A DNA stretch of 64,000 bases from Methanolacinia petrolearia DSM 11571 (GTDB lineage Archaea; Halobacteriota; Methanomicrobia; Methanomicrobiales; Methanomicrobiaceae). Position 1 is the stretch's first letter; every line of letters starts with the position of its first letter. Positions 1 through 64,000 of this stretch are shown here, in pieces. Both the position numbers and the translations under genes were made by a program. The stretch is from positions 806,001 through 870,000 of the forward strand of contig NC_014507.1 in the NCBI RefSeq assembly GCF_000147875.1, in the 5' to 3' direction. Below the pieces are notes generated by a model that made no database searches, had not been told where the DNA came from, and worked only from the letters and a program-made list of their open reading frames with translations.

Positions 1-1
1 A

Positions 2-379
2 TACATGGATGAGCTCCAGGATGTAACTCCTGTGGAGAAGGATCACCTCCTGACCATCACCGAGAAAGGTTACGGCAAGCGGACGGAGTTCGATGAATTC
101 AGGGGCCACGGAAGGGCGACGATGGGCGTAAGGAACATCCAGACGGATGTCAGCGGCGGAATCGTCTCGTCTAAGGCTGTCTCCGATGATGAGGATATAA
201 TCCTCATGAGCAGGTCGGGCATCGTGATCAGAACGAAGGTCTCTGAGATCTCGATCCAGAAACGCGGAACCCGCGGAGTGAGGATAATGAAGCTCGATGA
301 GGGCGACAGTGTCGTGGGTTTCACGATCCTCGATTCCGACGAAGGCGATGAAGCCGGACCGGACGAAATAACAGAATAA
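2..379 (+). CDS. gyrA: DNA gyrase subunit A, C-terminal end (partial)
   Basis: This is the last 125 codons of a reading frame that begins before the window. It carries beta-pinwheel blades of the GyrA C-terminal domain: the GYGKRTEFDEF, GVRNI and 'ILMSRSGIVIRTKVSEI' stretches are typical of the blades that wrap DNA around the A2B2 gyrase tetramer. Gyrase introduces negative supercoils using ATP; euryarchaeal gyrases are thought to be of bacterial origin. The frame ends in an acidic tail (DSDEGDEAGPDEITE) common in GyrA. The active-site tyrosine and the GyrA box lie outside the window. A ParC-type identity is less likely because archaea with this domain have gyrase. Confidence 0.92.
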   Translation, partial: YMDELQDVTPVEKDHLLTITEKGYGKRTEFDEFRGHGRATMGVRNIQTDVSGGIVSSKAVSDDEDIILMSRSGIVIRTKVSEISIQKRGTRGVRIMKLDEGDSVVGFTILDSDEGDEAGPDEITE

Positions 380-435
380 ATTTCCTCCTCCCTTTTTACG
401 AACAGAATTATATTGTTTATTGCCGAATTGAGATC

Positions 436-1074
436 ATGGAAAAAGGCAATGCGATAATAGTTATCCTTCTTCTCGTGATAATCGCAGGCGGGGGTTATAT
501 TCTTCTTGTTAAATACCCGCCTCTTTTAGAAGGCAGCAGCACAAGCACTACGCAATATTATGTTTCATCGGGTGACGGAACTGCATCCACGGAATCCGGT
601 GGATCGGGAGAGGCGGTGTATGTCACCGATGCATCAGAGGATTTTGTCTATTACGGGGAGGTGCTGGGTACAAGTTCGAATATGAAGTCCCTCGATATCT
701 ATGCCCAGCCGCTGGACTGGGATGCAAATCTCGGGAATGATGGGATCGTTCTTCATTTCACGTTCTATGACGCGTACGGGCGAAAGGTGATATTCAGCGA
801 TACGTCGATTAGCACCCAGATTACTATATACAGTCCGACAATCGATAAGAACGGCCAGACTATAAGTCCGAGAAGAATTTTCTACAAAAGATATACCACG
901 ATTTCGTCGTCGGATGAAGGAGAGGATACTCCTTATGGCGGAATAAGAATTCCTTATTCGGATATCTCTATGACGTCTTCCGATCTCGGTATCGGCCAGA
1001 TTAAGATGAGTACGTCGCTTCCGACCGGTGGGACTATAGAGGCATATGAGACCTTCCTTTGGCCGAAGGCGTGA
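436..1074 (+). CDS. Hypothetical membrane-anchored exported protein
   Basis: A 212-residue protein I do not recognise. Residues about 6-27 form one hydrophobic helix after a short charged start (MEKGN), so it is probably an N-terminal anchor or uncleaved signal. It is followed by a Ser/Thr/Gly-rich linker (about 34-60), a common spacer in archaeal surface proteins. The rest looks beta-rich with many aromatic and polar residues and is expected outside the membrane. It starts 56 bp after gyrA behind an AT-rich stretch (TATATTG near 410-416). The next gene begins 9 bp after its stop, so the two may be cotranscribed. No catalytic motif is visible. Confidence 0.7.
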   Translation: MEKGNAIIVILLLVIIAGGGYILLVKYPPLLEGSSTSTTQYYVSSGDGTASTESGGSGEAVYVTDASEDFVYYGEVLGTSSNMKSLDIYAQPLDWDANLGNDGIVLHFTFYDAYGRKVIFSDTSISTQITIYSPTIDKNGQTISPRRIFYKRYTTISSSDEGEDTPYGGIRIPYSDISMTSSDLGIGQIKMSTSLPTGGTIEAYETFLWPKA

Positions 1075-1083
1075 GAAGGATTG

Positions 1084-1500
1084 ATGTATACGGCTGAAAT
1101 ATCCCTGAAGACATCGGGCGAAGGGGATATAATCGATATTACTCCGCAGGGGAACAGGATCGTCGCTGAAAGCGGTGTTTTATCAGGAATAATCAACCTT
1201 TTTATCGAAGGTTCCACTGCGGCGCTTACGACTATCGAATACGAGCCGGGTGTTCTCTCGGATCTCAAACGTTCTTTGTCTGCGGTCTCGCCCGACGATA
1301 TCCCCTACGAGCATAACATGGCCTGGGGCGACGGTAACGGTCGTTCGCATGTAAAGGCTGCGCTTGTCGGTCCTTCGCTGACCGTGCCGGTGAGAAAAGG
1401 CGCGATGAAGCTCGGGACCTGGCAGCAGGTTGTTCTTCTCGAACTGGATATAAGAGCGTCCAGATCAAGGACTGTTCATTGTACTGTAATAGGAGAATAG
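1084..1500 (+). CDS. YjbQ/UPF0047 family protein (secondary thiamine-phosphate synthase type)
   Basis: A 138-residue protein with the family signature HNMAWGDGNGRSHVKAALVG at about residues 77-96, followed by VPVRKGAMKLGTWQQVVLLELD, the typical C-terminal half of UPF0047/YjbQ. The family forms compact trimers. E. coli YjbQ has weak thiamine-phosphate synthase activity, but the physiological role is unsettled, so the enzyme name is only a family label. GAAGGA just upstream serves as ribosome site. I prefer ATG 1084 over the TTG three bases earlier. Length matches the family (about 130-140). Confidence 0.87.
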   Translation: MYTAEISLKTSGEGDIIDITPQGNRIVAESGVLSGIINLFIEGSTAALTTIEYEPGVLSDLKRSLSAVSPDDIPYEHNMAWGDGNGRSHVKAALVGPSLTVPVRKGAMKLGTWQQVVLLELDIRASRSRTVHCTVIGE

Positions 1501-1554
1501 CTCCGGAGCTTTCCGGACAAAACTCGAATTATTTACTTTTGGTTTTTTAAGTTT

Positions 1555-1818
1555 TTAGTCAAGCGGTACTGTTTCAAGTTGTGAAACAAGCTCCCAAATA
1601 CGGGTTCTTGCATGTACAGGCATGTTCGGATCATTCGAGATCTCGTCTATCATCGAGATTGCAGTGGCTGCACGAAGACCGAGACCTTTTGATTCGTCTA
1701 TGAGAACCTTTCTTGTATCATCTGCGACTCTGCGTATATTTCTTGGAATCGTTGAATCTTCCATTATGGCCTGAAGCATCTGAATACAGTAGTTTATTGT
1801 GCTTTGCGGTTCTGCCAT
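1555..1818 (-). CDS. UPF0147 family protein
   Basis: An 87-residue, almost wholly helical protein. The core ([20 protein letters not shown] through [22 protein letters not shown]) matches the archaeal UPF0147 family in sequence and length. The function is unknown; the family is widespread in archaea and soluble. Its 3' end faces the yjbQ-like gene (convergent), and it shares a 67-bp divergent promoter region with the UPF0148 gene. Confidence 0.88.
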
Positions 1819-1885
1819 CGTTTATCACCATCCTATTATTAATTGGGTATCTGCATATATAATTGGTAAGGAGTAGATAAGTAAT

Positions 1886-2287
1886 ATGCCATCGAATCCT
1901 GAGGACATTATGGCCGAATACCTGCTGAAAGGCGGGAAAATGCTGGATAAAACCTGCCCCTCATGCGGTTCGCCGCTCTTTTTGGTAAAGGGGGAGACTA
2001 TGTGCGTAGTCTGCAATAAGGCGCAGGAAGAAGCGCAGACAGATACGAAAAAAGTTGCACCCGAGTCGGGACAGAAACTGCCTGATTTCTCCGAATCCGC
2101 CCCGGAAGACTATGCGGAAGTGGTCTATGCGGATGACGAGCCGGAGGTGTCCGATGATCTCAGGGGCGAGATTGAAAAGACGATGATTCATTTTTGCAAA
2201 AAGGCGAGGAAGGAGTCGAAGCCGAAGGACTGCCTTATGATAATGGAGTGCATCAGGATCGCGGACGACGTTTTGAAAGGTCGGTAG
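1886..2287 (+). CDS. UPF0148 / Sjogren-autoantigen-1-like zinc-ribbon protein
   Basis: A 133-residue protein whose N-terminal third has the UPF0148 pattern: MAEYLLKGGKMLDKTCPSCG, then a second CVVC pair about 17 residues later, making a small zinc ribbon. An acidic Glu/Asp/Ala-rich linker follows, then a helical C-terminus (DLRGEIEKTMIHFCKKARKE). The archaeal family resembles human autoantigen p27 (SSSCA1/ZNRD2); its function in archaea is not established. ATG 1886 keeps the usual residues before the ribbon; ATG 1910 is an in-frame alternative. Confidence 0.85.
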   Translation: MPSNPEDIMAEYLLKGGKMLDKTCPSCGSPLFLVKGETMCVVCNKAQEEAQTDTKKVAPESGQKLPDFSESAPEDYAEVVYADDEPEVSDDLRGEIEKTMIHFCKKARKESKPKDCLMIMECIRIADDVLKGR

Positions 2288-2693
2288 TCTTTGATGGGGC
2301 ATAAGCCCCGGGGGTGACCGTCCTCCCTGTAAAATTTGTTGGGCATAAGCCCCCTCGGGGCAGCCCGGGCGCTAAGTTTCTTCGCTTACACTCAGAAACT
2401 TGCGCAGTTGCGATAGGTCGCAAAGGGGACGGGCAAGCGTCCCCGTTTGCTCCGGGGAAAGAAAAATCTCCGATTGGAATTTCTGGTTGACTTTTTTCCT
2501 GATTTGCCTTCGGTCTTAATTTCTCCTCTCCCCGGCCGAGGCTACCCGGATGGGTAGCGTCCAGGCCGGTTATCATCATTGTGAAAGTTCGCGGAGCCTG
2601 CGGAGCGAACCGAGCATAGGGTTGCCCCGTTAGGGGCTTACACCCAAATCAATTCCCAAAAAAATATTTAACGTAATCTACGTTTAAAAAAAC
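2288..2693. other. Gene-free, hairpin-rich intergenic region
   Basis: About 400 bp with no convincing ORF. It is GC-richer than its surroundings and packed with inverted repeats: GGGGC-ATAA-GCCCC near 2295, a nearby GGGC-ATAA-GCCC, GGGGACG/CGTCCCC (2425-2431 with 2438-2444), and a two-part hairpin at 2532-2569 (CCGGCC outer stem with GGCCGG; GCTACCC inner stem with GGGTAGC across a GGAT loop). It could be a structured RNA, a set of REP-like elements, or 3' structure shared by the convergent UPF0148 and hef genes. Confidence 0.5.
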
Positions 2694-4994
2694 TTAACGA
2701 TATTTCTTCCTCGAAAGCTCGAAGACGGATTTCGCGATCTTGTCCCCGATCCCGGGCACCACCTTCAGCTCCTCGATATTCGCGTTCATGATGTCCTGGA
2801 TGCTGCCGAAGTGATCGAGGAGGTCCCTGGCATTCTTCGGGCCGATCGAGGGGAAAGAGGAGATCACGTATTCGAGCGATTCTCTCTCTGATCTGTATGT
2901 CTTATGGAAGTGCGGGCTCTTGCTTGGGCCGTATTCGCTCTCCTCCCTTCCGGCGAGGACATAGAGCATCTCGGCGGTGTCTTCCGCATCCTTCGTCTGG
3001 ATTATCGTAATCCCCATCCCGATCGACATCGCAGCGAGAGCACCCCGGATTGCATTGGGATTGATGTTCCGCTGCGAATAGAGTTCCTCGCCTTCTATGA
3101 TCACGACCGGCTTCATGCACATCTCGGCCATTCTTTTGACCTGCCCGAGAAGGTCCCTTTCAATCAGCGAATCTGCAAAGTCCCTCGTGGTCTTTCTCTC
3201 GACGATGATCCGGTCGCCGATCGCATAATCGCCGTATTCGAGCCGCTCCAGGCTGATCGAAGCGCCTTTGGTATGAAGGAGTTCGAGCACCTTCGACGAT
3301 GTCTCCCTGTCGTCTGCAATTATCGAGGGGCCCGCCTGGATAAAAGAGTCGATCGAGATCTGCCCCTTTCGTGAAGGTTCCGATTCCTGTGATCCGGTAT
3401 CCGCCGTCGAACCGAATCCTGTCTCCGCCGCTCCCAAATGTGAATGTTCCTGGGTCGCGGTAGCGGATGCAAGCCCGGCGATGCCCTTCTTCATCGTCTT
3501 TTCACGGTTCTGGCTGACATACCTGAAAGTTTCGTCCGATGTCCCCTTCGTCACCAGAACGATGATGCTCCCGCTCCCGTGTCGTCCGGTCCTGCCTTTT
3601 CTCTGGATGCTTCTGATCTCCGAGGGAACGGCCTCGTAGAATATTACGAGATCAGTCGAGGGAACGTCCAGCCCTTCCTCGCCGACCGATGTGGCGATGA
3701 GCACCCTGAACTCTCCGTTCCTGAATCCGGTCAGTGTCTCGATCTGCTTCTTCTGCGAGAGCCCTTTCTCCGAATCCCTCGATGCCTGCCCTATAAATTT
3801 TTTGCAGTCGATGCCTCTTCCTTTAAGATATTCGTCGAGCAGGTTGACGCTGTCCCTGTAATTCGCAAATATGATTATCCTGCTGTCCGGGAATTCTTCG
3901 AGCTGCTTTTCAACGATCTCAGCCGCGATCTCCGGCTTCGGGTGAATCTCTTTCTCCCACGAAGACGCCTCGTCGATGATCTCGCCGAAGAGAGGATCCG
4001 CCGCGAGTCTCTTTCCCGCCTTCGTCCCCGAGGGCGACGTCCCTTCCGAAAGGAGCTTGAAGAGGTAATTTTTCAGGACCATGCTCCCCTGCGATTCGCC
4101 GAGAGTTATCGCGTGTTTGATCTTCATCAGCTCCGCGTGTATCGACATCGCCTGGTAGGCATCGCGAGTATTGGTCCTCATCGTCGCGTTTATCTGCCCC
4201 TTCAGTCCGTTCAATGCTTTCATCGTCAGCCTTTCCGCCTTCGGGACGACGAAGCTCATCTTCGTCAGGGTGTCCAGCCGGTTCTGGAGGATCTCCTTCA
4301 GGCCGTCCGTGACAACCTTGATCCCGGGAGGAAGAGGGACGTCAACGTATTTGAGATCCCGCTGGTGGATATAGGGTCTCACATCCGGGTCCTCCTCCGT
4401 CCTCGTCTCGATGATCTGTATATCCAGGTTCGAGCAGACCTCGGCGACCTTATCCTCCTGGCTTCCCGGCGATGCCGTCATCGCGAGGATGAGCGGGTGG
4501 CGTGAGGTCTTCATGTACTCCTGTGCGATGAACACATACGCGTAATTTCCGACTGCCCTGTGGCACTCGTCGACAACCAGGAGTGAGACGTCCTTCAGGC
4601 TGTATCTCCCGGCGATGATGTCGTTCTTGATAATCTGCGGGGTGGCGAAGATGAACCTCTTCTCCCGCCAGAGCCGCTGCCTCTCGGAGGTCTTTGTCTC
4701 GCCTGTAAAAAGAGCGAATCCCGAGAACGCCTCGTCTTCGGGATCGATGAAATCTCTCTCGAATGTTTTTAGGTGCTGGTCGACAAGCGGCTTCGTGGGC
4801 GCCATCATCAGGAAGCGCCCGCCCGTGCTCTTCATCCTCGCGGCGGCCGCAATCGTCGCGACGGCCGTCTTGCCGAGACCCGTCGGGAGGACGACCATCG
4901 TATTGCCATCCTGTGCCCTCAGCGCTATCGAGAACTGGTACTGCCTCTCTTCAATCGATTCAGGTCTTATCAACGGGTGGCTGATATAATTCAT
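2694..4994 (-). CDS. hef: Hef-type DEAH helicase / XPF-family nuclease
   Basis: A 766-residue fusion typical of euryarchaeal Hef, which processes stalled replication forks and branched DNA. The N-terminal helicase has the Q-motif region (about 15-25), Walker A PTGLGKT (37-43), DECH box (142-145), MTASPG motif III, and motifs V/VI (TSVGEEGLDVPSTDLVIFYEAVPS, then RKGRTGR). After a low-complexity linker (about 500-540) comes the ERCC4 nuclease (about 545-690) with catalytic VERKTTRDF, and then tandem helix-hairpin-helix motifs (IGPKNA, VPGIGDKIA) for DNA binding. Every key motif is present, so both activities should be intact. It lies 2 bp downstream of glyS on the same strand, suggesting readthrough. 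Confidence 0.96.
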   Translation of the reverse strand: MNYISHPLIRPESIEERQYQFSIALRAQDGNTMVVLPTGLGKTAVATIAAAARMKSTGGRFLMMAPTKPLVDQHLKTFERDFIDPEDEAFSGFALFTGETKTSERQRLWREKRFIFATPQIIKNDIIAGRYSLKDVSLLVVDECHRAVGNYAYVFIAQEYMKTSRHPLILAMTASPGSQEDKVAEVCSNLDIQIIETRTEEDPDVRPYIHQRDLKYVDVPLPPGIKVVTDGLKEILQNRLDTLTKMSFVVPKAERLTMKALNGLKGQINATMRTNTRDAYQAMSIHAELMKIKHAITLGESQGSMVLKNYLFKLLSEGTSPSGTKAGKRLAADPLFGEIIDEASSWEKEIHPKPEIAAEIVEKQLEEFPDSRIIIFANYRDSVNLLDEYLKGRGIDCKKFIGQASRDSEKGLSQKKQIETLTGFRNGEFRVLIATSVGEEGLDVPSTDLVIFYEAVPSEIRSIQRKGRTGRHGSGSIIVLVTKGTSDETFRYVSQNREKTMKKGIAGLASATATQEHSHLGAAETGFGSTADTGSQESEPSRKGQISIDSFIQAGPSIIADDRETSSKVLELLHTKGASISLERLEYGDYAIGDRIIVERKTTRDFADSLIERDLLGQVKRMAEMCMKPVVIIEGEELYSQRNINPNAIRGALAAMSIGMGITIIQTKDAEDTAEMLYVLAGREESEYGPSKSPHFHKTYRSERESLEYVISSFPSIGPKNARDLLDHFGSIQDIMNANIEELKVVPGIGDKIAKSVFELSRKKYR

Positions 4995-4996
4995 GT

Positions 4997-6715
4997 TCAG
5001 AGATATTCTTCAAATGATTTTCTTCCCTTGATCAGGTCGGAGAGCAGGGCGGGAAGCTTTTCGATATCGTACCTGATCTGCATCATGGAGTCGCGTTCGC
5101 GGACCGTTACAGTATTGTCTTCCTTCGTATCGTAGTCGACAGTCACTGCGAACGGGGTTCCTATCTCGTCCTGTCTCCTGTATCTCCTTCCGATGGCGCC
5201 GGAGTCGTCGTATTCGGTGAGGATCTCCTCTTCCTGGAGTTTTGTCTTTATGCTTCTCGCAATATCGTCGAGTCCGTCGCGTGCCATCAGCGGAAGAACC
5301 GCGACCTGCACCGGTGCGACCTTCGGCGGGAACCGGAGGACATTCCTCGTCTCCCCGTCGACCATCTCCTCGTCGAATGAGTGCTCGAGAACCGCGTAAA
5401 GTATCCTGTCGATACCGTAGCTCGGCTCAATTACATGCGGCATTACATACTCGCCGTTGATCTCCGTCTCGACCTCTTTGACCTCGTAGAACTCGGGCGG
5501 GACAACGATCTTCTCGCCGTCGAGCTCTATCTCCGCTCCGTTTTCAGACGGGGAGGATACAGCGAGTGCATCGGCGACGGCCTTCGCACGATTCCTGTAT
5601 TTCGGACCGAGCGCACCCATGTTGGCGACGACCTTCGTCTCCCTGATCCTCTTCGTTTCGTCGTACTGGATGAATACGGTGAACGGATCTCCGCTCTGCT
5701 TTGCATGGGCGTTGAGATCGTAGTTCGTCCTGTCCGCGATCCCGACCATCTCGACCCAGCCGAATCTTTCCGAAAAGATCTCGGCATCCCAGCAGTCCGT
5801 TGCATAGTGGGCCCGCTCGTCAGGGAGATGCTGCCTGAAGCGGACCTTGTCCGGCGAGATACCGCACGTCAGCATGAAGTCGTGCGTCTGGGCGATATAG
5901 TATGCAACATATTCGTTTGCGATGATGCCGGAGGCGACCCCGTCCTTCATCGACATCTCCTTCCGGCATTCTTTGTTCTCCTGGTCGGCGATGGAGAGGA
6001 GTGGGACCTCCCGGTCTGCATATCTTGAAAATGCCGGGTGATCCTTGTGGTCGGGGTGGATGAAGATCTCCGCCTCCGCCTGCGTGAACTCCCTGAGGCG
6101 TATCATCCCCTGTCTCGGCGAGATCTCGTTCCTGTAAGATTTTCCTATCTGGACGGTTCCGAACGGGAGTTTGTCGCGGTAGAACCTGAGAAGCCTGTTG
6201 AAGTCGGTGAAGATTCCCTGTGCGGTCTCGGGTCTCAGGTAGCCCTTTCTCTGCGAGCCCGGCCCGATGGTCGTCTGGAACATGAGGTTGAAATAATATA
6301 CCTCGGCACCGTCGAAAGTTTCCGAGCACGCAGGGCATGTCAGGTCTTTAAGTGCCGCCGTGAGATCTTCGAGGGACATGATCTCTGCATTCTCTATTCC
6401 GTTGTCTTCCGCTACATGATCCGCCCTGTGATATTCTCCGCAATGCGGGCACTGGATCATCTTGTCGGCAAAACCCTTGACATGGCCTGATGCAAGATAA
6501 ATCGACTCTTCTCCGATCGTCGGGCATTCGATCTCGTAGTAGCCGTCCTGGATGACGTAAAAATATCTCCAGATGTTCTCGATCTTCCTCTTCATCATGG
6601 CGCCGAGAGGACCGTAGTCGATAAAACCGGCAACAGATCCGTAACATTCCGATGTAGGCCAGACGAAACCCCTTCTTCTGGCGAGTTCAATTATCTTGTC
6701 ATATATATCGGGCAT
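4997..6715 (-). CDS. glyS: Glycyl-tRNA synthetase (archaeal/eukaryotic alpha2 type)
   Basis: A 572-residue class II synthetase that charges tRNA-Gly. The start (MPDIYDKIIELARRRGFVWPTSECYGSVAGFIDYGPLGAMMKRKIE) is the classic GlyRS opening. Motif 2 lies around SYRNEISPRQGMIRLREFTQAEAE and motif 3 near EPSYGIDRILYAVLEHSF. A zinc-binding insertion (CPHCGEYHRADH ... CPACSETF) sits after motif 1. The C-terminal anticodon-binding domain covers about 465-572. ATG 6715 is preferred over the GTG nine bases upstream because the family begins right before YDKI. hef follows after 2 bp. Confidence 0.97.
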   Translation of the reverse strand: MPDIYDKIIELARRRGFVWPTSECYGSVAGFIDYGPLGAMMKRKIENIWRYFYVIQDGYYEIECPTIGEESIYLASGHVKGFADKMIQCPHCGEYHRADHVAEDNGIENAEIMSLEDLTAALKDLTCPACSETFDGAEVYYFNLMFQTTIGPGSQRKGYLRPETAQGIFTDFNRLLRFYRDKLPFGTVQIGKSYRNEISPRQGMIRLREFTQAEAEIFIHPDHKDHPAFSRYADREVPLLSIADQENKECRKEMSMKDGVASGIIANEYVAYYIAQTHDFMLTCGISPDKVRFRQHLPDERAHYATDCWDAEIFSERFGWVEMVGIADRTNYDLNAHAKQSGDPFTVFIQYDETKRIRETKVVANMGALGPKYRNRAKAVADALAVSSPSENGAEIELDGEKIVVPPEFYEVKEVETEINGEYVMPHVIEPSYGIDRILYAVLEHSFDEEMVDGETRNVLRFPPKVAPVQVAVLPLMARDGLDDIARSIKTKLQEEEILTEYDDSGAIGRRYRRQDEIGTPFAVTVDYDTKEDNTVTVRERDSMMQIRYDIEKLPALLSDLIKGRKSFEEYL

Positions 6716-6912
6716 TATTATCACACAATAAATATCATATGATTCGACCCAAAGGCTATAAAAGGTAATTCTCGCGGGTCATTTGGAAAAAATTGACATC
6801 CCGGGCGGGGATGAATGCAAAAGGTTTATACCTTGTCAGCAGGATGTATCTTTTTGAATAAATGTATTACCTGGGAGTGTAAGTAACAGAAAACTTTTAT
6901 CTTATACAGACC

Positions 6913-6920
6913 TTTATATT
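6913..6920 (+). promoter_or_regulatory. TATA box of the Cmi4-like gene; leaderless start
   Basis: TTTATATT lies 21 bp before ATG 6941. Archaeal transcription starts about 22-27 bp after the TATA centre, which places the RNA start at or next to this ATG. The mRNA is therefore probably leaderless, which supports ATG 6941 over the upstream GTG 6932. Confidence 0.5.
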
Positions 6921-6940
6921 CGAAACCTTGTGTGATCTTA

Positions 6941-7576
6941 ATGGCAGTTGCAAAGAAGAAAAAGAAAATAAACTCAACCGACCGGAAGAAGGCGCTTTTA
7001 AACCTTTTCACGGATATTTCCGGGAAGACCGAGATTGTTGAGCCGATGAAAAAAATTCACGGTACCCTGCGTGACAAGGATGCAATAGAGAGGGAGATCG
7101 CCTTAATTATGAGGGAGATCCTCGACCAGGGCTACTTCAAAACGAAGCTGAAGCCCCGCGAACTTGCATGTCTTGTCTGTGGATACTACGAGGGTAGGAA
7201 CGATACCGAGATCGCCCGCGAACTCGGGGACGAGAAGCTCTCGAAGACCGTCGCAAGAGCCCGCGTGAGACTCAAGCTGTTCAGGGAGCTCGACTTCAGG
7301 ATGCCCTTCGAAAGGGACGTGATGGAGAACCTGCTCGAATCGGAGAAGACGATGAAGGAGATCAGCGAGGAGCTTGGAATAAGCCCGTCGACACTCCGCG
7401 AATACCGTCATGTAATAGAGCAGGAGAGAGATACGACGCTCGATCCGTTCCTTGAGCGCATCAAGGACGTTATGGAGGATCGCGACCTGACCGAATCGAT
7501 GACCGGCGGCCTTGCGAACGACGGACTTTCCGAGGCTCTGGATGCAACTGAGGCCGAACTGGCCGACCTTTCATAA
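6941..7576 (+). CDS. HTH protein of the 'conditioned medium-induced protein 4' (Cmi4) family
   Basis: A 211-residue soluble protein. The layout matches the haloarchaeal Cmi4 family from memory: a short segment about a 'GTLRDKD' turn, a helical domain with LARLVCGYYEG-like text (here LACLVCGYYEGRNDTEIARELGD), a helix-turn-helix (EKTMKEISEELGISPSTLREYRHVIE), and a C-terminal DLTESMTGGLANDGLSEA tail. The name comes from a gene induced by conditioned medium; no molecular role is proven. Two sigma-like/HTH modules suggest DNA binding. The N-terminus is very lysine-rich (KKKKK). The family assignment is from remembered similarity. Confidence 0.72.
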   Translation: MAVAKKKKKINSTDRKKALLNLFTDISGKTEIVEPMKKIHGTLRDKDAIEREIALIMREILDQGYFKTKLKPRELACLVCGYYEGRNDTEIARELGDEKLSKTVARARVRLKLFRELDFRMPFERDVMENLLESEKTMKEISEELGISPSTLREYRHVIEQERDTTLDPFLERIKDVMEDRDLTESMTGGLANDGLSEALDATEAELADLS

Positions 7577-7716
7577 TTTTTTAACGGCTTTCAGTTGCTA
7601 AGTTCTGTTTTTTCTACAAGCCAAATTTCTGCTGTGCTTATTGTCTTAAAGTATAAAAATATTCTGCCGCAAAACTGTATCATTTATATTCCGAAGATAA
7701 ATTTTTAGAGTAATTT

Positions 7717-8658
7717 ATGATCCGCCGCCTGAAGAAAATTGATTATGAACGGTATTTCGTATTCGTCATTCTGCTAGCATTAGTCCCGGGATCTTTCGGG
7801 TACATGTCATGGGAGGCGGAGAATGTCAGTATAACCGCTCTCTATATCGACGGCGCACCGGAAGGAATAGTCTACATCTCCGATCCCCATCTCCAGGACG
7901 GGAATATCGATTTCATCCGTGAATCGATCGATACGATCAACAGCCTGAATCCGTCGGTGGTCCTGATCGGCGGCGATTTCGTGAACGGCGAGGAGACGGA
8001 CTTCTCGCTGCAGGATGTCTGGGGTGGGATCGATGCGCCTGTATATGCTGTCATGGGCAACCACGATTACGAGTCCGGGATACATGGTGTCAACGGCCAG
8101 ATTAAGATGCTCGAAGTGGCGCAGGAGGCCAATACTTCGGTCGAAGGCTATGATATGAGCATGCTGACCGACGAGAATACAAATATAGAATTCGGCGATG
8201 CACTGGAGCAGAAGCTGGAAGATGTGGGTGTCAACGTATTGAGGAACGAGTACGTGACCCTCGATATCAACGGAACGGAGCTCCTGCTGGTCGGGCTCGA
8301 CGATGGATGGGCCGGGCTGGCGGACCCGCCGGACATCCCGGATACTGACGCCTTTACGATATACATGATCCACGAACCAGAGTGCAGGGCGGACTGGCCT
8401 GATGCTGATCTCATCCTTTCCGGCCACACGCACGGCGGCCAATTCACTCCGGCGTTTATTCAGGCGCTGAATGAGAACGGGATCGTCGAACTCAGCGGTT
8501 ACGTGGGCGACGGCGTCCCGACTTACATCACGAGAGGTCTCGGTTCGTCGCCCTTCTATGGAATTGAACTAAGGTTCCAGTGTACTCCGGAGATCGTTAT
8601 AATCAATCCTTCGGAAGAGACCGCAGAAATGCTGGGCAGCTTCACCGAAACCATTTGA
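7717..8658 (+). CDS. Membrane-anchored metallophosphoesterase (calcineurin-like)
   Basis: A 313-residue protein with an N-terminal anchor (about 13-30) followed by a calcineurin-like fold. The metal-ligand motifs appear in order: ISDPHLQD (with DPH replacing the usual DxH/DLH), GGDFVNGEE, MGNHDYE and SGHTHGGQ. This is the order found in YaeI/YkuE-type enzymes, which act on lipid or other phosphomonoesters outside or on the membrane face. The exact substrate cannot be told from sequence. It has its own promoter region, with TTTATATT about 35 bp upstream. Confidence 0.88.
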   Translation: MIRRLKKIDYERYFVFVILLALVPGSFGYMSWEAENVSITALYIDGAPEGIVYISDPHLQDGNIDFIRESIDTINSLNPSVVLIGGDFVNGEETDFSLQDVWGGIDAPVYAVMGNHDYESGIHGVNGQIKMLEVAQEANTSVEGYDMSMLTDENTNIEFGDALEQKLEDVGVNVLRNEYVTLDINGTELLLVGLDDGWAGLADPPDIPDTDAFTIYMIHEPECRADWPDADLILSGHTHGGQFTPAFIQALNENGIVELSGYVGDGVPTYITRGLGSSPFYGIELRFQCTPEIVIINPSEETAEMLGSFTETI

Positions 8659-8688
8659 ATTATTATTTTTCAGATAGAATTGTGATCC

Positions 8689-9360
8689 ATGAGGATCAAA
8701 TGGCTCGGCCATTCATGTTTTTGTATTGAAGGCTCGAAGAAGATTATTATCGACCCCTATATGCCCCACGGGGATTTCGGTTGCACTCCCGATATCGTCG
8801 CGGTGACGCACGGACACGGAGATCATTTCGGGGATACGATGAAGTTCAAAAAGCCCGTTGTATGCCCGAACGAGATCGCGAGGTACCTGTCCTCCAAAGG
8901 TTTCGATGCGGAACCGCTGAATATCGGGGGAACAATCGTGAGGGACGGTGTGTCTTTTACAATGGTCCCTGCTCTTCATTCCTCTCTGCTCCAGGTTGAA
9001 GGCGAGGAGTTATACGGGGGGCCTGCATCGGGATTCGTAATCAAGATGGACGGTGTGACGGTCTATCACGCGGGAGATACCGGGCTTTTTTCGGATATGA
9101 AGCTTATCCGGGATTTGTATCATCCTGATGTTGCCATGCTCCCTATTGGGGGGAGGTTTACGATGGGGCCTTCCGAGGCGATGATGGCCGCGGGTTTCAT
9201 CGGCGCTCCTCTGGTAATTCCGATGCATTACAATACGTCGCCGCTAATCGAGCAGGACGCGGGTGAGTTCAAGCGGTCGATCGAGGAAGTGACCCCGATG
9301 AAGGTCGTTGTGATGGAGCCGGGCGAAGAGATCGATACGGACTATTATAAGGCGTTGTGA
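8689..9360 (+). CDS. UPF0173 metal-dependent hydrolase (metallo-beta-lactamase fold)
   Basis: A 223-residue protein with the UPF0173 pattern: start MRIKWLGHSCFCIEG, then THGHGDHFGD (HxHxDH, residues 40-49), HAGDTGLFSDM with the metal-bridging Asp, MLPIGGRFTMGPSEA, and a late PMHYNTSPLIEQD histidine. The family is a soluble Zn-hydrolase related to UlaG; natural substrates are not settled. It starts 30 bp after the phosphoesterase gene and may be cotranscribed with it. Confidence 0.93.
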   Translation: MRIKWLGHSCFCIEGSKKIIIDPYMPHGDFGCTPDIVAVTHGHGDHFGDTMKFKKPVVCPNEIARYLSSKGFDAEPLNIGGTIVRDGVSFTMVPALHSSLLQVEGEELYGGPASGFVIKMDGVTVYHAGDTGLFSDMKLIRDLYHPDVAMLPIGGRFTMGPSEAMMAAGFIGAPLVIPMHYNTSPLIEQDAGEFKRSIEEVTPMKVVVMEPGEEIDTDYYKAL

Positions 9361-9712
9361 TTCTCCGCCTGATCTAAGTGGATATCAAAAGCAGTTTTCA
9401 CTTATTTTGACAACACCTCAGGGGATAGACGAGTATCTCCTGAGTGGAGAGACGCGGTAAATTCATGGCGTGTACGGAATGGAATATTGTAAAAAAACGT
9501 TAATGAAACAAAGGTTTCATGCACTGTTTTATGTAAATCACAACGTGATTTGCCTAAAAAACTAAATTCAACAGCTCGGGACCCTTGCCGGTCCCCTGGG
9601 CAGGGGCCGTCCGGCGGCCTGGCCGCCGGTGCCGGGGTTGCCCTAATAAGATCTGAACGTATGCTACCCCTAAATTATTTACCCGCATGAGACAGCGAAG
9701 AACCATCTGATT
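9361..9712. other. Gene-free region with a run of four hairpins
   Basis: No gene is seen in this 352-bp stretch between convergent genes. It contains successive inverted repeats: TGAAAC/GTTTCA (9514-9529), AAATCAC/GTGATTT (9535-9551), GGGACC/GGTCCC (9578-9595), with an overlapping CCCCT/AGGGG alternative (9593-9606), and a perfect 8-bp CCGGCGGC-CTG-GCCGCCGG (9611-9629). The last part is strongly GC-rich in an otherwise AT-rich spacer, like the region at 2.3-2.7 kb. It may be a bidirectional terminator, REP-like DNA or a small structured RNA. Confidence 0.5.
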
Positions 9713-11980
9713 TTATAGTAAGGCGGATTCATCCCCCTTCTTTTTTCCTAATAAACCGTACACCCATTTGTCCGCATCTCTGCATCTCATATAAAGCAGT
9801 GAAATTATCGCGGGCATTACAATTATTCCGCCGACGAGCGAGAAGAAGATTGTTATTACCGTAGTCTCCCCGAACATCTTTATGACATTGAAGTCGGACA
9901 GGATCAGCGAGGAAAAGCCGAGGAGAGTCGTCGCACCGGAGATTGTGATCGCCGATCCTATCTTTTCGACCCCCCTCCGGATGGCTGTGAAGAATTCTTC
10001 GCCTGCATTCAGCTCCTCTTCAAATCGCTCCGTTACGAGGATGGTATATTCCATTGCGATCCCGATGGTCATCGATCCCAGGCATGCAGTTAACGGAGTA
10101 TACTCAATATTCAGGATGTACATGATCAGGGTATTCCACCCTAGGATCATTGCAATGGGAATCACAGGGAGCAGCGAGGAAAACCTCCTGTATACAAGTA
10201 TCAGGAATACAAGGATCATTCCGAAACCGAGTGCCGTCATATGATTTTTTGTTACACCGAGATTTTCAACAAGATCTCCTGTTATCTGGGACATTCCCGT
10301 GGGCATGGCAGAAATTCCCGCAGGCGGGTCTATCCATGTTATGTCCTTTCTGATAGATTTGACAAGTTCATTCTTCTCCATGTTGCTGAGCTCTTCGGTT
10401 TCAAATTCAATGACCGTGGTCATATCCCCTTCAAGGAATACCGATTTTTCGTCTTCAGGAATTTTTTGCAATATGAGTTTAGTTTCATAGTCTGTTTTTG
10501 GGATCTCGCCGTTGTTATATTTCTTTACGAGTTCGGCCAGGCTTTTTATTCCTGTGATCTCCTCGTGCGTATTGTCTGCATATTTGCCAAACTCGTCGAT
10601 CCATCCTAAAACTTCATGAGAGGTGAGCCTGTCTCCTTCGACCATTACGGTAAAAGTGCTTGTTTCCCCGACAATGCTCTTTACGTTGTCAAGATCGATT
10701 TTTGCCGGCAGATCCTGCGGTATGAATGTATTTGTATCAACGTTTGTCTGCACCTTGTCGTCCAGTTGCATCCCGATAACGGCGGCCGACGCTAATATTA
10801 GAATTAGCGGAACAGGATTTTTTGCGACAGCCCCTGCAAATTTTCCAAGAAAAGTGCTGTATTTTTTCATGAATCCCGATTCTGCCCTTTTGCATGTTTT
10901 TGGTCTGTAGCCGGTGATCCTGAAAGTCAGGGGGACGATTATCAGCGCCGTAAAAAAACTTGCTATGACCCCGATTATACATACCGATCCAAATTGAGAT
11001 ATCATCGGAATCGGTGATGAGAGCAAAGCCAGGAATCCGAGACATGTCGTGCACATCGCGATTAGAACAACAGGTCCGGCTTTGATGAGCGTGGAATATA
11101 TTGCTTCCCCGACGCTTTTATCCCGGACTTCGTCATTGAATCTTGCATGAAACTGGATGCCGTAATCGATACCTAGTCCGATAATCACAGGAAAGGAGCC
11201 TATTACCGGCATACTGATGGATATATCCAGCAGACCGGTAATTCCGAATGTCACGATGACCCCTGTTGAAATTATCACGACGGGCAGCATCCTGTACCTG
11301 ACATATGAAAAGAGGAACGCGATGGAGACAAGCATCAGCAGAAGTGTTGCAGATATCAGGGTTTTCATCTCGCCCTGCATCGCGGACTGGAGATCTATGT
11401 TGTAAGCCGGTTCGCCTGAAACTTTTATTGAAAGTCCGGGAGGAGGATTGGAGTTTTCAATAACAGTCCCTACATTTTTCAGTGCGTTGGCTTCTTCGCT
11501 GTCGCTTAGTTCCCCGTCAAATGTGACTGCGATAAGCGTGATCAGCTGTGACTGTGAGAAGTATGCCTTTTGCTCCTCGGGAATTTTCTCTAAAATTAAA
11601 TCGGTTTCAGCTTTTGAAGAAGGGAGACGGCCGCTGTTGTATGCTTTTAAAATTTCTGTGATTCCGCTGACCGATTTTACGGATTTTTCGTTTTTGAGAT
11701 CAAAGGTGAGCGTGTCAAGATATTCGAGGTTTTCAATGGAGAGTAAATCGTCTCCCTGTACGATCAGGACAATCGTTTCCGAACCGAATAGTTCGTTGTA
11801 GTTTTCCATATGGCGTCCGTCCTGCGAATCCTCCCACACGAATGTGTCGTATCCCGTACTTTTGAAGTTTAAATTCTGGAGGCCGGTGAGCGATATCAGG
11901 ATTACTGCCACGAGAATTCCTGCGACTATTCCGGGATGGCGGTTGATGGCATCTGCCAGAACTCCGAAGGGAGAATTCAA
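9713..11980 (-). CDS. RND-superfamily exporter (HAE3/MMPL type)
   Basis: A 755-residue integral membrane protein with the two-fold RND layout: TM1 (about 15-33), a large outer loop (about 45-200), five TMs (about 205-350), a repeat break with TM7 (about 383-400), a second outer loop, and five more TMs (about 575-745). The 'GIGIDYGIQFHARF'-like stretch (VIIGLGIDYGIQFHARFNDE) and its twin (MTIGIAMEYTILVTERFEEE) are the paired TM4/TM10 motifs of proton-driven hydrophobe exporters. The family exports lipids, hopanoid-like or hydrophobic compounds. Its start overlaps the upstream small gene by 4 bp, and the locus faces a TetR regulator across three operator copies, so it is probably a drug- or lipid-responsive efflux unit. 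Confidence 0.93.
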   Translation of the reverse strand: MNSPFGVLADAINRHPGIVAGILVAVILISLTGLQNLNFKSTGYDTFVWEDSQDGRHMENYNELFGSETIVLIVQGDDLLSIENLEYLDTLTFDLKNEKSVKSVSGITEILKAYNSGRLPSSKAETDLILEKIPEEQKAYFSQSQLITLIAVTFDGELSDSEEANALKNVGTVIENSNPPPGLSIKVSGEPAYNIDLQSAMQGEMKTLISATLLLMLVSIAFLFSYVRYRMLPVVIISTGVIVTFGITGLLDISISMPVIGSFPVIIGLGIDYGIQFHARFNDEVRDKSVGEAIYSTLIKAGPVVLIAMCTTCLGFLALLSSPIPMISQFGSVCIIGVIASFFTALIIVPLTFRITGYRPKTCKRAESGFMKKYSTFLGKFAGAVAKNPVPLILILASAAVIGMQLDDKVQTNVDTNTFIPQDLPAKIDLDNVKSIVGETSTFTVMVEGDRLTSHEVLGWIDEFGKYADNTHEEITGIKSLAELVKKYNNGEIPKTDYETKLILQKIPEDEKSVFLEGDMTTVIEFETEELSNMEKNELVKSIRKDITWIDPPAGISAMPTGMSQITGDLVENLGVTKNHMTALGFGMILVFLILVYRRFSSLLPVIPIAMILGWNTLIMYILNIEYTPLTACLGSMTIGIAMEYTILVTERFEEELNAGEEFFTAIRRGVEKIGSAITISGATTLLGFSSLILSDFNVIKMFGETTVITIFFSLVGGIIVMPAIISLLYMRCRDADKWVYGLLGKKKGDESALL

Positions 11981-12222
11981 AGTTCCCCTCCATTAGTGTA
12001 GGCCAGATGGAGCATCTCAACCAGTATTTTCTCAAGCGCCGTCGGTTTGGCTGCCTTCATCTCGGTCCATAACAGCCCTGTTTCATACTCCGAATCGTCC
12101 TTCCCGGCCAGTTCGCTTATCGTGATGCCGCAGTAGTCTTCCACTATACGGTCTAATGACGAATTTTGAATATTTAAATTACCTGCAAAGCCAGAATCCC
12201 CGGAAGATAACACGTGTGTCAT
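11977..12222 (-). CDS. Small hypothetical protein translationally coupled to the RND exporter
   Basis: An 81-residue soluble protein with no recognised family. Its stop overlaps the exporter start in an ATGA arrangement, indicating translational coupling. It is mostly helical with an acidic centre (ELAGKDDSEYETGLLWTEMKAAKP) and ends LVEMLHLAYTNGGEL. The only good ATG (12222) lies right beside operator copy 1, so the transcript start must be very close or the mRNA leaderless. It may be an accessory or sensing partner; this is inference from position only. Confidence 0.6.
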   Translation of the reverse strand: MTHVLSSGDSGFAGNLNIQNSSLDRIVEDYCGITISELAGKDDSEYETGLLWTEMKAAKPTALEKILVEMLHLAYTNGGEL

Positions 12223-12275
12223 TATAATGACGTGTATGTCATGATTGTAAATAAATTATACTGACGCGTGTGTCG
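12208..12275. promoter_or_regulatory. Three copies of a 14-bp TetR-type operator
   Basis: Three imperfect palindromes lie in the divergent promoter: TAACACGTGTGTCA (12208-12221), TGACGTGTATGTCA (12228-12241) and TGACGCGTGTGTCG (12262-12275). They share TGAC-N6-GTCA half-sites and a GTGT/GTAT core, with starts 20 and 34 bp apart (about two and three helix turns). They sit between the exporter operon and the TetR gene, so the regulator probably represses both. The match of half-sites is direct observation; binding is inference. Confidence 0.72.
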
Positions 12276-12315
12276 GTTTTTTATAATTTCCAGACAAAGT
12301 TAGATTCGAGTAATC

Positions 12316-12900
12316 ATGCCCAAAGTGATGCCTGAATATAAAGAGGAAGTCAGAAAGAAGATAGTTCGCGCCGCTCTTGAGATAGGGGGAGAGAAAGGCC
12401 TTTCGGATATAAGGATGGAGGATGTCGCCGTGAGAGTCGGGATCTCGAGGGCGACGCTCTATCTTTATTTCAGGAATCGCGAGGAACTGATCGCGGAGGG
12501 CAACAAGGCATTCTGTGAAGATGTATCCAAAATGTTTTCTGAGGCGTTTGAGAAAGAATGCTGCAATGACGTTTTTTTGGCGATGTTTGACAATTTCCTT
12601 TTCCCCGGAGGTAGTTCAGGTAATAATATCGCCGTTGAAATGTTTGCCGCGTCCGTAAAGGACGAACAGATAAGGGATATTCTCTATGATACTTATTACA
12701 GCATGAGGAGTATTATCTCGGAATTTATCAGCGAACAGGAAAAAAAAGGAACGATTCCTAAAGAAGTTGATCCTGATCTTGCTGCAAAAATAATTCAGGC
12801 TGTTGCTCTTGGAATAAAAATGGGCTCGATTGTTGGCCTTGAGAGTGAAGAGGCAAGGAAGATCTGGCAGGCATCAATTGAAAGAGTGCTTTCCTATTGA
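12316..12900 (+). CDS. TetR/AcrR family transcriptional regulator
   Basis: A 194-residue protein with a classic TetR N-terminus: KIVRAALEIGGEKGLSDIRMEDVAVRVGISRATLYLYFRNREELIAE (about 14-60) is the helix-turn-helix with the conserved 'ATLYLYF' recognition helix. The C-terminal helical domain (about 70-194) would bind a ligand and dimerise. It is transcribed away from the RND exporter with the three operator copies between, the usual layout for an efflux repressor that releases DNA on binding the pump substrate. Confidence 0.93.
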   Translation: MPKVMPEYKEEVRKKIVRAALEIGGEKGLSDIRMEDVAVRVGISRATLYLYFRNREELIAEGNKAFCEDVSKMFSEAFEKECCNDVFLAMFDNFLFPGGSSGNNIAVEMFAASVKDEQIRDILYDTYYSMRSIISEFISEQEKKGTIPKEVDPDLAAKIIQAVALGIKMGSIVGLESEEARKIWQASIERVLSY

Positions 12901-12936
12901 TGCCATGAATTTAAAAAAAATCTTTGTTAATATTAA

Positions 12937-14640
12937 TCAGGCCGTCTCGATCTCCGCTTCTTTCTCAAGACCAAGTTCCTTTATCGAGATCTCCTGCATC
13001 TCATGTTTCCTGATCTTTCCTGCAACCGTCATAGGGAAGTCGTCGACGAATTTATAATATCTCGGGATCTTGTATCTCGCGATCTTTCCGTTGCAGAACT
13101 CTTTGATCTCGTCTCCGGTCAACTGCTGGTTGTCCTTCACCTTGACCCACGCCATGAGTTCCTCGCCGTACTTCTCGTCGGGAACTCCGATGATGTAGAC
13201 GTCCTCGATCTTCGGGTTGGTGTGGAGGAACTCCTCTATCTCACGCGGGTAGATATTCTCCCCTCCGCGGATGACCATCTCCTTGAGCCTTCCGACGATA
13301 CGGAAATATCCGTCGTCGTCCATGATCCCGAGGTCGCCGGTATGGTTCCAGCGGTCCGAGTCTATGGTCTGCCTGGTTGCACTCGGGTTGTTGTAATAAC
13401 ACTTCATCACCACGTAACCGCGTGCACAGATCTCGCCCGGTTCACCGCGGGAGACGATCTTCTGCGTCACCGGGTCGACGATCTTGAGTTCGACATGCGG
13501 GAAGACTCTTCCAACTGTAGCTACTCTCTTTTCAAGGGGGTCGTTGGTTGTAGTCATGGTTACGCCCGGCGAAGTCTCGGTCTGGCCGTAGACGATGACG
13601 ATGTCGGTCATGTGCATCTTTTGGTTTACCGCACGCATGACCTCGATCGGGCAGGGCGATCCTGCCATGATGCCGGTCCTAAGAGTATCATACCTGTATT
13701 TGTTGAAGTTCGGGTGCTTGAGCTCGGCGATGAACATCGTCGGAACGCCATGGACAGCCGTGCATTTCTCCTCGTCGATCGTCTTCAGCACCGTCTCCGC
13801 GTCGAAGGCGGGGGAAGGGAGGACCATCGTGGAGCCGTGCGTGACGCAGGCGAAGTTCGAGAGGACCATCCCGAAGCAGTGGTAGAACGGGACCGGGATG
13901 CAGAGCCTGTCCTTCTCGGTGAACTTCATTCCGTTTCCGATCGTATAGCCGTTGTTCACTACATTGTGGTGGGTAAGGACGACGCCCTTCGGGTACCCTG
14001 TCGTTCCGCTCGTATACTGGATGTTGATCGGGTCGTCGAATGTCAGGTGCATTTCGCGCTCTTTGAGTTCGTCTCTGCTGATGTTTGCACCCTTGCCCAT
14101 GAACTCGTTCCACGTGTACATACCGTTGTATGGAACGTCCCCCATGAAGACGACGTTTCTTAAGAAAGGATACTTCTCGGTGCTGATCTTCTTTCCCGGC
14201 CTTGCCTCCACTGCTTCCGGGCACGCCTCGTAGAACATTCCCACGTAATCGGAAGTCTTGAATCTTCCCTGGAGGAATATTGTGTGGATCTCGGCCTGCT
14301 TTAAGGCGTATTCGAGTTCGAACGTCCTGTAGGCCGGGTTGATGTTCACCATTATCGCGCCGCATTTCGCGGTTGCAAACTGCAGAAGCGTCCATTCGGC
14401 GTAGTTCATCGCCCATATGGCGACCCTGTCGCCTTTGTTGACGTCGAGAGCCATCAGGCTGCATGCAATATCCTCAACCTTTTCCAGAAATTCCCTGTAA
14501 GTCCATCTGATATTTTGTTGAACGGAGACCAGCGCTTCATTATCCGGATAAGTTGCGCATATTCTCTCCAGCATCTCGCCGACGGTCTCACCGATGAGGG
14601 GTTCGCTGGATGTTCCGCTTGCGTAGCTTATCATAGCCAT
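12937..14640 (-). CDS. AMP-forming acyl-CoA synthetase
   Basis: A 567-residue ANL-superfamily enzyme that activates a carboxylic (probably medium or long-chain fatty) acid to the acyl-AMP and then the CoA thioester. Motifs: P-loop INIQYTSGTTGYPKGVVLTHHN, adenine-site VVYGQTETSPG, GDLGIMDDDGYFRIVGRLKEMVIRGGENIYPREIEE, and the C-terminal catalytic Lys in VAGKIRKHEM. Closest in memory to FadD-like ligases annotated for fatty acids. Acyl-CoA metabolism is unusual for hydrogenotrophic methanogens; use in acetate/fatty-acid assimilation or lipid remodelling is possible. It is convergent with the TetR gene. ATG 14634 is an in-frame alternative start. Confidence 0.92.
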   Translation of the reverse strand: MAMISYASGTSSEPLIGETVGEMLERICATYPDNEALVSVQQNIRWTYREFLEKVEDIACSLMALDVNKGDRVAIWAMNYAEWTLLQFATAKCGAIMVNINPAYRTFELEYALKQAEIHTIFLQGRFKTSDYVGMFYEACPEAVEARPGKKISTEKYPFLRNVVFMGDVPYNGMYTWNEFMGKGANISRDELKEREMHLTFDDPINIQYTSGTTGYPKGVVLTHHNVVNNGYTIGNGMKFTEKDRLCIPVPFYHCFGMVLSNFACVTHGSTMVLPSPAFDAETVLKTIDEEKCTAVHGVPTMFIAELKHPNFNKYRYDTLRTGIMAGSPCPIEVMRAVNQKMHMTDIVIVYGQTETSPGVTMTTTNDPLEKRVATVGRVFPHVELKIVDPVTQKIVSRGEPGEICARGYVVMKCYYNNPSATRQTIDSDRWNHTGDLGIMDDDGYFRIVGRLKEMVIRGGENIYPREIEEFLHTNPKIEDVYIIGVPDEKYGEELMAWVKVKDNQQLTGDEIKEFCNGKIARYKIPRYYKFVDDFPMTVAGKIRKHEMQEISIKELGLEKEAEIETA

Positions 14641-14755
14641 ATCCGGAAATGTTGAATTTATAACGAAATATATTTGATGTGGATTGCAGATTTATAAATC
14701 CGGGTTAAAACCAAATAATTAAATTAGAATATGACCTTATATTGATGGCTTAACC

Positions 14756-14947
14756 GGGGTCGTGGCCTAGTCCGGCATGGCGACGGGCTCCAGCGGTCTT
14801 TGCGTATGATGAACAATGGGTCTGCTGAAGGGAAACCTAGTGATGATCCGTTGGAGCGCTGATGCAAAACCTTGATTTCTCTTAATCGCGCTCAAACGCA
14901 TGTTCGGAGAGACCCGTCGATCGTGAGTTCAAATCTCACCGACCCCA
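14756..14947 (+). tRNA. tRNA-Trp (CCA anticodon) with an intron
   Basis: Acceptor GGGGTCG pairs with CGACCCC, followed by discriminator A and no encoded CCA. The D stem is GCC/GGC (14765-14767 with 14779-14781); the anticodon stem ACGGG (14783-14787) pairs with CCCGT (14913-14917) across the intron; the T stem is GTGAG/CTCAC. The loop reads C32 T33 C34 C35 A36 G37, so the anticodon is CCA. A 118-nt intron lies after position 37, the canonical archaeal site, and would be removed by the splicing endonuclease from a bulge-helix-bulge. Confidence 0.95.
14794..14911 (+). ncRNA. tRNA-Trp intron acting as box C/D guide RNA
   Basis: The intron has all four boxes in order: C ATGATGA (14806-14812), D' CTGA (14825-14828), C' GTGATGA (14840-14846) and D CTGA (14859-14862). 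The sequence before D pairs with GCTCCA of exon 1, and the fifth base upstream (14854) faces C34. The sequence before D' (GGGTCT) pairs with AGACCC across the exon 2 junction, and its fifth base (14820) faces position 39. This matches the known cis/trans guide of Haloferax pre-tRNA-Trp, which directs 2'-O-methylation at 34 and 39. Here residue 39 is C instead of U. Confidence 0.93.
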
Positions 14948-15029
14948 CTGATTTTTGACATCTACACAAGTGGTGTGAGCATCTATTTTTACCATTAAAA
15001 CAATAATTTAGGCAGGAAGGAAATATTCC

Positions 15030-16226
15030 ATGTATTTGATTGGTGAAGCACTAGAAGGAGAAGGCGCAGAACTTGCGCACATAGATCTTTTAATTGGAGA
15101 CAAGATGGGCCCTGTAGGAATGGCTTTTGCAAACGCAGCATCCCAGCTGGCTCCCGGCCACACTCCGCTTCTTGCGGTAATCAGGCCGAATCTGCTTACA
15201 AAGCCTGCAACGCTCATTATTCCGAAGGTTACCCTGAAGACCGAGGGCCAGGTAAATGCGATGTTCGGAGCGGTTCAGGCTGCAATTGCGAAGGCTGTCG
15301 CAGATTCGTACGAAGAGGGCGTCTTTGAAGGATGCGGATACGACCCCGAGGATATTGTTATTCTTGCAAGTGCATTCCTGCACCCCGAGGCAAGGGACTA
15401 CAACCGTATATACCGCTACAACTACGGGTCGACCAAGCTCGCAATCAAACGTGCGCTTGACATGTTCCCTGACAAGGCGACGCTCATGAACGAGAAGGAT
15501 CGTGCCGGACATGCGGTTATGGGATTCAAGGTCCAGAGGCTCTGGAACCCTCCTTACCTGCAGGTTGCACTTGACCTCGTGGATATGAATGCTGTCAGAA
15601 AGGTTCTCGAAGAAGTCCCGAAGAACGACCATGTTCTTATCGAGGCGGGAACGCCGACTATTAAGCAGTTCGGTCTTGCGGTAATCGACGAGATCAGGAA
15701 GATCCGCCCCGATGCATTCATCATTGCCGACTTAAAGACTCTCGACACCGGAAACCTCGAGGCAAGGATGGCAGCAAACGCATCCGCCGACGCTGTCGTG
15801 GTTTCCGGTCTTGCACCTATATCTACCATCGAGAAGTTCATCCTTGAAGCAAGGAAGACAGGAATCTACTCGATCATCGATATGCTTAACGTTGCAAAAC
15901 CTGCAGATCTTATCAAGGAGCTTGCAAAGAAGGGAGCTGTTCCCGATATCGTCGAGATGCACCGTGCAATCGACACCGAGGGAGACGAATACAACTGGGG
16001 AGATATCCCGGCGATCAAGAAAGCTGCAGGCGGAAAGCTCATTGTCGCAACTGCGGGCGGAATCAGGCAACATGTCGTCCAGACCGCACTCAAGTCGGGC
16101 GCAGACATCGTCGTCGTCGGACGTGCAATCACTGCGAGCAAGAATATCAAGAACGCGGCCGAGCAGTTCATAGAAGAGATCAATAATCCTGAGATCGATC
16201 AGTTCAGGATCATGACCGATTTCTGA
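15030..16226 (+). CDS. fae-hps: Bifunctional formaldehyde-activating enzyme / 3-hexulose-6-phosphate synthase
   Basis: A 398-residue fusion. Residues 1-160 are Fae: EGEGAELAHIDLLIGDK with His17, the catalytic residue in Fae, joining formaldehyde to tetrahydromethanopterin. Residues about 165-398 are HPS of the OMP-decarboxylase fold: LQVALDLVD, ADLKTLDTGNLEARMAANASADAVVVSG, and TAGGIRQHVVQTALKSGADIVVVGRAIT. In archaea the Hps half runs the ribulose-monophosphate route backwards from hexulose phosphate to ribulose 5-phosphate plus formaldehyde, supplying pentoses, and Fae traps the formaldehyde. AGGAAGG precedes the ATG. A strong T-rich terminator follows. Confidence 0.96.
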   Translation: MYLIGEALEGEGAELAHIDLLIGDKMGPVGMAFANAASQLAPGHTPLLAVIRPNLLTKPATLIIPKVTLKTEGQVNAMFGAVQAAIAKAVADSYEEGVFEGCGYDPEDIVILASAFLHPEARDYNRIYRYNYGSTKLAIKRALDMFPDKATLMNEKDRAGHAVMGFKVQRLWNPPYLQVALDLVDMNAVRKVLEEVPKNDHVLIEAGTPTIKQFGLAVIDEIRKIRPDAFIIADLKTLDTGNLEARMAANASADAVVVSGLAPISTIEKFILEARKTGIYSIIDMLNVAKPADLIKELAKKGAVPDIVEMHRAIDTEGDEYNWGDIPAIKKAAGGKLIVATAGGIRQHVVQTALKSGADIVVVGRAITASKNIKNAAEQFIEEINNPEIDQFRIMTDF

Positions 16227-16272
16227 AACTTTTTTTACATCTTTTTTTCGAATCAGTTTTTTTTATTTTTTT
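16227..16272 (+). terminator. Oligo-T terminator after fae-hps
   Basis: Directly after the fae-hps stop come three T-rich tracts within 45 bp (CTTTTTTTAC, CTTTTTTTCG, then a long T run broken by single A). This is the intrinsic archaeal terminator pattern, without a needed hairpin. It separates the core gene from the AT-rich accessory region that follows. Confidence 0.6.
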
Positions 16273-16307
16273 CCTTTTACTGCGGGCGTATGTTTTTGGG
16301 ATGAAAA

Positions 16308-16329
16308 TTGTTCAAGGGCATGGTGAAAG
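16308..16329 (+). repeat. 22-bp dyad repeat, copy 1 (one mismatch)
   Basis: First of five copies of a 22-bp element whose core reads TTCAAGGGCATGGTGAA here; the other four have TTCAAGAGCATGGTGAA. The core is a dyad of TTCAA and GTGAA separated by 7 bp. The AT-rich GAATATTATTATAA follows at once, resembling a BRE/TATA box. No gene starts within 100 bp, so this may be a spare or upstream site for the gene at 16500. Confidence 0.6.
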
Positions 16330-16414
16330 AATATTATTATAACTTCTGCATTTATTCGCGAGATGGGTATGTTTTATATAAAGTTTATCACCGTCAGGCT
16401 GAACAAAGAACTGA

Positions 16415-16436
16415 TTGTTCAAGAGCATGGTGAAAG
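16415..16436 (+). promoter_or_regulatory. 22-bp dyad repeat, copy 2, upstream of a secreted-protein gene
   Basis: Exact copy of the 22-bp element (dyad core 16418-16434), 107 bp after copy 1. TATTTTTCTA follows, a plausible TATA region that would place transcription start about 30-40 bp before ATG 16500. The same element stands before the secreted-protein genes at 18386 and 21763 and the membrane-protein gene at 26169, which suggests a shared operator. Confidence 0.5.
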
Positions 16437-16499
16437 TATTTTTCTACTCATTTTTTCATAGTATCAATTATAGGCCCTCCGGGGTCTATGGTGAAAGCG

Positions 16500-16952
16500 A
16501 TGAAAAAATTTGGAATTTTTCTAATAGTGATAGCTTTGGCTATGCTCGTATCGTGTGCTTCGGCATCAATGGATCTTTTTGATACCAAAAAGATCGACAT
16601 GGGTGGTTATACCGTAACTGTACCGGACGTCACAGGAATTAATTATCCACAGGTCAAGAGTGTTTATGCGACAATTACCCAAGGAGAAACAGACTGGTTC
16701 TCAACAGATATCAGTGGATATTATACACAGTTTCACGTTGATCTTAACTGGGGAGATGTAACTGATTCCTTAAGACTGAAAGTCTATTCTCCAGATGGCT
16801 ATACGTTTGGATATTATTATGACAGTTTCGATGGATCTAACAATGGAAGAATAGAACTGAACATCAACAATAATAATGGCATTGCGGAAGGAACTTGGTA
16901 TTGTGAGGTATATGGATACGATGTCACAGGTACGGAGGACTATACAATATAA
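16500..16952 (+). CDS. Small secreted protein, beta-sandwich type
   Basis: About 150 residues: a signal peptide (MKKFGIFLIVIALAMLVSCASA) and then a mature domain with alternating aromatic/polar strands (WFSTDISGYYTQFHVDLNWGD, LRLKVYSPDGYTFGYYYDSFDG, GTWYCEVYGYDVTG). The pattern 'L.V.SPDG ... G.W...V.G' resembles bacterial/archaeal pre-peptidase C-terminal or proprotein-convertase-like beta domains, which act as carbohydrate- or surface-binding modules; that match is weak. GGTGA at 16490-16494 is well placed for ATG 16500, so I prefer it to ATG 16488. Confidence 0.68.
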   Translation: MKKFGIFLIVIALAMLVSCASASMDLFDTKKIDMGGYTVTVPDVTGINYPQVKSVYATITQGETDWFSTDISGYYTQFHVDLNWGDVTDSLRLKVYSPDGYTFGYYYDSFDGSNNGRIELNINNNNGIAEGTWYCEVYGYDVTGTEDYTI

Positions 16953-17097
16953 TTACACATGGAATATTAGAACAAAAATTTTGCAGGAAGATAACCCCCT
17001 TCCTGATATTTTACTTTAGAATTTTAATTATATTTTTTAAGCTATGAAAAAAAAATGAGGAAGATTATTATATCTGTCTCTCTATGAAAATATTATT

Positions 17098-17838
17098 ATG
17101 AACTTGTGCTTGAAAATACCTTTTTTGATCTTTTTTTTCATAACTTTATGTGTTCATATAGGTTCATGTGAGTATACAGTCACTCCTGGTGGGGATGTGG
17201 GGCAGAATTCATATGCCTCAGGATTTAAAGAATATGTTTCATTTTGGGATCTTCCCCTGTCGATAAAAATCTCCTTTTTTATTGCCCTAATCGGCGGCTT
17301 CTTAGCCGCCATTAAATTTTTCCCGCCACTTGCGGGAAGGATCGGGTCGATTCTCGAAAACAAAAAGAGAAAGGAGATACTGGAGTACATTTGTGAAAAT
17401 CCCGGGAAATGTTTCGAGGAGATCGCATTGGCGATGAATATCAAGCGCAACAGTCTTCGCTATCATATAAAACGCCTCAGCCAGGGAGATTATATCGTCA
17501 TAGAGAATACAGACAATTCAAGGAGAGTCTTTCCTAATCACGGCACTTTCTCCGGACTTGAGAGAAAGATCATCAGCATGAGCCATAATCCCACGCAGCT
17601 GAAGATTCTCGCACTCATAACGAAATATCCGGGCATCAGGAACGTAGACCTGAAAGACGAACTGGGGATTTCAAAAAGCGCAGTTAGCTGGCATGTCGGC
17701 AAAATCAGAAGTGCTGGTCTCCTTTCCTGCCGGAAATCGGGAACTGCAAAGCATTATTATGTAAGATCGGGACTTGAGAAGGTCATCGTCAAAAATCTTC
17801 CCGAAGACCTAAGGGAAAATTATGGATTTTCTGTCTGA
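17098..17838 (+). CDS. Membrane-anchored double winged-helix transcriptional regulator
   Basis: A 246-residue protein with an N-terminal signal-like helix (about 8-24), a short outer segment (25-50), a second TM (about 56-78), and then two cytoplasmic winged helices: one at about 90-145 (KRKEILEYICENPGKCFEEIALAMNIKRNSLRYHIKRL) and one at about 160-235 (QLKILALITKYPGIRNVDLKDELGISKSAVSWHVGKI). Such one-component regulators can pass an outside signal straight to DNA. It lies among the 22-bp dyad sites and is the natural candidate to bind them. Its 3' part is duplicated at 20.9 kb. Confidence 0.83.
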   Translation: MNLCLKIPFLIFFFITLCVHIGSCEYTVTPGGDVGQNSYASGFKEYVSFWDLPLSIKISFFIALIGGFLAAIKFFPPLAGRIGSILENKKRKEILEYICENPGKCFEEIALAMNIKRNSLRYHIKRLSQGDYIVIENTDNSRRVFPNHGTFSGLERKIISMSHNPTQLKILALITKYPGIRNVDLKDELGISKSAVSWHVGKIRSAGLLSCRKSGTAKHYYVRSGLEKVIVKNLPEDLRENYGFSV

Positions 17839-18016
17839 AGTTTATTGTCTGAATAGAATGATTTCATGCAGGTAATATTTTTCAGGTTGAGAGCGCGAAG
17901 AAAATTCTATGGAATATGGCTGGTTATTGATGTAATAAAAAGAAATTTATCGTTACACATAATATCAAAAATTGAAATCCTTCAGTATGACGTTTTTTTT
18001 CGATCATTAGATTTCT

Positions 18017-18049
18017 TTGTTCAAGAGCATGGTGAAAGTTTTTATTAAT
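18017..18049 (+). promoter_or_regulatory. 22-bp dyad plus TATA-like stretch, copy 3
   Basis: Exact copy of the 22-bp element (dyad TTCAAGAGCATGGTGAA at 18020-18036) followed by TTTTTATTAA, which fits a TATA box. If so, transcription starts near 18065, just before the hairpin at 18081, giving a leader of about 320 nt ahead of ATG 18386. Confidence 0.5.
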
Positions 18050-18064
18050 GAGCTAGCTCCATTT

Positions 18065-18385
18065 TCAATTGGGGGTCTAAGGTGGAGGAGTGTTCCTCCA
18101 CCTGAACCTTTCCTGGATTATTAACCAGTTGAAGACATTAGGGAAGAAAAGTCAGAGGAGTCAACTTCGTTCCTTTCTCTCCCCGATCGTCCGCCGGCAA
18201 ATAAGACCGGCATTCATCTTTGTCGACATCAATGCAGATTAAGGTTTGCATACCGGTTGTTCTGTTCAGGGATTAATCCCCCACCTGAACCCGGAATCTC
18301 GAAGAAGTCTCAGGAAACCACAAGATCACACAAGTCCAATTTTCTTCTTTTTTTCGGGTTCTAATTTATGAATGTAGGTGAAAAA
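18065..18385 (+). ncRNA. Structured 5' leader, copy A
   Basis: Candidate untranslated leader of the secreted-protein gene. Visible elements: a 9-bp hairpin GGTGGAGGA-GTGT-TCCTCCACC (18081-18102), a GCCGG/CCGGC hairpin (18193-18211), a GTTCAGG/CCTGAAC pairing near 18260-18290, and an oligo-T tract in the last 40 nt before the start codon. The first hairpin is kept in the other two copies with compensating changes. The T-run so close to the start could allow premature termination. No known riboswitch class is recognised. Confidence 0.5.
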
Positions 18386-19657
18386 ATGAAAGCGAAGAAA
18401 GGAATGCAGGCTTTGAGCCTGTTAATGATTTTGGTACTTTCGGTTGCTGTGATAGTACCCATTGTAAGTGCGGTAGATCCCACAACACCAAATGTACCAG
18501 AAGAAAAAAAATATAATGAGACGGCTTCAATGGTTGAAGAAAGTTCTACAGATCTGCCGGATTTTCAACCAAACATCATGGATAAATTGTCCTATGAAGA
18601 AGAAAAGGAATGCATGAAAACTCTCACGCCTACTCCCCCATTACCAGAATCCGAAATTGCAGAGTTAATTGTTTCAGAAGCGTGGCTTTTACAGAACGAT
18701 GAAGATAAGCGTTCAGAAATTGTTCGAATCACAATTCCCGAAAGTTGGCTGAAGGATTCTCCAGTGAATGAGAAAGAGGCTATTGTCTTACTTCGGGTAC
18801 CAAAAAAGATGTTAAAGCTTGATAACAAAAACGCCAATCCTAATGAAATTACATTGTCCTACCCGATAGAGATGTTTAAGTTTTACTCAAATATTGATGA
18901 AATGGAAATGGACAGAAATTGTAAAGATAATGAAATTAGTTCAATGAATGATCAATTATCAACTTCCATGTCAGGTACCAGTAATTTGTATAATCTTAAA
19001 TCCGGTAATACCAAGGATATCAATAGATATGCAAGAGCTTGGTACTATGGAAATAGAAGCTTTAATGTTGTGACAGTTACAGGTAGTATCGATCCAACAT
19101 CTTATTCTAATCAGGGAGAAACTTTTAGAAATTATAACGAAAGAGAAATTTACCTTGATAGGGATGGAGACATAATTGAATTTATATCAGATTTTACTGA
19201 TAGTGGAAATTCCTATGTATGGACAGCAATATATGATGAAGATTCATGGGTAACTCCATGGAACTGGCTGTTAGTGAATGTAACTGGAACTCTTCAGCAG
19301 ATCGAATACCGTTTATATATGGATGATGGCTATTATGATTTATGGTTAAGAGATACATCCACGGATACATGGTACCAGAATTCCTATAATGATCGTGATA
19401 ATCCTGCCACAAGAGTTAATTGGCTTGTAGGTTCAACTGAAGTTGATACTGTGGGTAGTATATCAGAATATTTCAAAACAGAGACGAATCCAATAAGGGA
19501 TGACTGGACTTATGCAAATGGAGATTGGCATAGTCCACAAATTACGTTTAATTGGAATGGTTATGACCCTGCTGATGATCAATATGTCTATATAAGAGCA
19601 GGGTGGGATGGTTCTGGTAGAATTAACACCCGGCACATTGCGGGTAGTGATTATTGA
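18386..19657 (+). CDS. Large secreted surface protein (module A)
   Basis: About 423 residues. A signal peptide (MKAKKGMQALSLLMILVLSVAVIVPIVSA) is followed by a helical, acidic region (about 30-200) with TPTPPLPESEIAELIVSEAWLLQ and repeated 'ITIPESWL / LLRVPKKML / LSYPIEMF' strands, and a C-terminal Tyr/Trp/Asp-rich beta domain (about 220-423). I do not recognise the family; a lectin-like or protease-inhibitor-like outer domain is possible. AGGTGA at 18376-18381 is spaced 4 nt before ATG 18386, which decides this start over ATG 18368. Codon use is AT-rich. The signal peptide matches that of the 21763 gene, but the mature parts differ. Confidence 0.75.
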   Translation: MKAKKGMQALSLLMILVLSVAVIVPIVSAVDPTTPNVPEEKKYNETASMVEESSTDLPDFQPNIMDKLSYEEEKECMKTLTPTPPLPESEIAELIVSEAWLLQNDEDKRSEIVRITIPESWLKDSPVNEKEAIVLLRVPKKMLKLDNKNANPNEITLSYPIEMFKFYSNIDEMEMDRNCKDNEISSMNDQLSTSMSGTSNLYNLKSGNTKDINRYARAWYYGNRSFNVVTVTGSIDPTSYSNQGETFRNYNEREIYLDRDGDIIEFISDFTDSGNSYVWTAIYDEDSWVTPWNWLLVNVTGTLQQIEYRLYMDDGYYDLWLRDTSTDTWYQNSYNDRDNPATRVNWLVGSTEVDTVGSISEYFKTETNPIRDDWTYANGDWHSPQITFNWNGYDPADDQYVYIRAGWDGSGRINTRHIAGSDY

Positions 19658-19695
19658 ATCATCAAAACATTATTTTTTTAAAAAGGAAGAGTAGG

Positions 19696-20643
19696 ATGGT
19701 AATTAACATAAATAGAATAAAAGTTTGGATCTTTATCGGGCTGCTTATTGGAGCGACTGTATTTTTCTCTGGATGTGTTTTTGATGAGGCTCCTAATAGT
19801 CCCGGTAACGAATATTCTGTACAAACACCGCCATCAACAATCGCCCGGCCACCTTCCTTATTCATTAATGCCTCTTCAATAAAACCTTCTTTCCTGTCGG
19901 GTGAAACGGTTGAGGTCGATATTACATTTAGAAATACAGATGAAGACCCGGTTGTAATCGATTCATTTCCGCCTGAGATAATACTTAGTAACCCTACATC
20001 GGGTATTGTACGTAACTATCCTTGTGGCAGTGATACAATAACACTGGAACCTGGCGAGAGTATCGATTACATTTTGAAATGGGACCAGCGTGACTCTGAC
20101 GGAGATGGAGCGGACCCGGGAATTTATCTTGTGAAAGTATCAGATGTCTCTTACTATGAAAACGGTGCAAAAAAAGTGATCTTTCCTGAAGGGGCCGATA
20201 TCGCGAGTGTAATTATAGAGTACCCGCAGGGGGCCATTGAAGGGGAGATCTTTGTCCACCACTCAGAAAAATTAAATGGATATCTTGTTACTCTTGAAAA
20301 TATCACGTTTACTCCTACTGTTTCAACGATATATATCGTTCTGCATTCCGTTGATAATTCATTCTTCAGGACAACAGATCAAACAAATACTCCCTTACCC
20401 ACGCCTCCGGCAGGTCTTAATCCCTTAGGGTACTACCGGATAGATGACGGGCCGGAGAAAGAATTCACATGTACTGGGTATAGAGTCGTTGATGAGACCA
20501 TCGTGCTATTATGGGACTTTGAGCCGGTACCAACTGATGTCGGGGAGTTGCATTTTGTGATTACTAGTCTCGGGGATTGGGAAGGTTATTGTGAGATTCA
20601 TGTTGATGTCAGTAATTCAACGATAAACCTACTTAGTGTATAG
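19696..20643 (+). CDS. Lipoprotein with Ig-like/BsuPI-like domain
   Basis: About 315 residues, unknown family. The N-terminal helix (VWIFIGLLIGATVFFSGC) ends in a lipobox, so the protein is probably lipid-anchored at the cell surface. Residues about 45-150 look like an intracellular-proteinase-inhibitor/BsuPI-type Ig fold (LSGETVEVDITFRNTDEDPVVIDSFPPEI ... LEPGESIDYILKWDQRD ... GIYLVKVSD). The C-terminal half is another beta domain (GYLVTLENITFTPTVSTIYIVLHS). ATG 19696 follows GAGTAGG; an upstream TTG (19654) overlaps the preceding stop but gives a long charged start unlike a lipoprotein. Probably cotranscribed with 18386. Confidence 0.72.
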   Translation: MVININRIKVWIFIGLLIGATVFFSGCVFDEAPNSPGNEYSVQTPPSTIARPPSLFINASSIKPSFLSGETVEVDITFRNTDEDPVVIDSFPPEIILSNPTSGIVRNYPCGSDTITLEPGESIDYILKWDQRDSDGDGADPGIYLVKVSDVSYYENGAKKVIFPEGADIASVIIEYPQGAIEGEIFVHHSEKLNGYLVTLENITFTPTVSTIYIVLHSVDNSFFRTTDQTNTPLPTPPAGLNPLGYYRIDDGPEKEFTCTGYRVVDETIVLLWDFEPVPTDVGELHFVITSLGDWEGYCEIHVDVSNSTINLLSV

Positions 20644-20861
20644 AGAATCCCATGAAAGATCCCCGTTGGAGGTGTACATCCCTTCACTGATATTTTATCT
20701 ACTTCTTTGTTAGTGAAGACAATCCTGCAGATTTCATGAATTTTTGATCATAGCTATTTCACACTGGCGACTCTCCCTAAGAACTCAGTACCTATATACA
20801 CTATGGAACAAGAGCGAACTGGATGATCAACTGAAGTGTTGAACAGAATTTATATGGCTAG

Positions 20862-21215
20862 GACAATTATATTATCATTGAAAATACCGATAACTCAAAG
20901 AGAGTCTTTCCCAATCATGGCACATTCTCCGGACTTGAAAGAAAGATCATCAGTATGAGCCATAATCCTACTCAGCTGAAGATTCTTGCACTCATAACGA
21001 AATATCCGGGCATAAGAAACGTAGACCTGAAAGACGAACTGGGGATTTCAAAAAGTGCAGTGAGCTGGCATGTAGGAAAAATTGAAAGTGCAGGTCTCCT
21101 TTCCTGCCGGAAATCGGGAACGGCGAGGCATTATTATATAAGATCGGGACTTGAGAAGGTTATTGTCAAAAACCTTCCCGAAGAATTGAGGGAAAATTAC
21201 GGATTTTCTGTCTGA
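20862..21215 (+). pseudogene. 5'-truncated copy of the double winged-helix regulator
   Basis: The frame opens right after a TAG (20859-20861) and reads DNYIIIENTDNSKRVFPNHG, corresponding to GDYIVIENTDNSRRVFPNHG of the intact regulator at 17098, through to the same C-terminus (RENYGFSV). The TM segments and first winged helix are missing. The first ATG (20955) would give an 86-residue protein carrying only the second winged helix; it could still be made and compete for the same DNA site, but no ribosome site is obvious. Differences from the intact copy are few and mostly conservative. Confidence 0.82.
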
Positions 21216-21393
21216 GAATCATTGCCTGAATTGAATGATTTCCTGCAGGTAATACTTTTCAGGTTGAAAGCGCGAAGAAAATTCTATGGAATATGGTTGT
21301 TTATTGATGCAATAAAGAGAAATTTATCGTTATACATAATATCAAAAATTGAAATACTTCAGTATGACGTTTTTTTTCGATCATTATATTTCA

Positions 21394-21426
21394 TTGTTCA
21401 AGAGCATGGTGAAAGTTTTTATTAAA
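21394..21426 (+). promoter_or_regulatory. 22-bp dyad plus TATA-like stretch, copy 4
   Basis: Exact copy of the 22-bp element (dyad 21397-21413), followed by TTTTTATTAA. It is positioned 350 bp before ATG 21763, the same distance as in unit A. Confidence 0.5.
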
Positions 21427-21441
21427 GAGCTAGCTCCATTT

Positions 21442-21762
21442 TCAATTGGGGGTCTAAGGTGGAGGAGTGATCTTCCACCCGAACCTTTCCTGGATTATTA
21501 ACCAGTTGAAGACATTAGGGAAGAAAAGTCAGAGGAGTCAACTTCGTTCCTTTCTCTCCCCGATCGTCCGCCGGCAAATAGGACCGGCATTCATCTTTGT
21601 CGACATCAATGCAGATTAAGTTTTGCATACCGGTTGTTCTGTTCAGGGATTAATCCCCCACCTGAACCCGGAATCTCGAAGAAGTCTCAGGAAACCACAA
21701 GATCACACAAGTCCAATTTTCTTCTTTTTTTCGGGTTCTAATTTATGAATGTAGGTGAAAAA
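21442..21762 (+). ncRNA. Structured 5' leader, copy B
   Basis: Counterpart of the 18065-18385 leader. The first hairpin is GGTGGAGGA-GTGA-TCTTCCACC (21458-21479), with one C-to-T change that turns a G-C pair into G-U, so pairing is kept. The GCCGG/CCGGC hairpin and the terminal T-run are also present. Confidence 0.5.
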
Positions 21763-22704
21763 ATGAAAGCGAAGAAAGCAATGCAGGTTTTGAACCTGCT
21801 TTTGGTAATAGCACTTGCAGGAGCGATGTTCGTTCCTGTGGTTAGTGCTGCATCAAATGCTCAAAAAATCGATGATCAAAGCATTGTCGAGTTATTTGAA
21901 CCTATTAATGCAGAAATTGAAAGTACAATGGCAAAAACGGTTACAACCGACGGATTAGCAAAAACAGATTTTAATTCGGAGAAATATTCAGAAGAACTGA
22001 TAAAGAAATACCAGAAAAATCTGGACTTGATCATTGATTCTCTTGATAAAGGAACAGGAAATAAACTATCATTGAGTGAACGTGAAGATCTAAAAAAGAT
22101 CATCGTCCAAGAACACATCGAAAGAGTCTCCTGGGATGAATTCAAGAAAAAATTAGGAGTGAAAGATGAAGACTTTAGAGATCTTACTATTATCTCGGGA
22201 GATTCATTGACCCAGGCAGAAAAAAGTCGGTTACCCCTCTCATTGACCCTTATTCAGGTTACAGTTGACAGAACTGGAGGTATAGGTTTAGATGGAGCTG
22301 GATTACCCTATCAGATCAATGGAGGAAACAATCTGTTATCTGTATCTGTTGATACCGTGTACGAAGGAAAGGATCTCTATGAATGTCTTTTTGCTGATGA
22401 GGATGCCCCTAATTTTGGCTTAGATGATGATTACGATGCATTGCGTTTGATCATGTACGGGACACTTAACGATCTTCAGGGATTCTTTATATATGACCCG
22501 GATGATCATAATCACCGATATATTGAATTTGGCAACGATTATGATAATGGATTAACTTTTGCCTTTACTGTTGGCCAACATGGCGCATTAACAACAGAAT
22601 GGAGCATCGGTGATGAGATTTATATTAGCAATGTATGGAATCATGCCATGAGTCTTACTGACCGGAATTCAAACATGGGAAAACATACATATTATGTCTA
22701 CTAA
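21763..22704 (+). CDS. Secreted surface protein (module B)
   Basis: About 313 residues. Signal peptide MKAKKAMQVLNLLLVIALAGAMFVPVVSA, then a helical, Lys/Glu-rich region (about 35-140) and a C-terminal beta domain rich in Asp, Gly and Tyr (DEDAPNFGLDDDYDALRLIMYGTLNDLQGFFIYDPDDHNHRYIEF). No family recognised. The Asp-rich turns could bind calcium. AGGTGA four bases before ATG 21763 fixes the start, as in module A. The first dozen codons match module A almost exactly, after which the two proteins are unrelated, so leader and export signal are shared but the payload is not. Confidence 0.74.
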   Translation: MKAKKAMQVLNLLLVIALAGAMFVPVVSAASNAQKIDDQSIVELFEPINAEIESTMAKTVTTDGLAKTDFNSEKYSEELIKKYQKNLDLIIDSLDKGTGNKLSLSEREDLKKIIVQEHIERVSWDEFKKKLGVKDEDFRDLTIISGDSLTQAEKSRLPLSLTLIQVTVDRTGGIGLDGAGLPYQINGGNNLLSVSVDTVYEGKDLYECLFADEDAPNFGLDDDYDALRLIMYGTLNDLQGFFIYDPDDHNHRYIEFGNDYDNGLTFAFTVGQHGALTTEWSIGDEIYISNVWNHAMSLTDRNSNMGKHTYYVY

Positions 22705-22734
22705 TTTTTTTTTTTGAAGAGGAGATAATATCTT

Positions 22735-24399
22735 ATGAATCTTGAGGGAACGGCAAAAAGTCTCGATCAGGCGTTTTATTATATTCTGTTGGTTGTTTTG
22801 GTTTTAAGTTCGTTCATGTATCTTTTTGTATTCATCCTCAACTGGGAAGCCTGGTTCTTCGGCATGAAGCTTGATGGTCCGGATGCAGGAATTCTGTTGT
22901 TCGTTTATTTCCTTGTTCCTGGTATTCTGGCCTTTCTTCTCTTCAGGTACCCTAGAAGAGTTTCTGTGATCGCCCTTTTGTCGATCTTATATTTCAGTTT
23001 CAGGTTTATCGATTCGTCGGCAACTGTTCGGGAGCTTAGCGGGGGAGTGAATTCGTTCAACACATTTAATGCGGTGCTGATGGTGATCCTCCTGTTTGTC
23101 CTGGTCGTCCACTTCATCGCCGCACGGTTCTATGAACCGGAGGGAGAATCGGACGAAGGTAATAAGGATGAAAAGAAACCTGAACCCGTTGCGGCCGAAC
23201 CTGAAATATCTACACCTGAAAACGGGAAACAGGACAATTATCTGGTGGCAAAGTTATTTATTCTCGGGCTGGTGGCATTTGCCGTTGTTTTATTATTCGG
23301 TCCTCTTGTTGTGTCTGTGTTCTTTTCCTTCCTGGTTTCGTCCGTCTCCACACCTGCTCCGATAATAGTCGGGGACTCCGTGATCTCGAAAGTCGACGCA
23401 AACGGGACCACCGAATGGCAGACTGTAGTAAACGGTTATAGTGACTACCAGCAGGAAGTATGTTCTTCGAACGATGGCGGTTATATCATGGCCGGGATGT
23501 TCTTTCTCGGTGAAAAAAACCGAAATCTTAGGGCGATGAAATTCGACAACAACGGCAGCGTTATCTGGGATATCAACCGGAGCGTTTCCGCCTATCCCGA
23601 AGTAGATCTTCAAGATATCAAAAGGGCACTTCAAACAGGAGATGAATATACCATAATAATGCTCAACGGAATCGTTATCCGGCTTGACGAAGATGGAAAC
23701 GAACTGTGGCATCGTTACTACCCTCACAAGAAACATATTGTTGACAGCATAGCCTTACCCGACGGCGGATATCTCCTGGTTGGCGAAGTGAACGAGGATG
23801 GCGCCGACGGTTGGAAGTTCGACGGTTGGATTCTCTGCGCAGACAGTGAAGGAAATACCCTTTGGGAAAAGAAAGAGAAGGATTTCACCAATTGCAGAAG
23901 AGCTGTAATGTCACCGGAAGGATATATCCTCTTAGACTGCTATGCCGGCTGTTACGATCCCGATTCGGCATGTTCCGATCCCGAACAGAGCGGTGATATG
24001 ATCGTTGCTCTCGATCTCCAGGGGAATTATCTCTGGAAGACGAGATTCATCGAAAATATCGACGGTAAAGTCTATTCGATAGAGCCTCTCGACAACGGAA
24101 CTATCGAGGTACGTTTACGTGGCGAAGGTGAACGGGAGTACATTCTCGACAAAGAAGGAAATGTCCTGATCCAAAAATTCCTCTCGTCACAGGCAGATTC
24201 ATATGACCATGATTTTATACTTTACAGGAAATACGAGGCGGAACCGGTTGAAGGAAACGGGGTCCGGGTGAATGTAACAGAGGCGGACGGATCGGAGAAG
24301 TTTTTCATTATCCAATACCCGGAGAATGTATCGGGTATCAGGCAGGTTTTCTCTGTGAATCCCACCCCGGACGGAGGATATATCGTTGCAGGTTCTTAA
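22735..24399 (+). CDS. Polytopic membrane protein with an outer beta-propeller-like domain
   Basis: A 554-residue protein. Residues about 12-135 hold four hydrophobic helices, then a charged linker (about 138-170), another helix (about 176-200), and a large C-terminal domain (about 215-554). That domain repeats strands such as 'NDGGYIMAGMF', 'GIVIRLDEDGNELWHRYYP', 'DGGYLLVGEV', 'ILCADSEGNTLWEKK' and 'DMIVALDLQGNYLWKTRF', as in PQQ-like propeller surface proteins of methanogens. It stops at DGGYIVAGS; the same motif at 25.5 kb reads on for 11 residues before losing similarity, so this C-terminus may be slightly shortened. GAGGAGAT precedes the ATG. Confidence 0.75.
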   Translation: MNLEGTAKSLDQAFYYILLVVLVLSSFMYLFVFILNWEAWFFGMKLDGPDAGILLFVYFLVPGILAFLLFRYPRRVSVIALLSILYFSFRFIDSSATVRELSGGVNSFNTFNAVLMVILLFVLVVHFIAARFYEPEGESDEGNKDEKKPEPVAAEPEISTPENGKQDNYLVAKLFILGLVAFAVVLLFGPLVVSVFFSFLVSSVSTPAPIIVGDSVISKVDANGTTEWQTVVNGYSDYQQEVCSSNDGGYIMAGMFFLGEKNRNLRAMKFDNNGSVIWDINRSVSAYPEVDLQDIKRALQTGDEYTIIMLNGIVIRLDEDGNELWHRYYPHKKHIVDSIALPDGGYLLVGEVNEDGADGWKFDGWILCADSEGNTLWEKKEKDFTNCRRAVMSPEGYILLDCYAGCYDPDSACSDPEQSGDMIVALDLQGNYLWKTRFIENIDGKVYSIEPLDNGTIEVRLRGEGEREYILDKEGNVLIQKFLSSQADSYDHDFILYRKYEAEPVEGNGVRVNVTEADGSEKFFIIQYPENVSGIRQVFSVNPTPDGGYIVAGS

Positions 24400-24606
24400 A
24401 AGAGGCAATTCAATAATTATCTTTTTTTTTCGGGTCATCCAGCTTACGGTAACCATCCGGTAACTGCAATCGGTTGCCCCGATAGTTCAACAGACTAGTT
24501 AATATTAATGATGAATTGAATACAACTACAAGTTATCATATTACATATGGTAATGATGTAATAGCCGTTTATACACGGCCCGAACCTGATAATTTTTGGA
24601 GTTAAA

Positions 24607-25482
24607 ATGGATTTTGTAGTAGGGATTTCAAACGGGCTTTTGGATTTCGTAATGAACTCTCTCATTTTGACATCCATTGTCTTTGCAGCGCTTTCGGTCC
24701 TTGTATACCTGGTATTAACACGGATCAAAGATGAGAGGATTCAACTTTTTATAGGGATTGCCGGGGGTTTTTTACTTCTCGCAATTCCTGTTTTTCCTGC
24801 CGGAGGACTCACGGGCTCCGCGGTCAGTGTTACAGGAGCAGTTCTTGTAATGATATCGCCTGTTATAGTCTTCAGGGGATATCTGGACAAAAAAGACATC
24901 CTGCCGGCAGTTTTTTTAGTCGCCCTTACTTATCCTGCAGATTTCCGAACAACATGGTACATGTGTGATTTCGTATACCCAGGCCTGTGGAATATCGGGG
25001 ATTTTCTCGGCCCTCTCATTCTTTCGCTCTCGACAACGGCCCTTCTGGTATTTCTAAGAAGATATTATGAGAATTTTAAACACGAGAGGCGTCTTTTAAT
25101 CCCCCTGCTGCTCTTGATCCCCGGAATTATCTGGTTCGCCGTTCCTGTGGCTGCTGCGTCGCTTTCGGCATTAATGTTCATATCCTTTAATGAACTGCAT
25201 AAGGGAGTTCATAAAATACCTGATATTCAGGTTTTGGTAGTTATGATATTCGCGGCACTCATTTCCATTCTGCCCTGGCCGTTCCTTGCTTCTCTTCCCT
25301 GTGTACGGAACATTTTTCCGTTATGGATTCTTCCCGTCCTTGCGGTTTCGCTGGTTTCGGCTGCGTCTGTCTATTATCTTAGATCGAAATTTTCCGAAAG
25401 ATGGATTGAAGTTTCAGTCTTTGTATTAGGATTTGCTCTTGCAGTACTGTTGTCTACAGCCACCATCTTATCCGCAGGGTGA
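24607..25482 (+). CDS. Polytopic membrane protein of unknown function
   Basis: A 291-residue protein with about nine hydrophobic helices covering most of its length and only short charged loops (TRIKDERIQ, RRYYENFKHERR, YYLRSKFSERW). I do not recognise the family and see no catalytic motif. It lies between the end of the propeller gene and a detached copy of that gene's 3' end, as if inserted or left between the arms of a duplication. TGGAG precedes the ATG. Confidence 0.7.
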   Translation: MDFVVGISNGLLDFVMNSLILTSIVFAALSVLVYLVLTRIKDERIQLFIGIAGGFLLLAIPVFPAGGLTGSAVSVTGAVLVMISPVIVFRGYLDKKDILPAVFLVALTYPADFRTTWYMCDFVYPGLWNIGDFLGPLILSLSTTALLVFLRRYYENFKHERRLLIPLLLLIPGIIWFAVPVAAASLSALMFISFNELHKGVHKIPDIQVLVVMIFAALISILPWPFLASLPCVRNIFPLWILPVLAVSLVSAASVYYLRSKFSERWIEVSVFVLGFALAVLLSTATILSAG

Positions 25483-25494
25483 ACCGTTGCCACG

Positions 25495-25550
25495 CCCCGG
25501 ACGGGGGATATATCGTTGCAGGTTCAAAAATAGGCAATTCAATAATTATT
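25495..25550 (+). repeat. Detached 3' end of the propeller gene
   Basis: This stretch repeats 24365-24420 (the DGGYIVAGS codons, stop region and the following GGCAATTCAATAATTAT) with few changes. Here the frame reads PDGGYIVAGSKIGNSIIIRLFF before running on, so it is the tail of a lost paralogue. It stands directly before leader copy C. Confidence 0.75.
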
Positions 25551-25743
25551 CGTCTTTTTTTCCGGAATTACTCAGAAATTACTGAGTGTTTGCTGCAGGT
25601 ATCTTCTGAAGTTCAACAGCGCAAAGAAAAATTTTGCGGCATACGGCTGACAATTGATTCAATAAAGAGAAATTTATCGTTATTTGTAATATCGATAATT
25701 GAAATCCTTCTGTATGACGTTTTTTTCCGATCATTATATTTCA

Positions 25744-25776
25744 TTGTTCAAGAGCATGGTGAAAGTTATTATTAAA
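25744..25776 (+). promoter_or_regulatory. 22-bp dyad plus TATA-like stretch, copy 5
   Basis: Exact copy of the 22-bp element (dyad 25747-25763), followed by TTATTATTAA. The flanking sequence is much more diverged from units A and B than this element is, which points to selection on the element itself. Confidence 0.5.
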
Positions 25777-25789
25777 GAGTTAATGCCTA

Positions 25790-26168
25790 TTTTCAATTGG
25801 GGGGCGGATGGAGGAGTGATCCTCCATTCTTACCTTTCCTAAATACAACCATGTGGAGACTTTATTGGAAGAGAAGCCGGATAAATCAATCCGGTGCCTG
25901 AGTATCTCCTTACTGATCTCCGATAAACGCATTCAACTTCATCTTTGCCGGCATCGTACTGATTATGGTGCCTGATGCCGGTTGCCAGAAATCCGGGGAT
26001 CTTTGTCCCCGCATGAAGACCGGAAAAGGAGTTATGAACACCCTAAGATCACACAAGTCCCAAATTATCTCCTTTTTCCGGTTTTTGACAGGTGAATGCA
26101 GTTGAAAGAGCGATACGAATAACTTATGCATGAACACTCCCTATTCAATCATATTACGGAAGGATTGC
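25790..26168 (+). ncRNA. Structured 5' leader, copy C (diverged)
   Basis: Third, diverged leader. The first hairpin is GGATGGAGGA-GTGA-TCCTCCATTC (25806-25829): compared with copy A a G-C pair has become A-T and another G-C has become G-T, so pairing is kept by compensating changes. A CCGGCATC/GATGCCGG pairing (near 25948-25981) and a GGGGA/TCCCC hairpin follow. It ends near the small membrane protein gene at 26169 and carries a T-rich tract around 26070. Confidence 0.45.
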
Positions 26169-26471
26169 ATGATTAAATTTCAGGCAGCGGAAAGGAACGG
26201 TCTGATAGTACTGATTATCCTGTGTTTCATTGTCGTTCTCTACGGTGCAGCAACATTCCAGTGGGGACTGGTTTTCTCCTTAATCTGGTTTCTTGTCGTA
26301 ATCGTCATGGTTTTGATAATCCTGAAAAAATTCTCAGACTATATAAGGTCATTCGGGAAACTAAACCGGCAAATGGCATCTGATCTCCGATCATTAAAAA
26401 ATTCGGTTGATGGCATGAGGGAAGAGACAGGTGAGATTAAGGCTCTCACAGAGAGCATTGCGAAAAAATAA
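26169..26471 (+). CDS. Small membrane protein with coiled-coil tail
   Basis: About 100 residues: two adjacent hydrophobic helices (about 13-33 and 36-56) and then a charged helical tail with heptad-like spacing (LNRQMASDLRSLKNSVDGMREETGEIKALTESIAKK). Function unknown. GGAAGGA is five bases from ATG 26169, which decides it over ATG 26130. It is the first gene after leader copy C. Confidence 0.65.
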   Translation: MIKFQAAERNGLIVLIILCFIVVLYGAATFQWGLVFSLIWFLVVIVMVLIILKKFSDYIRSFGKLNRQMASDLRSLKNSVDGMREETGEIKALTESIAKK

Positions 26472-26560
26472 TCGAATGTGTCCTGATTTTTATTAAGAGC
26501 GGGATGGCAGCCGTATAATTGCAATTGTATTCGTATGTAAGAGAGTGGTGGGTGAAATAA

Positions 26561-27028
26561 ATGAGTGAACCGGATATTAAATCGGATATAAACATGGAAC
26601 CGGACAAGACAGACCGGATAATGGGTCCCGTTTTCGGGCTGCTTTTATGTATCATATGGCTTGCAGTCGTTATCTTTATCGAAGGAATGTTTTTTCCGGG
26701 TCAGAATATGGCAAACAATCTCCTGATCTCGTGGATAAACATAGGGCTCATTCCGTTCTTTGTAAGTCTGGGAGTTTACCTGTTGTATTACAGGAAACTC
26801 GGGGGTGTTGAAGCAGCCCGCAGTTTGATCGCCCTGAAAGGCGTTTTATTCGGATTTGCAATCTGGTTTGTCGTGATCTGGCTCTTTTTGATGGAGTCCG
26901 GGATTTCGTATATGCTCGTCGACGCAGGAGGATTTCTTATCATTATTGCATTAATCCTTATTTTCGAATGGAAAGTGAAAAGAGGTTGCCTGAATCCGGA
27001 AGCGTGCGGGATCACGTTTAAGGACTGA
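26561..27028 (+). CDS. Small four-helix membrane protein
   Basis: A 155-residue protein with hydrophobic helices at about 25-45, 55-75, 98-118 and 122-140, and polar ends. No family recognised. GGTGA lies 8 bp before the ATG. It is followed 26 bp later by the TPR lipoprotein gene and may be cotranscribed with it. Confidence 0.65.
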   Translation: MSEPDIKSDINMEPDKTDRIMGPVFGLLLCIIWLAVVIFIEGMFFPGQNMANNLLISWINIGLIPFFVSLGVYLLYYRKLGGVEAARSLIALKGVLFGFAIWFVVIWLFLMESGISYMLVDAGGFLIIIALILIFEWKVKRGCLNPEACGITFKD

Positions 27029-27054
27029 TAAAACACCCGGCGAGTGGTTGAAGA

Positions 27055-27498
27055 ATGAAAGAAAGGTACATCAATACGGCTCTTGTATGCCTGGTGGCTT
27101 CAGTCGTCGTTATGTCAGCGGGATGCACCGGGGTAATGCTCCCCACTGGCGGGGGCACGCGAATATCGGATGACAATCTGACTCACCAGCAGTGGTACAG
27201 TCAGCATGAGGAAAACCCTGATAAATACCTGTATAATCCTGAAAATCCCTTTGAGTGGACATTAAAAGGAATGGCATGTGCAGCTTCGGGAGGGAATCAT
27301 GAAGGAGCACTCGAATATTACGATACCGCAATCGGACTCGATCCCGAATTTGGATTCGTCTATTACGAGAAGGGATTCTCTCTGTTAAACCTGAAGAGAT
27401 ATGACGAAGCCAAAGAGTGTTTTCAAAAAGCGGTAGAACTGAATCCTGATTTTAAACCGCTTGTCGAGAAAGATCTGCGGTATTTTGTCAGAGACTGA
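27055..27498 (+). CDS. TPR-repeat lipoprotein
   Basis: A 147-residue protein. The N-terminal helix ends in a lipobox (VVVMSAGC), so it is probably lipid-anchored outside the membrane. The C-terminal half has two tetratricopeptide repeats: HEGALEYYDTAIGLDPEFGFVYYEKGFSLLNLKRYDEAKECFQKAVELNPDF. TPRs bind other proteins, so an adaptor role at the surface is likely. Between them is a short Asn/Pro/Gln-rich linker. Confidence 0.83.
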   Translation: MKERYINTALVCLVASVVVMSAGCTGVMLPTGGGTRISDDNLTHQQWYSQHEENPDKYLYNPENPFEWTLKGMACAASGGNHEGALEYYDTAIGLDPEFGFVYYEKGFSLLNLKRYDEAKECFQKAVELNPDFKPLVEKDLRYFVRD

Positions 27499-27873
27499 AC
27501 TAAGAAAATTTCAGTTAAAAAATATTTTTTGGAGGAAGATTGGAACGGGGGATTCCGTTCTTTCCCCCTGATATTATGAATGTCATGGTGATTTCGTTTA
27601 TTGCTGCATCTATATGTTTCTGATTTCGGTCTGGTCTGTATTTTCTGGTCTGGTTTGTCTGTTAATCGATTCTTTTGGGTAAGTTTGTTTTTTGGATCAA
27701 ACATCTTTTCTTAATCACTGCAGTATTTCATTACTGAAGCACTGGTTCATCCTTTTGCATCGTCCGGTCTCGGTGAACCGGGAAAGAGTGTTCCGCCTTC
27801 CTGGGTCAGGCAGCATTCGTGGGGGGTCATTTATGGTTGCCTGCAGGGATTTGGCGGAGATCCTTTCCCTTCT

Positions 27874-27963
27874 TTACGGATTACCGGAAAGATGCACCGG
27901 GTAGACGAAGGTCCGCAGGAGAATCTGGTCGGGTTTCTCTTTGCGGTCTTTCGTTTTCCTCAT
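27874..27963 (-). CDS. Possible 29-residue basic peptide
   Basis: ATG at 27963 preceded by AGAGGAGAATCAG, a strong ribosome site, opens a 29-codon frame starting MRKTKDRKEKPDQ. A TATA-like stretch inside the 28017-28034 palindrome is placed about right for transcription toward it. No homologue is recognised. Such a short frame can occur by chance; the combination of promoter, ribosome site and palindrome is the only support. Confidence 0.22.
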   Translation of the reverse strand: MRKTKDRKEKPDQILLRTFVYPVHLSGNP

Positions 27964-28016
27964 CTGATTCTCCTCTTGCAAGGTGGGATGCAACTCCTGT
28001 GTTGTTCTCCACACCT

Positions 28017-28034
28017 TGTAAAATATATTTTACA
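28017..28034. promoter_or_regulatory. 18-bp perfect palindrome with TATA core
   Basis: TGTAAAATATATTTTACA is its own reverse complement over all 18 bases. Its centre resembles a TATA box, and TTTATATAA follows on the right. It may be an operator overlapping a promoter for the tiny minus-strand frame or for the DUF6790 gene at 28157. Confidence 0.5.
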
Positions 28035-28156
28035 TTATGTTTTATATAACTTACTATTAGTCTCCAATGGTTAACCTGCGTAACCTGAAATTTCCTTTTT
28101 ATTATACTGCGGATTTCAGGTAAATTCAATATAGGATTAATATGGAAGATTAACTG

Positions 28157-28633
28157 ATGAAGATCAGTATCTGGGCGATGATGCTTATTCTCAGCGTATT
28201 GGTCGCGATAATCAGCCTGCTGCTGACCGGAACGATGAACATTCATAACGTTGTATATGCTTTCCTTTTCTGGCTCCTTGTAATCGGGGTAGGAGTCACT
28301 GGAATAATCGCTTTCTCCGGCCATTTTTTCAAAGCGGATGGGATTGCCGAAAAGATTGGGTGGCCCAAAGGAAATCCGTTCCAGCGTGAGATCGCATTTA
28401 CGAACCTCGGGATCGGGATTGCGGGTGTGCTGTGCTTTTTCTTAAAGGACGGTTTCTGGCTTGCGGTGATCGTTATGTATTCAATATTCTCGGCAGGGGC
28501 TGGCTTTGGGCATATATACGAACAAAGAAAGAATGAAAATGCAGCCGAGTATAACACAGGGGCTGTTGTCGCATTCGATATCCTGATGCCTGTCGTGCTG
28601 ATCGCTCTCTGGATTCTGATGTCTGTGACCTGA
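28157..28633 (+). CDS. DUF6790 family membrane protein
   Basis: A 158-residue protein with four to five hydrophobic helices. The central text FSGHFFKADGIAEKIGWPKGNPFQREIAFTNLGIGIAGVL and the later GAGFGHIYEQRK match the DUF6790 pattern (GHxF ... IGW ... PFQxEIxFxNLGxG ... GHI). Members are small membrane proteins found in bacteria and archaea; function unknown. ATG 28157 directly follows a short AT-rich stretch; ribosome site is weak. Confidence 0.78.
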   Translation: MKISIWAMMLILSVLVAIISLLLTGTMNIHNVVYAFLFWLLVIGVGVTGIIAFSGHFFKADGIAEKIGWPKGNPFQREIAFTNLGIGIAGVLCFFLKDGFWLAVIVMYSIFSAGAGFGHIYEQRKNENAAEYNTGAVVAFDILMPVVLIALWILMSVT

Positions 28634-28717
28634 CGCGGGCGATCGTTACTGCCGGAACCCGGTATATCAAATATACCGCAGATGTAATAATATAAAAAAA
28701 CTATAATCCAATGACCT

Positions 28718-29536
28718 ATGCCCGAAGATCTCTACAGGACGATACTGAACGATGACACGCCGCTGTTTTACGAGAGGCTCTCGGATTACCTGAGCGTACT
28801 TGGGAATCCGACAAGGCTGAAGATATTAAAGATAATCGAAAAAAATCCGAAGGACATCCGGGAGATCTCGAATGAGATCGGGACGAGCTACGAAAACACG
28901 AAAAAACACCTCAATAAACTTCTTAAAATCGGATTGATCAGAAAAGATGCCGGTGTCGGAAAGCCTACTTCAAAGGGTATACATGCGGTCTGGAAGTATT
29001 CAACGATTCCGGGCGGCCTTGAACTTATTGCACGGAATGTCGGCAGTTTCTGTAATATGGAGATTAAAAATCCCGAACTTGCAAGCCGGCTCGTAGAGAT
29101 CAGGAAGATGATTGATGATGAAATATCATCGGATATGCCTGTTCTTGTTCTTCTCGGGGGGACGGATGACGGCAGGGTCTACACGGTCAGAAAGAATACG
29201 GTTAGACTCGGGAGGTATGACCCGTCTGCAAAGGGAATTTTTGACGAGGAGAATGACATAGTCCTGGATGACGATTACAGGGGCGTTACAAGGATTTCGA
29301 AACCGCACGCCGTAATAATCCTGGAAGACGGTGTATGGTGCATCATGGATGAAGGAAGTACGGGCGGGACCTCGGTAAACGGCAAATTGATTGGAAAGTC
29401 CGTTAGAACCGTTCTTTCAGACGGGGACATGATCGAACTCGGGGCCGGTGAAGGTATGGCTTCGTTTGTCTTCCACCTGAAGAAGAATTCGGATACTGCT
29501 GATGAAAATAACCTCAGTAGTGGTGATGAGATATGA
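28718..29536 (+). CDS. Winged-helix protein with C-terminal FHA domain
   Basis: A 272-residue soluble protein joining two domains. Residues about 20-105 form an ArsR-like winged helix (LSVLGNPTRLKILKIIEKNPKDIREISNEIGTSYENTKKHLNKLLKIGLI). Residues about 150-255 form an FHA phosphothreonine-binding domain: LGRYDP with G165-R166, RISKPHAVI with S194 and H197, and GSTGGTSVNGK with N221-G222. It overlaps the following Ser/Thr kinase gene by 4 bp, so the kinase probably phosphorylates it or a partner that the FHA domain reads. This gives a complete membrane-to-DNA signalling chain. All key FHA residues are present. Confidence 0.9.
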   Translation: MPEDLYRTILNDDTPLFYERLSDYLSVLGNPTRLKILKIIEKNPKDIREISNEIGTSYENTKKHLNKLLKIGLIRKDAGVGKPTSKGIHAVWKYSTIPGGLELIARNVGSFCNMEIKNPELASRLVEIRKMIDDEISSDMPVLVLLGGTDDGRVYTVRKNTVRLGRYDPSAKGIFDEENDIVLDDDYRGVTRISKPHAVIILEDGVWCIMDEGSTGGTSVNGKLIGKSVRTVLSDGDMIELGAGEGMASFVFHLKKNSDTADENNLSSGDEI

Positions 29537-30693
29537 ATAAAGATCGTTTTCTCACCGGAACGTTGCCGGCTTTGCTAATATTGATCATGCTTTCCATAGT
29601 TTTTATTCCGGTTCAGGCAGCTTACGGCAGCCAGTCGTCGATGAATGATCACTCTATGGGAATGGGTCATGACGATGAGAATGAGTCATATGAAATGCCG
29701 GGGATGTCTGCAGCAGGTTCCGGTTCAGGCATTCAGGCAATACTGCCGTTAATCTACGGTCTCTTTGCGGTTGTGATCGTTCTTGTCCTCGTTATCCTCT
29801 ATGTTGTTTTCATAAGACGCAGGCATGAAAAGCCCGGCGATGAAGAGGCATGCCCCGCAACTCCAGATGAGAATTATTCCTGCGGAATTGCCGGGGGGAA
29901 TGAAAAAGTTTTTGCGGCTGATTTCCCCGCAGAACTTAATGAAAAGTATTCTGACCCTGTTCTTATAGGAAAGGGCGGGTTGTCGTCCGTCTACTCCGCG
30001 AAGTCGAAGGAGACGAGTGAGACGGTGGCTGTAAAGATCCCCACGAAGAGAGACGAGAGATCCGGCAAAGTGTTCCTCCAGGAGGTAAAGATCTGGGAGG
30101 AGCTCGCCCACCCGAATATTGTCTCCCTGAAATCTGTCAATGTCTTTCCTGTCCCCTATGTCGAGATGGAATATGTCCCCGATTCACTTGAGACGATAGA
30201 AAAACCGGTGGACAGAGATGTAGCGATCCAGGTTGCAGTCGGAGTTTTAAGGGGTCTCTCCTACGCCCATAAAAAAGGAATAATCCACTGCGATATAAAA
30301 CCGGCCAATATCCTGATCGATGATGATTTCACCCCGAAGATTACCGACTGGGGGGTGGGGAGATCCAAAACTGGAGGCGGAACAGAATTTCACGGTTATA
30401 CTCCTGCTTTTGCCGCACCTGAACAGGTTTCTCCCGGGGTTCCCGGCTGCACGGAAAGGACCGACATATTCCAGGTAGGGATGCTTATAATACGGATGGT
30501 CTGCGGGAAGACGGCCTTTGATATAAATTTCGGGAAGGACTCGAATACTTACCTTCAGGACTGCATAAAGGATGAAAGGCTCGGTGCTGTGGTTTTAAAA
30601 TGCATCAGGAAAGATCCCGGGGAAAGATACGGCAGTGCAGAGGAGCTTTTATCTGAATTGTTGTCTATCTCAGGGAATACGGTCCTGAACTGA
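29533..30693 (+). CDS. Transmembrane Hanks-type Ser/Thr protein kinase with Met/His-rich ectodomain
   Basis: A 386-residue protein. Residues 1-30 are a signal or first TM, 31-67 an outer loop containing MNDHSMGMGHDDENESYEMPGM, 68-94 a TM, and about 140-380 a cytoplasmic kinase. Kinase motifs: GKGGLSSVY loop (146-154), Lys168 in VAVK, a helix-C Glu near 184, HCDIKPAN (252-259; HCD replaces HRD), DWG (272-274; in place of DFG), and APE (295-297). All catalytic residues are kept, so it should be active; without the HRD arginine it may not need activation-loop phosphorylation. The Met/His/Asp-rich loop resembles copper-binding segments of CopB/PcoB-type proteins, suggesting a metal input. It is coupled to the HTH-FHA gene. 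Confidence 0.9.
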   Translation: MNKDRFLTGTLPALLILIMLSIVFIPVQAAYGSQSSMNDHSMGMGHDDENESYEMPGMSAAGSGSGIQAILPLIYGLFAVVIVLVLVILYVVFIRRRHEKPGDEEACPATPDENYSCGIAGGNEKVFAADFPAELNEKYSDPVLIGKGGLSSVYSAKSKETSETVAVKIPTKRDERSGKVFLQEVKIWEELAHPNIVSLKSVNVFPVPYVEMEYVPDSLETIEKPVDRDVAIQVAVGVLRGLSYAHKKGIIHCDIKPANILIDDDFTPKITDWGVGRSKTGGGTEFHGYTPAFAAPEQVSPGVPGCTERTDIFQVGMLIIRMVCGKTAFDINFGKDSNTYLQDCIKDERLGAVVLKCIRKDPGERYGSAEELLSELLSISGNTVLN

Positions 30694-30727
30694 CGGAAAA
30701 AAATAGAAAATTGATCTTTTTTGCTTC

Positions 30728-31036
30728 TCAGATGCAGGGGCAGTTGCCTGAGTTGGCGTTTCCGGAACCGTATCCTGTCCCGTTAAGGGTGCATGTGCTG
30801 TTGTTCAGGCAATATTCCCCGGAATTCCGGAAGCAATAGTTTTCAGCAATCTGGCATGAATTTCCGGTGCACTGGCCGTTAACATACGAATATTGGGCAC
30901 AGTCCTGGGAGTATGCATGTGCCCCGTGGCATCCGCCGGTGTTTCCTCCCTGGTTATAACCTGCACTTGCAGGCATTGCCACCAGTGCCACCGCAAGGAG
31001 CACGAGGCCTGCGATTAATACAATCTTTCTCTTCAT
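30728..31036 (-). CDS. Cys-rich small exported protein
   Basis: About 102 residues: signal peptide MKRKIVLIAGLVLLAVALVAMPASA, then a mature part of about 77 residues with nine cysteines spread evenly, rich in Gly/Asn/Tyr/Gln. No family recognised; it could bind metal or be disulfide-bonded. AAAGGAG is nine bases before ATG 31036, which I prefer to ATG 31045, where the ribosome site would touch the start codon. It is convergent with the kinase gene. Confidence 0.7.
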   Translation of the reverse strand: MKRKIVLIAGLVLLAVALVAMPASAGYNQGGNTGGCHGAHAYSQDCAQYSYVNGQCTGNSCQIAENYCFRNSGEYCLNNSTCTLNGTGYGSGNANSGNCPCI

Positions 31037-31199
31037 CTTTTTCATCTCCTTTAATATTAGAAACGGGAAATCTTGTGCACTGATATCAGGCAGCGTTCTT
31101 CTCCGGTTTCTGCAAATTATACTATGGCCCGTTTTCCTTTTATATTGGCAAAATGCAGTCGGTTTATTATATGAACCGACCGGTTCCATATATGAAATT

Positions 31200-31792
31200 A
31201 TGAATGGCGGAGGAATGGATCGTTTTCTCGAAGAGCACCCTTACGTGGATTTTTCTTCCCCAAATGTCAGGGCGAAGGCGGAAGAGCTCTTTTCAGGGGT
31301 GAATAGTCCTGTCGAAAAAATTGTCCTGTCGAAAAAGCGGAGATCGCATATGAATTCGTCCGTGACGAGATCCCGCACAGCTTTGATATCAACGCTTCAG
31401 TGGTAACGGCGAAGGCGTCGGATGTCCTTTCGGCTGGAACCGGAATATGCCATGCGAAGGCAAATCTTCTTGCTGCCTTTCTCAGGAGTGCTGAGATTCC
31501 GGCGGGATTCTGCTACCAGCACTTAACACTCGCAGACGATGATTCTCATGGTTACTGCGTGCACTGCTACAATGCGATTTTTCCCGACGATCACTGGATC
31601 TTCCTTGATGCCCGCGGCAATAAAGAGGGAGTGAATGCACAGTTTTCACCGGGTGAGCCGGTCCTTGCTTTTCCGTGCCGCAAAGAGTATGATGAATATT
31701 TCTGGTACGGGATCTATGCTTCGCCGCAGATGCATATCATGAAGATGCTGGAGTCTTCAAAAACGATACCTAATGTATATCCGGGAATATGA
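31200..31792 (+). pseudogene. Transglutaminase-like protein broken by a 17-bp tandem duplication
   Basis: The first frame (from ATG 31200) reads MDRFLEEHPYVDFSSPNVRAKAEELFSGVNSPVEK and then goes out of frame. GTCCTGTCGAAAAA occurs twice, starting at 31306 and 31323, 17 bp apart. Removing one 17-bp copy restores a continuous frame through AEIAYEFVRDEIPHSFDIN into VTAKASDVLSAGTGICHAKANLLAAFLRSAEIPAGFCYQ, the transglutaminase-like core with catalytic Cys (GICHAK), His (HCYN region) and Asp (FLDARGN). The family was about 190 residues. The break is recent because the rest is undamaged. Confidence 0.88.
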
Positions 31793-31879
31793 TTTTTATC
31801 TTGGACGATGGCTTTCATGTGTTATTTTCTCTTGTCACCTGTCTGAGAAACCTGCAAACAGATTAAAAAAATGGTAAAT

Positions 31880-32431
31880 TTATTCCTTCCTGAGGAAGAG
31901 TGCGGCTGCCGTTCCCAGTGCGATCAATGAGACGAGTGCCCCGAATCCAGGTGTTGTTGTCGTCGTCGGCGGGGTTAAGGTAGCGGTTGAAGTTTTACTT
32001 GCCGTAACTTCCCCCAGTAATTCGAATGTTGTCGCCGCTGTTGAATCTCTTTCTACGGATTCAATTCTGACATCGTATTCATCAGGTATGAACCCTGATG
32101 GATCGACGTTTATGGACCATTTGTTGTCTGAATCACCTTCAACAACTTTGACCACCTCCGACAGTCCGCTGTACTCTTCGCCCTCTGATTTCTTTCCCGT
32201 TGAGAATGACGTGGACACTATTTCAACGATGAGGTTATCGTCCACAGGGAGATTCGTGGTTCCTGAAATTGTGAACTGATTACTGGTGTAGTAATAACTG
32301 TTCGCAGTGATCCGTATCCACGGATCATCACCATCGGTTGTTGTTTCTTTTGTTGTCACTACTGCAGATACAGAGGATGCAAGCAAAAAGAAAATGAATA
32401 CGAATATGATTAAACGGTTTTTTGTATTCAT
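31880..32431 (-). CDS. PGF-CTERM surface protein
   Basis: A 183-residue protein with a signal peptide (LIIFVFIFFLLASSVSAV), a beta-rich outer domain (about 25-145) and a Thr/Pro-rich spacer ending in the sorting signal PGFGALVSLIALGTAAALFLRKE: PGF, hydrophobic helix, basic end. Archaeosortase A removes this tail and attaches the protein to a membrane lipid. The outer domain starts with KETTTDGDDPWIRI and has ISGTTNLPVDDNLIVEI strands, shared with the neighbour at 32545. Function unknown; probably an S-layer-associated protein. Confidence 0.87.
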   Translation of the reverse strand: MNTKNRLIIFVFIFFLLASSVSAVVTTKETTTDGDDPWIRITANSYYYTSNQFTISGTTNLPVDDNLIVEIVSTSFSTGKKSEGEEYSGLSEVVKVVEGDSDNKWSINVDPSGFIPDEYDVRIESVERDSTAATTFELLGEVTASKTSTATLTPPTTTTTPGFGALVSLIALGTAAALFLRKE

Positions 32432-32544
32432 GTTTCAAGTTTTTTGTTAGGATATAATAAAATATAGTGGTCAAATGACTACTCTTGTGTCGATTTATTA
32501 ATTCTGACATAACTCCGGCGCGAAATTTGAAAAAAATTATGAAA

Positions 32545-33159
32545 TCATTTCTTCATGAGGAAGAGTGCGGCTGCCGTTCCCAGTGCGATCAATGAGGCGA
32601 GTGCCCCGAATCCTGGTGCTGCTGTCGTCGCCGGCGGGGCTTGAGTGCTTGTCGTTGTTACTGCTGTTGCAGAAGATGTCGGGGATGATACGGTTATGGT
32701 TGGAGTGGTGGTTTTAATTGCCGTTGCCGTCGCACCTTTTTCCAGCAGGTCGAATGATGTTGTTGCTGTTGAAGTGGTCTCGACTGATTCAACGTTTACA
32801 ATGTATTCGTCGGGTTCGAAGGTTGATGTATCGATATCAACGGACCATTTGTTGTAGGGGTCTCCCTTTACGACTTTGAGGATCTCAGACTGGCCGGAAT
32901 ATTCTCCGGCATTTGATGCGCCCGGTGAGTATGACATAGACATTGTCTCAAAGATAAGAGAATAACCTATAGGGAGGTTTGTGGTTCCTGAAATTGTGAA
33001 CTGCTCGCCAACGTAGTGTTCATGGCCACCGGTCATATCGACCCTGATCCATGGATAATCACCATCAATTGTTGTTTCTTTTACTGGTGTTGCTGCAGAT
33101 ACGGCTGATATAAGCAAAAATAAAATAAAAATAGGTAAAATTAACCGGTTTTGATTCAT
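32545..33159 (-). CDS. PGF-CTERM surface protein, paralogue
   Basis: A 204-residue paralogue of the 31880 gene: same signal peptide type, same outer domain opening (VKETTIDGDYPWIRV), matching FTISGTTNLPIGYSLIFE and KWSVDIDTSTFEPDEY stretches, a longer Thr/Ser/Pro-rich stalk (about 145-180; likely glycosylated), and PGFGALASLIALGTAAALFLMKK. The C-terminal coding DNA of the pair is almost identical while the outer domains differ, suggesting tandem duplication with gene conversion at the anchor. Confidence 0.87.
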   Translation of the reverse strand: MNQNRLILPIFILFLLISAVSAATPVKETTIDGDYPWIRVDMTGGHEHYVGEQFTISGTTNLPIGYSLIFETMSMSYSPGASNAGEYSGQSEILKVVKGDPYNKWSVDIDTSTFEPDEYIVNVESVETTSTATTSFDLLEKGATATAIKTTTPTITVSSPTSSATAVTTTSTQAPPATTAAPGFGALASLIALGTAAALFLMKK

Positions 33160-33300
33160 ATTTCCTGTTATTTATCTGATTATAAAAAAGTCTAATGTGA
33201 CAAATGTCGATTCTTCTGTCGGTTTGTGAACTCAAAACAAATTCTGCATGAAATCAGTTTTTGTGTTTTAAGAATTATTCTGAGTGTTGGATTTGAATTA

Positions 33301-33648
33301 TTATTTTTGTCTTTCAAGAAGTGTTTTTATTTCTGATTTGAGAAGGGGCAAATCCTTTTCTATAACCCCCCATACGACCTCGTCGGAGATGCTCGCATAT
33401 CCGTGAATAAGCCGGTTTCTAAAAGATATGATTCTGGAGGGGTTCGTAATCCATTCTTTATATTGAGGGTTTATTTCAAAAAGCTGCTTTAATGCCTCTC
33501 TTATTTTTTCAAACTGCCTTTAAATTGCAGATTTGAGCATGAGATCAGACTCGTAGTCTTCGAAAGATTTTCCTAATACAAATTTTTGTATGTTTCCAGC
33601 CGACTCTTCAATGTCATGGAGATATTTTTCAGGTTCATGCTGAGGCAT
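33301..33648 (-). pseudogene. HepT-like HEPN ribonuclease toxin with an internal stop
   Basis: Reading from ATG 33648 gives MPQHEPEKYLHDIEESAGNI through DLMLKSAI, then TAA at 33520-33522, then RQFEKIREALKQLFEINPQYKEW and onward to a normal end. The family reads 'ERQ' at the stop, so a single G-to-T (GAA to TAA) explains it. The active-site motif RX4HXY (RNRLIHGY) is intact after the stop. HepT is the ribonuclease partner of the MntA antitoxin, whose gene overlaps by 14 bp. Toxin loss with retained antitoxin is expected to be tolerated. Confidence 0.88.
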
Positions 33649-33961
33649 AGACCATTACTCCTGACTCGTCAATATTTTTCTTGAGATAAGGGTTTTTGAC
33701 AGCCTCTTTTTCAAGGAGATCGATATTGCAGCCAAAATACTTTTCAAGCTCTTCCAAAAGGCCGAAATATGAATCGGCATGTTCAGCTGGTGTCATTTTC
33801 CTAAATGAAACCATAATGTCAATGTCGCTTTTTTCAGGATCAAAATCGGAACGAATTGCAGATCCGAAGATAAACATCTCGGATACTTTATATTTACGGC
33901 ACAATTCTTCGAAATTTTTATCGTATTTCAAGAGATCCGGAAATGCGCTTTCTGGTTCCAT
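33635..33961 (-). CDS. mntA: MntA-type minimal nucleotidyltransferase antitoxin
   Basis: A 108-residue protein with FIFGSAIRSDFDPEKSDIDIMVSF: the GSx(10)DxD motif of minimal nucleotidyltransferases, followed by the family's AEHADSYFGLLEELEKYFGCNIDLLEKEAV. MntA AMPylates HepT on tyrosines near the RX4HXY site and so blocks it (type VII toxin-antitoxin system). All catalytic residues are present although the adjacent hepT is broken. It is upstream of and overlaps hepT, the usual order. Confidence 0.88.
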   Translation of the reverse strand: MEPESAFPDLLKYDKNFEELCRKYKVSEMFIFGSAIRSDFDPEKSDIDIMVSFRKMTPAEHADSYFGLLEELEKYFGCNIDLLEKEAVKNPYLKKNIDESGVMVYASA

Positions 33962-34143
33962 CTGAATCTGGTACTGAATAGTTACTTTATGAAGTGTTAT
34001 AATAATTATCTAAAATCCTGCGATGTCAATTATATTCTATAGCAAACGATGGTGAAACGATCACGAATGTATTGGTTGAAAATAATAACGATTGTATCGT
34101 CCGCAAAAAAATATTTGATTCGGGGCAACAGATAAAAGATCAA

Positions 34144-34323
34144 ATGAAAACCATAGAAATATCTGATGAATTATATGAAGATCTGCTTTACCTCAGGGAA
34201 GGTGATGAAGCAATAAGCAAAACCTTAGAGCGTGAACTAATGGATTCAAGGGTCAAAGCTATTACAAAGAGAGTGAATAAGGAATTAGATGAAGTTGTAA
34301 AAAACAGTAAATATGGCGCCTGA
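34144..34323 (+). CDS. Orphan VapB-like antitoxin
   Basis: About 59 residues. MKTIEISDELYEDLLYLREGDEAISKTLERELMDSR is the ribbon-helix-helix-like start seen in archaeal VapB/DUF7557-type antitoxins. A VapC PIN toxin would normally follow, but tRNA-Ala lies 75 bp further on the other strand and no PIN gene is present. An in-frame ATG at 34072 would add 24 residues unlike the family, so 34144 is preferred. Confidence 0.68.
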   Translation: MKTIEISDELYEDLLYLREGDEAISKTLERELMDSRVKAITKRVNKELDEVVKNSKYGA

Positions 34324-34398
34324 CCCTTTTTCCCGAAAAGCTGATGCTAACCACTTTTCAATATCAGGTGACTTTTTTGGACAAAAAGTACAAAAAAG

Positions 34399-34470
34399 TG
34401 GACTGAGCGGGAATTGAACCCGCGGCCTCTACCATGCCAAGGTAGCGATCTTCCCCTGATCTATCAGCCC
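34399..34470 (-). tRNA. tRNA-Ala (GGC anticodon)
   Basis: On the minus strand the acceptor GGGCTGA pairs with TCAGTCC and includes the G3-U70 wobble that identifies alanine tRNAs. The anticodon stem is CTACC/GGTAG around loop TTGGCAT (anticodon GGC); the T arm is CGCGGGTTCAATTCCCGC. The discriminator is A and CCA is not encoded. No intron. Its 3' end points toward the accessory region, the usual orientation for integration next to tRNA genes. Confidence 0.94.
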
Positions 34471-34516
34471 AAAACAACTGCCTGAATATATTGGATTTTG
34501 CAGGATAAATATAGTT

Positions 34517-35158
34517 ATGTTTTCTTTCTCCCCGGAAATGACGTCGTCCCATAAATTATTAGTTTCCCGCCGGAGACAACTATTCGTGAAAGAGATCTAC
34601 AGGCAGTTTGCGCATATGCTCTTCGGCCTTGTCATTGCCGGGTTTATATACTATGTTCAGTTCATCAACGAAGCTTATGCAACATTGACATTAATCGCCG
34701 TAGTATTCGTCGGGGTCCTTATCGCCGATGCTGTGGACCGGGGGATAAAAGTCCCGCTGTTTTCCTTCCTCATCGAAAAACTCGAGCGAAAAGATACCTT
34801 CCCGGGAAAAGGCACGATATATTTCTTTATCGCGACTCTGTTCTGCCTCGCATTCTTCGGGAGTACAATCACGATCATCGCCATAGTGATGCTCTCGGTT
34901 CTCGACAGCGCTACAACGATTGCCGGGATAAACTTCGGGAGAAGAAAGATCTTCGGGAAAAAGACACTCGAAGGAACGCTCTGCGGGATCGGCGCAGGTT
35001 TTGTAATCATGCTGTTCTTTACCGGACCGCTGAATGCAATAATACTGGCGACAGCCGCGGGAGTAACGGAGCTTGTGTCTCCGGTCGACGACAACCTGAC
35101 GATTCCGGTAGTAACCGGAGTTCTGCTCTGGCTTTTGGCAGGGGTCATGATCCTGTAG
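34517..35158 (+). CDS. Dolichol kinase / CTP-dependent polyprenol kinase-like membrane protein
   Basis: A 213-residue protein with about six TMs. KEIYRQFAHMLFGL near residue 35 is the conserved 'RK..H...G' opening of the SEC59/DGK1/VTE5 family, and the central ADAVDRG, VLDSATTIAGINFGRRKIFGKKTLEGTLCGIGAGF stretch is the cytidylyltransferase/kinase signature (D-x-A-T--G...GKKTLEGT). The family phosphorylates isoprenoid alcohols using CTP, which in archaea would feed N-glycosylation lipid carriers or prenol salvage. The exact substrate is inferred. Confidence 0.85.
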   Translation: MFSFSPEMTSSHKLLVSRRRQLFVKEIYRQFAHMLFGLVIAGFIYYVQFINEAYATLTLIAVVFVGVLIADAVDRGIKVPLFSFLIEKLERKDTFPGKGTIYFFIATLFCLAFFGSTITIIAIVMLSVLDSATTIAGINFGRRKIFGKKTLEGTLCGIGAGFVIMLFFTGPLNAIILATAAGVTELVSPVDDNLTIPVVTGVLLWLLAGVMIL

Positions 35159-35285
35159 GTTTTCTGCCGGATTCCTCCAGCCAGATATATCCAATATTTT
35201 TATCGGCCGATTGCAATTAGTTCCGGATTCGTATCCTCAAGTATAACTATATATTAAAAAAAAGCTATGATCAAAGTGATAAATT

Positions 35286-35783
35286 ATGCATGAGCGGACC
35301 CTTTTAAAAGTTACAATAATCCTCTTAATATTCCTGATAATATCCGCGATAGGAAACGTATTGTTCTTCATCGAATACAACTCCCGGGAAGTGTGCAGCT
35401 GTAACACAACTTCCGACGATACCGAAGAGGTTGAGATAGTCCTAAAAGAGATGTCCTATATGGATTACAGCGGTGTCATGCTCGAAGGCGCCGATCTTTC
35501 TGATGCAAATGCATACAAAGCGGTCTTCCAGGGGACCGATCTCAGGAATGCAGACCTTCACGGCGGTATATTCTCGCTTGCAGACTTCACGGGAGCTGAC
35601 CTTACCGATGCTGATCTCGTAGGCGCCGCATTCGACTATGCAGATCTTTCGGGGGCAGTCTTAATCGGTGCCGATATGCGGTACGCAGACCTGAGAGGAG
35701 CGGACCTTTCCGGTGCAGACCTCACGGATGCATTGATCGAGGGCACTGACCTTAGGTGGGTAACAGGGAATTATACGATCTGA
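35286..35783 (+). CDS. Membrane-anchored pentapeptide-repeat protein
   Basis: A 165-residue protein with an N-terminal TM (about 9-28) and about 18 pentapeptide repeats A(D/N)LXX from residue 65 on (MLEGADLSDANAYKAVFQGTDLRNADLHG ... GADMRYADLRGADLSGADLTDA). These form a right-handed quadrilateral beta-helix. With the TM before it the helix would face outside. Function unknown; some family members mimic DNA, but a surface location makes that unlikely. Confidence 0.9.
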   Translation: MHERTLLKVTIILLIFLIISAIGNVLFFIEYNSREVCSCNTTSDDTEEVEIVLKEMSYMDYSGVMLEGADLSDANAYKAVFQGTDLRNADLHGGIFSLADFTGADLTDADLVGAAFDYADLSGAVLIGADMRYADLRGADLSGADLTDALIEGTDLRWVTGNYTI

Positions 35784-35804
35784 AAAGAGAATAAAAAAAT
35801 AAAA

Positions 35805-36923
35805 TCATATCATATTTTCTATTGAAGAGAGCACGCGGGCTCTCGACTTCTGCATATCCGGCTTTGTAAGAATCTGGCCGTCTTTTATGAATATTTTAAT
35901 CATCGGTTTTGCATCTTCGGGCGGAGTCACTCCTTTCGGCAGGAGCAGGTGGTCGCCGTTATCAAACTCGTAAACCTCCTTGACTCCGCTCTTCTTGCCT
36001 CTCTTCGAGTAGATCTTCTCTTCTATCTCGACGATATCGAGCGAAAAATCGATGACCTGTGCATTGGCGATCGAACCGCCGACACCGAATGCATCCACTA
36101 TGTCCCTGTACTTCAGGATGTCGTCGGCAGTAAGCCCGCCGGAGAGAAAGATCCCGACATCCGGAAATCCGTTTATATCCAGCTCCCAGCGAACCTCCTC
36201 GAGGATCTGCCTCATATCCCCTTTACGCGATGAGGGTGTATCGAGGCGGACCGCCGAAGCACCAGCCTTTGCCGCATCGAGCGCCTCTCTCTTCTCGTCA
36301 CAGTATGTATCGCAGAGCATCACGCGGGGAACGTCGCCCGGAGCATGGCGATCGAACGCGAGCCATGCGTCGAGAGGCTTTTCAAAGCACATGACAAAGG
36401 CGTGGGGCATCGTCCCTGCGAGCGGAATTCCCGCCGGCGCACTCGTGCTGCTTGCACCGTCCACTCCGCCGACCCATGCCGATCTCTCTATCATCCGCGA
36501 TATCGCCGGGTGCTGTCTTCTCGAACCGAACGAGTATACCGGTCTCTGGGCTGCACAGGCCTTTATTATCGCCGCAGATGTCGCGATCCCCGAGGCGTGG
36601 CAGATGAATCCCAGGAGTGATGTCTCGTATTTCGCAAAATCACGGTAATGGCCGGAGATCCTGATCACCGGCTCGCCGCGGTAGAAGATACTCCCCTCAG
36701 GCATTGCGTAGACATCTACGGGAAGCCCTTCGAGAAGCGAGAGGGCGTCGTCCAGGCCGCAGAAGACACCCCATTCGTCCGGCAGGTTCTGGGCGGTAAT
36801 CTCAACGGTGACTACCGGGTTCTTTCCCTCGAGGGCAAGGATGTCTGATGTCCTGACGAAGTATATATCGGTATTTTCGCCTGACTTTATCTCGTTGTCA
36901 TCAACAGTATGAAAGATTCCCAT
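35805..36923 (-). CDS. pncB: Nicotinate phosphoribosyltransferase
   Basis: A 372-residue enzyme of NAD salvage: nicotinate + PRPP + ATP gives nicotinate mononucleotide. Conserved parts include VDVYAMPEGSIFYRGEPVIRISG, the SFGSRRQHPAISRMIERSAWVGGVDGASSTSAP stretch with the catalytic His, RLDTPSSRKGDMRQIL, and the phosphate-binding FLSGGLTADDI ... DAFGVGGSI. This is the short archaeal type. A Lys-rich C-terminus follows. It is convergent with the pentapeptide gene. Confidence 0.93.
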   Translation of the reverse strand: MGIFHTVDDNEIKSGENTDIYFVRTSDILALEGKNPVVTVEITAQNLPDEWGVFCGLDDALSLLEGLPVDVYAMPEGSIFYRGEPVIRISGHYRDFAKYETSLLGFICHASGIATSAAIIKACAAQRPVYSFGSRRQHPAISRMIERSAWVGGVDGASSTSAPAGIPLAGTMPHAFVMCFEKPLDAWLAFDRHAPGDVPRVMLCDTYCDEKREALDAAKAGASAVRLDTPSSRKGDMRQILEEVRWELDINGFPDVGIFLSGGLTADDILKYRDIVDAFGVGGSIANAQVIDFSLDIVEIEEKIYSKRGKKSGVKEVYEFDNGDHLLLPKGVTPPEDAKPMIKIFIKDGQILTKPDMQKSRARVLSSIENMI

Positions 36924-37083
36924 TCACTGGTATATTGGCGATTGAAAAGATTAGTTTTTTGTAATTTTCAGGAACCACAAAACATCCTCATAAAACATTC
37001 CGCACTTCGGCAGGAAGGGCACCCGCTTTGGGGCGGCGGGATTGATATGAGATGATTGACATAATTTTAGATGGAGACCGCCG

Positions 37084-37755
37084 ATGCTTGGAATAATTGG
37101 AGGCACAAGCCTGTTATATGCCGATCTGCCCGAACTGGAGAAGAAGGTGGTGCCGACACCGTTCGGCCCCGCCGAGGTGCTTTTCGGGGATATCGTCATC
37201 CTCATGAGGCACCAGTTCAACACCCCGCCGCACAGGATCAATTTTCCTGCCTGCCTTTCCTCACTTAAACTATCGGGGGTGAACCGGATAGTCGCATTCG
37301 GATCGGTGGGCTCGCTCAACAGGTCAATCGGACCGGGAAGCGTGGTCCTGCCCGATGATTATCTTTCGATGTCGAAGATTCCGACGATCTTTAACAGCTC
37401 GATCGGGCATGCCTCGCCGTCAATCGATGCCGAGATCCACGACGAACTGTCTTATATCGTCCCCGAAGCTGTCAAGAAAGGGACATACGTCCAGACCGAC
37501 GGTCCGAGGCTCGAGACGAGGGCGGAGATAATGGCTCTCAAGGATCTCGGCGATGTCGTGGGGATGACGATTTCAAGCGAGGCGACAATTGCAAACGAGC
37601 TCTCGATACCCTTTGCCGCGGTATGCATGGTGGATAACTTCTGCCACGGCCTCGGTGCGGAGGAGCTGAGCTACGAATACATACTCGAAAAATCGAGAAG
37701 CAACAAGGAAACGACCGAGAAGATACTCGAAAATATTATTGAGAGACTTGGTTGA
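37084..37755 (+). CDS. 5'-methylthioinosine/adenosine phosphorylase (PNP family)
   Basis: A 223-residue purine nucleoside phosphorylase of the MTAP subfamily: MLGIIGGTSLLY phosphate-binding start, LMRHQ...PPHRINFPA, ATFGSVGSLN-like VAFGSVGSLNRSIGPGSVVLPDDY, YVQTDGPRLETRAEI and the purine-site VVGMTISSEATIANELSIPFAAVCMVDN. It cleaves methylthioinosine or a related 5'-modified nucleoside to base and ribose-1-phosphate. The deaminase gene follows 19 bp later, so deamination to the inosine form probably precedes phosphorolysis, as worked out in Methanocaldococcus jannaschii. Confidence 0.9.
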   Translation: MLGIIGGTSLLYADLPELEKKVVPTPFGPAEVLFGDIVILMRHQFNTPPHRINFPACLSSLKLSGVNRIVAFGSVGSLNRSIGPGSVVLPDDYLSMSKIPTIFNSSIGHASPSIDAEIHDELSYIVPEAVKKGTYVQTDGPRLETRAEIMALKDLGDVVGMTISSEATIANELSIPFAAVCMVDNFCHGLGAEELSYEYILEKSRSNKETTEKILENIIERLG

Positions 37756-37774
37756 AAATTAAGGAGCACAAGAT

Positions 37775-39100
37775 ATGACGAACGAAGATCCTGATATATT
37801 CGGCGGCGGGAGCTCAGTCCTGCTCGTAAACGTAATAGTGAACGGAAAGAAGGGCAGTATATACATCGACGAATCGGGCAAAATAGGTGAGACCTGCGAG
37901 GGAACAAACGCAGGACTCAAATCCGAGGCCGAATTCATCATCGATGGAAACGGTGCGATCGCAACGCCGGGTTTCACGAATACACACACCCATGCGGCGA
38001 TGTCCCTCCTGAGAGGATATGCGGACGACATGCACCTCCAGCAATGGCTGAGTGAGAAGATCTGGCCGCTCGAAGCACACCTGACCGGCGAAGACGTCTA
38101 CCGGGGAACGGAGCTCGCCTGCATCGAGATGATCCGGTCAGGGACGATCGCGTTCAACGACATGTATTTCTTTATGGACCAGGCCGCAAAGGCGGTCGAT
38201 GAGATGGGAATGAAGGCGGTCTTGTGCCACGGGTTCATCGATTTCGGTGACGAAGCGAAGAGGGAGTCCGAGATAAAAGCCACCGAGGCACTCTACTCGC
38301 ACGTCAAAGGCATGAACAACCCGAGGATCAAAATGGCGACCGGCCCCCACGCCCCTTACACCGTTTCGAGGGAGGGCCTTACATGGTGCTCGGAATTTTC
38401 GAAGGAGAAGGACGTCCACCTCCATATACACCTGAGCGAGACCGAGACCGAGGTGAAGGAATGCATCGAGCAGCACGGAAAGAAACCTGCCGAACTCCTC
38501 GAAGAATGCGGCTGTCTTACGAACAAGACGATCGCCGCACACTGCTGCTGGCTCGACGATGCCGAATGTGAACTGCTCGGGAAATACGGAGTATCGCCGT
38601 CGCATAATCCCGCATCGAACATGAAGCTTGCCGGGGGAAGGGCGATGCCATACCAGAAGCTCCTCGATGCCGGTGCGAATCCTACGCTCGGAACAGACGG
38701 GTGTTCGTCGAACAACAACCTCGACATCCTTGAAGAGGTCAAATTCGCTGCACTGCTCCAGAAATTCTTCTGGAACTCGGATACAGTTCTCCCTGCAAAC
38801 GAGGCATACGATATGATCACCTCGGCGGGTGCAAAGGCCCTCGGCTTCGGGCCGGGAAGGATCGAAAAGGGAGCGCCCGCGGACATCGTCTTGATCAGGA
38901 CCGATGTAGCGTGCAACACCCCGCTCTACAACCCTGTCTCGAACATTATCTACTCGTGCGGTTCGAATGCCGTCGATACTGTCATCTGCGACGGAAGAGT
39001 TCTCATGCACGAGAATACGATCCCCGGCGAAGAGGAGATCCTGAAGAAGGCCTCTGAAACCGCCTTCGATCTCGTGAGGAGAAAGGAAGATGCAGGGTAA
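37775..39100 (+). CDS. 5'-deoxyadenosine / methylthioadenosine / SAH deaminase
   Basis: A 441-residue amidohydrolase of the MtaD/DadD family. Metal ligands: TPGFTNTHTHAAM (HxH), HIHLSETETEV, AAHCCWLD and LGTDGCSSNNNLDI. Archaeal members deaminate 5'-deoxyadenosine, methylthioadenosine and S-adenosylhomocysteine to inosine forms, clearing by-products of radical SAM enzymes and methyl transfers. With the phosphorylase upstream it forms a two-gene salvage operon. C-terminal QNDIL-like end is ordinary. All metal residues are in place. Confidence 0.93.
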   Translation: MTNEDPDIFGGGSSVLLVNVIVNGKKGSIYIDESGKIGETCEGTNAGLKSEAEFIIDGNGAIATPGFTNTHTHAAMSLLRGYADDMHLQQWLSEKIWPLEAHLTGEDVYRGTELACIEMIRSGTIAFNDMYFFMDQAAKAVDEMGMKAVLCHGFIDFGDEAKRESEIKATEALYSHVKGMNNPRIKMATGPHAPYTVSREGLTWCSEFSKEKDVHLHIHLSETETEVKECIEQHGKKPAELLEECGCLTNKTIAAHCCWLDDAECELLGKYGVSPSHNPASNMKLAGGRAMPYQKLLDAGANPTLGTDGCSSNNNLDILEEVKFAALLQKFFWNSDTVLPANEAYDMITSAGAKALGFGPGRIEKGAPADIVLIRTDVACNTPLYNPVSNIIYSCGSNAVDTVICDGRVLMHENTIPGEEEILKKASETAFDLVRRKEDAG

Positions 39101-39153
39101 CCTGCATTACTTTTTTTGTTCAGTTTTTTGGAGTTAGTCATTTTCGGAAAAAA

Positions 39154-40131
39154 TTAATCCGCTCCGGTAAATCTCCACCTGTCCGGTGGAATCGTTATCC
39201 TGAAACAGGCGCCTTCGCCCGGAACCCCGTTCTCGCTGATAGTGATATCGGTAATTCCCAGGATCTCCCTGACTAGGAAAAGTCCCAGTCCTGAATTTTT
39301 TCCGTATGAGTGATTGAATATCTTCTCTTTTTCATCTTCAGGAATGCCTGGGCCGTCGTCACGGAAGAACAGGCAGCCTGTTTCGTCTTCCCGGGAGAAA
39401 GACAGGCTGATGGCGGACGCACCTGTTGCATGCCTCATAGTGTTGTCCATCAGGTTGTAAAGCACTCTTTCAAACATCGAGTCTGCGTAGATCTCGATCT
39501 CCTCTTCAGGATCTATTGCCCTTAGCTGATGAAACCAGGAATTGCTCAGGTAAACCTTCCGGAAGGTCTCCCTAACGTCGATCCATGCAGGAGCGTTTAC
39601 CCCGATGTCCTGGTAATCCCTCGTGCTTATTACGACGTTGTTCAGGCTGCGCACCGATCTCTGGATCTTCTGAACATAACTGTTATTCTCGGGATTCTTC
39701 CGGACAGCATCCGCATCAGCAATCATCTCCGTATAGGCCGTAATGACAGTCAGCAGGTTCAGCATGTCGTGTCTCGTAATGCTTGAGAGCATATTGAGCT
39801 TTTTATTGGATTTGAGTATCGACGTCTCCATCCTTTCGATCTCGTTCTGTTTCCGGTCGAGCTGGAGGATCAGCCTTTCCGTTCTTAACAGCGGTATGGA
39901 TGCGATTATTACAGCCAGGATCGTGGTGACGATTATTGTTACTATATGGGATGTCCAGATTGTGATGCCGGGGAATATTGCCTGCTTGGATAATTCGTAA
40001 GCCGACATGAATATGAAAGTCAGGATGAAAACAATCGAGATATTCTTCAAAAACCGTGTTTTGGCCTTCTGGTGCTCATTTAAGAATTCTATATTTTTCT
40101 CTTCACGCACCCTTTCTTCCCGGTTTTTCAT
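39154..40131 (-). CDS. Sensor histidine kinase
   Basis: About 325 residues with two TMs (about 30-50 and 58-78), almost no outer loop, a coiled-coil (about 80-108), a dimerisation/phosphoacceptor helix with SSITRHDMLNLLTVITAY (His of TRHD), and a HATPase domain with N box YNLMDNTMRHA, G1 RDDGPGIP and G2 GKNSGLGLFLVREIL. This is a methanogen-type kinase. With so small an outer loop it may sense within or at the membrane. No response regulator lies next to it. ATG 40131 is preferred to the TTG two codons upstream. Confidence 0.9.
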   Translation of the reverse strand: MKNREERVREEKNIEFLNEHQKAKTRFLKNISIVFILTFIFMSAYELSKQAIFPGITIWTSHIVTIIVTTILAVIIASIPLLRTERLILQLDRKQNEIERMETSILKSNKKLNMLSSITRHDMLNLLTVITAYTEMIADADAVRKNPENNSYVQKIQRSVRSLNNVVISTRDYQDIGVNAPAWIDVRETFRKVYLSNSWFHQLRAIDPEEEIEIYADSMFERVLYNLMDNTMRHATGASAISLSFSREDETGCLFFRDDGPGIPEDEKEKIFNHSYGKNSGLGLFLVREILGITDITISENGVPGEGACFRITIPPDRWRFTGAD

Positions 40132-40371
40132 TCGCAATTAAATTATTTTTTCAACATATATACTGTGCTTTATGATTCTCAACGGCCGTATGGGCGAACA
40201 TGCCTGTGGCGGTGCTGTCCTGATTTATGCTCGCTTTTATCGAAAAGCCACCTGAAATATTATTCTCTGACGGATATATTTCCTGATTCCAGTTTGTTTT
40301 GTCAACTGCATATATCGGAATCAAAAGAACTTTTTCAGTTCAGGACATACAGGTGTTAAGGTGATCTTACT

Positions 40372-41001
40372 TTGGGTTTAAGAGACATGCTTGTCCCCAA
40401 TGATGACAGATTTTTTGACCTCTTTGAAAGACAGGCTGTTGTACTGAAGAAGGCTTCTGCACATCTCCTGAATACTTTTGAATCTTTTGAGGATGTCAAG
40501 AACAAATGCCACAAGATGAAGAATTACGAACACCAGGGCGACGAAATTACACACGACATCTACCAGCTCTTAAACAAGAGTTTTGTAACGCCGATAGAGC
40601 CTGAAGACATATCCCGGCTTGCCAAGGTTCTTGACGATATCCTCGATCATATAGACGATACCTCAAGCAAGATGTACTTCTACGGGATAACCGAGGCAGA
40701 TCATTACATGGTCGATCTTGCAAAGCTCATCGACAGCCAGGCGAACGAGATCGAGGATGTTATTAAGGAGATGAGGAATTTCAAGAACATCGAAATGATC
40801 GAGGAGAAATGCATAGAGATAAACCGCCTTGAAAATCTCGCGGACGAGATTCTCGGAAATGCACTTCGCGAACTGTTCCTCTCCGACGATGCCAAGAAGA
40901 TTATTAAGAACAAGGACATCTATGAGACACTGGAAATCGCTACCGACAAGTGCGAAGAAGTGGCGAACGTCCTCTTTGACCTTGCAATAAAACATTCCTG
41001 A
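40372..41001 (+). CDS. DUF47/PhoU-like phosphate transport regulator
   Basis: A 209-residue all-helical protein of the DUF47 family (MGLRDMLVPNDDRFFDLFERQAVVLKKASAHLL; HEADRITHDI-like YEHQGDEITHDIYQLLNKSFVTPIEPEDISRLAKVLDDILDHIDD). Such proteins are encoded beside low-affinity PiT transporters and control them. The start is TTG 40372: AGGTGATC lies five bases before it and the family begins with MGL.D...PKD. The PiT gene follows after 5 bp. Confidence 0.93.
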   Translation: MGLRDMLVPNDDRFFDLFERQAVVLKKASAHLLNTFESFEDVKNKCHKMKNYEHQGDEITHDIYQLLNKSFVTPIEPEDISRLAKVLDDILDHIDDTSSKMYFYGITEADHYMVDLAKLIDSQANEIEDVIKEMRNFKNIEMIEEKCIEINRLENLADEILGNALRELFLSDDAKKIIKNKDIYETLEIATDKCEEVANVLFDLAIKHS

Positions 41002-41006
41002 TCAAA

Positions 41007-42185
41007 ATGGATATGATTATTATTTTTGCCGGAATCATCCTCGCCCTGCTGTTCAACTTCGTGAACGGGCTGAATGATGCGGCAAATTCAATAGCAACGG
41101 TGATTGCCACAAGGGCCCTGACGCCTCTTCAGGCGGTGGGAATGGCGGCAATCTTCAATATGATCGGGCCGTTTTTGTTCTCGACCGCGATTGCAAAAAC
41201 TATCGGTAAAGGAATTATCGACTCTTCTCTTCTTACACCATATCTTGTTTTCGCTGCCATGTTCGGAGCAGTTTTGTGGGTTTTTGTCTCTTCTGTCTTT
41301 GGTATTCCTGTATCGAGCAGCCATGCCCTTGTAGGGGGCATCGTCGGTGCCGGTATAGCGATGGGAGGAGTTACTGTCATATTGTGGCCCGAATTATCCA
41401 CGGTCTACCTGCTTGTATTATACACGCTGGCCGGAACTCTTCTCATAACGATAGTCTTCTCGGCATTGCTTGTAGCTGTAGGTGAGGATTGGCGGCGTTA
41501 TCTGGCATTTACCATTCTTTCAGGTATTGCAGTGACGATTCCTGCATTGATTATCTCGGGCCTTCTTGAGATAAGCGGGATTCTTGCGATCGTGGTATTC
41601 ATCGTGGTGTCCCCGATGCTCGGGTTCATCGCGGCTTTCCTCCTGGGAATACTGATGATGAGGCACCTCCGCAACTCAAACCCGGCGAAGGTCAACCGCA
41701 ATTTAAGACCGCTCCAGATAATGGCGGGGGCATGGCAATCGGTTGGTCACGGTGCGAACGATGCTCAGAACGCGATGGGAATGATCACCGCGATGCTCTT
41801 TGCGGCAGGCATGATCTCGGTCTTCGAGGTTCCTCTCTGGGTTATAATATCTTCATGTCTTGCAATTTCCATCGGAACAATGCTCGGGGGCTGGAGGGTC
41901 ATAGATAAGATGGCCCACAAGATTACGAAGATAAGACCATACCAGGGTTTCTCGTCGGCGGTTGCGGGCGGTGCTGTCCTGTCGCTGATGACTTCTTTCG
42001 GTGTTCCTGTCTCGACGACTCATGCGATCAGCGGATCGATCATGGGTGCGGGTTCGACAAGAGGCTATTCGTCCGCGGTCCGCTGGAATAATGTGAGAGA
42101 GATCGTAATGGCATGGTTCATAACGATCCCTGCATCGGCCTTCGTCTCCGGGATCGTCTACCTGATTATCAGCATATACATCTGA
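41007..42185 (+). CDS. pit: PiT-family inorganic phosphate transporter
   Basis: A 392-residue protein with about 11 TMs and the two PiT signature repeats: FVNGLNDAANSIATVIATRALTP near the N-terminus and SVGHGANDAQNAMGMITAML in the second half. The GIPVSSSHALVGGIVGAG and GVPVSTTHAISGSIMGAG pairs are the matching serine/threonine-histidine motifs. It symports metal-phosphate or phosphate with H+ or Na+. It is cotranscribed with the DUF47 gene and followed by a T-rich terminator (about 42208-42222). Confidence 0.95.
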   Translation: MDMIIIFAGIILALLFNFVNGLNDAANSIATVIATRALTPLQAVGMAAIFNMIGPFLFSTAIAKTIGKGIIDSSLLTPYLVFAAMFGAVLWVFVSSVFGIPVSSSHALVGGIVGAGIAMGGVTVILWPELSTVYLLVLYTLAGTLLITIVFSALLVAVGEDWRRYLAFTILSGIAVTIPALIISGLLEISGILAIVVFIVVSPMLGFIAAFLLGILMMRHLRNSNPAKVNRNLRPLQIMAGAWQSVGHGANDAQNAMGMITAMLFAAGMISVFEVPLWVIISSCLAISIGTMLGGWRVIDKMAHKITKIRPYQGFSSAVAGGAVLSLMTSFGVPVSTTHAISGSIMGAGSTRGYSSAVRWNNVREIVMAWFITIPASAFVSGIVYLIISIYI

Positions 42186-42322
42186 TTATATCTGGTTTCG
42201 GTGGACGAAACCCTTTTTTTTATTATGAACATTAAATCCGCTTTTAATCTCTTGTCCCGGCAAATGGCGAATTTTAAGTAAGATTGCGGTTAAGTTTACC
42301 GGGATAAGGAAAGGTGTTCTGG

Positions 42323-43405
42323 ATGACTTTTTGTAAGCCCGGTTTGGTAATTTTATTATTGATTGCAGCGATCTGCGTGGTATTCTCCGGTGGATGTATT
42401 GATGAAGGGGATTCTGCTCCTGAAGAGGAGATCGAAACTCCGACGGAGACTCCGGCCGTGACGGCTACGCCAACTGAAGAAGCCACGGCGACGGGAGAGA
42501 ATGTCGATTATTCGGACTCTTACAACTGGCTATCTCTCCCCGGCGTAGATAAAGAGGTCGACGTCTTCTATGTCTACCCGACGGTGAGTGCGAACGAATC
42601 CGGTTCTATGGTTATTTCGGACGACGTGGACAGGGCCCTTGCACAGGGAATCTTCGAAGCACAGGCGAGTGTATACGAGCCGAGTGCAAATGTATTCGCT
42701 CCTTACTACAGGCAGATGTCGACCGGGGTTTCGATGACTTCGGCTGACGAGCTTGCGACGGATACCCCCGAGTTCAAACAGGGTGCGGCCGATGTGCAGG
42801 ATGCATTTGAGTATTATATCGAGAACCTGAACGAAGGACGGCCGTTTATAATCGCAGGTCACAGCCAGGGGACGATGGCCCTGATCGAGCTGATAAAGAA
42901 CCGTTTCGGTGACGACGAAGAGTTACGCAGCCGTATGGTTGCCGCATACCTGATCGGTTATACGGTTACGGACGACGATCTTGCACAGGCCGGACTGACG
43001 GCGGCGACGGGTGCGAATGATACGGGTGTCGTTGTTACATACAATACACAGTCACCGACTTCGGTCGGAGGACCGATGCTCATGGCGGGTGCACACTGCA
43101 TCAATCCGCTCAACTGGAAGACCGACGATACCTATGCCTCAGCCTCAGAGAATCTCGGTGCAAGGTTCTACAATGATTCGACCGGAGAGTTCATTCGAGA
43201 GGTCGCAAATTACTCGGACGCACAGATCAACATGACCTCCGGGGCACTGATGACGAATATTCCAGAGGGAGAGGAGCTTGATATCGGCCCCTATCCCGAG
43301 GGCGTCTATCACCGTTACGACTATGCGTTCTGGTACAGGAATCTTGAGCAGAATGTCAAGGACAGGATCAAAGCGTATATAGGAAGTAAAGTTTTTATCG
43401 CCTAG
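42323..43405 (+). CDS. DUF3089-domain lipoprotein (alpha/beta-hydrolase-like)
   Basis: A 360-residue protein. The N-terminal helix ends with lipobox VFSGGC, then a Thr/Glu/Pro-rich linker (about 30-62), and from NWLSLPGVDKEVDVFYVYPTVSANE on a DUF3089 domain. FIIAGHSQGTMALIELI holds the nucleophile Ser elbow (GHSQG), followed by late Asp/His. The family resembles esterases, substrate unknown. AAGGTG (42311-42316) is six bases before ATG 42323, which decides against GTG 42314. Probably surface-anchored. Confidence 0.87.
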   Translation: MTFCKPGLVILLLIAAICVVFSGGCIDEGDSAPEEEIETPTETPAVTATPTEEATATGENVDYSDSYNWLSLPGVDKEVDVFYVYPTVSANESGSMVISDDVDRALAQGIFEAQASVYEPSANVFAPYYRQMSTGVSMTSADELATDTPEFKQGAADVQDAFEYYIENLNEGRPFIIAGHSQGTMALIELIKNRFGDDEELRSRMVAAYLIGYTVTDDDLAQAGLTAATGANDTGVVVTYNTQSPTSVGGPMLMAGAHCINPLNWKTDDTYASASENLGARFYNDSTGEFIREVANYSDAQINMTSGALMTNIPEGEELDIGPYPEGVYHRYDYAFWYRNLEQNVKDRIKAYIGSKVFIA

Positions 43406-43464
43406 ATCCTGTGGATCTCTTTTCTCTTTTTTTTATGACGTGGGAGATATTTCCAGTCTGCTTA

Positions 43465-44112
43465 TTAACTATTTTGTTCCCTGAAATACCTGCAAAAATC
43501 TTTTATCACGCATCTCTCACAATCAGGTTTTCTCGCGGTACAGATCGCCCTTCCGTGCGAGATCAGCAGGTAGTTCATCTTTCCCCAGGCATCTTTGGGG
43601 AATAAAGCGGTCAGGTCCATTTCGATCTTTACCGGATCTGTGTTGTCCGTCAGCCCGATCCTCCACGAGACCCTCTTTACGTGGGTGTCGACCGCGATCC
43701 CCTCGTCGATCCCGAATGCATGGTTGAGGACGATGTTTGCGGTCTTCCGGCCGACACCGGGGAGGGTGACAAGCTCCTCCATCGTCCGTGGAACCTCGCC
43801 GCCGAAATCACTGCAGAGGATCTTTGACGATTCTATGATGTTCTTCGCCTTTGCCCTGAAGAACCCGGTTTTTTTGATAATCGTCTCGACGTCCTCCTGC
43901 TTCGCCTGTGAAAGTGCAGCGGGGTCCGGGTATTTCGAGAAGAGATCGTCCTTCACCGAGTTTACCATATTGTCTGTAGTCTGGGCCGAAAGGATCGTCA
44001 TTACAAGGATCTGGAACGGGTTGTCAAAGTCGAGAAAGTTGAGATTCGTATCTTCGTCCAGGTATTCCGCTGCGAGGATCGAGTAGATCCTGCATGCCTT
44101 TTCCCGCTGCAT
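43465..44112 (-). CDS. nth: Endonuclease III (DNA glycosylase/AP lyase)
   Basis: A 215-residue base-excision repair enzyme. The helix-hairpin-helix LVTLPGVGRKTANIVLNHAFG includes the catalytic Lys and is followed by the catalytic Asp in AVDTHVKRVSWRIGL. The C-terminus CTARKPDCERCVIKDFC holds the four-cysteine [4Fe-4S] cluster with usual spacing. It removes oxidised pyrimidines. tRNA-Pro lies 13 bp upstream on the same strand. Confidence 0.95.
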   Translation of the reverse strand: MQREKACRIYSILAAEYLDEDTNLNFLDFDNPFQILVMTILSAQTTDNMVNSVKDDLFSKYPDPAALSQAKQEDVETIIKKTGFFRAKAKNIIESSKILCSDFGGEVPRTMEELVTLPGVGRKTANIVLNHAFGIDEGIAVDTHVKRVSWRIGLTDNTDPVKIEMDLTALFPKDAWGKMNYLLISHGRAICTARKPDCERCVIKDFCRYFREQNS

Positions 44113-44125
44113 AAAAAAGACCTGA

Positions 44126-44200
44126 TGGGGTAGGGCAGATTCGAACTGCCGTCAAAGCGTCCCAAACGCTCTAGGATGGACCAGGCTACCCTACTACCCC
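44126..44200 (-). tRNA. tRNA-Pro (TGG anticodon)
   Basis: On the minus strand the acceptor GGGGTAG pairs with CTACCCC, with discriminator A and no CCA. The anticodon stem GAGCG/CGCTT encloses loop TTTGGGA, so the anticodon is TGG. The T arm is GGCAGTTCGAATCTGCC. No intron. It is 13 bp upstream of nth and may share a transcript. Confidence 0.94.
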
Positions 44201-44263
44201 GTTTTTACCTAAATAAATGTGTGTTTTTTGTAAAAATAACTGCCGATATTGATTATACGCAGA

Positions 44264-44971
44264 TTATATCCCGTCGAGCGGGTTCGCACCGCCGGGAGAC
44301 ACTATGCTTCCGCTGAATTTCCCGTCGATCAGGGCGTCCCTCAGGTTTTCGGGTCTTCTTCCGTCTATAACCACAAGCGGAATTCCGCTTCTCTTCAGGA
44401 CCTTTGCCGCAACGAGGTCGATGACCGTATTCGAGCCCGCTTCCATCCCTGCCCCGGATACAATATCGAGAAGTTCGTCCGGCGTGATGCTTTCGTATTT
44501 TACTGCGCCGGGATTCTTCTTCGGGTCTTCGGAGTAAATCCCGTCGATCGATGTTACGTTGACGAAGAAGTCAGCACCGGCCCTTTCCGCAAGAACGGCT
44601 GAGACCGCGTCCGTGGTCTGTGCGGGTGTAACGCCGCCCATCACGACGATCTTTCCAGAATCTCCGGCAATGAGCGCTTCGGTATAATCTTCCGGCACCG
44701 ACCTGTATGCTGCATCCCCGAGCGCCCATACGAGCATTGATGCGTTTATCCTCGTGACAAGAATCCCGAGTTCGTCGGATGTCGCCTCGTCGATCCCGAG
44801 CAATCTTGCCTGATCGATATATCTCCGGGCCTCTCCCCCTCCCCCAACGACTACATAGACGGCATACTTTTTCGACAATTCCTTCAGGATTCCGGAAAAT
44901 TTACTGATATTGTTGGATTCAAGCGACGGAACAAGAATCGAACCTCCGACTGACAGGACAATCTTTTTCAT
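44264..44971 (-). CDS. pyrH: UMP kinase (archaeal type)
   Basis: A 235-residue amino-acid-kinase-fold enzyme that makes UDP from UMP and ATP. Motifs: MKKIVLSVGGSI, YVVVGGGGEARRYIDQARLLGIDEATSDELGILVTRINASMLVWALGD, VVMGGVTPAQTTDAVSAVLAERAGADFFVNVTSIDGIYSEDPKKNP and the C-terminal GTVV/IVSPGG end. The conserved start MKKIV.S.GGS fixes ATG 44971; no ribosome site stands close to it, so the mRNA may be leaderless. Confidence 0.94.
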   Translation of the reverse strand: MKKIVLSVGGSILVPSLESNNISKFSGILKELSKKYAVYVVVGGGGEARRYIDQARLLGIDEATSDELGILVTRINASMLVWALGDAAYRSVPEDYTEALIAGDSGKIVVMGGVTPAQTTDAVSAVLAERAGADFFVNVTSIDGIYSEDPKKNPGAVKYESITPDELLDIVSGAGMEAGSNTVIDLVAAKVLKRSGIPLVVIDGRRPENLRDALIDGKFSGSIVSPGGANPLDGI

Positions 44972-45134
44972 TCTGGCTGAATTATTTGCCTCCAATGAAA
45001 TATAATTATTCAAGTCTGGCGATTGCAGTGAAAATAAATTTCATGGGGTACCGCGGATCAATACAATGATCAATACAATAATATGATCCCCGGTGGAAAG
45101 ACCGTAGCAGGAAAATCCGGAGGCCGTGATATCC

Positions 45135-46151
45135 ATGCCCCATGTTGCAGAATTATATGATAAAATCGAGGAGGACGCCGTCAGGTGCAGGGTGTGCAGC
45201 CACAGGTGTAGGATCGGCGAAGGCAAAAGCGGGATCTGCGGGATGAGGAAAAACCGCGGCGGGACTCTCTACGCGGAAAATTACGCGAAAGTCGTCGCTG
45301 AAGCTGTAGATCCAATCGAGAAGAAGCCTCTCTACCATTTCCTTCCCGGGACGAATGTCTACTCACTCGGCGGACTGGGATGCAACTTCCACTGCACGCA
45401 CTGCCAGAACTGGCAGATCTCGCAGGACCACGACCTGACCGGAATGTACAGGACTATTTCTCCGGAGGAAGGCGTCCGGCGGGCGGTCTCAACCCGGTGC
45501 CGGAGCATCGCGTGGACATACAACGAACCGACGATCTGGCACGAGTACGCAAAGGACATGGGAAATCTCGCGAAGAAGGAGTCCTTCGGGACGGTCTACG
45601 TGACCAACGGTTACATGACCGAGGAAGCCCTCGACGATCTCTCGCCAATGCTTGACGCATTCAGGGTGGACCTGAAGTCTTTCTCCGACGAATTCTACAA
45701 AAAGATCTGCGGTGCCCGTCTCCAGCCCGTCCTGGATTCGACGATCCGGGCGAAGGAGCTCGGTATGCATATAGAGACCGTCACTCTCGTGATCCCGGGT
45801 GTAAACGACAGCATGGAGGAGATGATGGCTCTTGTCGGCTGGGTGCTTGAAAGCCTCGGCCCGGACGTGCCCATGCACTTCACCGCCTTTCACCCGGATT
45901 TCAGGATGACCGGTGTTCCGCCGACACCCGTGAAGACGCTCGAGAAGATCCACGACATGGCTGTCGAAAAAGGCGTCCGGTATGTATATACAGGAAATGT
46001 CCCTACTAACCGGTACAACAATACTTACTGCCCTGAGTGCGGGAACCTGCTGATAGAGAGAGCCGGGTTTTCCGCCGGGATTTTAGGTCTTGAAGGGACA
46101 ACCTGTAGCAAATGCGGTGCGAAGATCCCGATAGTGACTGATGTAAAATGA
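45135..46151 (+). CDS. amrS: AmmeMemoRadiSam-system radical SAM enzyme
   Basis: A 338-residue protein of the AmrS family. An N-terminal Cys segment (CRVCSHRCRIGEGKSGICGMR) precedes the radical SAM core, whose cluster motif is CNFHCTHCQNW. GTVYVTNGYMTEEALDDL and DLKSFSDEFYKKICGARLQPVLD are typical. The C-terminus has two zinc-like CxxC pairs (CPECGNLL, CSKCGAKI). AmrS is commonly near MEMO and AMMECR1 genes; neither is in this window. The modified substrate is unknown. GGAGG eleven bases upstream favours ATG 45135. Confidence 0.93.
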   Translation: MPHVAELYDKIEEDAVRCRVCSHRCRIGEGKSGICGMRKNRGGTLYAENYAKVVAEAVDPIEKKPLYHFLPGTNVYSLGGLGCNFHCTHCQNWQISQDHDLTGMYRTISPEEGVRRAVSTRCRSIAWTYNEPTIWHEYAKDMGNLAKKESFGTVYVTNGYMTEEALDDLSPMLDAFRVDLKSFSDEFYKKICGARLQPVLDSTIRAKELGMHIETVTLVIPGVNDSMEEMMALVGWVLESLGPDVPMHFTAFHPDFRMTGVPPTPVKTLEKIHDMAVEKGVRYVYTGNVPTNRYNNTYCPECGNLLIERAGFSAGILGLEGTTCSKCGAKIPIVTDVK

Positions 46152-46173
46152 TCTCTTCTTATTTTTTTGAACC

Positions 46174-46659
46174 ATGAAAAATTCATTTCTGGCAGACAGG
46201 ATGCTCGGAACGCTTGCGAAGTACCTGAGGTTTCTGGACTACGACACGCTCTCCGCCGATACGCTCGAGCCCGGAAACACCCGCGAGGACACGGTCCTGC
46301 TCGGGATCGCACGATCAGACGGGCGGATACTTCTTACGAGGGACAGGGAGCTCTCGTGCCGCGGGGGGGAGTGCGTATTCCTGGAGTCCGAAGACGCTGT
46401 AGGGCAGGTGAGGCAGCTCGTCGAGGAGGGCCTGATCGATCCCGACCTGACTCTCAGGATGCACCGGTGCTCGGTCTGCAACCATGTATTGCGGAAAGCG
46501 AAGCAGGACGAGATCGACGGATGTAGCTACGCCCCGAAGGATAAAGCAGGCAAAAAATTCGCATGGTGCCCTGTATGCGGCAGGCTCTACTGGATGGGGT
46601 CACATGCGGCAAATCTCGAAGAAAAACTGAAGGAGATCTCGCCCGGAAAGGGCGATTAA
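46174..46659 (+). CDS. Mut7-C PIN-like ribonuclease-domain protein
   Basis: A 161-residue protein. FLADRMLGTLAKYLRFLDYDT and DGRILLTRDREL are the acidic motifs of the Mut7-C PIN-like fold, followed by a C-terminal zinc ribbon (CSVCNHVL ... CPVCGRLYWMGSH). The family is named after a C. elegans RNase D domain appendage; ribonuclease activity is predicted, not shown. It starts 22 bp after amrS and could be cotranscribed. Confidence 0.9.
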   Translation: MKNSFLADRMLGTLAKYLRFLDYDTLSADTLEPGNTREDTVLLGIARSDGRILLTRDRELSCRGGECVFLESEDAVGQVRQLVEEGLIDPDLTLRMHRCSVCNHVLRKAKQDEIDGCSYAPKDKAGKKFAWCPVCGRLYWMGSHAANLEEKLKEISPGKGD

Positions 46660-46665
46660 AATAGT

Positions 46666-47331
46666 CTAAAGCCAGCCTTTTTCTTTCCAGTAATCGTATT
46701 CGTGTGTCCACTCGTCCTTCTGGAATAAGACGAGATTCTTCATCCTCTCGTGCATCCCGTCGTGAAAAGCTTCCTGTTCCGGGTAGACTCTCTTCTCCGA
46801 GATAGCAGCGACGAGATCCTTTCCAAGTTCGTAGGATCTCCTGCAGGCATCTCCGAACGCCTCGTCTCCTTCGGCCAAAACCGCGTATGCGTCTCCTGTC
46901 GTGTTCGCGCCCATAACCTGGAGGGTGTTGTTCATGTAGTCGCAGACGATGTCTGCGTTTCCTCCTCCCGCGGTCGATACGGAAAATCCGTATTTACCGA
47001 GGAGCATCTGGCAGTGGACAACGTCGGGCATCCTGTCGAAGAGCGTCTTGAGCTGTGCAGTGACCGAGTTGATGTAAACCGGAGATCCCAGTATTATTCC
47101 GTCGCTTTCAAGGATCAGGTCGAGGATCTCCTCGTAATCGTCGCCCTGTATACAGCTTCCGGTGGAGTAGCAGGTGCTGCATCCTGTGCAGTAGCCGATA
47201 TCCATCTCGGTGATGTCGATGAAAAGAACCTCCGCTCCCGCATCTTCGGCTCCCTTCAGAGCCGATTCAATCAGCCTGTAGGTGTTGCCTTTTTTCCCTC
47301 TCGGGCTACCGAGCAGTGCAAGTATTTTCAT
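46666..47331 (-). CDS. Iron-sulfur flavoprotein (NADPH-dependent FMN reductase family)
   Basis: A 221-residue protein: flavodoxin-like FMN site MKILALLGSPRGKKGNTYRLI, cluster-like YCTGCSTCYSTGSCIQGDDYEEI, and SPVYINSVTAQLKTLFDR. This arrangement matches archaeal iron-sulfur flavoproteins (Isf), electron carriers thought to protect from oxygen. The compact CX2CX2CX5C spacing suits a [4Fe-4S] cluster. The upstream lipoprotein gene overlaps its start by 4 bp, so they are coupled. Confidence 0.9.
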   Translation of the reverse strand: MKILALLGSPRGKKGNTYRLIESALKGAEDAGAEVLFIDITEMDIGYCTGCSTCYSTGSCIQGDDYEEILDLILESDGIILGSPVYINSVTAQLKTLFDRMPDVVHCQMLLGKYGFSVSTAGGGNADIVCDYMNNTLQVMGANTTGDAYAVLAEGDEAFGDACRRSYELGKDLVAAISEKRVYPEQEAFHDGMHERMKNLVLFQKDEWTHEYDYWKEKGWL

Positions 47332-47732
47332 TTCTCGTCCCTCGAAATATCTACTTCCAGTTTATATGCAGTTCCGCATTCTCCGTTAAGACTGACCGAA
47401 AAGCCCTGGTGATCCCCTGCCTCGATCACTTCGAAGTATTTGCTGTAAGTATCAACGACTTCATTTGTCGAGGGATCGACAAGATTGCATCTTGCAACGA
47501 CGTTCCGTGCGTCGTCCGCTCCGTTGTTCCTGACATCGACCGTCTCCACTCTGTAATAGCATGTCCCGTCCGACCTGTAGTGCTGTACCGGGCCGGACGA
47601 AAGTGAGTAGGTGAGACCTTCCGAATAGCCCGATGAGTCCCCGCCTGAAGACTGCGAGCCGGAATCCGTGCATCCTGCCGATACGAACAGGGCAAGCATT
47701 ATGGCTGCGATAAGGAATAATCCGATCTTCAT
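47328..47732 (-). CDS. Small lipoprotein coupled to the flavoprotein gene
   Basis: About 134 residues. MKIGLFLIAAIMLALFVSAGC ends in a lipobox, followed by a Ser/Gly linker and a beta domain (HYRSDGTCYYRVETVDVRNNGADDARNVVARCNLVD), reminiscent of a CARDB/FxLYD-type domain. Not recognised to family level. Its end overlaps the flavoprotein start. GGAGTTGGAGAA is just before ATG 47732, which decides it over ATG 47771. Confidence 0.73.
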   Translation of the reverse strand: MKIGLFLIAAIMLALFVSAGCTDSGSQSSGGDSSGYSEGLTYSLSSGPVQHYRSDGTCYYRVETVDVRNNGADDARNVVARCNLVDPSTNEVVDTYSKYFEVIEAGDHQGFSVSLNGECGTAYKLEVDISRDEK

Positions 47733-47835
47733 TTCTCCAACTCCTATATATGATATGACTTCGCCGGACAATTTATAAATATCCCGGAAAATGGAATTGA
47801 TTTATCTTTCATTCGGTTGAAAATAAGATGGGAGA

Positions 47836-49197
47836 GTGAAGAATATATCAACAGGATCAATTATTCTTGCCGGAGGAGTCGGAACAAGGCTCTGGCCCCT
47901 TTCAAGAGAGCAGTTCCCGAAACAGTTCCTTAAACTGAACGGAGCATCGTTCTTCCAGGATACATATACAAGAGCCCTCAGGATCTCTTCCCCGGAGGAG
48001 ATCGTAGTAGTTACGAACGAAAACTTCAGGTACCACGTGAAGAACCAGGTCGAGGAGCTGGGCTATTCGATAGATGACAGCCGGATCCTCCTCGAGAGCG
48101 AAGGGAAGAATACTCTCCCTGCAATAACATGGGGCGTTCGTGTTCTGTACGACATCTTCGGGGATATTCCGGTAGCCGTGTTCCCGAGCGATCACATACT
48201 CGATGAAAAGGCTATGGACATAATAAAGAATTCCGCCCCTCTTGCAAAAAAGAACCTCGTAGTGTTCGGGATTAAACCGACCGCCCCCCTCACCGGTTAC
48301 GGCTACATAAAACCCGGGGAAGCCCTCGACGGGGGATTTGCCGTAAAAGAGTTCAAAGAGAAACCCGGCCCGGAAAAGGCGAAGGAGTATATGGACTCCG
48401 GTTACCTATGGAACAGCGGGATGTTCCTGTTCAGCCCGGAGGTCTTCTTCGAAGAGCTGAAGAAGTACCGGCCTGATATGTATGAAGAGTTCGAAAGACC
48501 TCATCCCGATTACTCCGGGGTCGAGTCGATCTCGATAGATTACGGCCTTCTCGAAGTATCCGACAGGGTCGCTGTCGTCCCGCTGGCCCTGAGATGGAAC
48601 GATCTCGGGAGCTTCAGGGCCCTCTACGAAAACTCCGGAAAGGATGATAACGGGAATGCCGGTGATGCGGAGTTTGTCGGTTCTGAGAACAACTTCGTAT
48701 ATTCGAAGGATAAAAAGGTCGCAGTCCTCGGAATGACTAACACGGCGATTATCGACTCCGGTGATGCTCTTTTAGTCTGTGACCTTGATAATACGGAATC
48801 GGTAAAGGAGCTTGTGGGGATATACGCGAGCCGCGGCGATGACATCACCAAGTATCACCTGACCGTTCACCGTCCCTGGGGTTCGTACACGATACTCGAG
48901 TCAAAAGAATTCTTTAAAATAAAGAGAGTGACGGTAAATCCGATGAAATACCTATCTCTTCAGCTCCATCACCACCGGAGCGAACACTGGGTAGTCGTGA
49001 GCGGAACTGCAGAGGTGCAGCTCGGGGACAAGACCATGAATATATCGAGGGGGCAGAGCACATTTGTGGGTGAGGGTGTCGTTCACAGGCTCGGGAATCC
49101 CGGAAAGATTCCTCTCGAGGTGATCGAGATCCAGATCGGTGAGTACCTTGAAGAGGACGACATCGTCAGGTTCGACGACGATTTTGGAAGGGTTTAA
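47836..49197 (+). CDS. manC: Mannose-1-phosphate guanylyltransferase / mannose-6-phosphate isomerase
   Basis: A 453-residue bifunctional enzyme. The N-terminal nucleotidyltransferase has SIILAGGVGTRLWPLSREQFPKQFLKL (residues about 8-34), FPSDHIL and the FKEKPGPEKAKEYMDSGYLWNSGMFLF stretch. The C-terminal cupin isomerase carries VHRPWGSYTILE, SLQLHHHRSEHWVVVSGTAEVQ and the final RFDDDFGR. It supplies GDP-mannose for surface glycans. The start is GTG: an upstream in-frame stop at 47824 leaves no other choice. Confidence 0.95.
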   Translation: MKNISTGSIILAGGVGTRLWPLSREQFPKQFLKLNGASFFQDTYTRALRISSPEEIVVVTNENFRYHVKNQVEELGYSIDDSRILLESEGKNTLPAITWGVRVLYDIFGDIPVAVFPSDHILDEKAMDIIKNSAPLAKKNLVVFGIKPTAPLTGYGYIKPGEALDGGFAVKEFKEKPGPEKAKEYMDSGYLWNSGMFLFSPEVFFEELKKYRPDMYEEFERPHPDYSGVESISIDYGLLEVSDRVAVVPLALRWNDLGSFRALYENSGKDDNGNAGDAEFVGSENNFVYSKDKKVAVLGMTNTAIIDSGDALLVCDLDNTESVKELVGIYASRGDDITKYHLTVHRPWGSYTILESKEFFKIKRVTVNPMKYLSLQLHHHRSEHWVVVSGTAEVQLGDKTMNISRGQSTFVGEGVVHRLGNPGKIPLEVIEIQIGEYLEEDDIVRFDDDFGRV

Positions 49198-49220
49198 AAA
49201 AATATAAAATAAAAAAATTG

Positions 49221-49673
49221 TTATTCTTTTTTCGGTTCTGCTGCATGTTCCGGAGTCAATGAATCGGCCTTTTTTATGAAGAAATAACCGGCTGTCAGTG
49301 CGAATACAACCACGCCGATTCCAAGAAGAATATCGTTCGTGATTGTCATCGGATCGATTATGATGATCTTTCTTGCGACGGCGATTATTGCAAGTATGAT
49401 GACGATCTCGACCTGTATCTTCCGCGTCTCGAGGAACGATTTAATCGTCTCCATGAGTTCGAGGCCGATGAGGATTAACAGGAAGAACTCGAATGCCGCG
49501 AGAATTCCCTTCGTTTCGAGCTTTAACATCGTATCGTCAAAGAACAGTGCATCTATTATCAAATAGGCAAGTTCTAAGGTCGAAAAGATGAGGATTGCTA
49601 TCAGTATCACCATGAGGATAAGATAGATCACGACCTCGATGTCGGTAATGCATTTTAGAACTTTCTTCTCCAT
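49221..49673 (-). CDS. PsiE-family membrane protein
   Basis: A 150-residue protein with four TMs (about 12-36, 54-76, 83-105 and 112-133). The text EFFLLILIGLELMETIKSFL and EIVIILAIIAVARKIIIIDP matches the phosphate-starvation-inducible PsiE family. The function is unknown. It is convergent with manC. Confidence 0.88.
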   Translation of the reverse strand: MEKKVLKCITDIEVVIYLILMVILIAILIFSTLELAYLIIDALFFDDTMLKLETKGILAAFEFFLLILIGLELMETIKSFLETRKIQVEIVIILAIIAVARKIIIIDPMTITNDILLGIGVVVFALTAGYFFIKKADSLTPEHAAEPKKE

Positions 49674-49770
49674 CTGTACTCCTTTTATCGGTTGTGGATA
49701 TATATTTTAATTGCCTTTTCTATCCGGAAAATGTTACTAATCCCGAATTCAAGATATTATGTGATATATA

Positions 49771-50571
49771 ATGCCCCGGCAGAAGAGAAGAAAAAGCAGC
49801 GGCAACCCGTGCTTTCCAGGGGGAATTCCCGGGGGATTCGATGTAATAGGGGATATTGCGGTCGTAAACATCCCTGCTGAATATGAAGATTATTGTAGCG
49901 AGGTTGCCGCTTATATTGCCGGGAAAAGAAAGAATGTCAGGACGGTTCTCAACCGTACGGCTTCCGCAGGGAGCGACTTCAGGGTCCCCGGCTTTGAGGT
50001 AATCTACGGAGATCCCCGTACTGTAACGGTTCACAGGGAGTCCGGACTCTCTTACATGGTCGATCTTAAGGATTCATTCTTCAACCCGCGGCTCTGCACG
50101 GAGCGGATGCGGGTTGCTGCGATGGTAAACGGAAACGAGATAGTCCTTGTCCCTTTTGCCGGCGTAGGGCCGTTCGCGATCCTTCCTGCAAAAAGAGGTG
50201 CGAATGTTTATGCAGTCGAGATGAACCCGGCCGCCTGCGGGTGGCTCCGGAAGAACATGGAGTTAAACGATGCCAGCGGGAGCCTCGAGATCATACGCGG
50301 GGATGCACACGATATTCCTGATATTTTTTCTACTGAGTTCGACCGTGCAATCGTCCCAGCTCCCTATGGGTTTGAAGAGTCCCTGATCCTCTCCGCGTCC
50401 TGCGTGAAGAAAGGCGGATTCATTCATTTTTATACGTTCAAAAGACCTTCCGAGATCGACGGACTGAGGGAATCCTACGAAAGATCCGGTTTTGAAACCG
50501 TCTCCGTCCGGCGCTGCGGTAACGTTGCGAAGGGCGTTGCCAGGTGGGCGTTCGATCTCCGGAAGATCTGA
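49771..50571 (+). CDS. Trm5-family tRNA methyltransferase
   Basis: A 266-residue class I SAM methyltransferase. IGDIAVVNIPAE is the Trm5 D2-like opening, then DLKDSFFNPRLCTERMRVAAMV, the SAM site VLVPFAGVGPFAILPAKRGANVYAVEMNPAACGWLRKN and a PAPYG motif IV (NPPY in other members). Trm5/Tyw2 enzymes methylate G37 or transfer an aminocarboxypropyl group in wybutosine synthesis; VAKGVARWAFDL at the end fits Trm5. The replaced NPPY first residue leaves subfamily (Trm5a/b/c or Taw2) open. Confidence 0.86.
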   Translation: MPRQKRRKSSGNPCFPGGIPGGFDVIGDIAVVNIPAEYEDYCSEVAAYIAGKRKNVRTVLNRTASAGSDFRVPGFEVIYGDPRTVTVHRESGLSYMVDLKDSFFNPRLCTERMRVAAMVNGNEIVLVPFAGVGPFAILPAKRGANVYAVEMNPAACGWLRKNMELNDASGSLEIIRGDAHDIPDIFSTEFDRAIVPAPYGFEESLILSASCVKKGGFIHFYTFKRPSEIDGLRESYERSGFETVSVRRCGNVAKGVARWAFDLRKI

Positions 50572-50580
50572 AAGGAGAGA

Positions 50581-51423
50581 TCAGAAACCATGAGCCGATG
50601 AGAGATTCTCCCCGTCTGCCGAACAGATCCCTGTTACTTTTTCATATATCGCCCGGTTTGAATTCCTGAGATATTCGGAATAATATTCCGCCCGGACCGG
50701 CCTGTCGATGGTCTTTAAGGGATCGAGAACTATCCATCCTTCTTCTGTCAATGCCTCTGCGAACTTGTGATCGTAGCCGTACATGATCACGAACCGTGTC
50801 GGAATATCCATCGTCCTGTTCACTAGAAATGCAACGGCCCGTGCATATTCGCTGCAGTTTCCTCTGCCGTCAACTGCGGTCAGCTTTTCGAGGCCGTTCA
50901 TATCGAAGAGATAATGGTACAATAGCAGGTGAAATCTGTACACACCGTTTCCGGGAAAGATGCTCCGTACCGGAACCGGGTTCCTGATATCGTTTCCCGA
51001 AGATGAAAACGAATCGAGATATCGTGTCGATATATTCCATGCAGTTGCTGACTTGTCGTCCCCTGCCTGAAGCTGCTCTTTGGCAAACATTCTGTAATCC
51101 TTCTCGATCGTTCTGTATCCAGCCTCAATGTCGAGTATAAAAGTTGCCTGCGGTGCGAGCCACAGGATTATAATGATTCCCGCCAGCGGAAGGATTCCTT
51201 TTCCATCTTCCAGGTATCTCCACAAAAGAACAATCAGTACCGGAACCAGCAACGCGATCTCTATTGCGACTGCAAGGGGGAGCGGATGGTCTGCGGGAAA
51301 AATTATCAGGATATTCTGCAGGAGAAATAAGGCATAAGCTGAGACGATAACCACAGCGGTTCCTAAGAATACAAAGATAACTGTTCTCTTTAAGATGTCA
51401 TCACTGATGGAAAAAGGCGGCAT
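50581..51423 (-). CDS. Membrane protein with transglutaminase-like domain
   Basis: A 280-residue protein with three TMs in the first 100 residues, then an outer or cytoplasmic domain (about 125-265) holding the transglutaminase triad: GRGNCSEYARAVAFLVNRTMDIPTRFV (Cys), YDHKFAEALTEEGWIVLDP (His and Asp). In archaea such domains often act as proteases or surface-protein processing enzymes. It is convergent with the Trm5 gene with a 9-bp gap. Confidence 0.85.
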   Translation of the reverse strand: MPPFSISDDILKRTVIFVFLGTAVVIVSAYALFLLQNILIIFPADHPLPLAVAIEIALLVPVLIVLLWRYLEDGKGILPLAGIIIILWLAPQATFILDIEAGYRTIEKDYRMFAKEQLQAGDDKSATAWNISTRYLDSFSSSGNDIRNPVPVRSIFPGNGVYRFHLLLYHYLFDMNGLEKLTAVDGRGNCSEYARAVAFLVNRTMDIPTRFVIMYGYDHKFAEALTEEGWIVLDPLKTIDRPVRAEYYSEYLRNSNRAIYEKVTGICSADGENLSSAHGF

Positions 51424-51493
51424 GATGCAGTCCTTAACGGACTATTGTCTCATCCCTGTCTATCTGTATTTTTATTGCGGCAAAAAAAGAGGT

Positions 51494-52672
51494 TTAACCG
51501 AGTCTCGATCTGAAGTCTTCGTAACCGAAGGTCCTTAGAACCTCGATCGAGTCTTTCTCCGGGTCCCAGAGAAGGATGTCCGGGAGCCTGATCCCGTTGA
51601 ACGTGGTGTTCTTCACCATAGTATAGTGCGCCATGTCGGTAAAAGCCAGTTTGTCGCCGGGTTTCAGTTCGCAGTCGAAGGAATATGTCCCGATGTCGTC
51701 GCCGGAAAGGCAGCTCGGGCCGCCGAGCCTGTAGGTGTACTTCTTCTTTCCCGGCTTTGCGGATCCGACGATATACGGGCGGTAGGGCATCTCGAGTACG
51801 TCTGGCATATGAGCAGTTGCGGATGCGTCCACTATTGCGATCATTCCGTCATTGTCCTTGATATCGACGACCTCCGAGATCAGCCACCCGGCATTCAGGG
51901 CACAGGCTTCGCCGGGCTCGATATAGACCTCGCAGCCCCATTTCTTCCTGAACTCTTTTATGAGATCGATGAGGAGCCCGGTGTCGTAGTCCTTTCTCGT
52001 AATGTGGTGTCCGCCGCCGAAGTTGACCCATTTCATCCCGTCGAGATAGCTTGCAAATCTCTCCTCAAATGCATCGAGCGTTCTTTCGAGTGCATCGGCG
52101 TTGTTCTCACAGAGTGCATGGAAATGGAGCCCTTCGATCCCTTCGAAATCGAAATTCTCCAGTTCTCCCGCCCTGATGCCGAGCCTCGACCCCGGCCTGC
52201 ACGGGTTGTATATCGCGGTCTCCACCTCGCAGTGCTCCGGGTTTACCCTGAGCCCGCAGGAGACCTTCTTCTCCGAATCGAGGATCGTCCGCTTATGCCT
52301 CTCCCACTGCGAGAGCGAGTTGAAGGAGAGGTGCGAGCACATCCTGATATACTCTTCAATCTCGCAGTCCTTGTATGCAGGCGAGAATGCATGCACCTCT
52401 CCGCCGAACTCCTCGAAGCCGAGCCTTGTCTCGTCGAGAGAGCTCGAACATGTACCTGAATAGTATTTGCTGATCTCAGGGAACACCGGCCATGCCGCAA
52501 ATGCCTTCAGTGCAAGGAGCGCCTTTCCACCACTCTCTTTCGCGACCTCCGAGATGATCTCGCCGTTGCTCTTCAGTGCCGAGAGGTCGAGAAGGTAGCA
52601 CGGTGTCTTAATCCCGGAGAGATCTGGCAGTAGCCCGGACCTTTCGTGTCTTAGATCGATCTTGCTCTTCAT
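51494..52672 (-). CDS. nspC: Carboxynorspermidine/carboxyspermidine decarboxylase
   Basis: A 392-residue PLP-dependent enzyme of the alanine-racemase fold. The PLP lysine lies in ALLALKAFAAWPVFPEISKYYSG; GLRVNPEHCEVETAIYNPCRPGSRLGIR and NFGGGHHITRKDYD are family text; HMPDVLEMPYRPYIVG and the late FDCELKPGDKLAFTDMAHYTMVK complete the active site. It decarboxylates carboxynorspermidine (or carboxyspermidine). It lies 3 bp downstream of the dehydrogenase that makes this substrate, so the operon is clear. Confidence 0.93.
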   Translation of the reverse strand: MKSKIDLRHERSGLLPDLSGIKTPCYLLDLSALKSNGEIISEVAKESGGKALLALKAFAAWPVFPEISKYYSGTCSSSLDETRLGFEEFGGEVHAFSPAYKDCEIEEYIRMCSHLSFNSLSQWERHKRTILDSEKKVSCGLRVNPEHCEVETAIYNPCRPGSRLGIRAGELENFDFEGIEGLHFHALCENNADALERTLDAFEERFASYLDGMKWVNFGGGHHITRKDYDTGLLIDLIKEFRKKWGCEVYIEPGEACALNAGWLISEVVDIKDNDGMIAIVDASATAHMPDVLEMPYRPYIVGSAKPGKKKYTYRLGGPSCLSGDDIGTYSFDCELKPGDKLAFTDMAHYTMVKNTTFNGIRLPDILLWDPEKDSIEVLRTFGYEDFRSRLG

Positions 52673-52675
52673 TTT

Positions 52676-53863
52676 TCAAAGGTCCGTAATCTTCCAGGGT
52701 AGCCCTCTTTCTCCAAGCTTTTCCAGGAAAGGAACAGGGTCAAACTGTTCCACGTTCCAGACGCCGGGTTTATTCCAGATCCCGCGGAGGAACATCTCTG
52801 CGCCGAGTGCCGCAGGCACTCCTGTAGTGTAGCTCACCGCCTGTGCCCCGACTTCGTTGTGAGCTTTTTCATGCTCGCAGACGTTGTAGATCATCTTTTT
52901 GATCCTCTTTCCATCTTTGAGCCCCTCGATGATGCAGCCTATGCTGGTCTTTCCCGTGTATCCTTCGGACAGGGACGAGGGATCGGGAAGGAGCTCCTTT
53001 AGGAATTTGAGCGGAATTATCTTGTGCCCTTCGAACTCCACCGGCTCTATCCCGGTCATCCCTACATTTCGGAGGACGCGGAGATGGGTCAGGTATTCGT
53101 CGGAGAACGTCATCCAGAATCGAATCCTCTTTAGGCCGGGAATATTTTTGACAAGGGACTCTTCCTCTTCATGGTAGAGCAGGTACGCCTTTTTCTCCCC
53201 CACCTCGGGAAAGTCGATTATCATCGATTCGGAGAGCGGTTCGATATACTTCCACTCTCCGTTTTCCCAATATTTTCCTTTCTGTGTAATTTCGCGGATA
53301 TTAATCTCGGGGTTGAAGTTCGTTGCAAAAGGATGGCCGTGATCGCCGGCATTGCAGTCTACAATGTCGATATATTCGATGGTGTCGAAGATTTTGTCTC
53401 TTGCATATGCACAGAATAGATTCGTCACACCGGGATCGAATCCGCATCCGAGTATTGCAGTAAGCCCTTTTTCGGTGAATTGTTCCTGGTACGCCCATTG
53501 CCAGCTGTATTCGAATTTCGCCTCTTCGGGAGGTTCGTAATTTGCAGTATCGAGATATGAAACGCCGGTCCTGAGGCAGGCCTCCATAATAGTAAGGTCC
53601 TGGTAGGGAAGTGCGGTATTGATAACAATAGAAGGATTGGTCTTCGATATCAGTCCGATCAGTTCATCGACGCTGTCTGCATCGACCTTCTCGATTCGGA
53701 TCTTTTGTCCGGTTCGTTTCCTGACCGATTCTGCAATTTCGATACATTTTTCACAAGTTCTGCTTGCAAGGGTTATTTCACTAAAAACATCCGGCTGTGC
53801 GGCGCATTTATGAACCACAACGCTGCCTACACCGCCGGCACCGATTATAAGGACTTTGTGCAT
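52676..53863 (-). CDS. Carboxynorspermidine synthase (saccharopine dehydrogenase-like)
   Basis: A 395-residue NAD(P)H-dependent reductive-amination enzyme. HKVLIIGAGGVGSVVVHKCAAQPD is the Rossmann start; GLTAILGCGFDPGVTNLFCAYARD, NCNAGDHGHPFATNFNPEIN and YLLYHEEEESLVKNIPGLKRIRFWMTF match the CASDH family. It joins a diamine with aspartate semialdehyde. With nspC downstream it gives norspermidine, spermidine or homospermidine by the alternative polyamine route. The exact product depends on the diamine available, which sequence alone cannot tell. Confidence 0.92.
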   Translation of the reverse strand: MHKVLIIGAGGVGSVVVHKCAAQPDVFSEITLASRTCEKCIEIAESVRKRTGQKIRIEKVDADSVDELIGLISKTNPSIVINTALPYQDLTIMEACLRTGVSYLDTANYEPPEEAKFEYSWQWAYQEQFTEKGLTAILGCGFDPGVTNLFCAYARDKIFDTIEYIDIVDCNAGDHGHPFATNFNPEINIREITQKGKYWENGEWKYIEPLSESMIIDFPEVGEKKAYLLYHEEEESLVKNIPGLKRIRFWMTFSDEYLTHLRVLRNVGMTGIEPVEFEGHKIIPLKFLKELLPDPSSLSEGYTGKTSIGCIIEGLKDGKRIKKMIYNVCEHEKAHNEVGAQAVSYTTGVPAALGAEMFLRGIWNKPGVWNVEQFDPVPFLEKLGERGLPWKITDL

Positions 53864-54044
53864 TTATCAACTCCATATGACCAGCTCTGCACTATGAAGC
53901 AGAGCGACATGCAATAATTTATTATATTGATTGTCTTTGTAAGGAAAAAAAGTGGCGGTTTGATGTAAGTAAAGATAGAACGGCCGTTAAAATCTCAATC
54001 CGTGTAAATTAATCCCTTTTATCAGCCTTTTTTGGATTTGAATT

Positions 54045-54251
54045 TTAATTTACTGTTTTGACTATGCGGGGGCCTATAGGATCGAATGAGTAAAATAACG
54101 GATTGTCGAGCAGGTCCAGGGCATTTATACGCATGTCGATGAGGTTTTCATAGGAGAAAAGCTCTGTGCCGGCGTTGCCGATTTCTTCATCGGTGGCGTA
54201 TGTTACCTGTATCCCGTTGAAGCTCTTCCGTGCATCGATTATCTGTTCCAT
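54045..54251 (-). CDS. Small paralogous protein, copy 1
   Basis: About 68 residues, unknown. ATG 54251 aligns exactly with the start of the upstream paralogue: MEQIIDARKSFNGIQVTY against MKTILRTTQSDNGILVIW, and both share ELFSYE-type LFSYENLIDMRINALDLLDNP / LFSYEKLVEMNINIGDLLNHP. This shared register decides the start over ATG 54299. No function is known; the pair may form a heterodimer. Confidence 0.7.
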   Translation of the reverse strand: MEQIIDARKSFNGIQVTYATDEEIGNAGTELFSYENLIDMRINALDLLDNPLFYSFDPIGPRIVKTVN

Positions 54252-54289
54252 GGTTGGATCTTGCCTTTTACGGATTATAATATTATCCG

Positions 54290-54517
54290 TTACTCGCATT
54301 TGGCATGTAGTTCGGGCTTGCAGAAGTCGGTTCTCTTTACTTCCGACCCGTCGTCTGTCACACCGTAATATTCAGGGTGGTTGAGCAGATCGCCGATGTT
54401 GATATTCATCTCCACGAGTTTTTCGTATGAAAACAGCTTCGACTCCGCATCGTCTCCGGAAAGCCAGATGACAAGAATTCCGTTATCGCTCTGGGTTGTC
54501 CTTAATATCGTTTTCAT
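54290..54517 (-). CDS. Small paralogous protein, copy 2
   Basis: A 75-residue protein, similar to the 54045 gene over most of its length (shared LFSYE-L--M-IN--DLL--P block). It ends in a slightly longer tail with two cysteines (FCKPELHAKC). Gap to copy 1 is 38 bp on the same strand, consistent with a tandem duplication within one operon. Function unknown. Confidence 0.7.
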   Translation of the reverse strand: MKTILRTTQSDNGILVIWLSGDDAESKLFSYEKLVEMNINIGDLLNHPEYYGVTDDGSEVKRTDFCKPELHAKCE

Positions 54518-54586
54518 AGATCGAGATAAGGGAAGATGATATAACTAATTTTCTGATGATTAAGACCATGATTTTACTGGTATCTC

Positions 54587-56062
54587 CTATCTCCTGCCGC
54601 CGATATACTCGAAGTCTATATACCCTTTCTCCGGGCTGGTGGAGAGCAGGCGGACCTGCACCTTCTCGCCGACGTAGAGTTTCTCTCCGCCCTGAACCAC
54701 CTTTCCTTCGACAGGCGGATCGAGGATACGTACGTATGTCCCTTTCTGTGATGCACCGGTAACCATCGCATCGAAGATCCTGCCAACACTTTTCTGGAGA
54801 AGAACTCCTGCCGCAGCTTTAAGCATGAATCTCTCGGCTTTCTTTGCCATCTGGTCCCTCTCCGAGAGCCAGTCGGAGAGCTCGTCGAGCTCCCTGTATT
54901 TGTAAGGGCTCTTTCTTCCGTCGAGAACGGATTTGACGAGTCTCTGGATGACGAGATCGACATAGCGCCTGTTCGGGGCGGTTCCGTGGGTGTAGTCCTT
55001 TACCGCAAGAGCAAAATGGCCGACCGGCTCTTTTCCCGGCCTGAAGGCGACGTATTCACCTGCTCCCATGAGTTTGACGATCGTAAGCGAAAGATCGGGG
55101 AACCGGTCGGGATCGCTTTCCCTCTGCCGGATGAGAAACTTCGACAGTGCCTTTCCGTCGGGTTCGCTCGGGAGTTTTTCGCCGAGTTCCATCGCGGTGA
55201 ATACGATCCCGTCCCAGTGTTTGGGTGTCCTTACAATCCGGTGGATCATCGGGATTCCCGCCTTCTCAAGAAATGCGGTTATGGTCTTGTTGGCCGCGAC
55301 CATGAACTCCTCGATCAGGTTGCGGGCGGAGTTCTGTTTCTGCTCCACTATCTCCGCCACCTGGTTTCCGTTCATAACAACCTCGGCCTCCGGCGTCTCC
55401 AGTTCAAGAGAACCGCTCCTTCTCCGGAATTCCTTCAGCCGCTTTGCCGCCTCGTACTGGAGTTTCACCTGCTTTGCCAGGCCCGGGATCTCTGCAAAAT
55501 TCCCCGGCGCCGGTCCGGTCCCTTCGAGCCAGTCGCCGACTTCTTCATAAATTAATTTGGCGCTGTTTGCCACAAGCGCCCTGTAGAGTTCCCCGTATCT
55601 CACCGAGCCGTCGAGGAGGACCGCGTATTCTATTACTATTGCGGAGTGCCAGTCGTCGGGGAGAAGGGACGAGATCCCTTTCGAGAGCCTGTCGGGAAGC
55701 ATCGGGAACGTTTTTACTCCCGTATAGACCGAAGTTCCGTTGAATGCCGCGAATCTGTCGGTCTCCGAGTTCTTATGAACAAAAATGTCGACGTCCGCGA
55801 TCGCGACCTTTACATTGATCTCGCCGTTTTCTCCTCTCTCGCAGTATTCTATCTGGTCGAGGTCCATCGAGTCGTAGTTGTCGATCGAGGACCACATCAG
55901 GCGTCTCAGATCTTTTATTCCGGGACTGTTTGTATTGTATTCACGTTCATCTTTTTCGATCGAATCGGTCTCCCTTATCACCGTTGCGGGATAGAACGGA
56001 TTGAACCCGTATCTCTCCATTGTTTCGTATGCAATTGCTTCAAGATTGACCCTGCTGCTCAT
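54587..56062 (-). CDS. RNB-domain exoribonuclease (RNase II/R family)
   Basis: A 491-residue protein. SSIDNYDSMDLDQIEY near residue 58 is the catalytic acidic motif of the RNB domain, followed by VKVAIADVDIFV, FPMLPDRLSKGISSLLPD, the NLIEEFMVAANKTITAFLEK stretch, and HGTAPNRRYVDLVIQRLV. The C-terminus (GKVVQGGEKLYVGEKVQVRLLSTSPEKGYIDFEY) is an S1-like barrel. It degrades RNA 3' to 5'. No cold-shock N-terminal domains precede it, so it is shorter than bacterial RNase R. RNB enzymes are patchy in archaea, alongside the exosome. Confidence 0.92.
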   Translation of the reverse strand: MSSRVNLEAIAYETMERYGFNPFYPATVIRETDSIEKDEREYNTNSPGIKDLRRLMWSSIDNYDSMDLDQIEYCERGENGEINVKVAIADVDIFVHKNSETDRFAAFNGTSVYTGVKTFPMLPDRLSKGISSLLPDDWHSAIVIEYAVLLDGSVRYGELYRALVANSAKLIYEEVGDWLEGTGPAPGNFAEIPGLAKQVKLQYEAAKRLKEFRRRSGSLELETPEAEVVMNGNQVAEIVEQKQNSARNLIEEFMVAANKTITAFLEKAGIPMIHRIVRTPKHWDGIVFTAMELGEKLPSEPDGKALSKFLIRQRESDPDRFPDLSLTIVKLMGAGEYVAFRPGKEPVGHFALAVKDYTHGTAPNRRYVDLVIQRLVKSVLDGRKSPYKYRELDELSDWLSERDQMAKKAERFMLKAAAGVLLQKSVGRIFDAMVTGASQKGTYVRILDPPVEGKVVQGGEKLYVGEKVQVRLLSTSPEKGYIDFEYIGGRR

Positions 56063-56171
56063 TTTCCCGTCACTGCAAAGAGATTCGTTTCAGTGCTTAA
56101 ATACTGACCGGACAGAACATGCCTCAGCTCCTCCTGCAAAGCATATATCCCACGGACAGCAATTGCTAGAT

Positions 56172-57038
56172 ATGGAACAAATATCCTGGATCTTTCTTCC
56201 GGACCCGGAGGATACCCCCGGGGCGGCAGCGAGAAAAAAGGTGATTTTCTTCCTGGTTCTTGCGTTTGCCTTAAGCGCAGTCGGCTGGGTCTTTGTTACA
56301 AAATACACAGCTTCCGGAGATCGCTCAGGTCTGGTTCTGGCTACAGTATTCACGATGTGGTGCCCTGGTTTTGCCGGGCTGCTTACCCGTTTTTATTTCC
56401 AGAGAAACCTGAAGGGATTCGGATTCTGTATCGGGGATTACAAATGGCAGATCATTTCCTTCGGGCTTCCTGTGGCGGTCGGCCTGCTGATCTTCGGGGC
56501 AGCATGGGTTTCCGGCATAGCCGGATTCAACTCTTATATGGCATCGACAGTCTTCAGTCTCGCGTATATCCCGGCCTTTGTTTATGCACTTGGCTTCAAT
56601 ATTTTTGCTGCCGCAGGAGAGGAGATCGGCTGGAGAGGTCTCCTGGTTCCTGAAATGGCGAAGTTCATGGGATTTACCGAACTTGCGCTGATCAGCGGTG
56701 TGATATGGACTGTCTGGCATCTTCCCCTGATACTCTTCTCGACTTACAACGGGGCAGGTCCGCTGTGGTATTCGGTTCTCGTATTCATTCCATCCGTCAT
56801 GGGCGCCGGCCTTATACTTGCATGGCTGAGGCTGAAATCCGGAAGCGTTCTTACGGCGATCCTTTTTCACGGTTTCTGGAACTATTTCATCCAGCAGTTC
56901 TATCCTTCGCTCACCGTCCCGACACCTGCGTCTGATATGATGCTGGGTGAATTCGGGTGGGCGTGTCCCATTGCTTACGTGCTGCTGGCGATTGTGTTCT
57001 GGCATTACCGCTCAGGTCTTCCGGCCGGAATCAAATGA
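56172..57038 (+). CDS. CPBP-family intramembrane metalloprotease (CAAX-like)
   Basis: A 288-residue protein with about eight TMs. AAAGEEIGWRGLLVPEM carries the EExxxR motif and GVIWTVWHLPLILF the HxxxF-type histidine; a later FHGFWNYF supplies the second His. These are the active-site motifs of the CPBP (Abi) family of glutamate proteases, which process membrane proteins or peptides. The upstream frame to 56001 is open but unrelated; ATG 56172 begins right before the conserved domain. Divergent from the RNB gene. Confidence 0.88.
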   Translation: MEQISWIFLPDPEDTPGAAARKKVIFFLVLAFALSAVGWVFVTKYTASGDRSGLVLATVFTMWCPGFAGLLTRFYFQRNLKGFGFCIGDYKWQIISFGLPVAVGLLIFGAAWVSGIAGFNSYMASTVFSLAYIPAFVYALGFNIFAAAGEEIGWRGLLVPEMAKFMGFTELALISGVIWTVWHLPLILFSTYNGAGPLWYSVLVFIPSVMGAGLILAWLRLKSGSVLTAILFHGFWNYFIQQFYPSLTVPTPASDMMLGEFGWACPIAYVLLAIVFWHYRSGLPAGIK

Positions 57039-57157
57039 AAATCGATATATCTTATTAATTTTCAGTGGAAAAATAAAATTCTCCTTAATTTTTTGTTATA
57101 TTTGATTTTAAGCGAAATATGTCCTGTAATATTTATGGAACTTCTCAGGTTGCAAAA

Positions 57158-57168
57158 GTATTATATCC
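57158..57168 (+). promoter_or_regulatory. Promoter of the DUF2193-DUF2180-aqpM operon
   Basis: GCAAAAG (BRE-like) then TATTATATC; transcription would start about 25 bp later, near 57190, some 20 bp before the ATG. GAGGTGA at 57199-57205 is a strong ribosome site for ATG 57210. All three operon genes lie downstream without another promoter. Confidence 0.5.
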
Positions 57169-57209
57169 TATCTTTCCCTTCCCTCCACTATAAACAGAGG
57201 TGAAAGCAG

Positions 57210-58706
57210 ATGAAGTTGTATAAAAAAATAATCGATGAAGCGATGGGTGCGCAGCGTGCGGATCTCTCTGTTCTCCAGAGGAAACGCGGGCAGAAGTTTG
57301 AGGTGAAGGACGGCAAACCGTATGTGGATGCCGTGAACAAGATGAAGGCCGGTGAGGGTCAGTCGGAGGCTGTTATCGATCTTCACGTCAAGTCGGTAAA
57401 TGCCCACTATGACACTCTTACGTCCCTCACGAACTATGTCCGGCCGGAGGACGACCCGTTCGTCGAACATTACCAGACACCGGCGATCCTTGAGATCCTC
57501 TACGATCTCGACGAGAGCTTCCGGAAAAGTGTGGATAAGTTCATCGAAGAGATCGCAAAATCCGAGGCTTTGATCGGCCTCGAATCGGCGAGGAGGTATG
57601 CAGGATTCTACGGTCCGACCTGTGTCGTGGATTTCGCACTCATCCCCGGGAGCACATCCAATGTAGTGAACCAGATCCTGAAAAAGACGGATATCCCGAC
57701 AGATCACAAGAAAGCAATCCTTGCGGCGAAGTCGTGGGGAATGAATACGTCCTACGGTGTGGGAGACGTATTCGCTCACGATATCGAGAACGGCGGAACT
57801 CTTGCCGCAGCGGTTGACAAGGAGATCAACGAGCTCCAGTTCATCTACGACGAACCGATGGCTGCACAGGTCAAACTGATGGAGTCCGCCGGAATGAGCT
57901 CGTTCGACCCGGCGAAGTACATGGAGGAGTACAGGCGCAAGATGGAGCCTTTTGTCAAAAAAGCGATCGACGACGAGGTTCATTATGCAAACATCGTGAC
58001 TGTTCCTGCCTATTGTGTCGGTGATATCGCCCATCATATTGCACAGTCGACCTTCAACATGTGCAAGGACGACATGGTGATGGGAATTATCGAGGCAGGG
58101 ACCGACGTCATGGAGAATACTCTCCGCCAGAATATCGACAAGTTCAGAGGTTACGATCAGCTCCTCGCTCTTGCGACGGGATCTACCGCCGCTGCGGCCG
58201 AATACATCCTCGAACTCGACGGGTTCAACGGTCCTGCGGTCGTGGAATTCCTGACGAGAAGGTTCCATAACTTTGTCCAGCTCTACCCGACGAGGGGCGC
58301 GGCTGCGGAACTTCACAACTGCGACTTCATGGATATGATCTTCCGCGGCTGGAACATCATGGATCATGCCAGAAAGGCAAAGGCAGGATCGGATGCACCG
58401 CTGACTCCGAAGGTGTCCGGTCTCCCGATCGATTTGTCGCCCGTCGACAATCATGACGTGATCCAGAATCCGCAGAGGTACGTATACCCCGCCTGTGCGA
58501 TCACGGTCAGGTTTGCGGCCATGATGAGCCTCGCCGACTACCCGTGTCTCCTTACGTCCGAACCGGTAACTGCGACGATGATGACGAACCTCATCGCACT
58601 AGACAAAAAGACGGCGGCAGCCCCTGTCCGTGCATGCAAGAACTGTGCCTCGGCCTCTTGCGTCGACTTCAGACACCAGTACTGCCAGTACAGGGACGCG
58701 GTTTGA
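57210..58706 (+). CDS. DUF2193 protein
   Basis: A 498-residue soluble, mainly helical protein of the methanogen family DUF2193. The function is unknown. Visible: start MKLYKKIIDEAMGAQRADLSVLQRKRGQKFEV, a central IVTVPAYCVGDIAHHIAQSTFNMCKDDM, ATGSTAAAAEYILELDGFNGPAVVEFLTRRFHNFVQLYPTRGAAAELHNCDFMDM, and a C-terminal four-cysteine motif CX2CX4CX7C (residues 476-492) suited to an Fe-S cluster or zinc. Codon use is high-expression-like (C-ending codons, strong ribosome site). It is followed by DUF2180 and aqpM in one operon. Confidence 0.86.
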   Translation: MKLYKKIIDEAMGAQRADLSVLQRKRGQKFEVKDGKPYVDAVNKMKAGEGQSEAVIDLHVKSVNAHYDTLTSLTNYVRPEDDPFVEHYQTPAILEILYDLDESFRKSVDKFIEEIAKSEALIGLESARRYAGFYGPTCVVDFALIPGSTSNVVNQILKKTDIPTDHKKAILAAKSWGMNTSYGVGDVFAHDIENGGTLAAAVDKEINELQFIYDEPMAAQVKLMESAGMSSFDPAKYMEEYRRKMEPFVKKAIDDEVHYANIVTVPAYCVGDIAHHIAQSTFNMCKDDMVMGIIEAGTDVMENTLRQNIDKFRGYDQLLALATGSTAAAAEYILELDGFNGPAVVEFLTRRFHNFVQLYPTRGAAAELHNCDFMDMIFRGWNIMDHARKAKAGSDAPLTPKVSGLPIDLSPVDNHDVIQNPQRYVYPACAITVRFAAMMSLADYPCLLTSEPVTATMMTNLIALDKKTAAAPVRACKNCASASCVDFRHQYCQYRDAV

Positions 58707-58726
58707 AAGGGTGAGAGGGCTGTATC

Positions 58727-58936
58727 ATGAAGTGCTATATCTGCGCCGAACAGGGGAAGGATACCGAAGCGGTCGCGATCTGCATCGTCTGCGGAATGGG
58801 GCTTTGCATGAAGCATGCGATCCGCGAGGAGCAGGAGGTCTGGGAGGGAGGTTATCCCTTCCCATCCAAAAAGGTATCAAAGACGCTCCCAAGAATCCTG
58901 TGCCCCTACTGCTCTGAAGCGATTAAGGGGAAGTGA
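58727..58936 (+). CDS. DUF2180 zinc-binding protein
   Basis: A 69-residue protein with four Cys pairs/ligands: MKCYIC, AICIVCGMGLCMKH (B-box-like CxxC...CxxxH), and a final CPYC. This fits a small two-zinc ring of the DUF2180 family found in methanogens. Function unknown; it may be a protein-protein adaptor. It lies 20 bp after DUF2193, and aqpM starts 5 bp later. Confidence 0.9.
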   Translation: MKCYICAEQGKDTEAVAICIVCGMGLCMKHAIREEQEVWEGGYPFPSKKVSKTLPRILCPYCSEAIKGK

Positions 58937-58941
58937 TCCGG

Positions 58942-59706
58942 ATGGTATCGCTTTTTAAGCGTTCGGTCGCCGAACTGATCGGGACTCTGCTCCTGGTCTA
59001 TTTTGGTGCGGGTGCGGCGGCGATGACCCTGATGCTGGTCGAAGGAGAAGAGACTCCCAATGTCTTCAATATCGGCATTGGTCTGTTGGGTGGACTTGGC
59101 GACTGGCTCGCCATAGGACTTGCATTCGGTATCACCGTGATGGCGGTGATCTATATGTTCGGCAGGGTCTCGGGTGCACATATCAACCCGGCGGTGTCGA
59201 TCGGCCTCTGGGTGAAGGGCCTATTTCCTACAAAGGATATGGTCGCATATGTCGTCGCACAGTTCATAGGTGCCCTTGCGGGGAGCATCCTTTTCGCACT
59301 GTCTGTCGGCCCCGAAGCGATTACTGTGGGCGGCCTGGGTGCAACCGCTCCGTTCACCGGCATAACTGTCTGGGAGGCCCTCCTTGCAGAGATCATCGGG
59401 ACATTCCTTCTAATGACCATTATCATGGGAGCGGCTGTCGATGAAAAAGCACCGCCGGGATTCGCCGGTCTTGCAATCGGGCTTACGGTCGCAGGAATCA
59501 TCACGACGATCGGCAATATCTCAGGTGCATCAATCAATCCCGCACGTTCGTTCGGACCGATGATTGCGGATCTGCTCTTTGGCGGCCCTAATGTCGTCGG
59601 GGTGTACTGGATCTATGTCGCAGGACCGATCATTGGAGCAGTCCTCGCGGTGTTCCTGTATTCCTGGATTGTAAAGGAAGACGAACCGGCAGGGAAAGCT
59701 GCATGA
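58942..59706 (+). CDS. aqpM: AqpM-type aquaporin
   Basis: A 254-residue channel with six TMs and two half-helices carrying the Asn-Pro-Ala boxes: AHINPAVSIGLW and ASINPARSFGPM. It is closely similar in memory to AqpM of Methanothermobacter marburgensis (start MVSL-KR--AE-IGT-LLV-FGAGAAA; ATAPF-GI--W-A-LAE--GTFLLM; VD--AP-GFAGL-IGLTVAGIITT-GNISG). AqpM passes water, glycerol and perhaps H2S or CO2. ATG 58942 matches that start; GTG 58933 would overlap the DUF2180 stop. Last gene of the operon. Confidence 0.96.
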   Translation: MVSLFKRSVAELIGTLLLVYFGAGAAAMTLMLVEGEETPNVFNIGIGLLGGLGDWLAIGLAFGITVMAVIYMFGRVSGAHINPAVSIGLWVKGLFPTKDMVAYVVAQFIGALAGSILFALSVGPEAITVGGLGATAPFTGITVWEALLAEIIGTFLLMTIIMGAAVDEKAPPGFAGLAIGLTVAGIITTIGNISGASINPARSFGPMIADLLFGGPNVVGVYWIYVAGPIIGAVLAVFLYSWIVKEDEPAGKAA

Positions 59707-59779
59707 TCGTTCCTTAGGGAACGGATCAAAACCCTTTTTTTATCGTATCTTTAATTCCTGTAATACGGATTTGAAAATT

Positions 59780-60358
59780 ATGAATACCAATACAGAGAAT
59801 GACATGCCGGGAGATCTCCCGGAGTACAGGGAATTTGTTATCCGGTCGGTTGGAATCGTCAGGAACAGTGTGGAAAAGCCCTTTCTTGTTGCCGATAAGA
59901 ACGGCCTTGAGATGCAGGGCGGAAATGATGAGAATGTCTCGCAGATCCGGAGCAGGAGGGACGAGATCTCAGAGATAATCGTCGATGAAAAGTACGAAGA
60001 ACTCCTTGAAGGAGTCGAGGATTATTCGCATCTCGTCGTTCTCTTCTGGGGCCATGAGGTGACGAATGAGGGACGGAATCTTAAGAAGATACACCCGATG
60101 GGAAGAAAGGACTACCCGGAGAAAGGTATATTCTGCACGTGCAGTCCTGCGAGGCCCAATCCAGTTCTGGTGACCGTCGTGAAACTCCATGCCAGGAAGG
60201 GAAACATCCTCGAGGTCTCGGGCTTCGATGCGATCGACAAGAGTCCGGTGATCGATATCAAGCCCTTCGTGCAGGATTCCCTCCCTAAGGACGGCGTGAA
60301 GACCGCCTGGTGGATGGAGGAGCTTCACAAAGAGATCGATGAAAAGAGAAAAAGTTGA
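59780..60358 (+). CDS. TrmO-like tRNA methyltransferase (TsaA/UPF0066 family)
   Basis: A 192-residue protein with the UPF0066 layout: IRSVGIVRNSVEKP opening, LEGVEDYSHLVVLFWGHEV, HPMGRKDYPEKGIFCTCSPARPNPVLVTVVKLHARKGNILEVSGFDAIDKSPVIDIKPFVQDSLP. TrmO uses SAM to N6-methylate threonylcarbamoyl-adenosine 37 of tRNA. The ARPNP box is the family mark. A helical insertion around 40-60 is seen in archaeal forms. ATG 59780 chosen over TTG 59771. Confidence 0.9.
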   Translation: MNTNTENDMPGDLPEYREFVIRSVGIVRNSVEKPFLVADKNGLEMQGGNDENVSQIRSRRDEISEIIVDEKYEELLEGVEDYSHLVVLFWGHEVTNEGRNLKKIHPMGRKDYPEKGIFCTCSPARPNPVLVTVVKLHARKGNILEVSGFDAIDKSPVIDIKPFVQDSLPKDGVKTAWWMEELHKEIDEKRKS

Positions 60359-60897
60359 TTTCAGACTGTGGACGCCTGGGGTCTGGGTATGGAGAAAGTT
60401 AACAGCCTGATTATTTTCCAAAGCTGACTGCAGGTAATTTAGATCAAAGATCTTTTTTTAATGAGGCCGGTATTTGTGAGCATTTGATACATATACTGGA
60501 AATGATCGGAATTATTATACGCTATAATGCCGAGAATGTCTTTAAGCCTTGTTCAGTTTTGAGCGGGTTTATCCGGATGATTTTGCAGGCTGCACGGATC
60601 CGACTTAGGATTTCTCATGAAACAGGGCCTGGAACGACTGTTTCAGCTGTGGTTTCCTGCAGGATTGTGAACAGAATGAGGGGAATCCCTTTCTGATTCT
60701 CCTTTTCTGGGAATGATTACTGTTTTGTTTTGAATTTTTATTTTATTGGTCGGTTTGTTTTCTGATTTATTTGGTCTTACTGTGGGGCAATTGCCTACAG
60801 GATATGACCGTGGGAGAGAAAAGACAATGTAATGAGAACTAAACCTGTGATCATCAATAAAAAAGAAAGGATTGTGTTTTTATTTTTCATATGAGGA
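60359..60897. other. Gene-free region
   Basis: No gene is supported in this 539-bp stretch between convergent units. A 70-codon TTG frame from 60484 has no ribosome site, no family resemblance and no conserved start. T-rich tracts near 60452 and 60718-60760 probably terminate the TrmO transcript, and A-runs near 60860 serve the minus-strand ABC operon. Confidence 0.5.
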
Positions 60898-61860
60898 TCA
60901 CCGGAGATCCATCCTCATGAATTTCACGTAAGCTATTCCGAAGAAGGCTATGGGATATGCAATCAGAAAGAGGATATAGCCCCAGATTCTTCCCAGCATG
61001 TCAGGGAGAGTGGGATCCCTTCCTGAGTCGAATTCTGTTTCTCCGTCATATTCTGTCAAGAAGAGAGTCTGTTTTGGCGTGGTCAAAGCTGTTGCGGTCT
61101 TATGATAATTAGTCTTAATAGATAGGTAATATACAATATTTGTGAGTTCTGTGGATTTTTGGTAGTAATCAGCTGAATCGTCCGAATTTATGGAAGGTAC
61201 CGGCCCCATTATTACATCAACTGCGAAACTGCCTGTTGAAAAGATGACGTTTGTCAAAATGAGAAGCAGTAACAGTGAATAAATAAAAGAGATCCCGCTA
61301 GTCTTTGAAAAAGCAGAAACCATAATCGACATCACAAAGATCCCGGACAGGTAGAGGATCGTTACCAGCCAGAATACAAATATGAAACCCAGTTCATCAA
61401 GGCCCGGTACAATACTGTATATTAACATAATTCCAAGAGTAAGCACGAAGACGATTGTTACTGCAAGGATTATTGCCATAATCCCTCCGAGCGCCTTGCC
61501 GTTTATTACCTCGTCCCTGTAAACCGGAACAGAGAGTATAGCCTTGATCGATCCGGTTTCTCTCTCTTTTGTTATAAGATCAAATCCTAAAGCGATAGCA
61601 ATTATCGATCCGAATATGGAACTGCCTGCAACTCCTGACCTGATACCGTCAAAGACATTTATCGGCTTTGGGAGGCCGAATAATGAATATCCAAGGAATT
61701 CGTTGTATTTTGCAAGATCTTCAAAATAACTGTCAATGTTTTTGAATACATAGATCCCGGTTATCGTCAGCATTAAGAATAAAAGAGCAAGAAATTTCCT
61801 GCTTGTGACATGATCCTGAAATTCCTTGTATCCTATCAGAATAATTCTTTTAAAATCCAT
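60898..61860 (-). CDS. ABC-2 type exporter permease, second copy
   Basis: A 320-residue membrane protein with six TMs: one at about 20-36, a large outer loop, and five from about 75 on. KRIILIGYKEFQDHVTSRKFLALLFLMLTITGIYV opens it, and ALGFDLITKERETGSIKAILSVPVYRDEVINGKALGGI is the cytoplasmic ABC-2 (NosY/CcmB-like) text. It is a clear paralogue of the upstream gene and probably forms a heterodimer with it. The final AYVKFMRMDLR matches the partner's end. Confidence 0.92.
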   Translation of the reverse strand: MDFKRIILIGYKEFQDHVTSRKFLALLFLMLTITGIYVFKNIDSYFEDLAKYNEFLGYSLFGLPKPINVFDGIRSGVAGSSIFGSIIAIALGFDLITKERETGSIKAILSVPVYRDEVINGKALGGIMAIILAVTIVFVLTLGIMLIYSIVPGLDELGFIFVFWLVTILYLSGIFVMSIMVSAFSKTSGISFIYSLLLLLILTNVIFSTGSFAVDVIMGPVPSINSDDSADYYQKSTELTNIVYYLSIKTNYHKTATALTTPKQTLFLTEYDGETEFDSGRDPTLPDMLGRIWGYILFLIAYPIAFFGIAYVKFMRMDLR

Positions 61861-61869
61861 TACGAAAAC

Positions 61870-62859
61870 TCACCTCAGATCCACACGCATGAATTTCACG
61901 TAGGCAATACCGAAGAACACAATAGGCCACATGATAAAAACAATAATCTTGATCCATTTATCACCGATAATTCCCAGAAGCGAGGGTTTTTTGCTTCCTT
62001 CTGCAATATCAGGATTTAATGAATATTCTTCAAAACCAAGCTGGTTAATTACATAATGAGATGGCATCGTGATGGGGCTGGCTATTTCATTGTAGACACT
62101 ATCTATGGAGAACATATTGAAAAAATCCCTGACATCCGACTTTTTCTGTTCGTACACTTCCTGCAATTGTGAATCGGATTCATAACCCATATCTGTCGGT
62201 TCAGTTCCGAGTAAATATGTTCCTAATCCGCCTCCTCCGACAGGAATTATGTACAACAGTATAAACAGGATGATCAGGGAGATGATGAGGGCACTGCTGC
62301 TGCTGCTCTTTGCCAATACTGAAGACATTAGCGCCATTGAAAAAAAGGTTGTCATATAAAGAAGAGTTAAAAGCCATATAATTCCAATCAGAAAGATTTC
62401 CTCTAAGTTTGGAACAATACTGATAATCAGGAATAATGCAAGAATTGTCAGAAATCCCGCCATTGTTATAATCGTGAGCGTGATTATTCCGCCGATCGCC
62501 TTGCCGTTTATTAGTTCGTCCCTGTACAGTGGTTGTGAGAGTATGGTCTTTAGAGATCTTCCTTCCCGTTCGCCTGCTATAAGATCAAAACCTATTGCAA
62601 TTCCTATGATCGCGCCAAGACCCTCAAGACCTACTGAATTAGTTATTTTATTAAATACGTAGAGTATTGACGGCATGAAAAGATCGCCGCCTTCTCCGTT
62701 TTTATAATTTTCAAGAGCATTATAATAATCGGTGACACCGTTTGCAGCCGCAACCCCAAGTACAAGGCATGTTATTATGAGTATGAGGAGGAATCGTCTG
62801 CTTGTTACATGGTCGGATAACTCTTTTTGCGAGATAATCGCGAGTCTTGTGAGATCCAA
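61870..62859 (-). CDS. ABC-2 type exporter permease, first copy
   Basis: A 329-residue permease with the same layout as its neighbour: LTRLAIISQKELSDHVTSRRFLLILIITCLVLG, AIGFDLIAGEREGRSLKTILSQPLYRDELINGKAIGGI, and a C-terminal TM ending AYVKFMRVDLR. It lies 9 bp upstream of the second permease and 3 bp downstream of the ATPase, so the three are one operon. The substrate is unknown; such pairs export peptides, lipids or surface components. Confidence 0.92.
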   Translation of the reverse strand: MDLTRLAIISQKELSDHVTSRRFLLILIITCLVLGVAAANGVTDYYNALENYKNGEGGDLFMPSILYVFNKITNSVGLEGLGAIIGIAIGFDLIAGEREGRSLKTILSQPLYRDELINGKAIGGIITLTIITMAGFLTILALFLIISIVPNLEEIFLIGIIWLLTLLYMTTFFSMALMSSVLAKSSSSSALIISLIILFILLYIIPVGGGGLGTYLLGTEPTDMGYESDSQLQEVYEQKKSDVRDFFNMFSIDSVYNEIASPITMPSHYVINQLGFEEYSLNPDIAEGSKKPSLLGIIGDKWIKIIVFIMWPIVFFGIAYVKFMRVDLR

Positions 62860-62862
62860 TAC

Positions 62863-63786
62863 CTATTCCCTCCTGTAAACCTTGAGGAATAAGTCTTCAA
62901 GTACCGGCCGGTCAAGATACATCTCAGTTATCCCCGAGCAGTGATCTTTCAGTTTTTCTGCAAGGACAGGCCGGATGTCTGTTTGGACTGATATCTCTAT
63001 GCTGTCATCTGTCCTTTCGATCTCAAGAATGTCGGGATTTTTAATCGACTCAATTTCAGTGTAAAGGTCAGGGTTTATGGATTTGATAACGATTTTCTGC
63101 TTTGTGCCGCTCTGCCTGATGAGTTCGTCTTCGACTTCTTCGACAGATCCCTTTGCAACAAGTCTTCCCTGTGAGATTATTCCGAGAGTAGTACATACCG
63201 CCCGGACTTCTGAAAGAATATGCGAGCATATAAGGACGGTTTTCCCCTCCTTTTCAAGCTCTTTTATGATCTCCCTGTACCTCAGAACACCCTCCGGGTC
63301 AAGGTTAGCGGTTGGTTCGTCGAGGATCACTACTTTCGGGTCGTTTAAAAGTGCAAGGGCGAGCCCGAGCCTCTGGTTCATTCCTCTTGAATATTCGCCG
63401 ACTTTCTGAGTGACCCCGTTCAACCTGACGCTTTTTAAGAGTCTCTCGATCCGATCTTCCCTCTCGCTTTTTTCAATCGGGTAGAATTTTCCGAGGTAGT
63501 CGAGATTCTCATACCCGGTGAGATTCCTATAGAATCCGACATCTTCAGGGAGATAGCCGAGGATCTCCTTTCCTTTTAGAGGGTTTAATGCGACATTGAC
63601 CCCTTCTATCGTGCATGTGCCGGATGTGGGTTCGATCATTCCCGTAAGCATTAGGATGGTCGTGCTTTTCCCCGCCCCGTTAGGACCGAGGAACCCGAAT
63701 ACTTCTCCGTCTTCTACTTCGAGATTCAGGTTGTCGACTGCATTTTTTCCATTGTATTCTTTGGTAAGCTTTTCAGTTTTTATCAT
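62863..63786 (-). CDS. ABC transporter ATP-binding protein
   Basis: A 307-residue ATPase: Walker A FLGPNGAGKSTT, Q-loop near LGYLPEDVGFYRNLTGYENL, signature YSRGMNQRLGLALALLNDPKVVILDEPT with Walker B and the D-loop, then a switch His in ICSHIL. The C-terminal region (about 215-307) is the regulatory extension of the NatA/CcmA-like subgroup. It drives the two permeases downstream. A promoter would lie in the AT-rich 63790-63990 spacer. Confidence 0.95.
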   Translation of the reverse strand: MIKTEKLTKEYNGKNAVDNLNLEVEDGEVFGFLGPNGAGKSTTILMLTGMIEPTSGTCTIEGVNVALNPLKGKEILGYLPEDVGFYRNLTGYENLDYLGKFYPIEKSEREDRIERLLKSVRLNGVTQKVGEYSRGMNQRLGLALALLNDPKVVILDEPTANLDPEGVLRYREIIKELEKEGKTVLICSHILSEVRAVCTTLGIISQGRLVAKGSVEEVEDELIRQSGTKQKIVIKSINPDLYTEIESIKNPDILEIERTDDSIEISVQTDIRPVLAEKLKDHCSGITEMYLDRPVLEDLFLKVYRRE

Positions 63787-64000
63787 TTTCTACCCCCCTA
63801 TGCAATTGAGTTTTATTGTAATGGGTTGCCTTCTATGATCAGCTAACAATCTTTGATTTCCTTAATAAGGGATTTGTGTGGCAAATGTTGAACTGTCATT
63901 TTATCCAATTCAGCATTTCTGAAATATTTCTTCATTAAAGGATGTCGTTTTCATTTTTATACTGGTAAAAATTGCATATAATTATTTAAACGTCTTGTTG

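Follow-up and report, generated by a model that had tools for sequence, protein, structure and literature searches.

A putative membrane Ser/Thr kinase and FHA-domain regulator circuit in Methanolacinia petrolearia and other Methanomicrobiales

Signalling from Ser/Thr kinases to transcription is poorly known in archaea. In the PknH-EmbR system of Mycobacterium tuberculosis, the FHA domain of the transcription factor EmbR is needed for its phosphorylation by the kinase (PMC4601284). GarA is phosphorylated in its unstructured N-terminal tail, and the modified tail is bound by the FHA domain of the same protein (PMC5448819). The ArnA-ArnB system of the Sulfolobales comprises a zinc ribbon plus FHA protein and a vWA partner (PMC6509490, PMC10470591), and FHA proteins among archaea were stated to be conserved only in Crenarchaeota in a 2023 paper (PMC10470591). 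No paper describing an archaeal HTH-FHA/kinase system was found in the open-access literature; to that extent the claim of a preliminary description of the present locus, that such an arrangement is undescribed in methanogens, holds, with PknH-EmbR as a close bacterial analogue.

In this study, a window of 64,000 nucleotides from the genome of Methanolacinia petrolearia, containing an HTH-FHA gene followed by a transmembrane kinase gene, was analysed together with related loci (Table 1). The comparison points to a methanogen order equipped with dedicated kinase/FHA-regulator pairs, in whose proteins a phosphosite and a docking motif can be proposed, together with an operator and a target gene. 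We consider it moderately probable that the pair belongs to a dedicated Methanomicrobiales circuit of membrane kinase and FHA regulator that includes a switch at Thr8, a tandem operator and a Cys-rich target.

Table 1. Coordinates of the features in the window
Feature	Position	Strand	Details
HTH-FHA regulator gene	28718..29536	+	272 aa; Pfam HTH_5 2.8e-9, FHA 5.7e-15; AF2 mean pLDDT 85
Thr8 codon	28739..28741	+	sole invariant residue of the N-tail; candidate phosphosite/FHA ligand
ArsR-type winged-helix domain, residues 30-76	28805..28945	+	Pfam HTH_5/ArsR, E 2.8e-9
FHA domain, residues 163-242	29204..29443	+	Pfam E 5.7e-15
Transmembrane Ser/Thr kinase gene	29533..30693	+	386 aa; Pfam Pkinase 2.8e-40; nearest solved relatives PknB-type
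Extracytoplasmic loop, residues 35-69	29635..29739	+	Met/His-rich; predicted disordered (pLDDT <50 at 33-68)
Kinase catalytic domain, residues 139-380	29947..30672	+	Pfam, conserved residues and AF2
C-terminal T383-V-L-N	30679..30690	+	candidate autophosphorylation/FHA docking motif; resembles regulator T8-I-L-N
Secreted Cys-rich protein gene	30728..31036	-	102 aa; convergent with kinase; beside the pair in 4/4 subtype genomes
TATA-like element AATATAAAA of the Cys-rich gene	31138..31146	-	aligned in all four orthologous promoters; downstream of operator
Tandem operator (candidate)	31161..31186	-	GAACC-GGTC-GGTTC at 31173-31186 and half-site AACC at 31161-31164, 21 bp away

The 4 bp overlap of the two genes was confirmed, and the reading of the first product as an ArsR-type winged helix joined to an FHA domain agreed with the Pfam matches. 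The AF2 model of the regulator is confident outside the tails, and the winged-helix fold, which none of the listed fold-search matches covered, is predicted from the sequence match and the AF2 secondary structure. The recognition-helix region, SYENTKKH, is nearly invariant in the family alignment. Against the ArsR/SmtB metalloregulator model NF033788 the regulator scores 32.7 bits, below the cut-off of 55. Assignment of the second domain to the FHA family is consistent with its Pfam match and with structural Z scores up to 16.6; the fold search gave values of about 15-17 to the FHA domains of DgcB, GarA and EmbR, and OdhI, GarA and phosphopeptide-bound DgcB were among the nearest structures. 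Residues R166, R192, H197, D211, S214 and N221 are invariant in the family alignment (n = 85), position 194 is Ser or Thr in 83/85, and the core phosphothreonine-binding Arg and Ser and the conserved His are thus present. The Asn of the canonical TNG motif is replaced by Gly216 in the window protein and by Gly in 77 of the 85 domains, so the affinity for phosphopeptides could be low.

The kinase has two predicted transmembrane segments (hydrophobic stretches 7-25 and 76-94), and the Met/His-rich segment SSMNDHSMGMGHDDENESYEMPGM at residues 35-58 lies between them, in line with the outer loop proposed earlier. The Pkinase match covers residues 143-366 (E 2.8e-40, Pfam). The catalytic loop reads HCD (H252-C253-D254) and the metal-binding motif DWG (272-274), and K168, E184, K256, N259 and APE are all present, so that the protein, as had been suggested, looks like an active kinase despite these variants. 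The family match and the catalytic Lys, Glu, HxD, Asn and DxG place it among the Hanks-type kinases, with activity as a prediction. K168, E184, D254, K256, N259, D272 and the DWG motif are invariant across 84-85 family kinases; HRD is the usual form (74/85), and HCD is confined to the four kinases of the window type. The kinase domain is modelled confidently by AF2, and the loop (33-68) and the juxtamembrane segment (99-126) fall below pLDDT 50.

Three HTH-FHA genes were detected in the M. petrolearia genome, each adjoining a kinase gene. A whole-genome scan found exactly three FHA domains, all inside these regulators, and three strong Hanks kinases, all in the pairs, plus one weak match above the cut-off and one below it. 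The regulator is present in 154/232 genomes of the class and in 102/135 of the better ones; among the matches listed for 393 genomes of the phylum, it occurs only in Methanomicrobiales, with members in Methanolinea, Methanoregula, Methanoculleus, Methanofollis, Methanomicrobium and Methanocalculus. The search of other archaea for the same gene pair, proposed in the preliminary description, thus recovered it throughout the order. This order-wide FHA family contradicts the Crenarchaeota-only statement (PMC10470591). A kinase is the next gene in 85 of 86 testable cases, namely intact genes with downstream room, once frameshifted fragments and genes at contig ends had been removed; for another named set, which overlaps this one in part, the figure is 68/81, with eight genes at contig ends and five without a kinase. 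Because the pair is conserved across Methanomicrobiales, gene order indicates that it is not a chance arrangement. The window pair, one of three in its genome, is by the same comparison neither unique nor a copper curiosity, and is part of a Methanomicrobiales-wide system. HTH-FHA genes with no kinase detected immediately downstream are L174, L204, L205, L158:5980-6780 and L148, and these five count against the circuit. One contig labelled as a Thermoplasmata archaeon (L143) holds a Methanomicrobiales-like pair, probably through a binning error.

The regulator and kinase trees gave a mirror-tree correlation of 0.60, whereas swapping partners among same-genome paralogues gave a mean of 0.35 and a maximum of 0.54 (0/1000 swaps reached 0.60), which indicates that the trees of the two proteins co-evolve. 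The window subtype comprises four genomes (G000, G001, G003 and G009), with clade support of 1.0 in both trees. Near-universal adjacency, co-evolving trees, kept residues and a candidate operator together give comparative support to the earlier proposal of a dedicated path from kinase to FHA regulator. Its further suggestion, that the path stands in place of a two-component system, is not supported and was rejected, a histidine kinase being encoded in the same window at 39154-40137.

Thr8 of the regulator is present in 83/83 aligned sequences, always the same number of residues ahead of the first helix, and the next residue is nearly always Leu, Ile or Val; the tail is otherwise poorly conserved and of low AF2 confidence. 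In the kinases, the motif T-[VIL]-[VILMAF] occurs in the juxtamembrane segment or C-tail of 60/85, compared with 15 for shuffled segments, 12 with Ser in place of Thr and 17 with the motif reversed. Among non-redundant kinases it was found in 18/28, against 4.0 in shuffles (maximum 10 in 1000), 3 for Ser and 3 for the reversed motif, in data where redundancy was reduced rather than eliminated and which overlap those used to define the motif in the same analysis; this overlap applies equally to the operator counts below, and both were checked against shuffled sequences, reversed motifs and genomes that lack the regulator. The strict motif is absent from 25/85 kinases, which counts against the circuit. 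The window pair carries T8-ILN in the regulator and T383-VLN at the end of the kinase. Thr8 and the kinase threonine-aliphatic motif are therefore likely phosphosites read by the FHA domain, and by analogy with GarA a phosphothreonine/FHA switch in the N-tail may operate in the regulator.

The secreted protein encoded convergently with the kinase contains nine Cys and has no family match in Pfam or NCBIfam. Its gene was found only in the four subtype genomes and is absent from the other 76 of 80, and the wider neighbourhood of the pair differs between G000/G001 and G003/G009; the gene is a probable target or partner of the window pair. Further along the window, a transglutaminase-like gene at 31200-31792 (+) seems split across frames (31200-31406 and 31400-31792), with a Transglut_core match only in the 31400-31792 part, and may represent a frameshift or pseudogene. 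Two similar secreted proteins, each with a PGF-type C-terminal anchor, are encoded in tandem at 31880-33159 (-), and the sister species has a third copy (L041).

Alignment of the Cys-rich promoters from the four subtype genomes revealed a palindrome, GAACC-N4-GGTTC, with constant arms and a variable spacer. Each of these genomes holds only two or three exact copies, about the number expected by chance, and one copy lies upstream of the Cys-rich gene in 4/4. Independently, the same palindrome emerged as the inverted repeat that most often precedes HTH-FHA genes in the order as a whole. Of 122 non-redundant upstream regions, 21 contain the form KAACC-N4-GGTTM, whereas dinucleotide shuffles gave 0.125 (maximum 1) and a coding control none; spacer length 4 was seen in 23 and any other length in at most three, and a second half-site stands at 21 bp in 19 counts and at any other distance in at most two. 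The strict match is absent from 101/122 upstream regions, which counts against the circuit. Several tandem sites are located in the gap that separates the regulator gene from a divergent gene for a small exported protein, and another precedes a PP2C-regulator-kinase operon. In the M. petrolearia genome, two of the three strict tandem sites overlap coding sequence and may be there by chance, as may some sites in coding sequence elsewhere. The candidate operator stands upstream of the TATA-like element of the Cys-rich gene, and this geometry suggests activation. No motif common to the promoters of the window pair and the Cys-rich gene was found, and inverted repeats were not enriched between regulator and kinase genes. 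An inverted repeat, CGGTATATCAAATATACCG, precedes the window pair by 58 bp, but it is disrupted in the sister species and missing from the other two genomes, and was rejected as an operator.

Taken together, these elements may be assembled as follows. The kinase would sit in the membrane with its short extracytoplasmic loop outside and, once activated, would autophosphorylate, including at the threonine-aliphatic motif, which is T383-VLN in the C-tail here and lies in the juxtamembrane segment in most relatives. The FHA domain of the regulator would dock on the kinase phosphothreonine, and the kinase would then phosphorylate Thr8 in the regulator N-tail. Phospho-Thr8 could bind an FHA domain, either its own or that of a partner molecule, thereby releasing the regulator from the kinase and switching its DNA binding at the tandem KAACC-N4-GGTTM palindromes, which are spaced 21 bp apart. 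The promoter controlled in the window subtype would be that of the secreted Cys-rich protein gene; in other subtypes the putative operator precedes the regulator's own operon.

A different use of the same docking motif is conceivable, in which the regulator, bound by its FHA domain to the phosphorylated tail of the kinase, stays at the membrane until dephosphorylation by a PP2C phosphatase frees it for DNA; Thr8 would then serve in binding or folding and not as a phosphoswitch. Such sequestration would suit the candidate motif in the kinases and the NosD-type loci, where a PP2C gene lies directly upstream of the HTH-FHA gene, but no PP2C gene adjoins the window pair and the invariance of Thr8 within so variable a tail would be left unexplained; we regard it as unlikely. 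In M. petrolearia itself, the PP2C gene L037:9329-10036 (-), at genome positions 2645328-2646035, is directly upstream of another HTH-FHA/kinase pair, one with a NosD-like kinase ectodomain, and a degenerate tandem operator is found about 140 bp upstream of it. The PP2C genes beside some pairs also speak for the Thr8 circuit. Another PP2C gene beside a weak kinase match (genome 1027801-1029326) seems to belong to a separate system. The palindrome might instead serve another regulator, leaving the HTH-FHA protein with unrelated targets. In favour of the circuit, all 16 HTH-FHA genomes tested have tandem sites (38 in total; 2 in the reversed control), against 5 of 16 in which no HTH-FHA gene was detected. 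The 10 sites in the latter group (2 in the reversed control) speak for another regulator; so does the lack of a KAACC-N4-GGTTM-type site upstream of the window's own pair, which also counts against the circuit. This assignment nevertheless appears improbable in view of the independent order-wide enrichment of palindrome, spacer and 21-bp register upstream of regulator genes and of the perfect co-occurrence of the Cys-rich gene with the window subtype. In genome G138, with no HTH-FHA gene detected, four tandem matches occur, and a diverged member may be present.

The outer loop had been likened to copper-binding segments, and a sensor may be envisaged in which binding of extracellular Cu(I) or some other metal to the loop activates the kinase, while the secreted nine-Cys protein encoded by the linked gene handles the same metal. 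Loss of the loop in orthologues was to count against this idea, and the outcome was divided: the loops of G000, G001 and G009 contain Met and His, two of these orthologues being at 83% and 52% kinase identity, but that of G003 contains a single His and lacks Met. When G000 is compared with G001, the loop (83%) and the kinase domain (86%) are about equally conserved, and Met-to-Val and Met-to-Ser changes appear already within the genus. Other family kinases have low-complexity, multi-transmembrane, NosD-like or PEGA ectodomains, and most of the other short ones are of low complexity and lack a Met/His motif. With a loop predicted to be disordered and no recognised metal-handling gene adjoining the pair, the copper-sensor reading is unsupported after the orthologue comparison and we hold it very doubtful, a metal role being possible for the window subtype. 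Scarcely better are the prospects of a broader scheme, in which receptor-kinase/FHA-transcription-factor circuits with interchangeable ectodomains form an order-wide modular counterpart of two-component systems and the window loop and Cys-rich product provide extracellular metal or redox feedback.

The Bdellovibrio protein DgcB is the best structural match, and its FHA domain was solved with its own phosphorylated N-terminal peptide; judged by the entry title, it is not a DNA-binding regulator, unlike the HTH-FHA protein. With ArnA-ArnB the locus shares an archaeal FHA regulator and, as predicted here, its control by a Ser/Thr kinase (FHA Z 14.6), but no zinc-ribbon family match was found in the HTH-FHA protein in Pfam and its partner is a kinase, which sets it apart from that type. 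The likeness to GarA/OdhI with PknB/PknG lies in a candidate N-tail Thr in an FHA protein, an FHA fold at Z of about 16 and a kinase nearest to PknB-type structures; GarA binds enzymes rather than DNA and has no winged helix, whereas the regulator has one of ArsR type. PknH-EmbR appears to be the functionally closest system, since both consist of a transmembrane Ser/Thr kinase and a transcription factor with an N-terminal winged helix and a C-terminal FHA domain (PMC4601284), and here too the gene for a DNA-binding FHA protein is genetically linked to that of a membrane Ser/Thr kinase. PknH has a folded sensor domain, whereas the window kinase has a short, probably disordered loop. The EmbR FHA domain matches that of the regulator at Z 15.4, but the overall architecture differs: EmbR combines an OmpR/SARP winged helix with a BTA domain, whereas the M. 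petrolearia regulator has an ArsR-type HTH_5 and no BTA match in Pfam. Because of this domain make-up the regulator is not an EmbR, and by analogy it would work like one.
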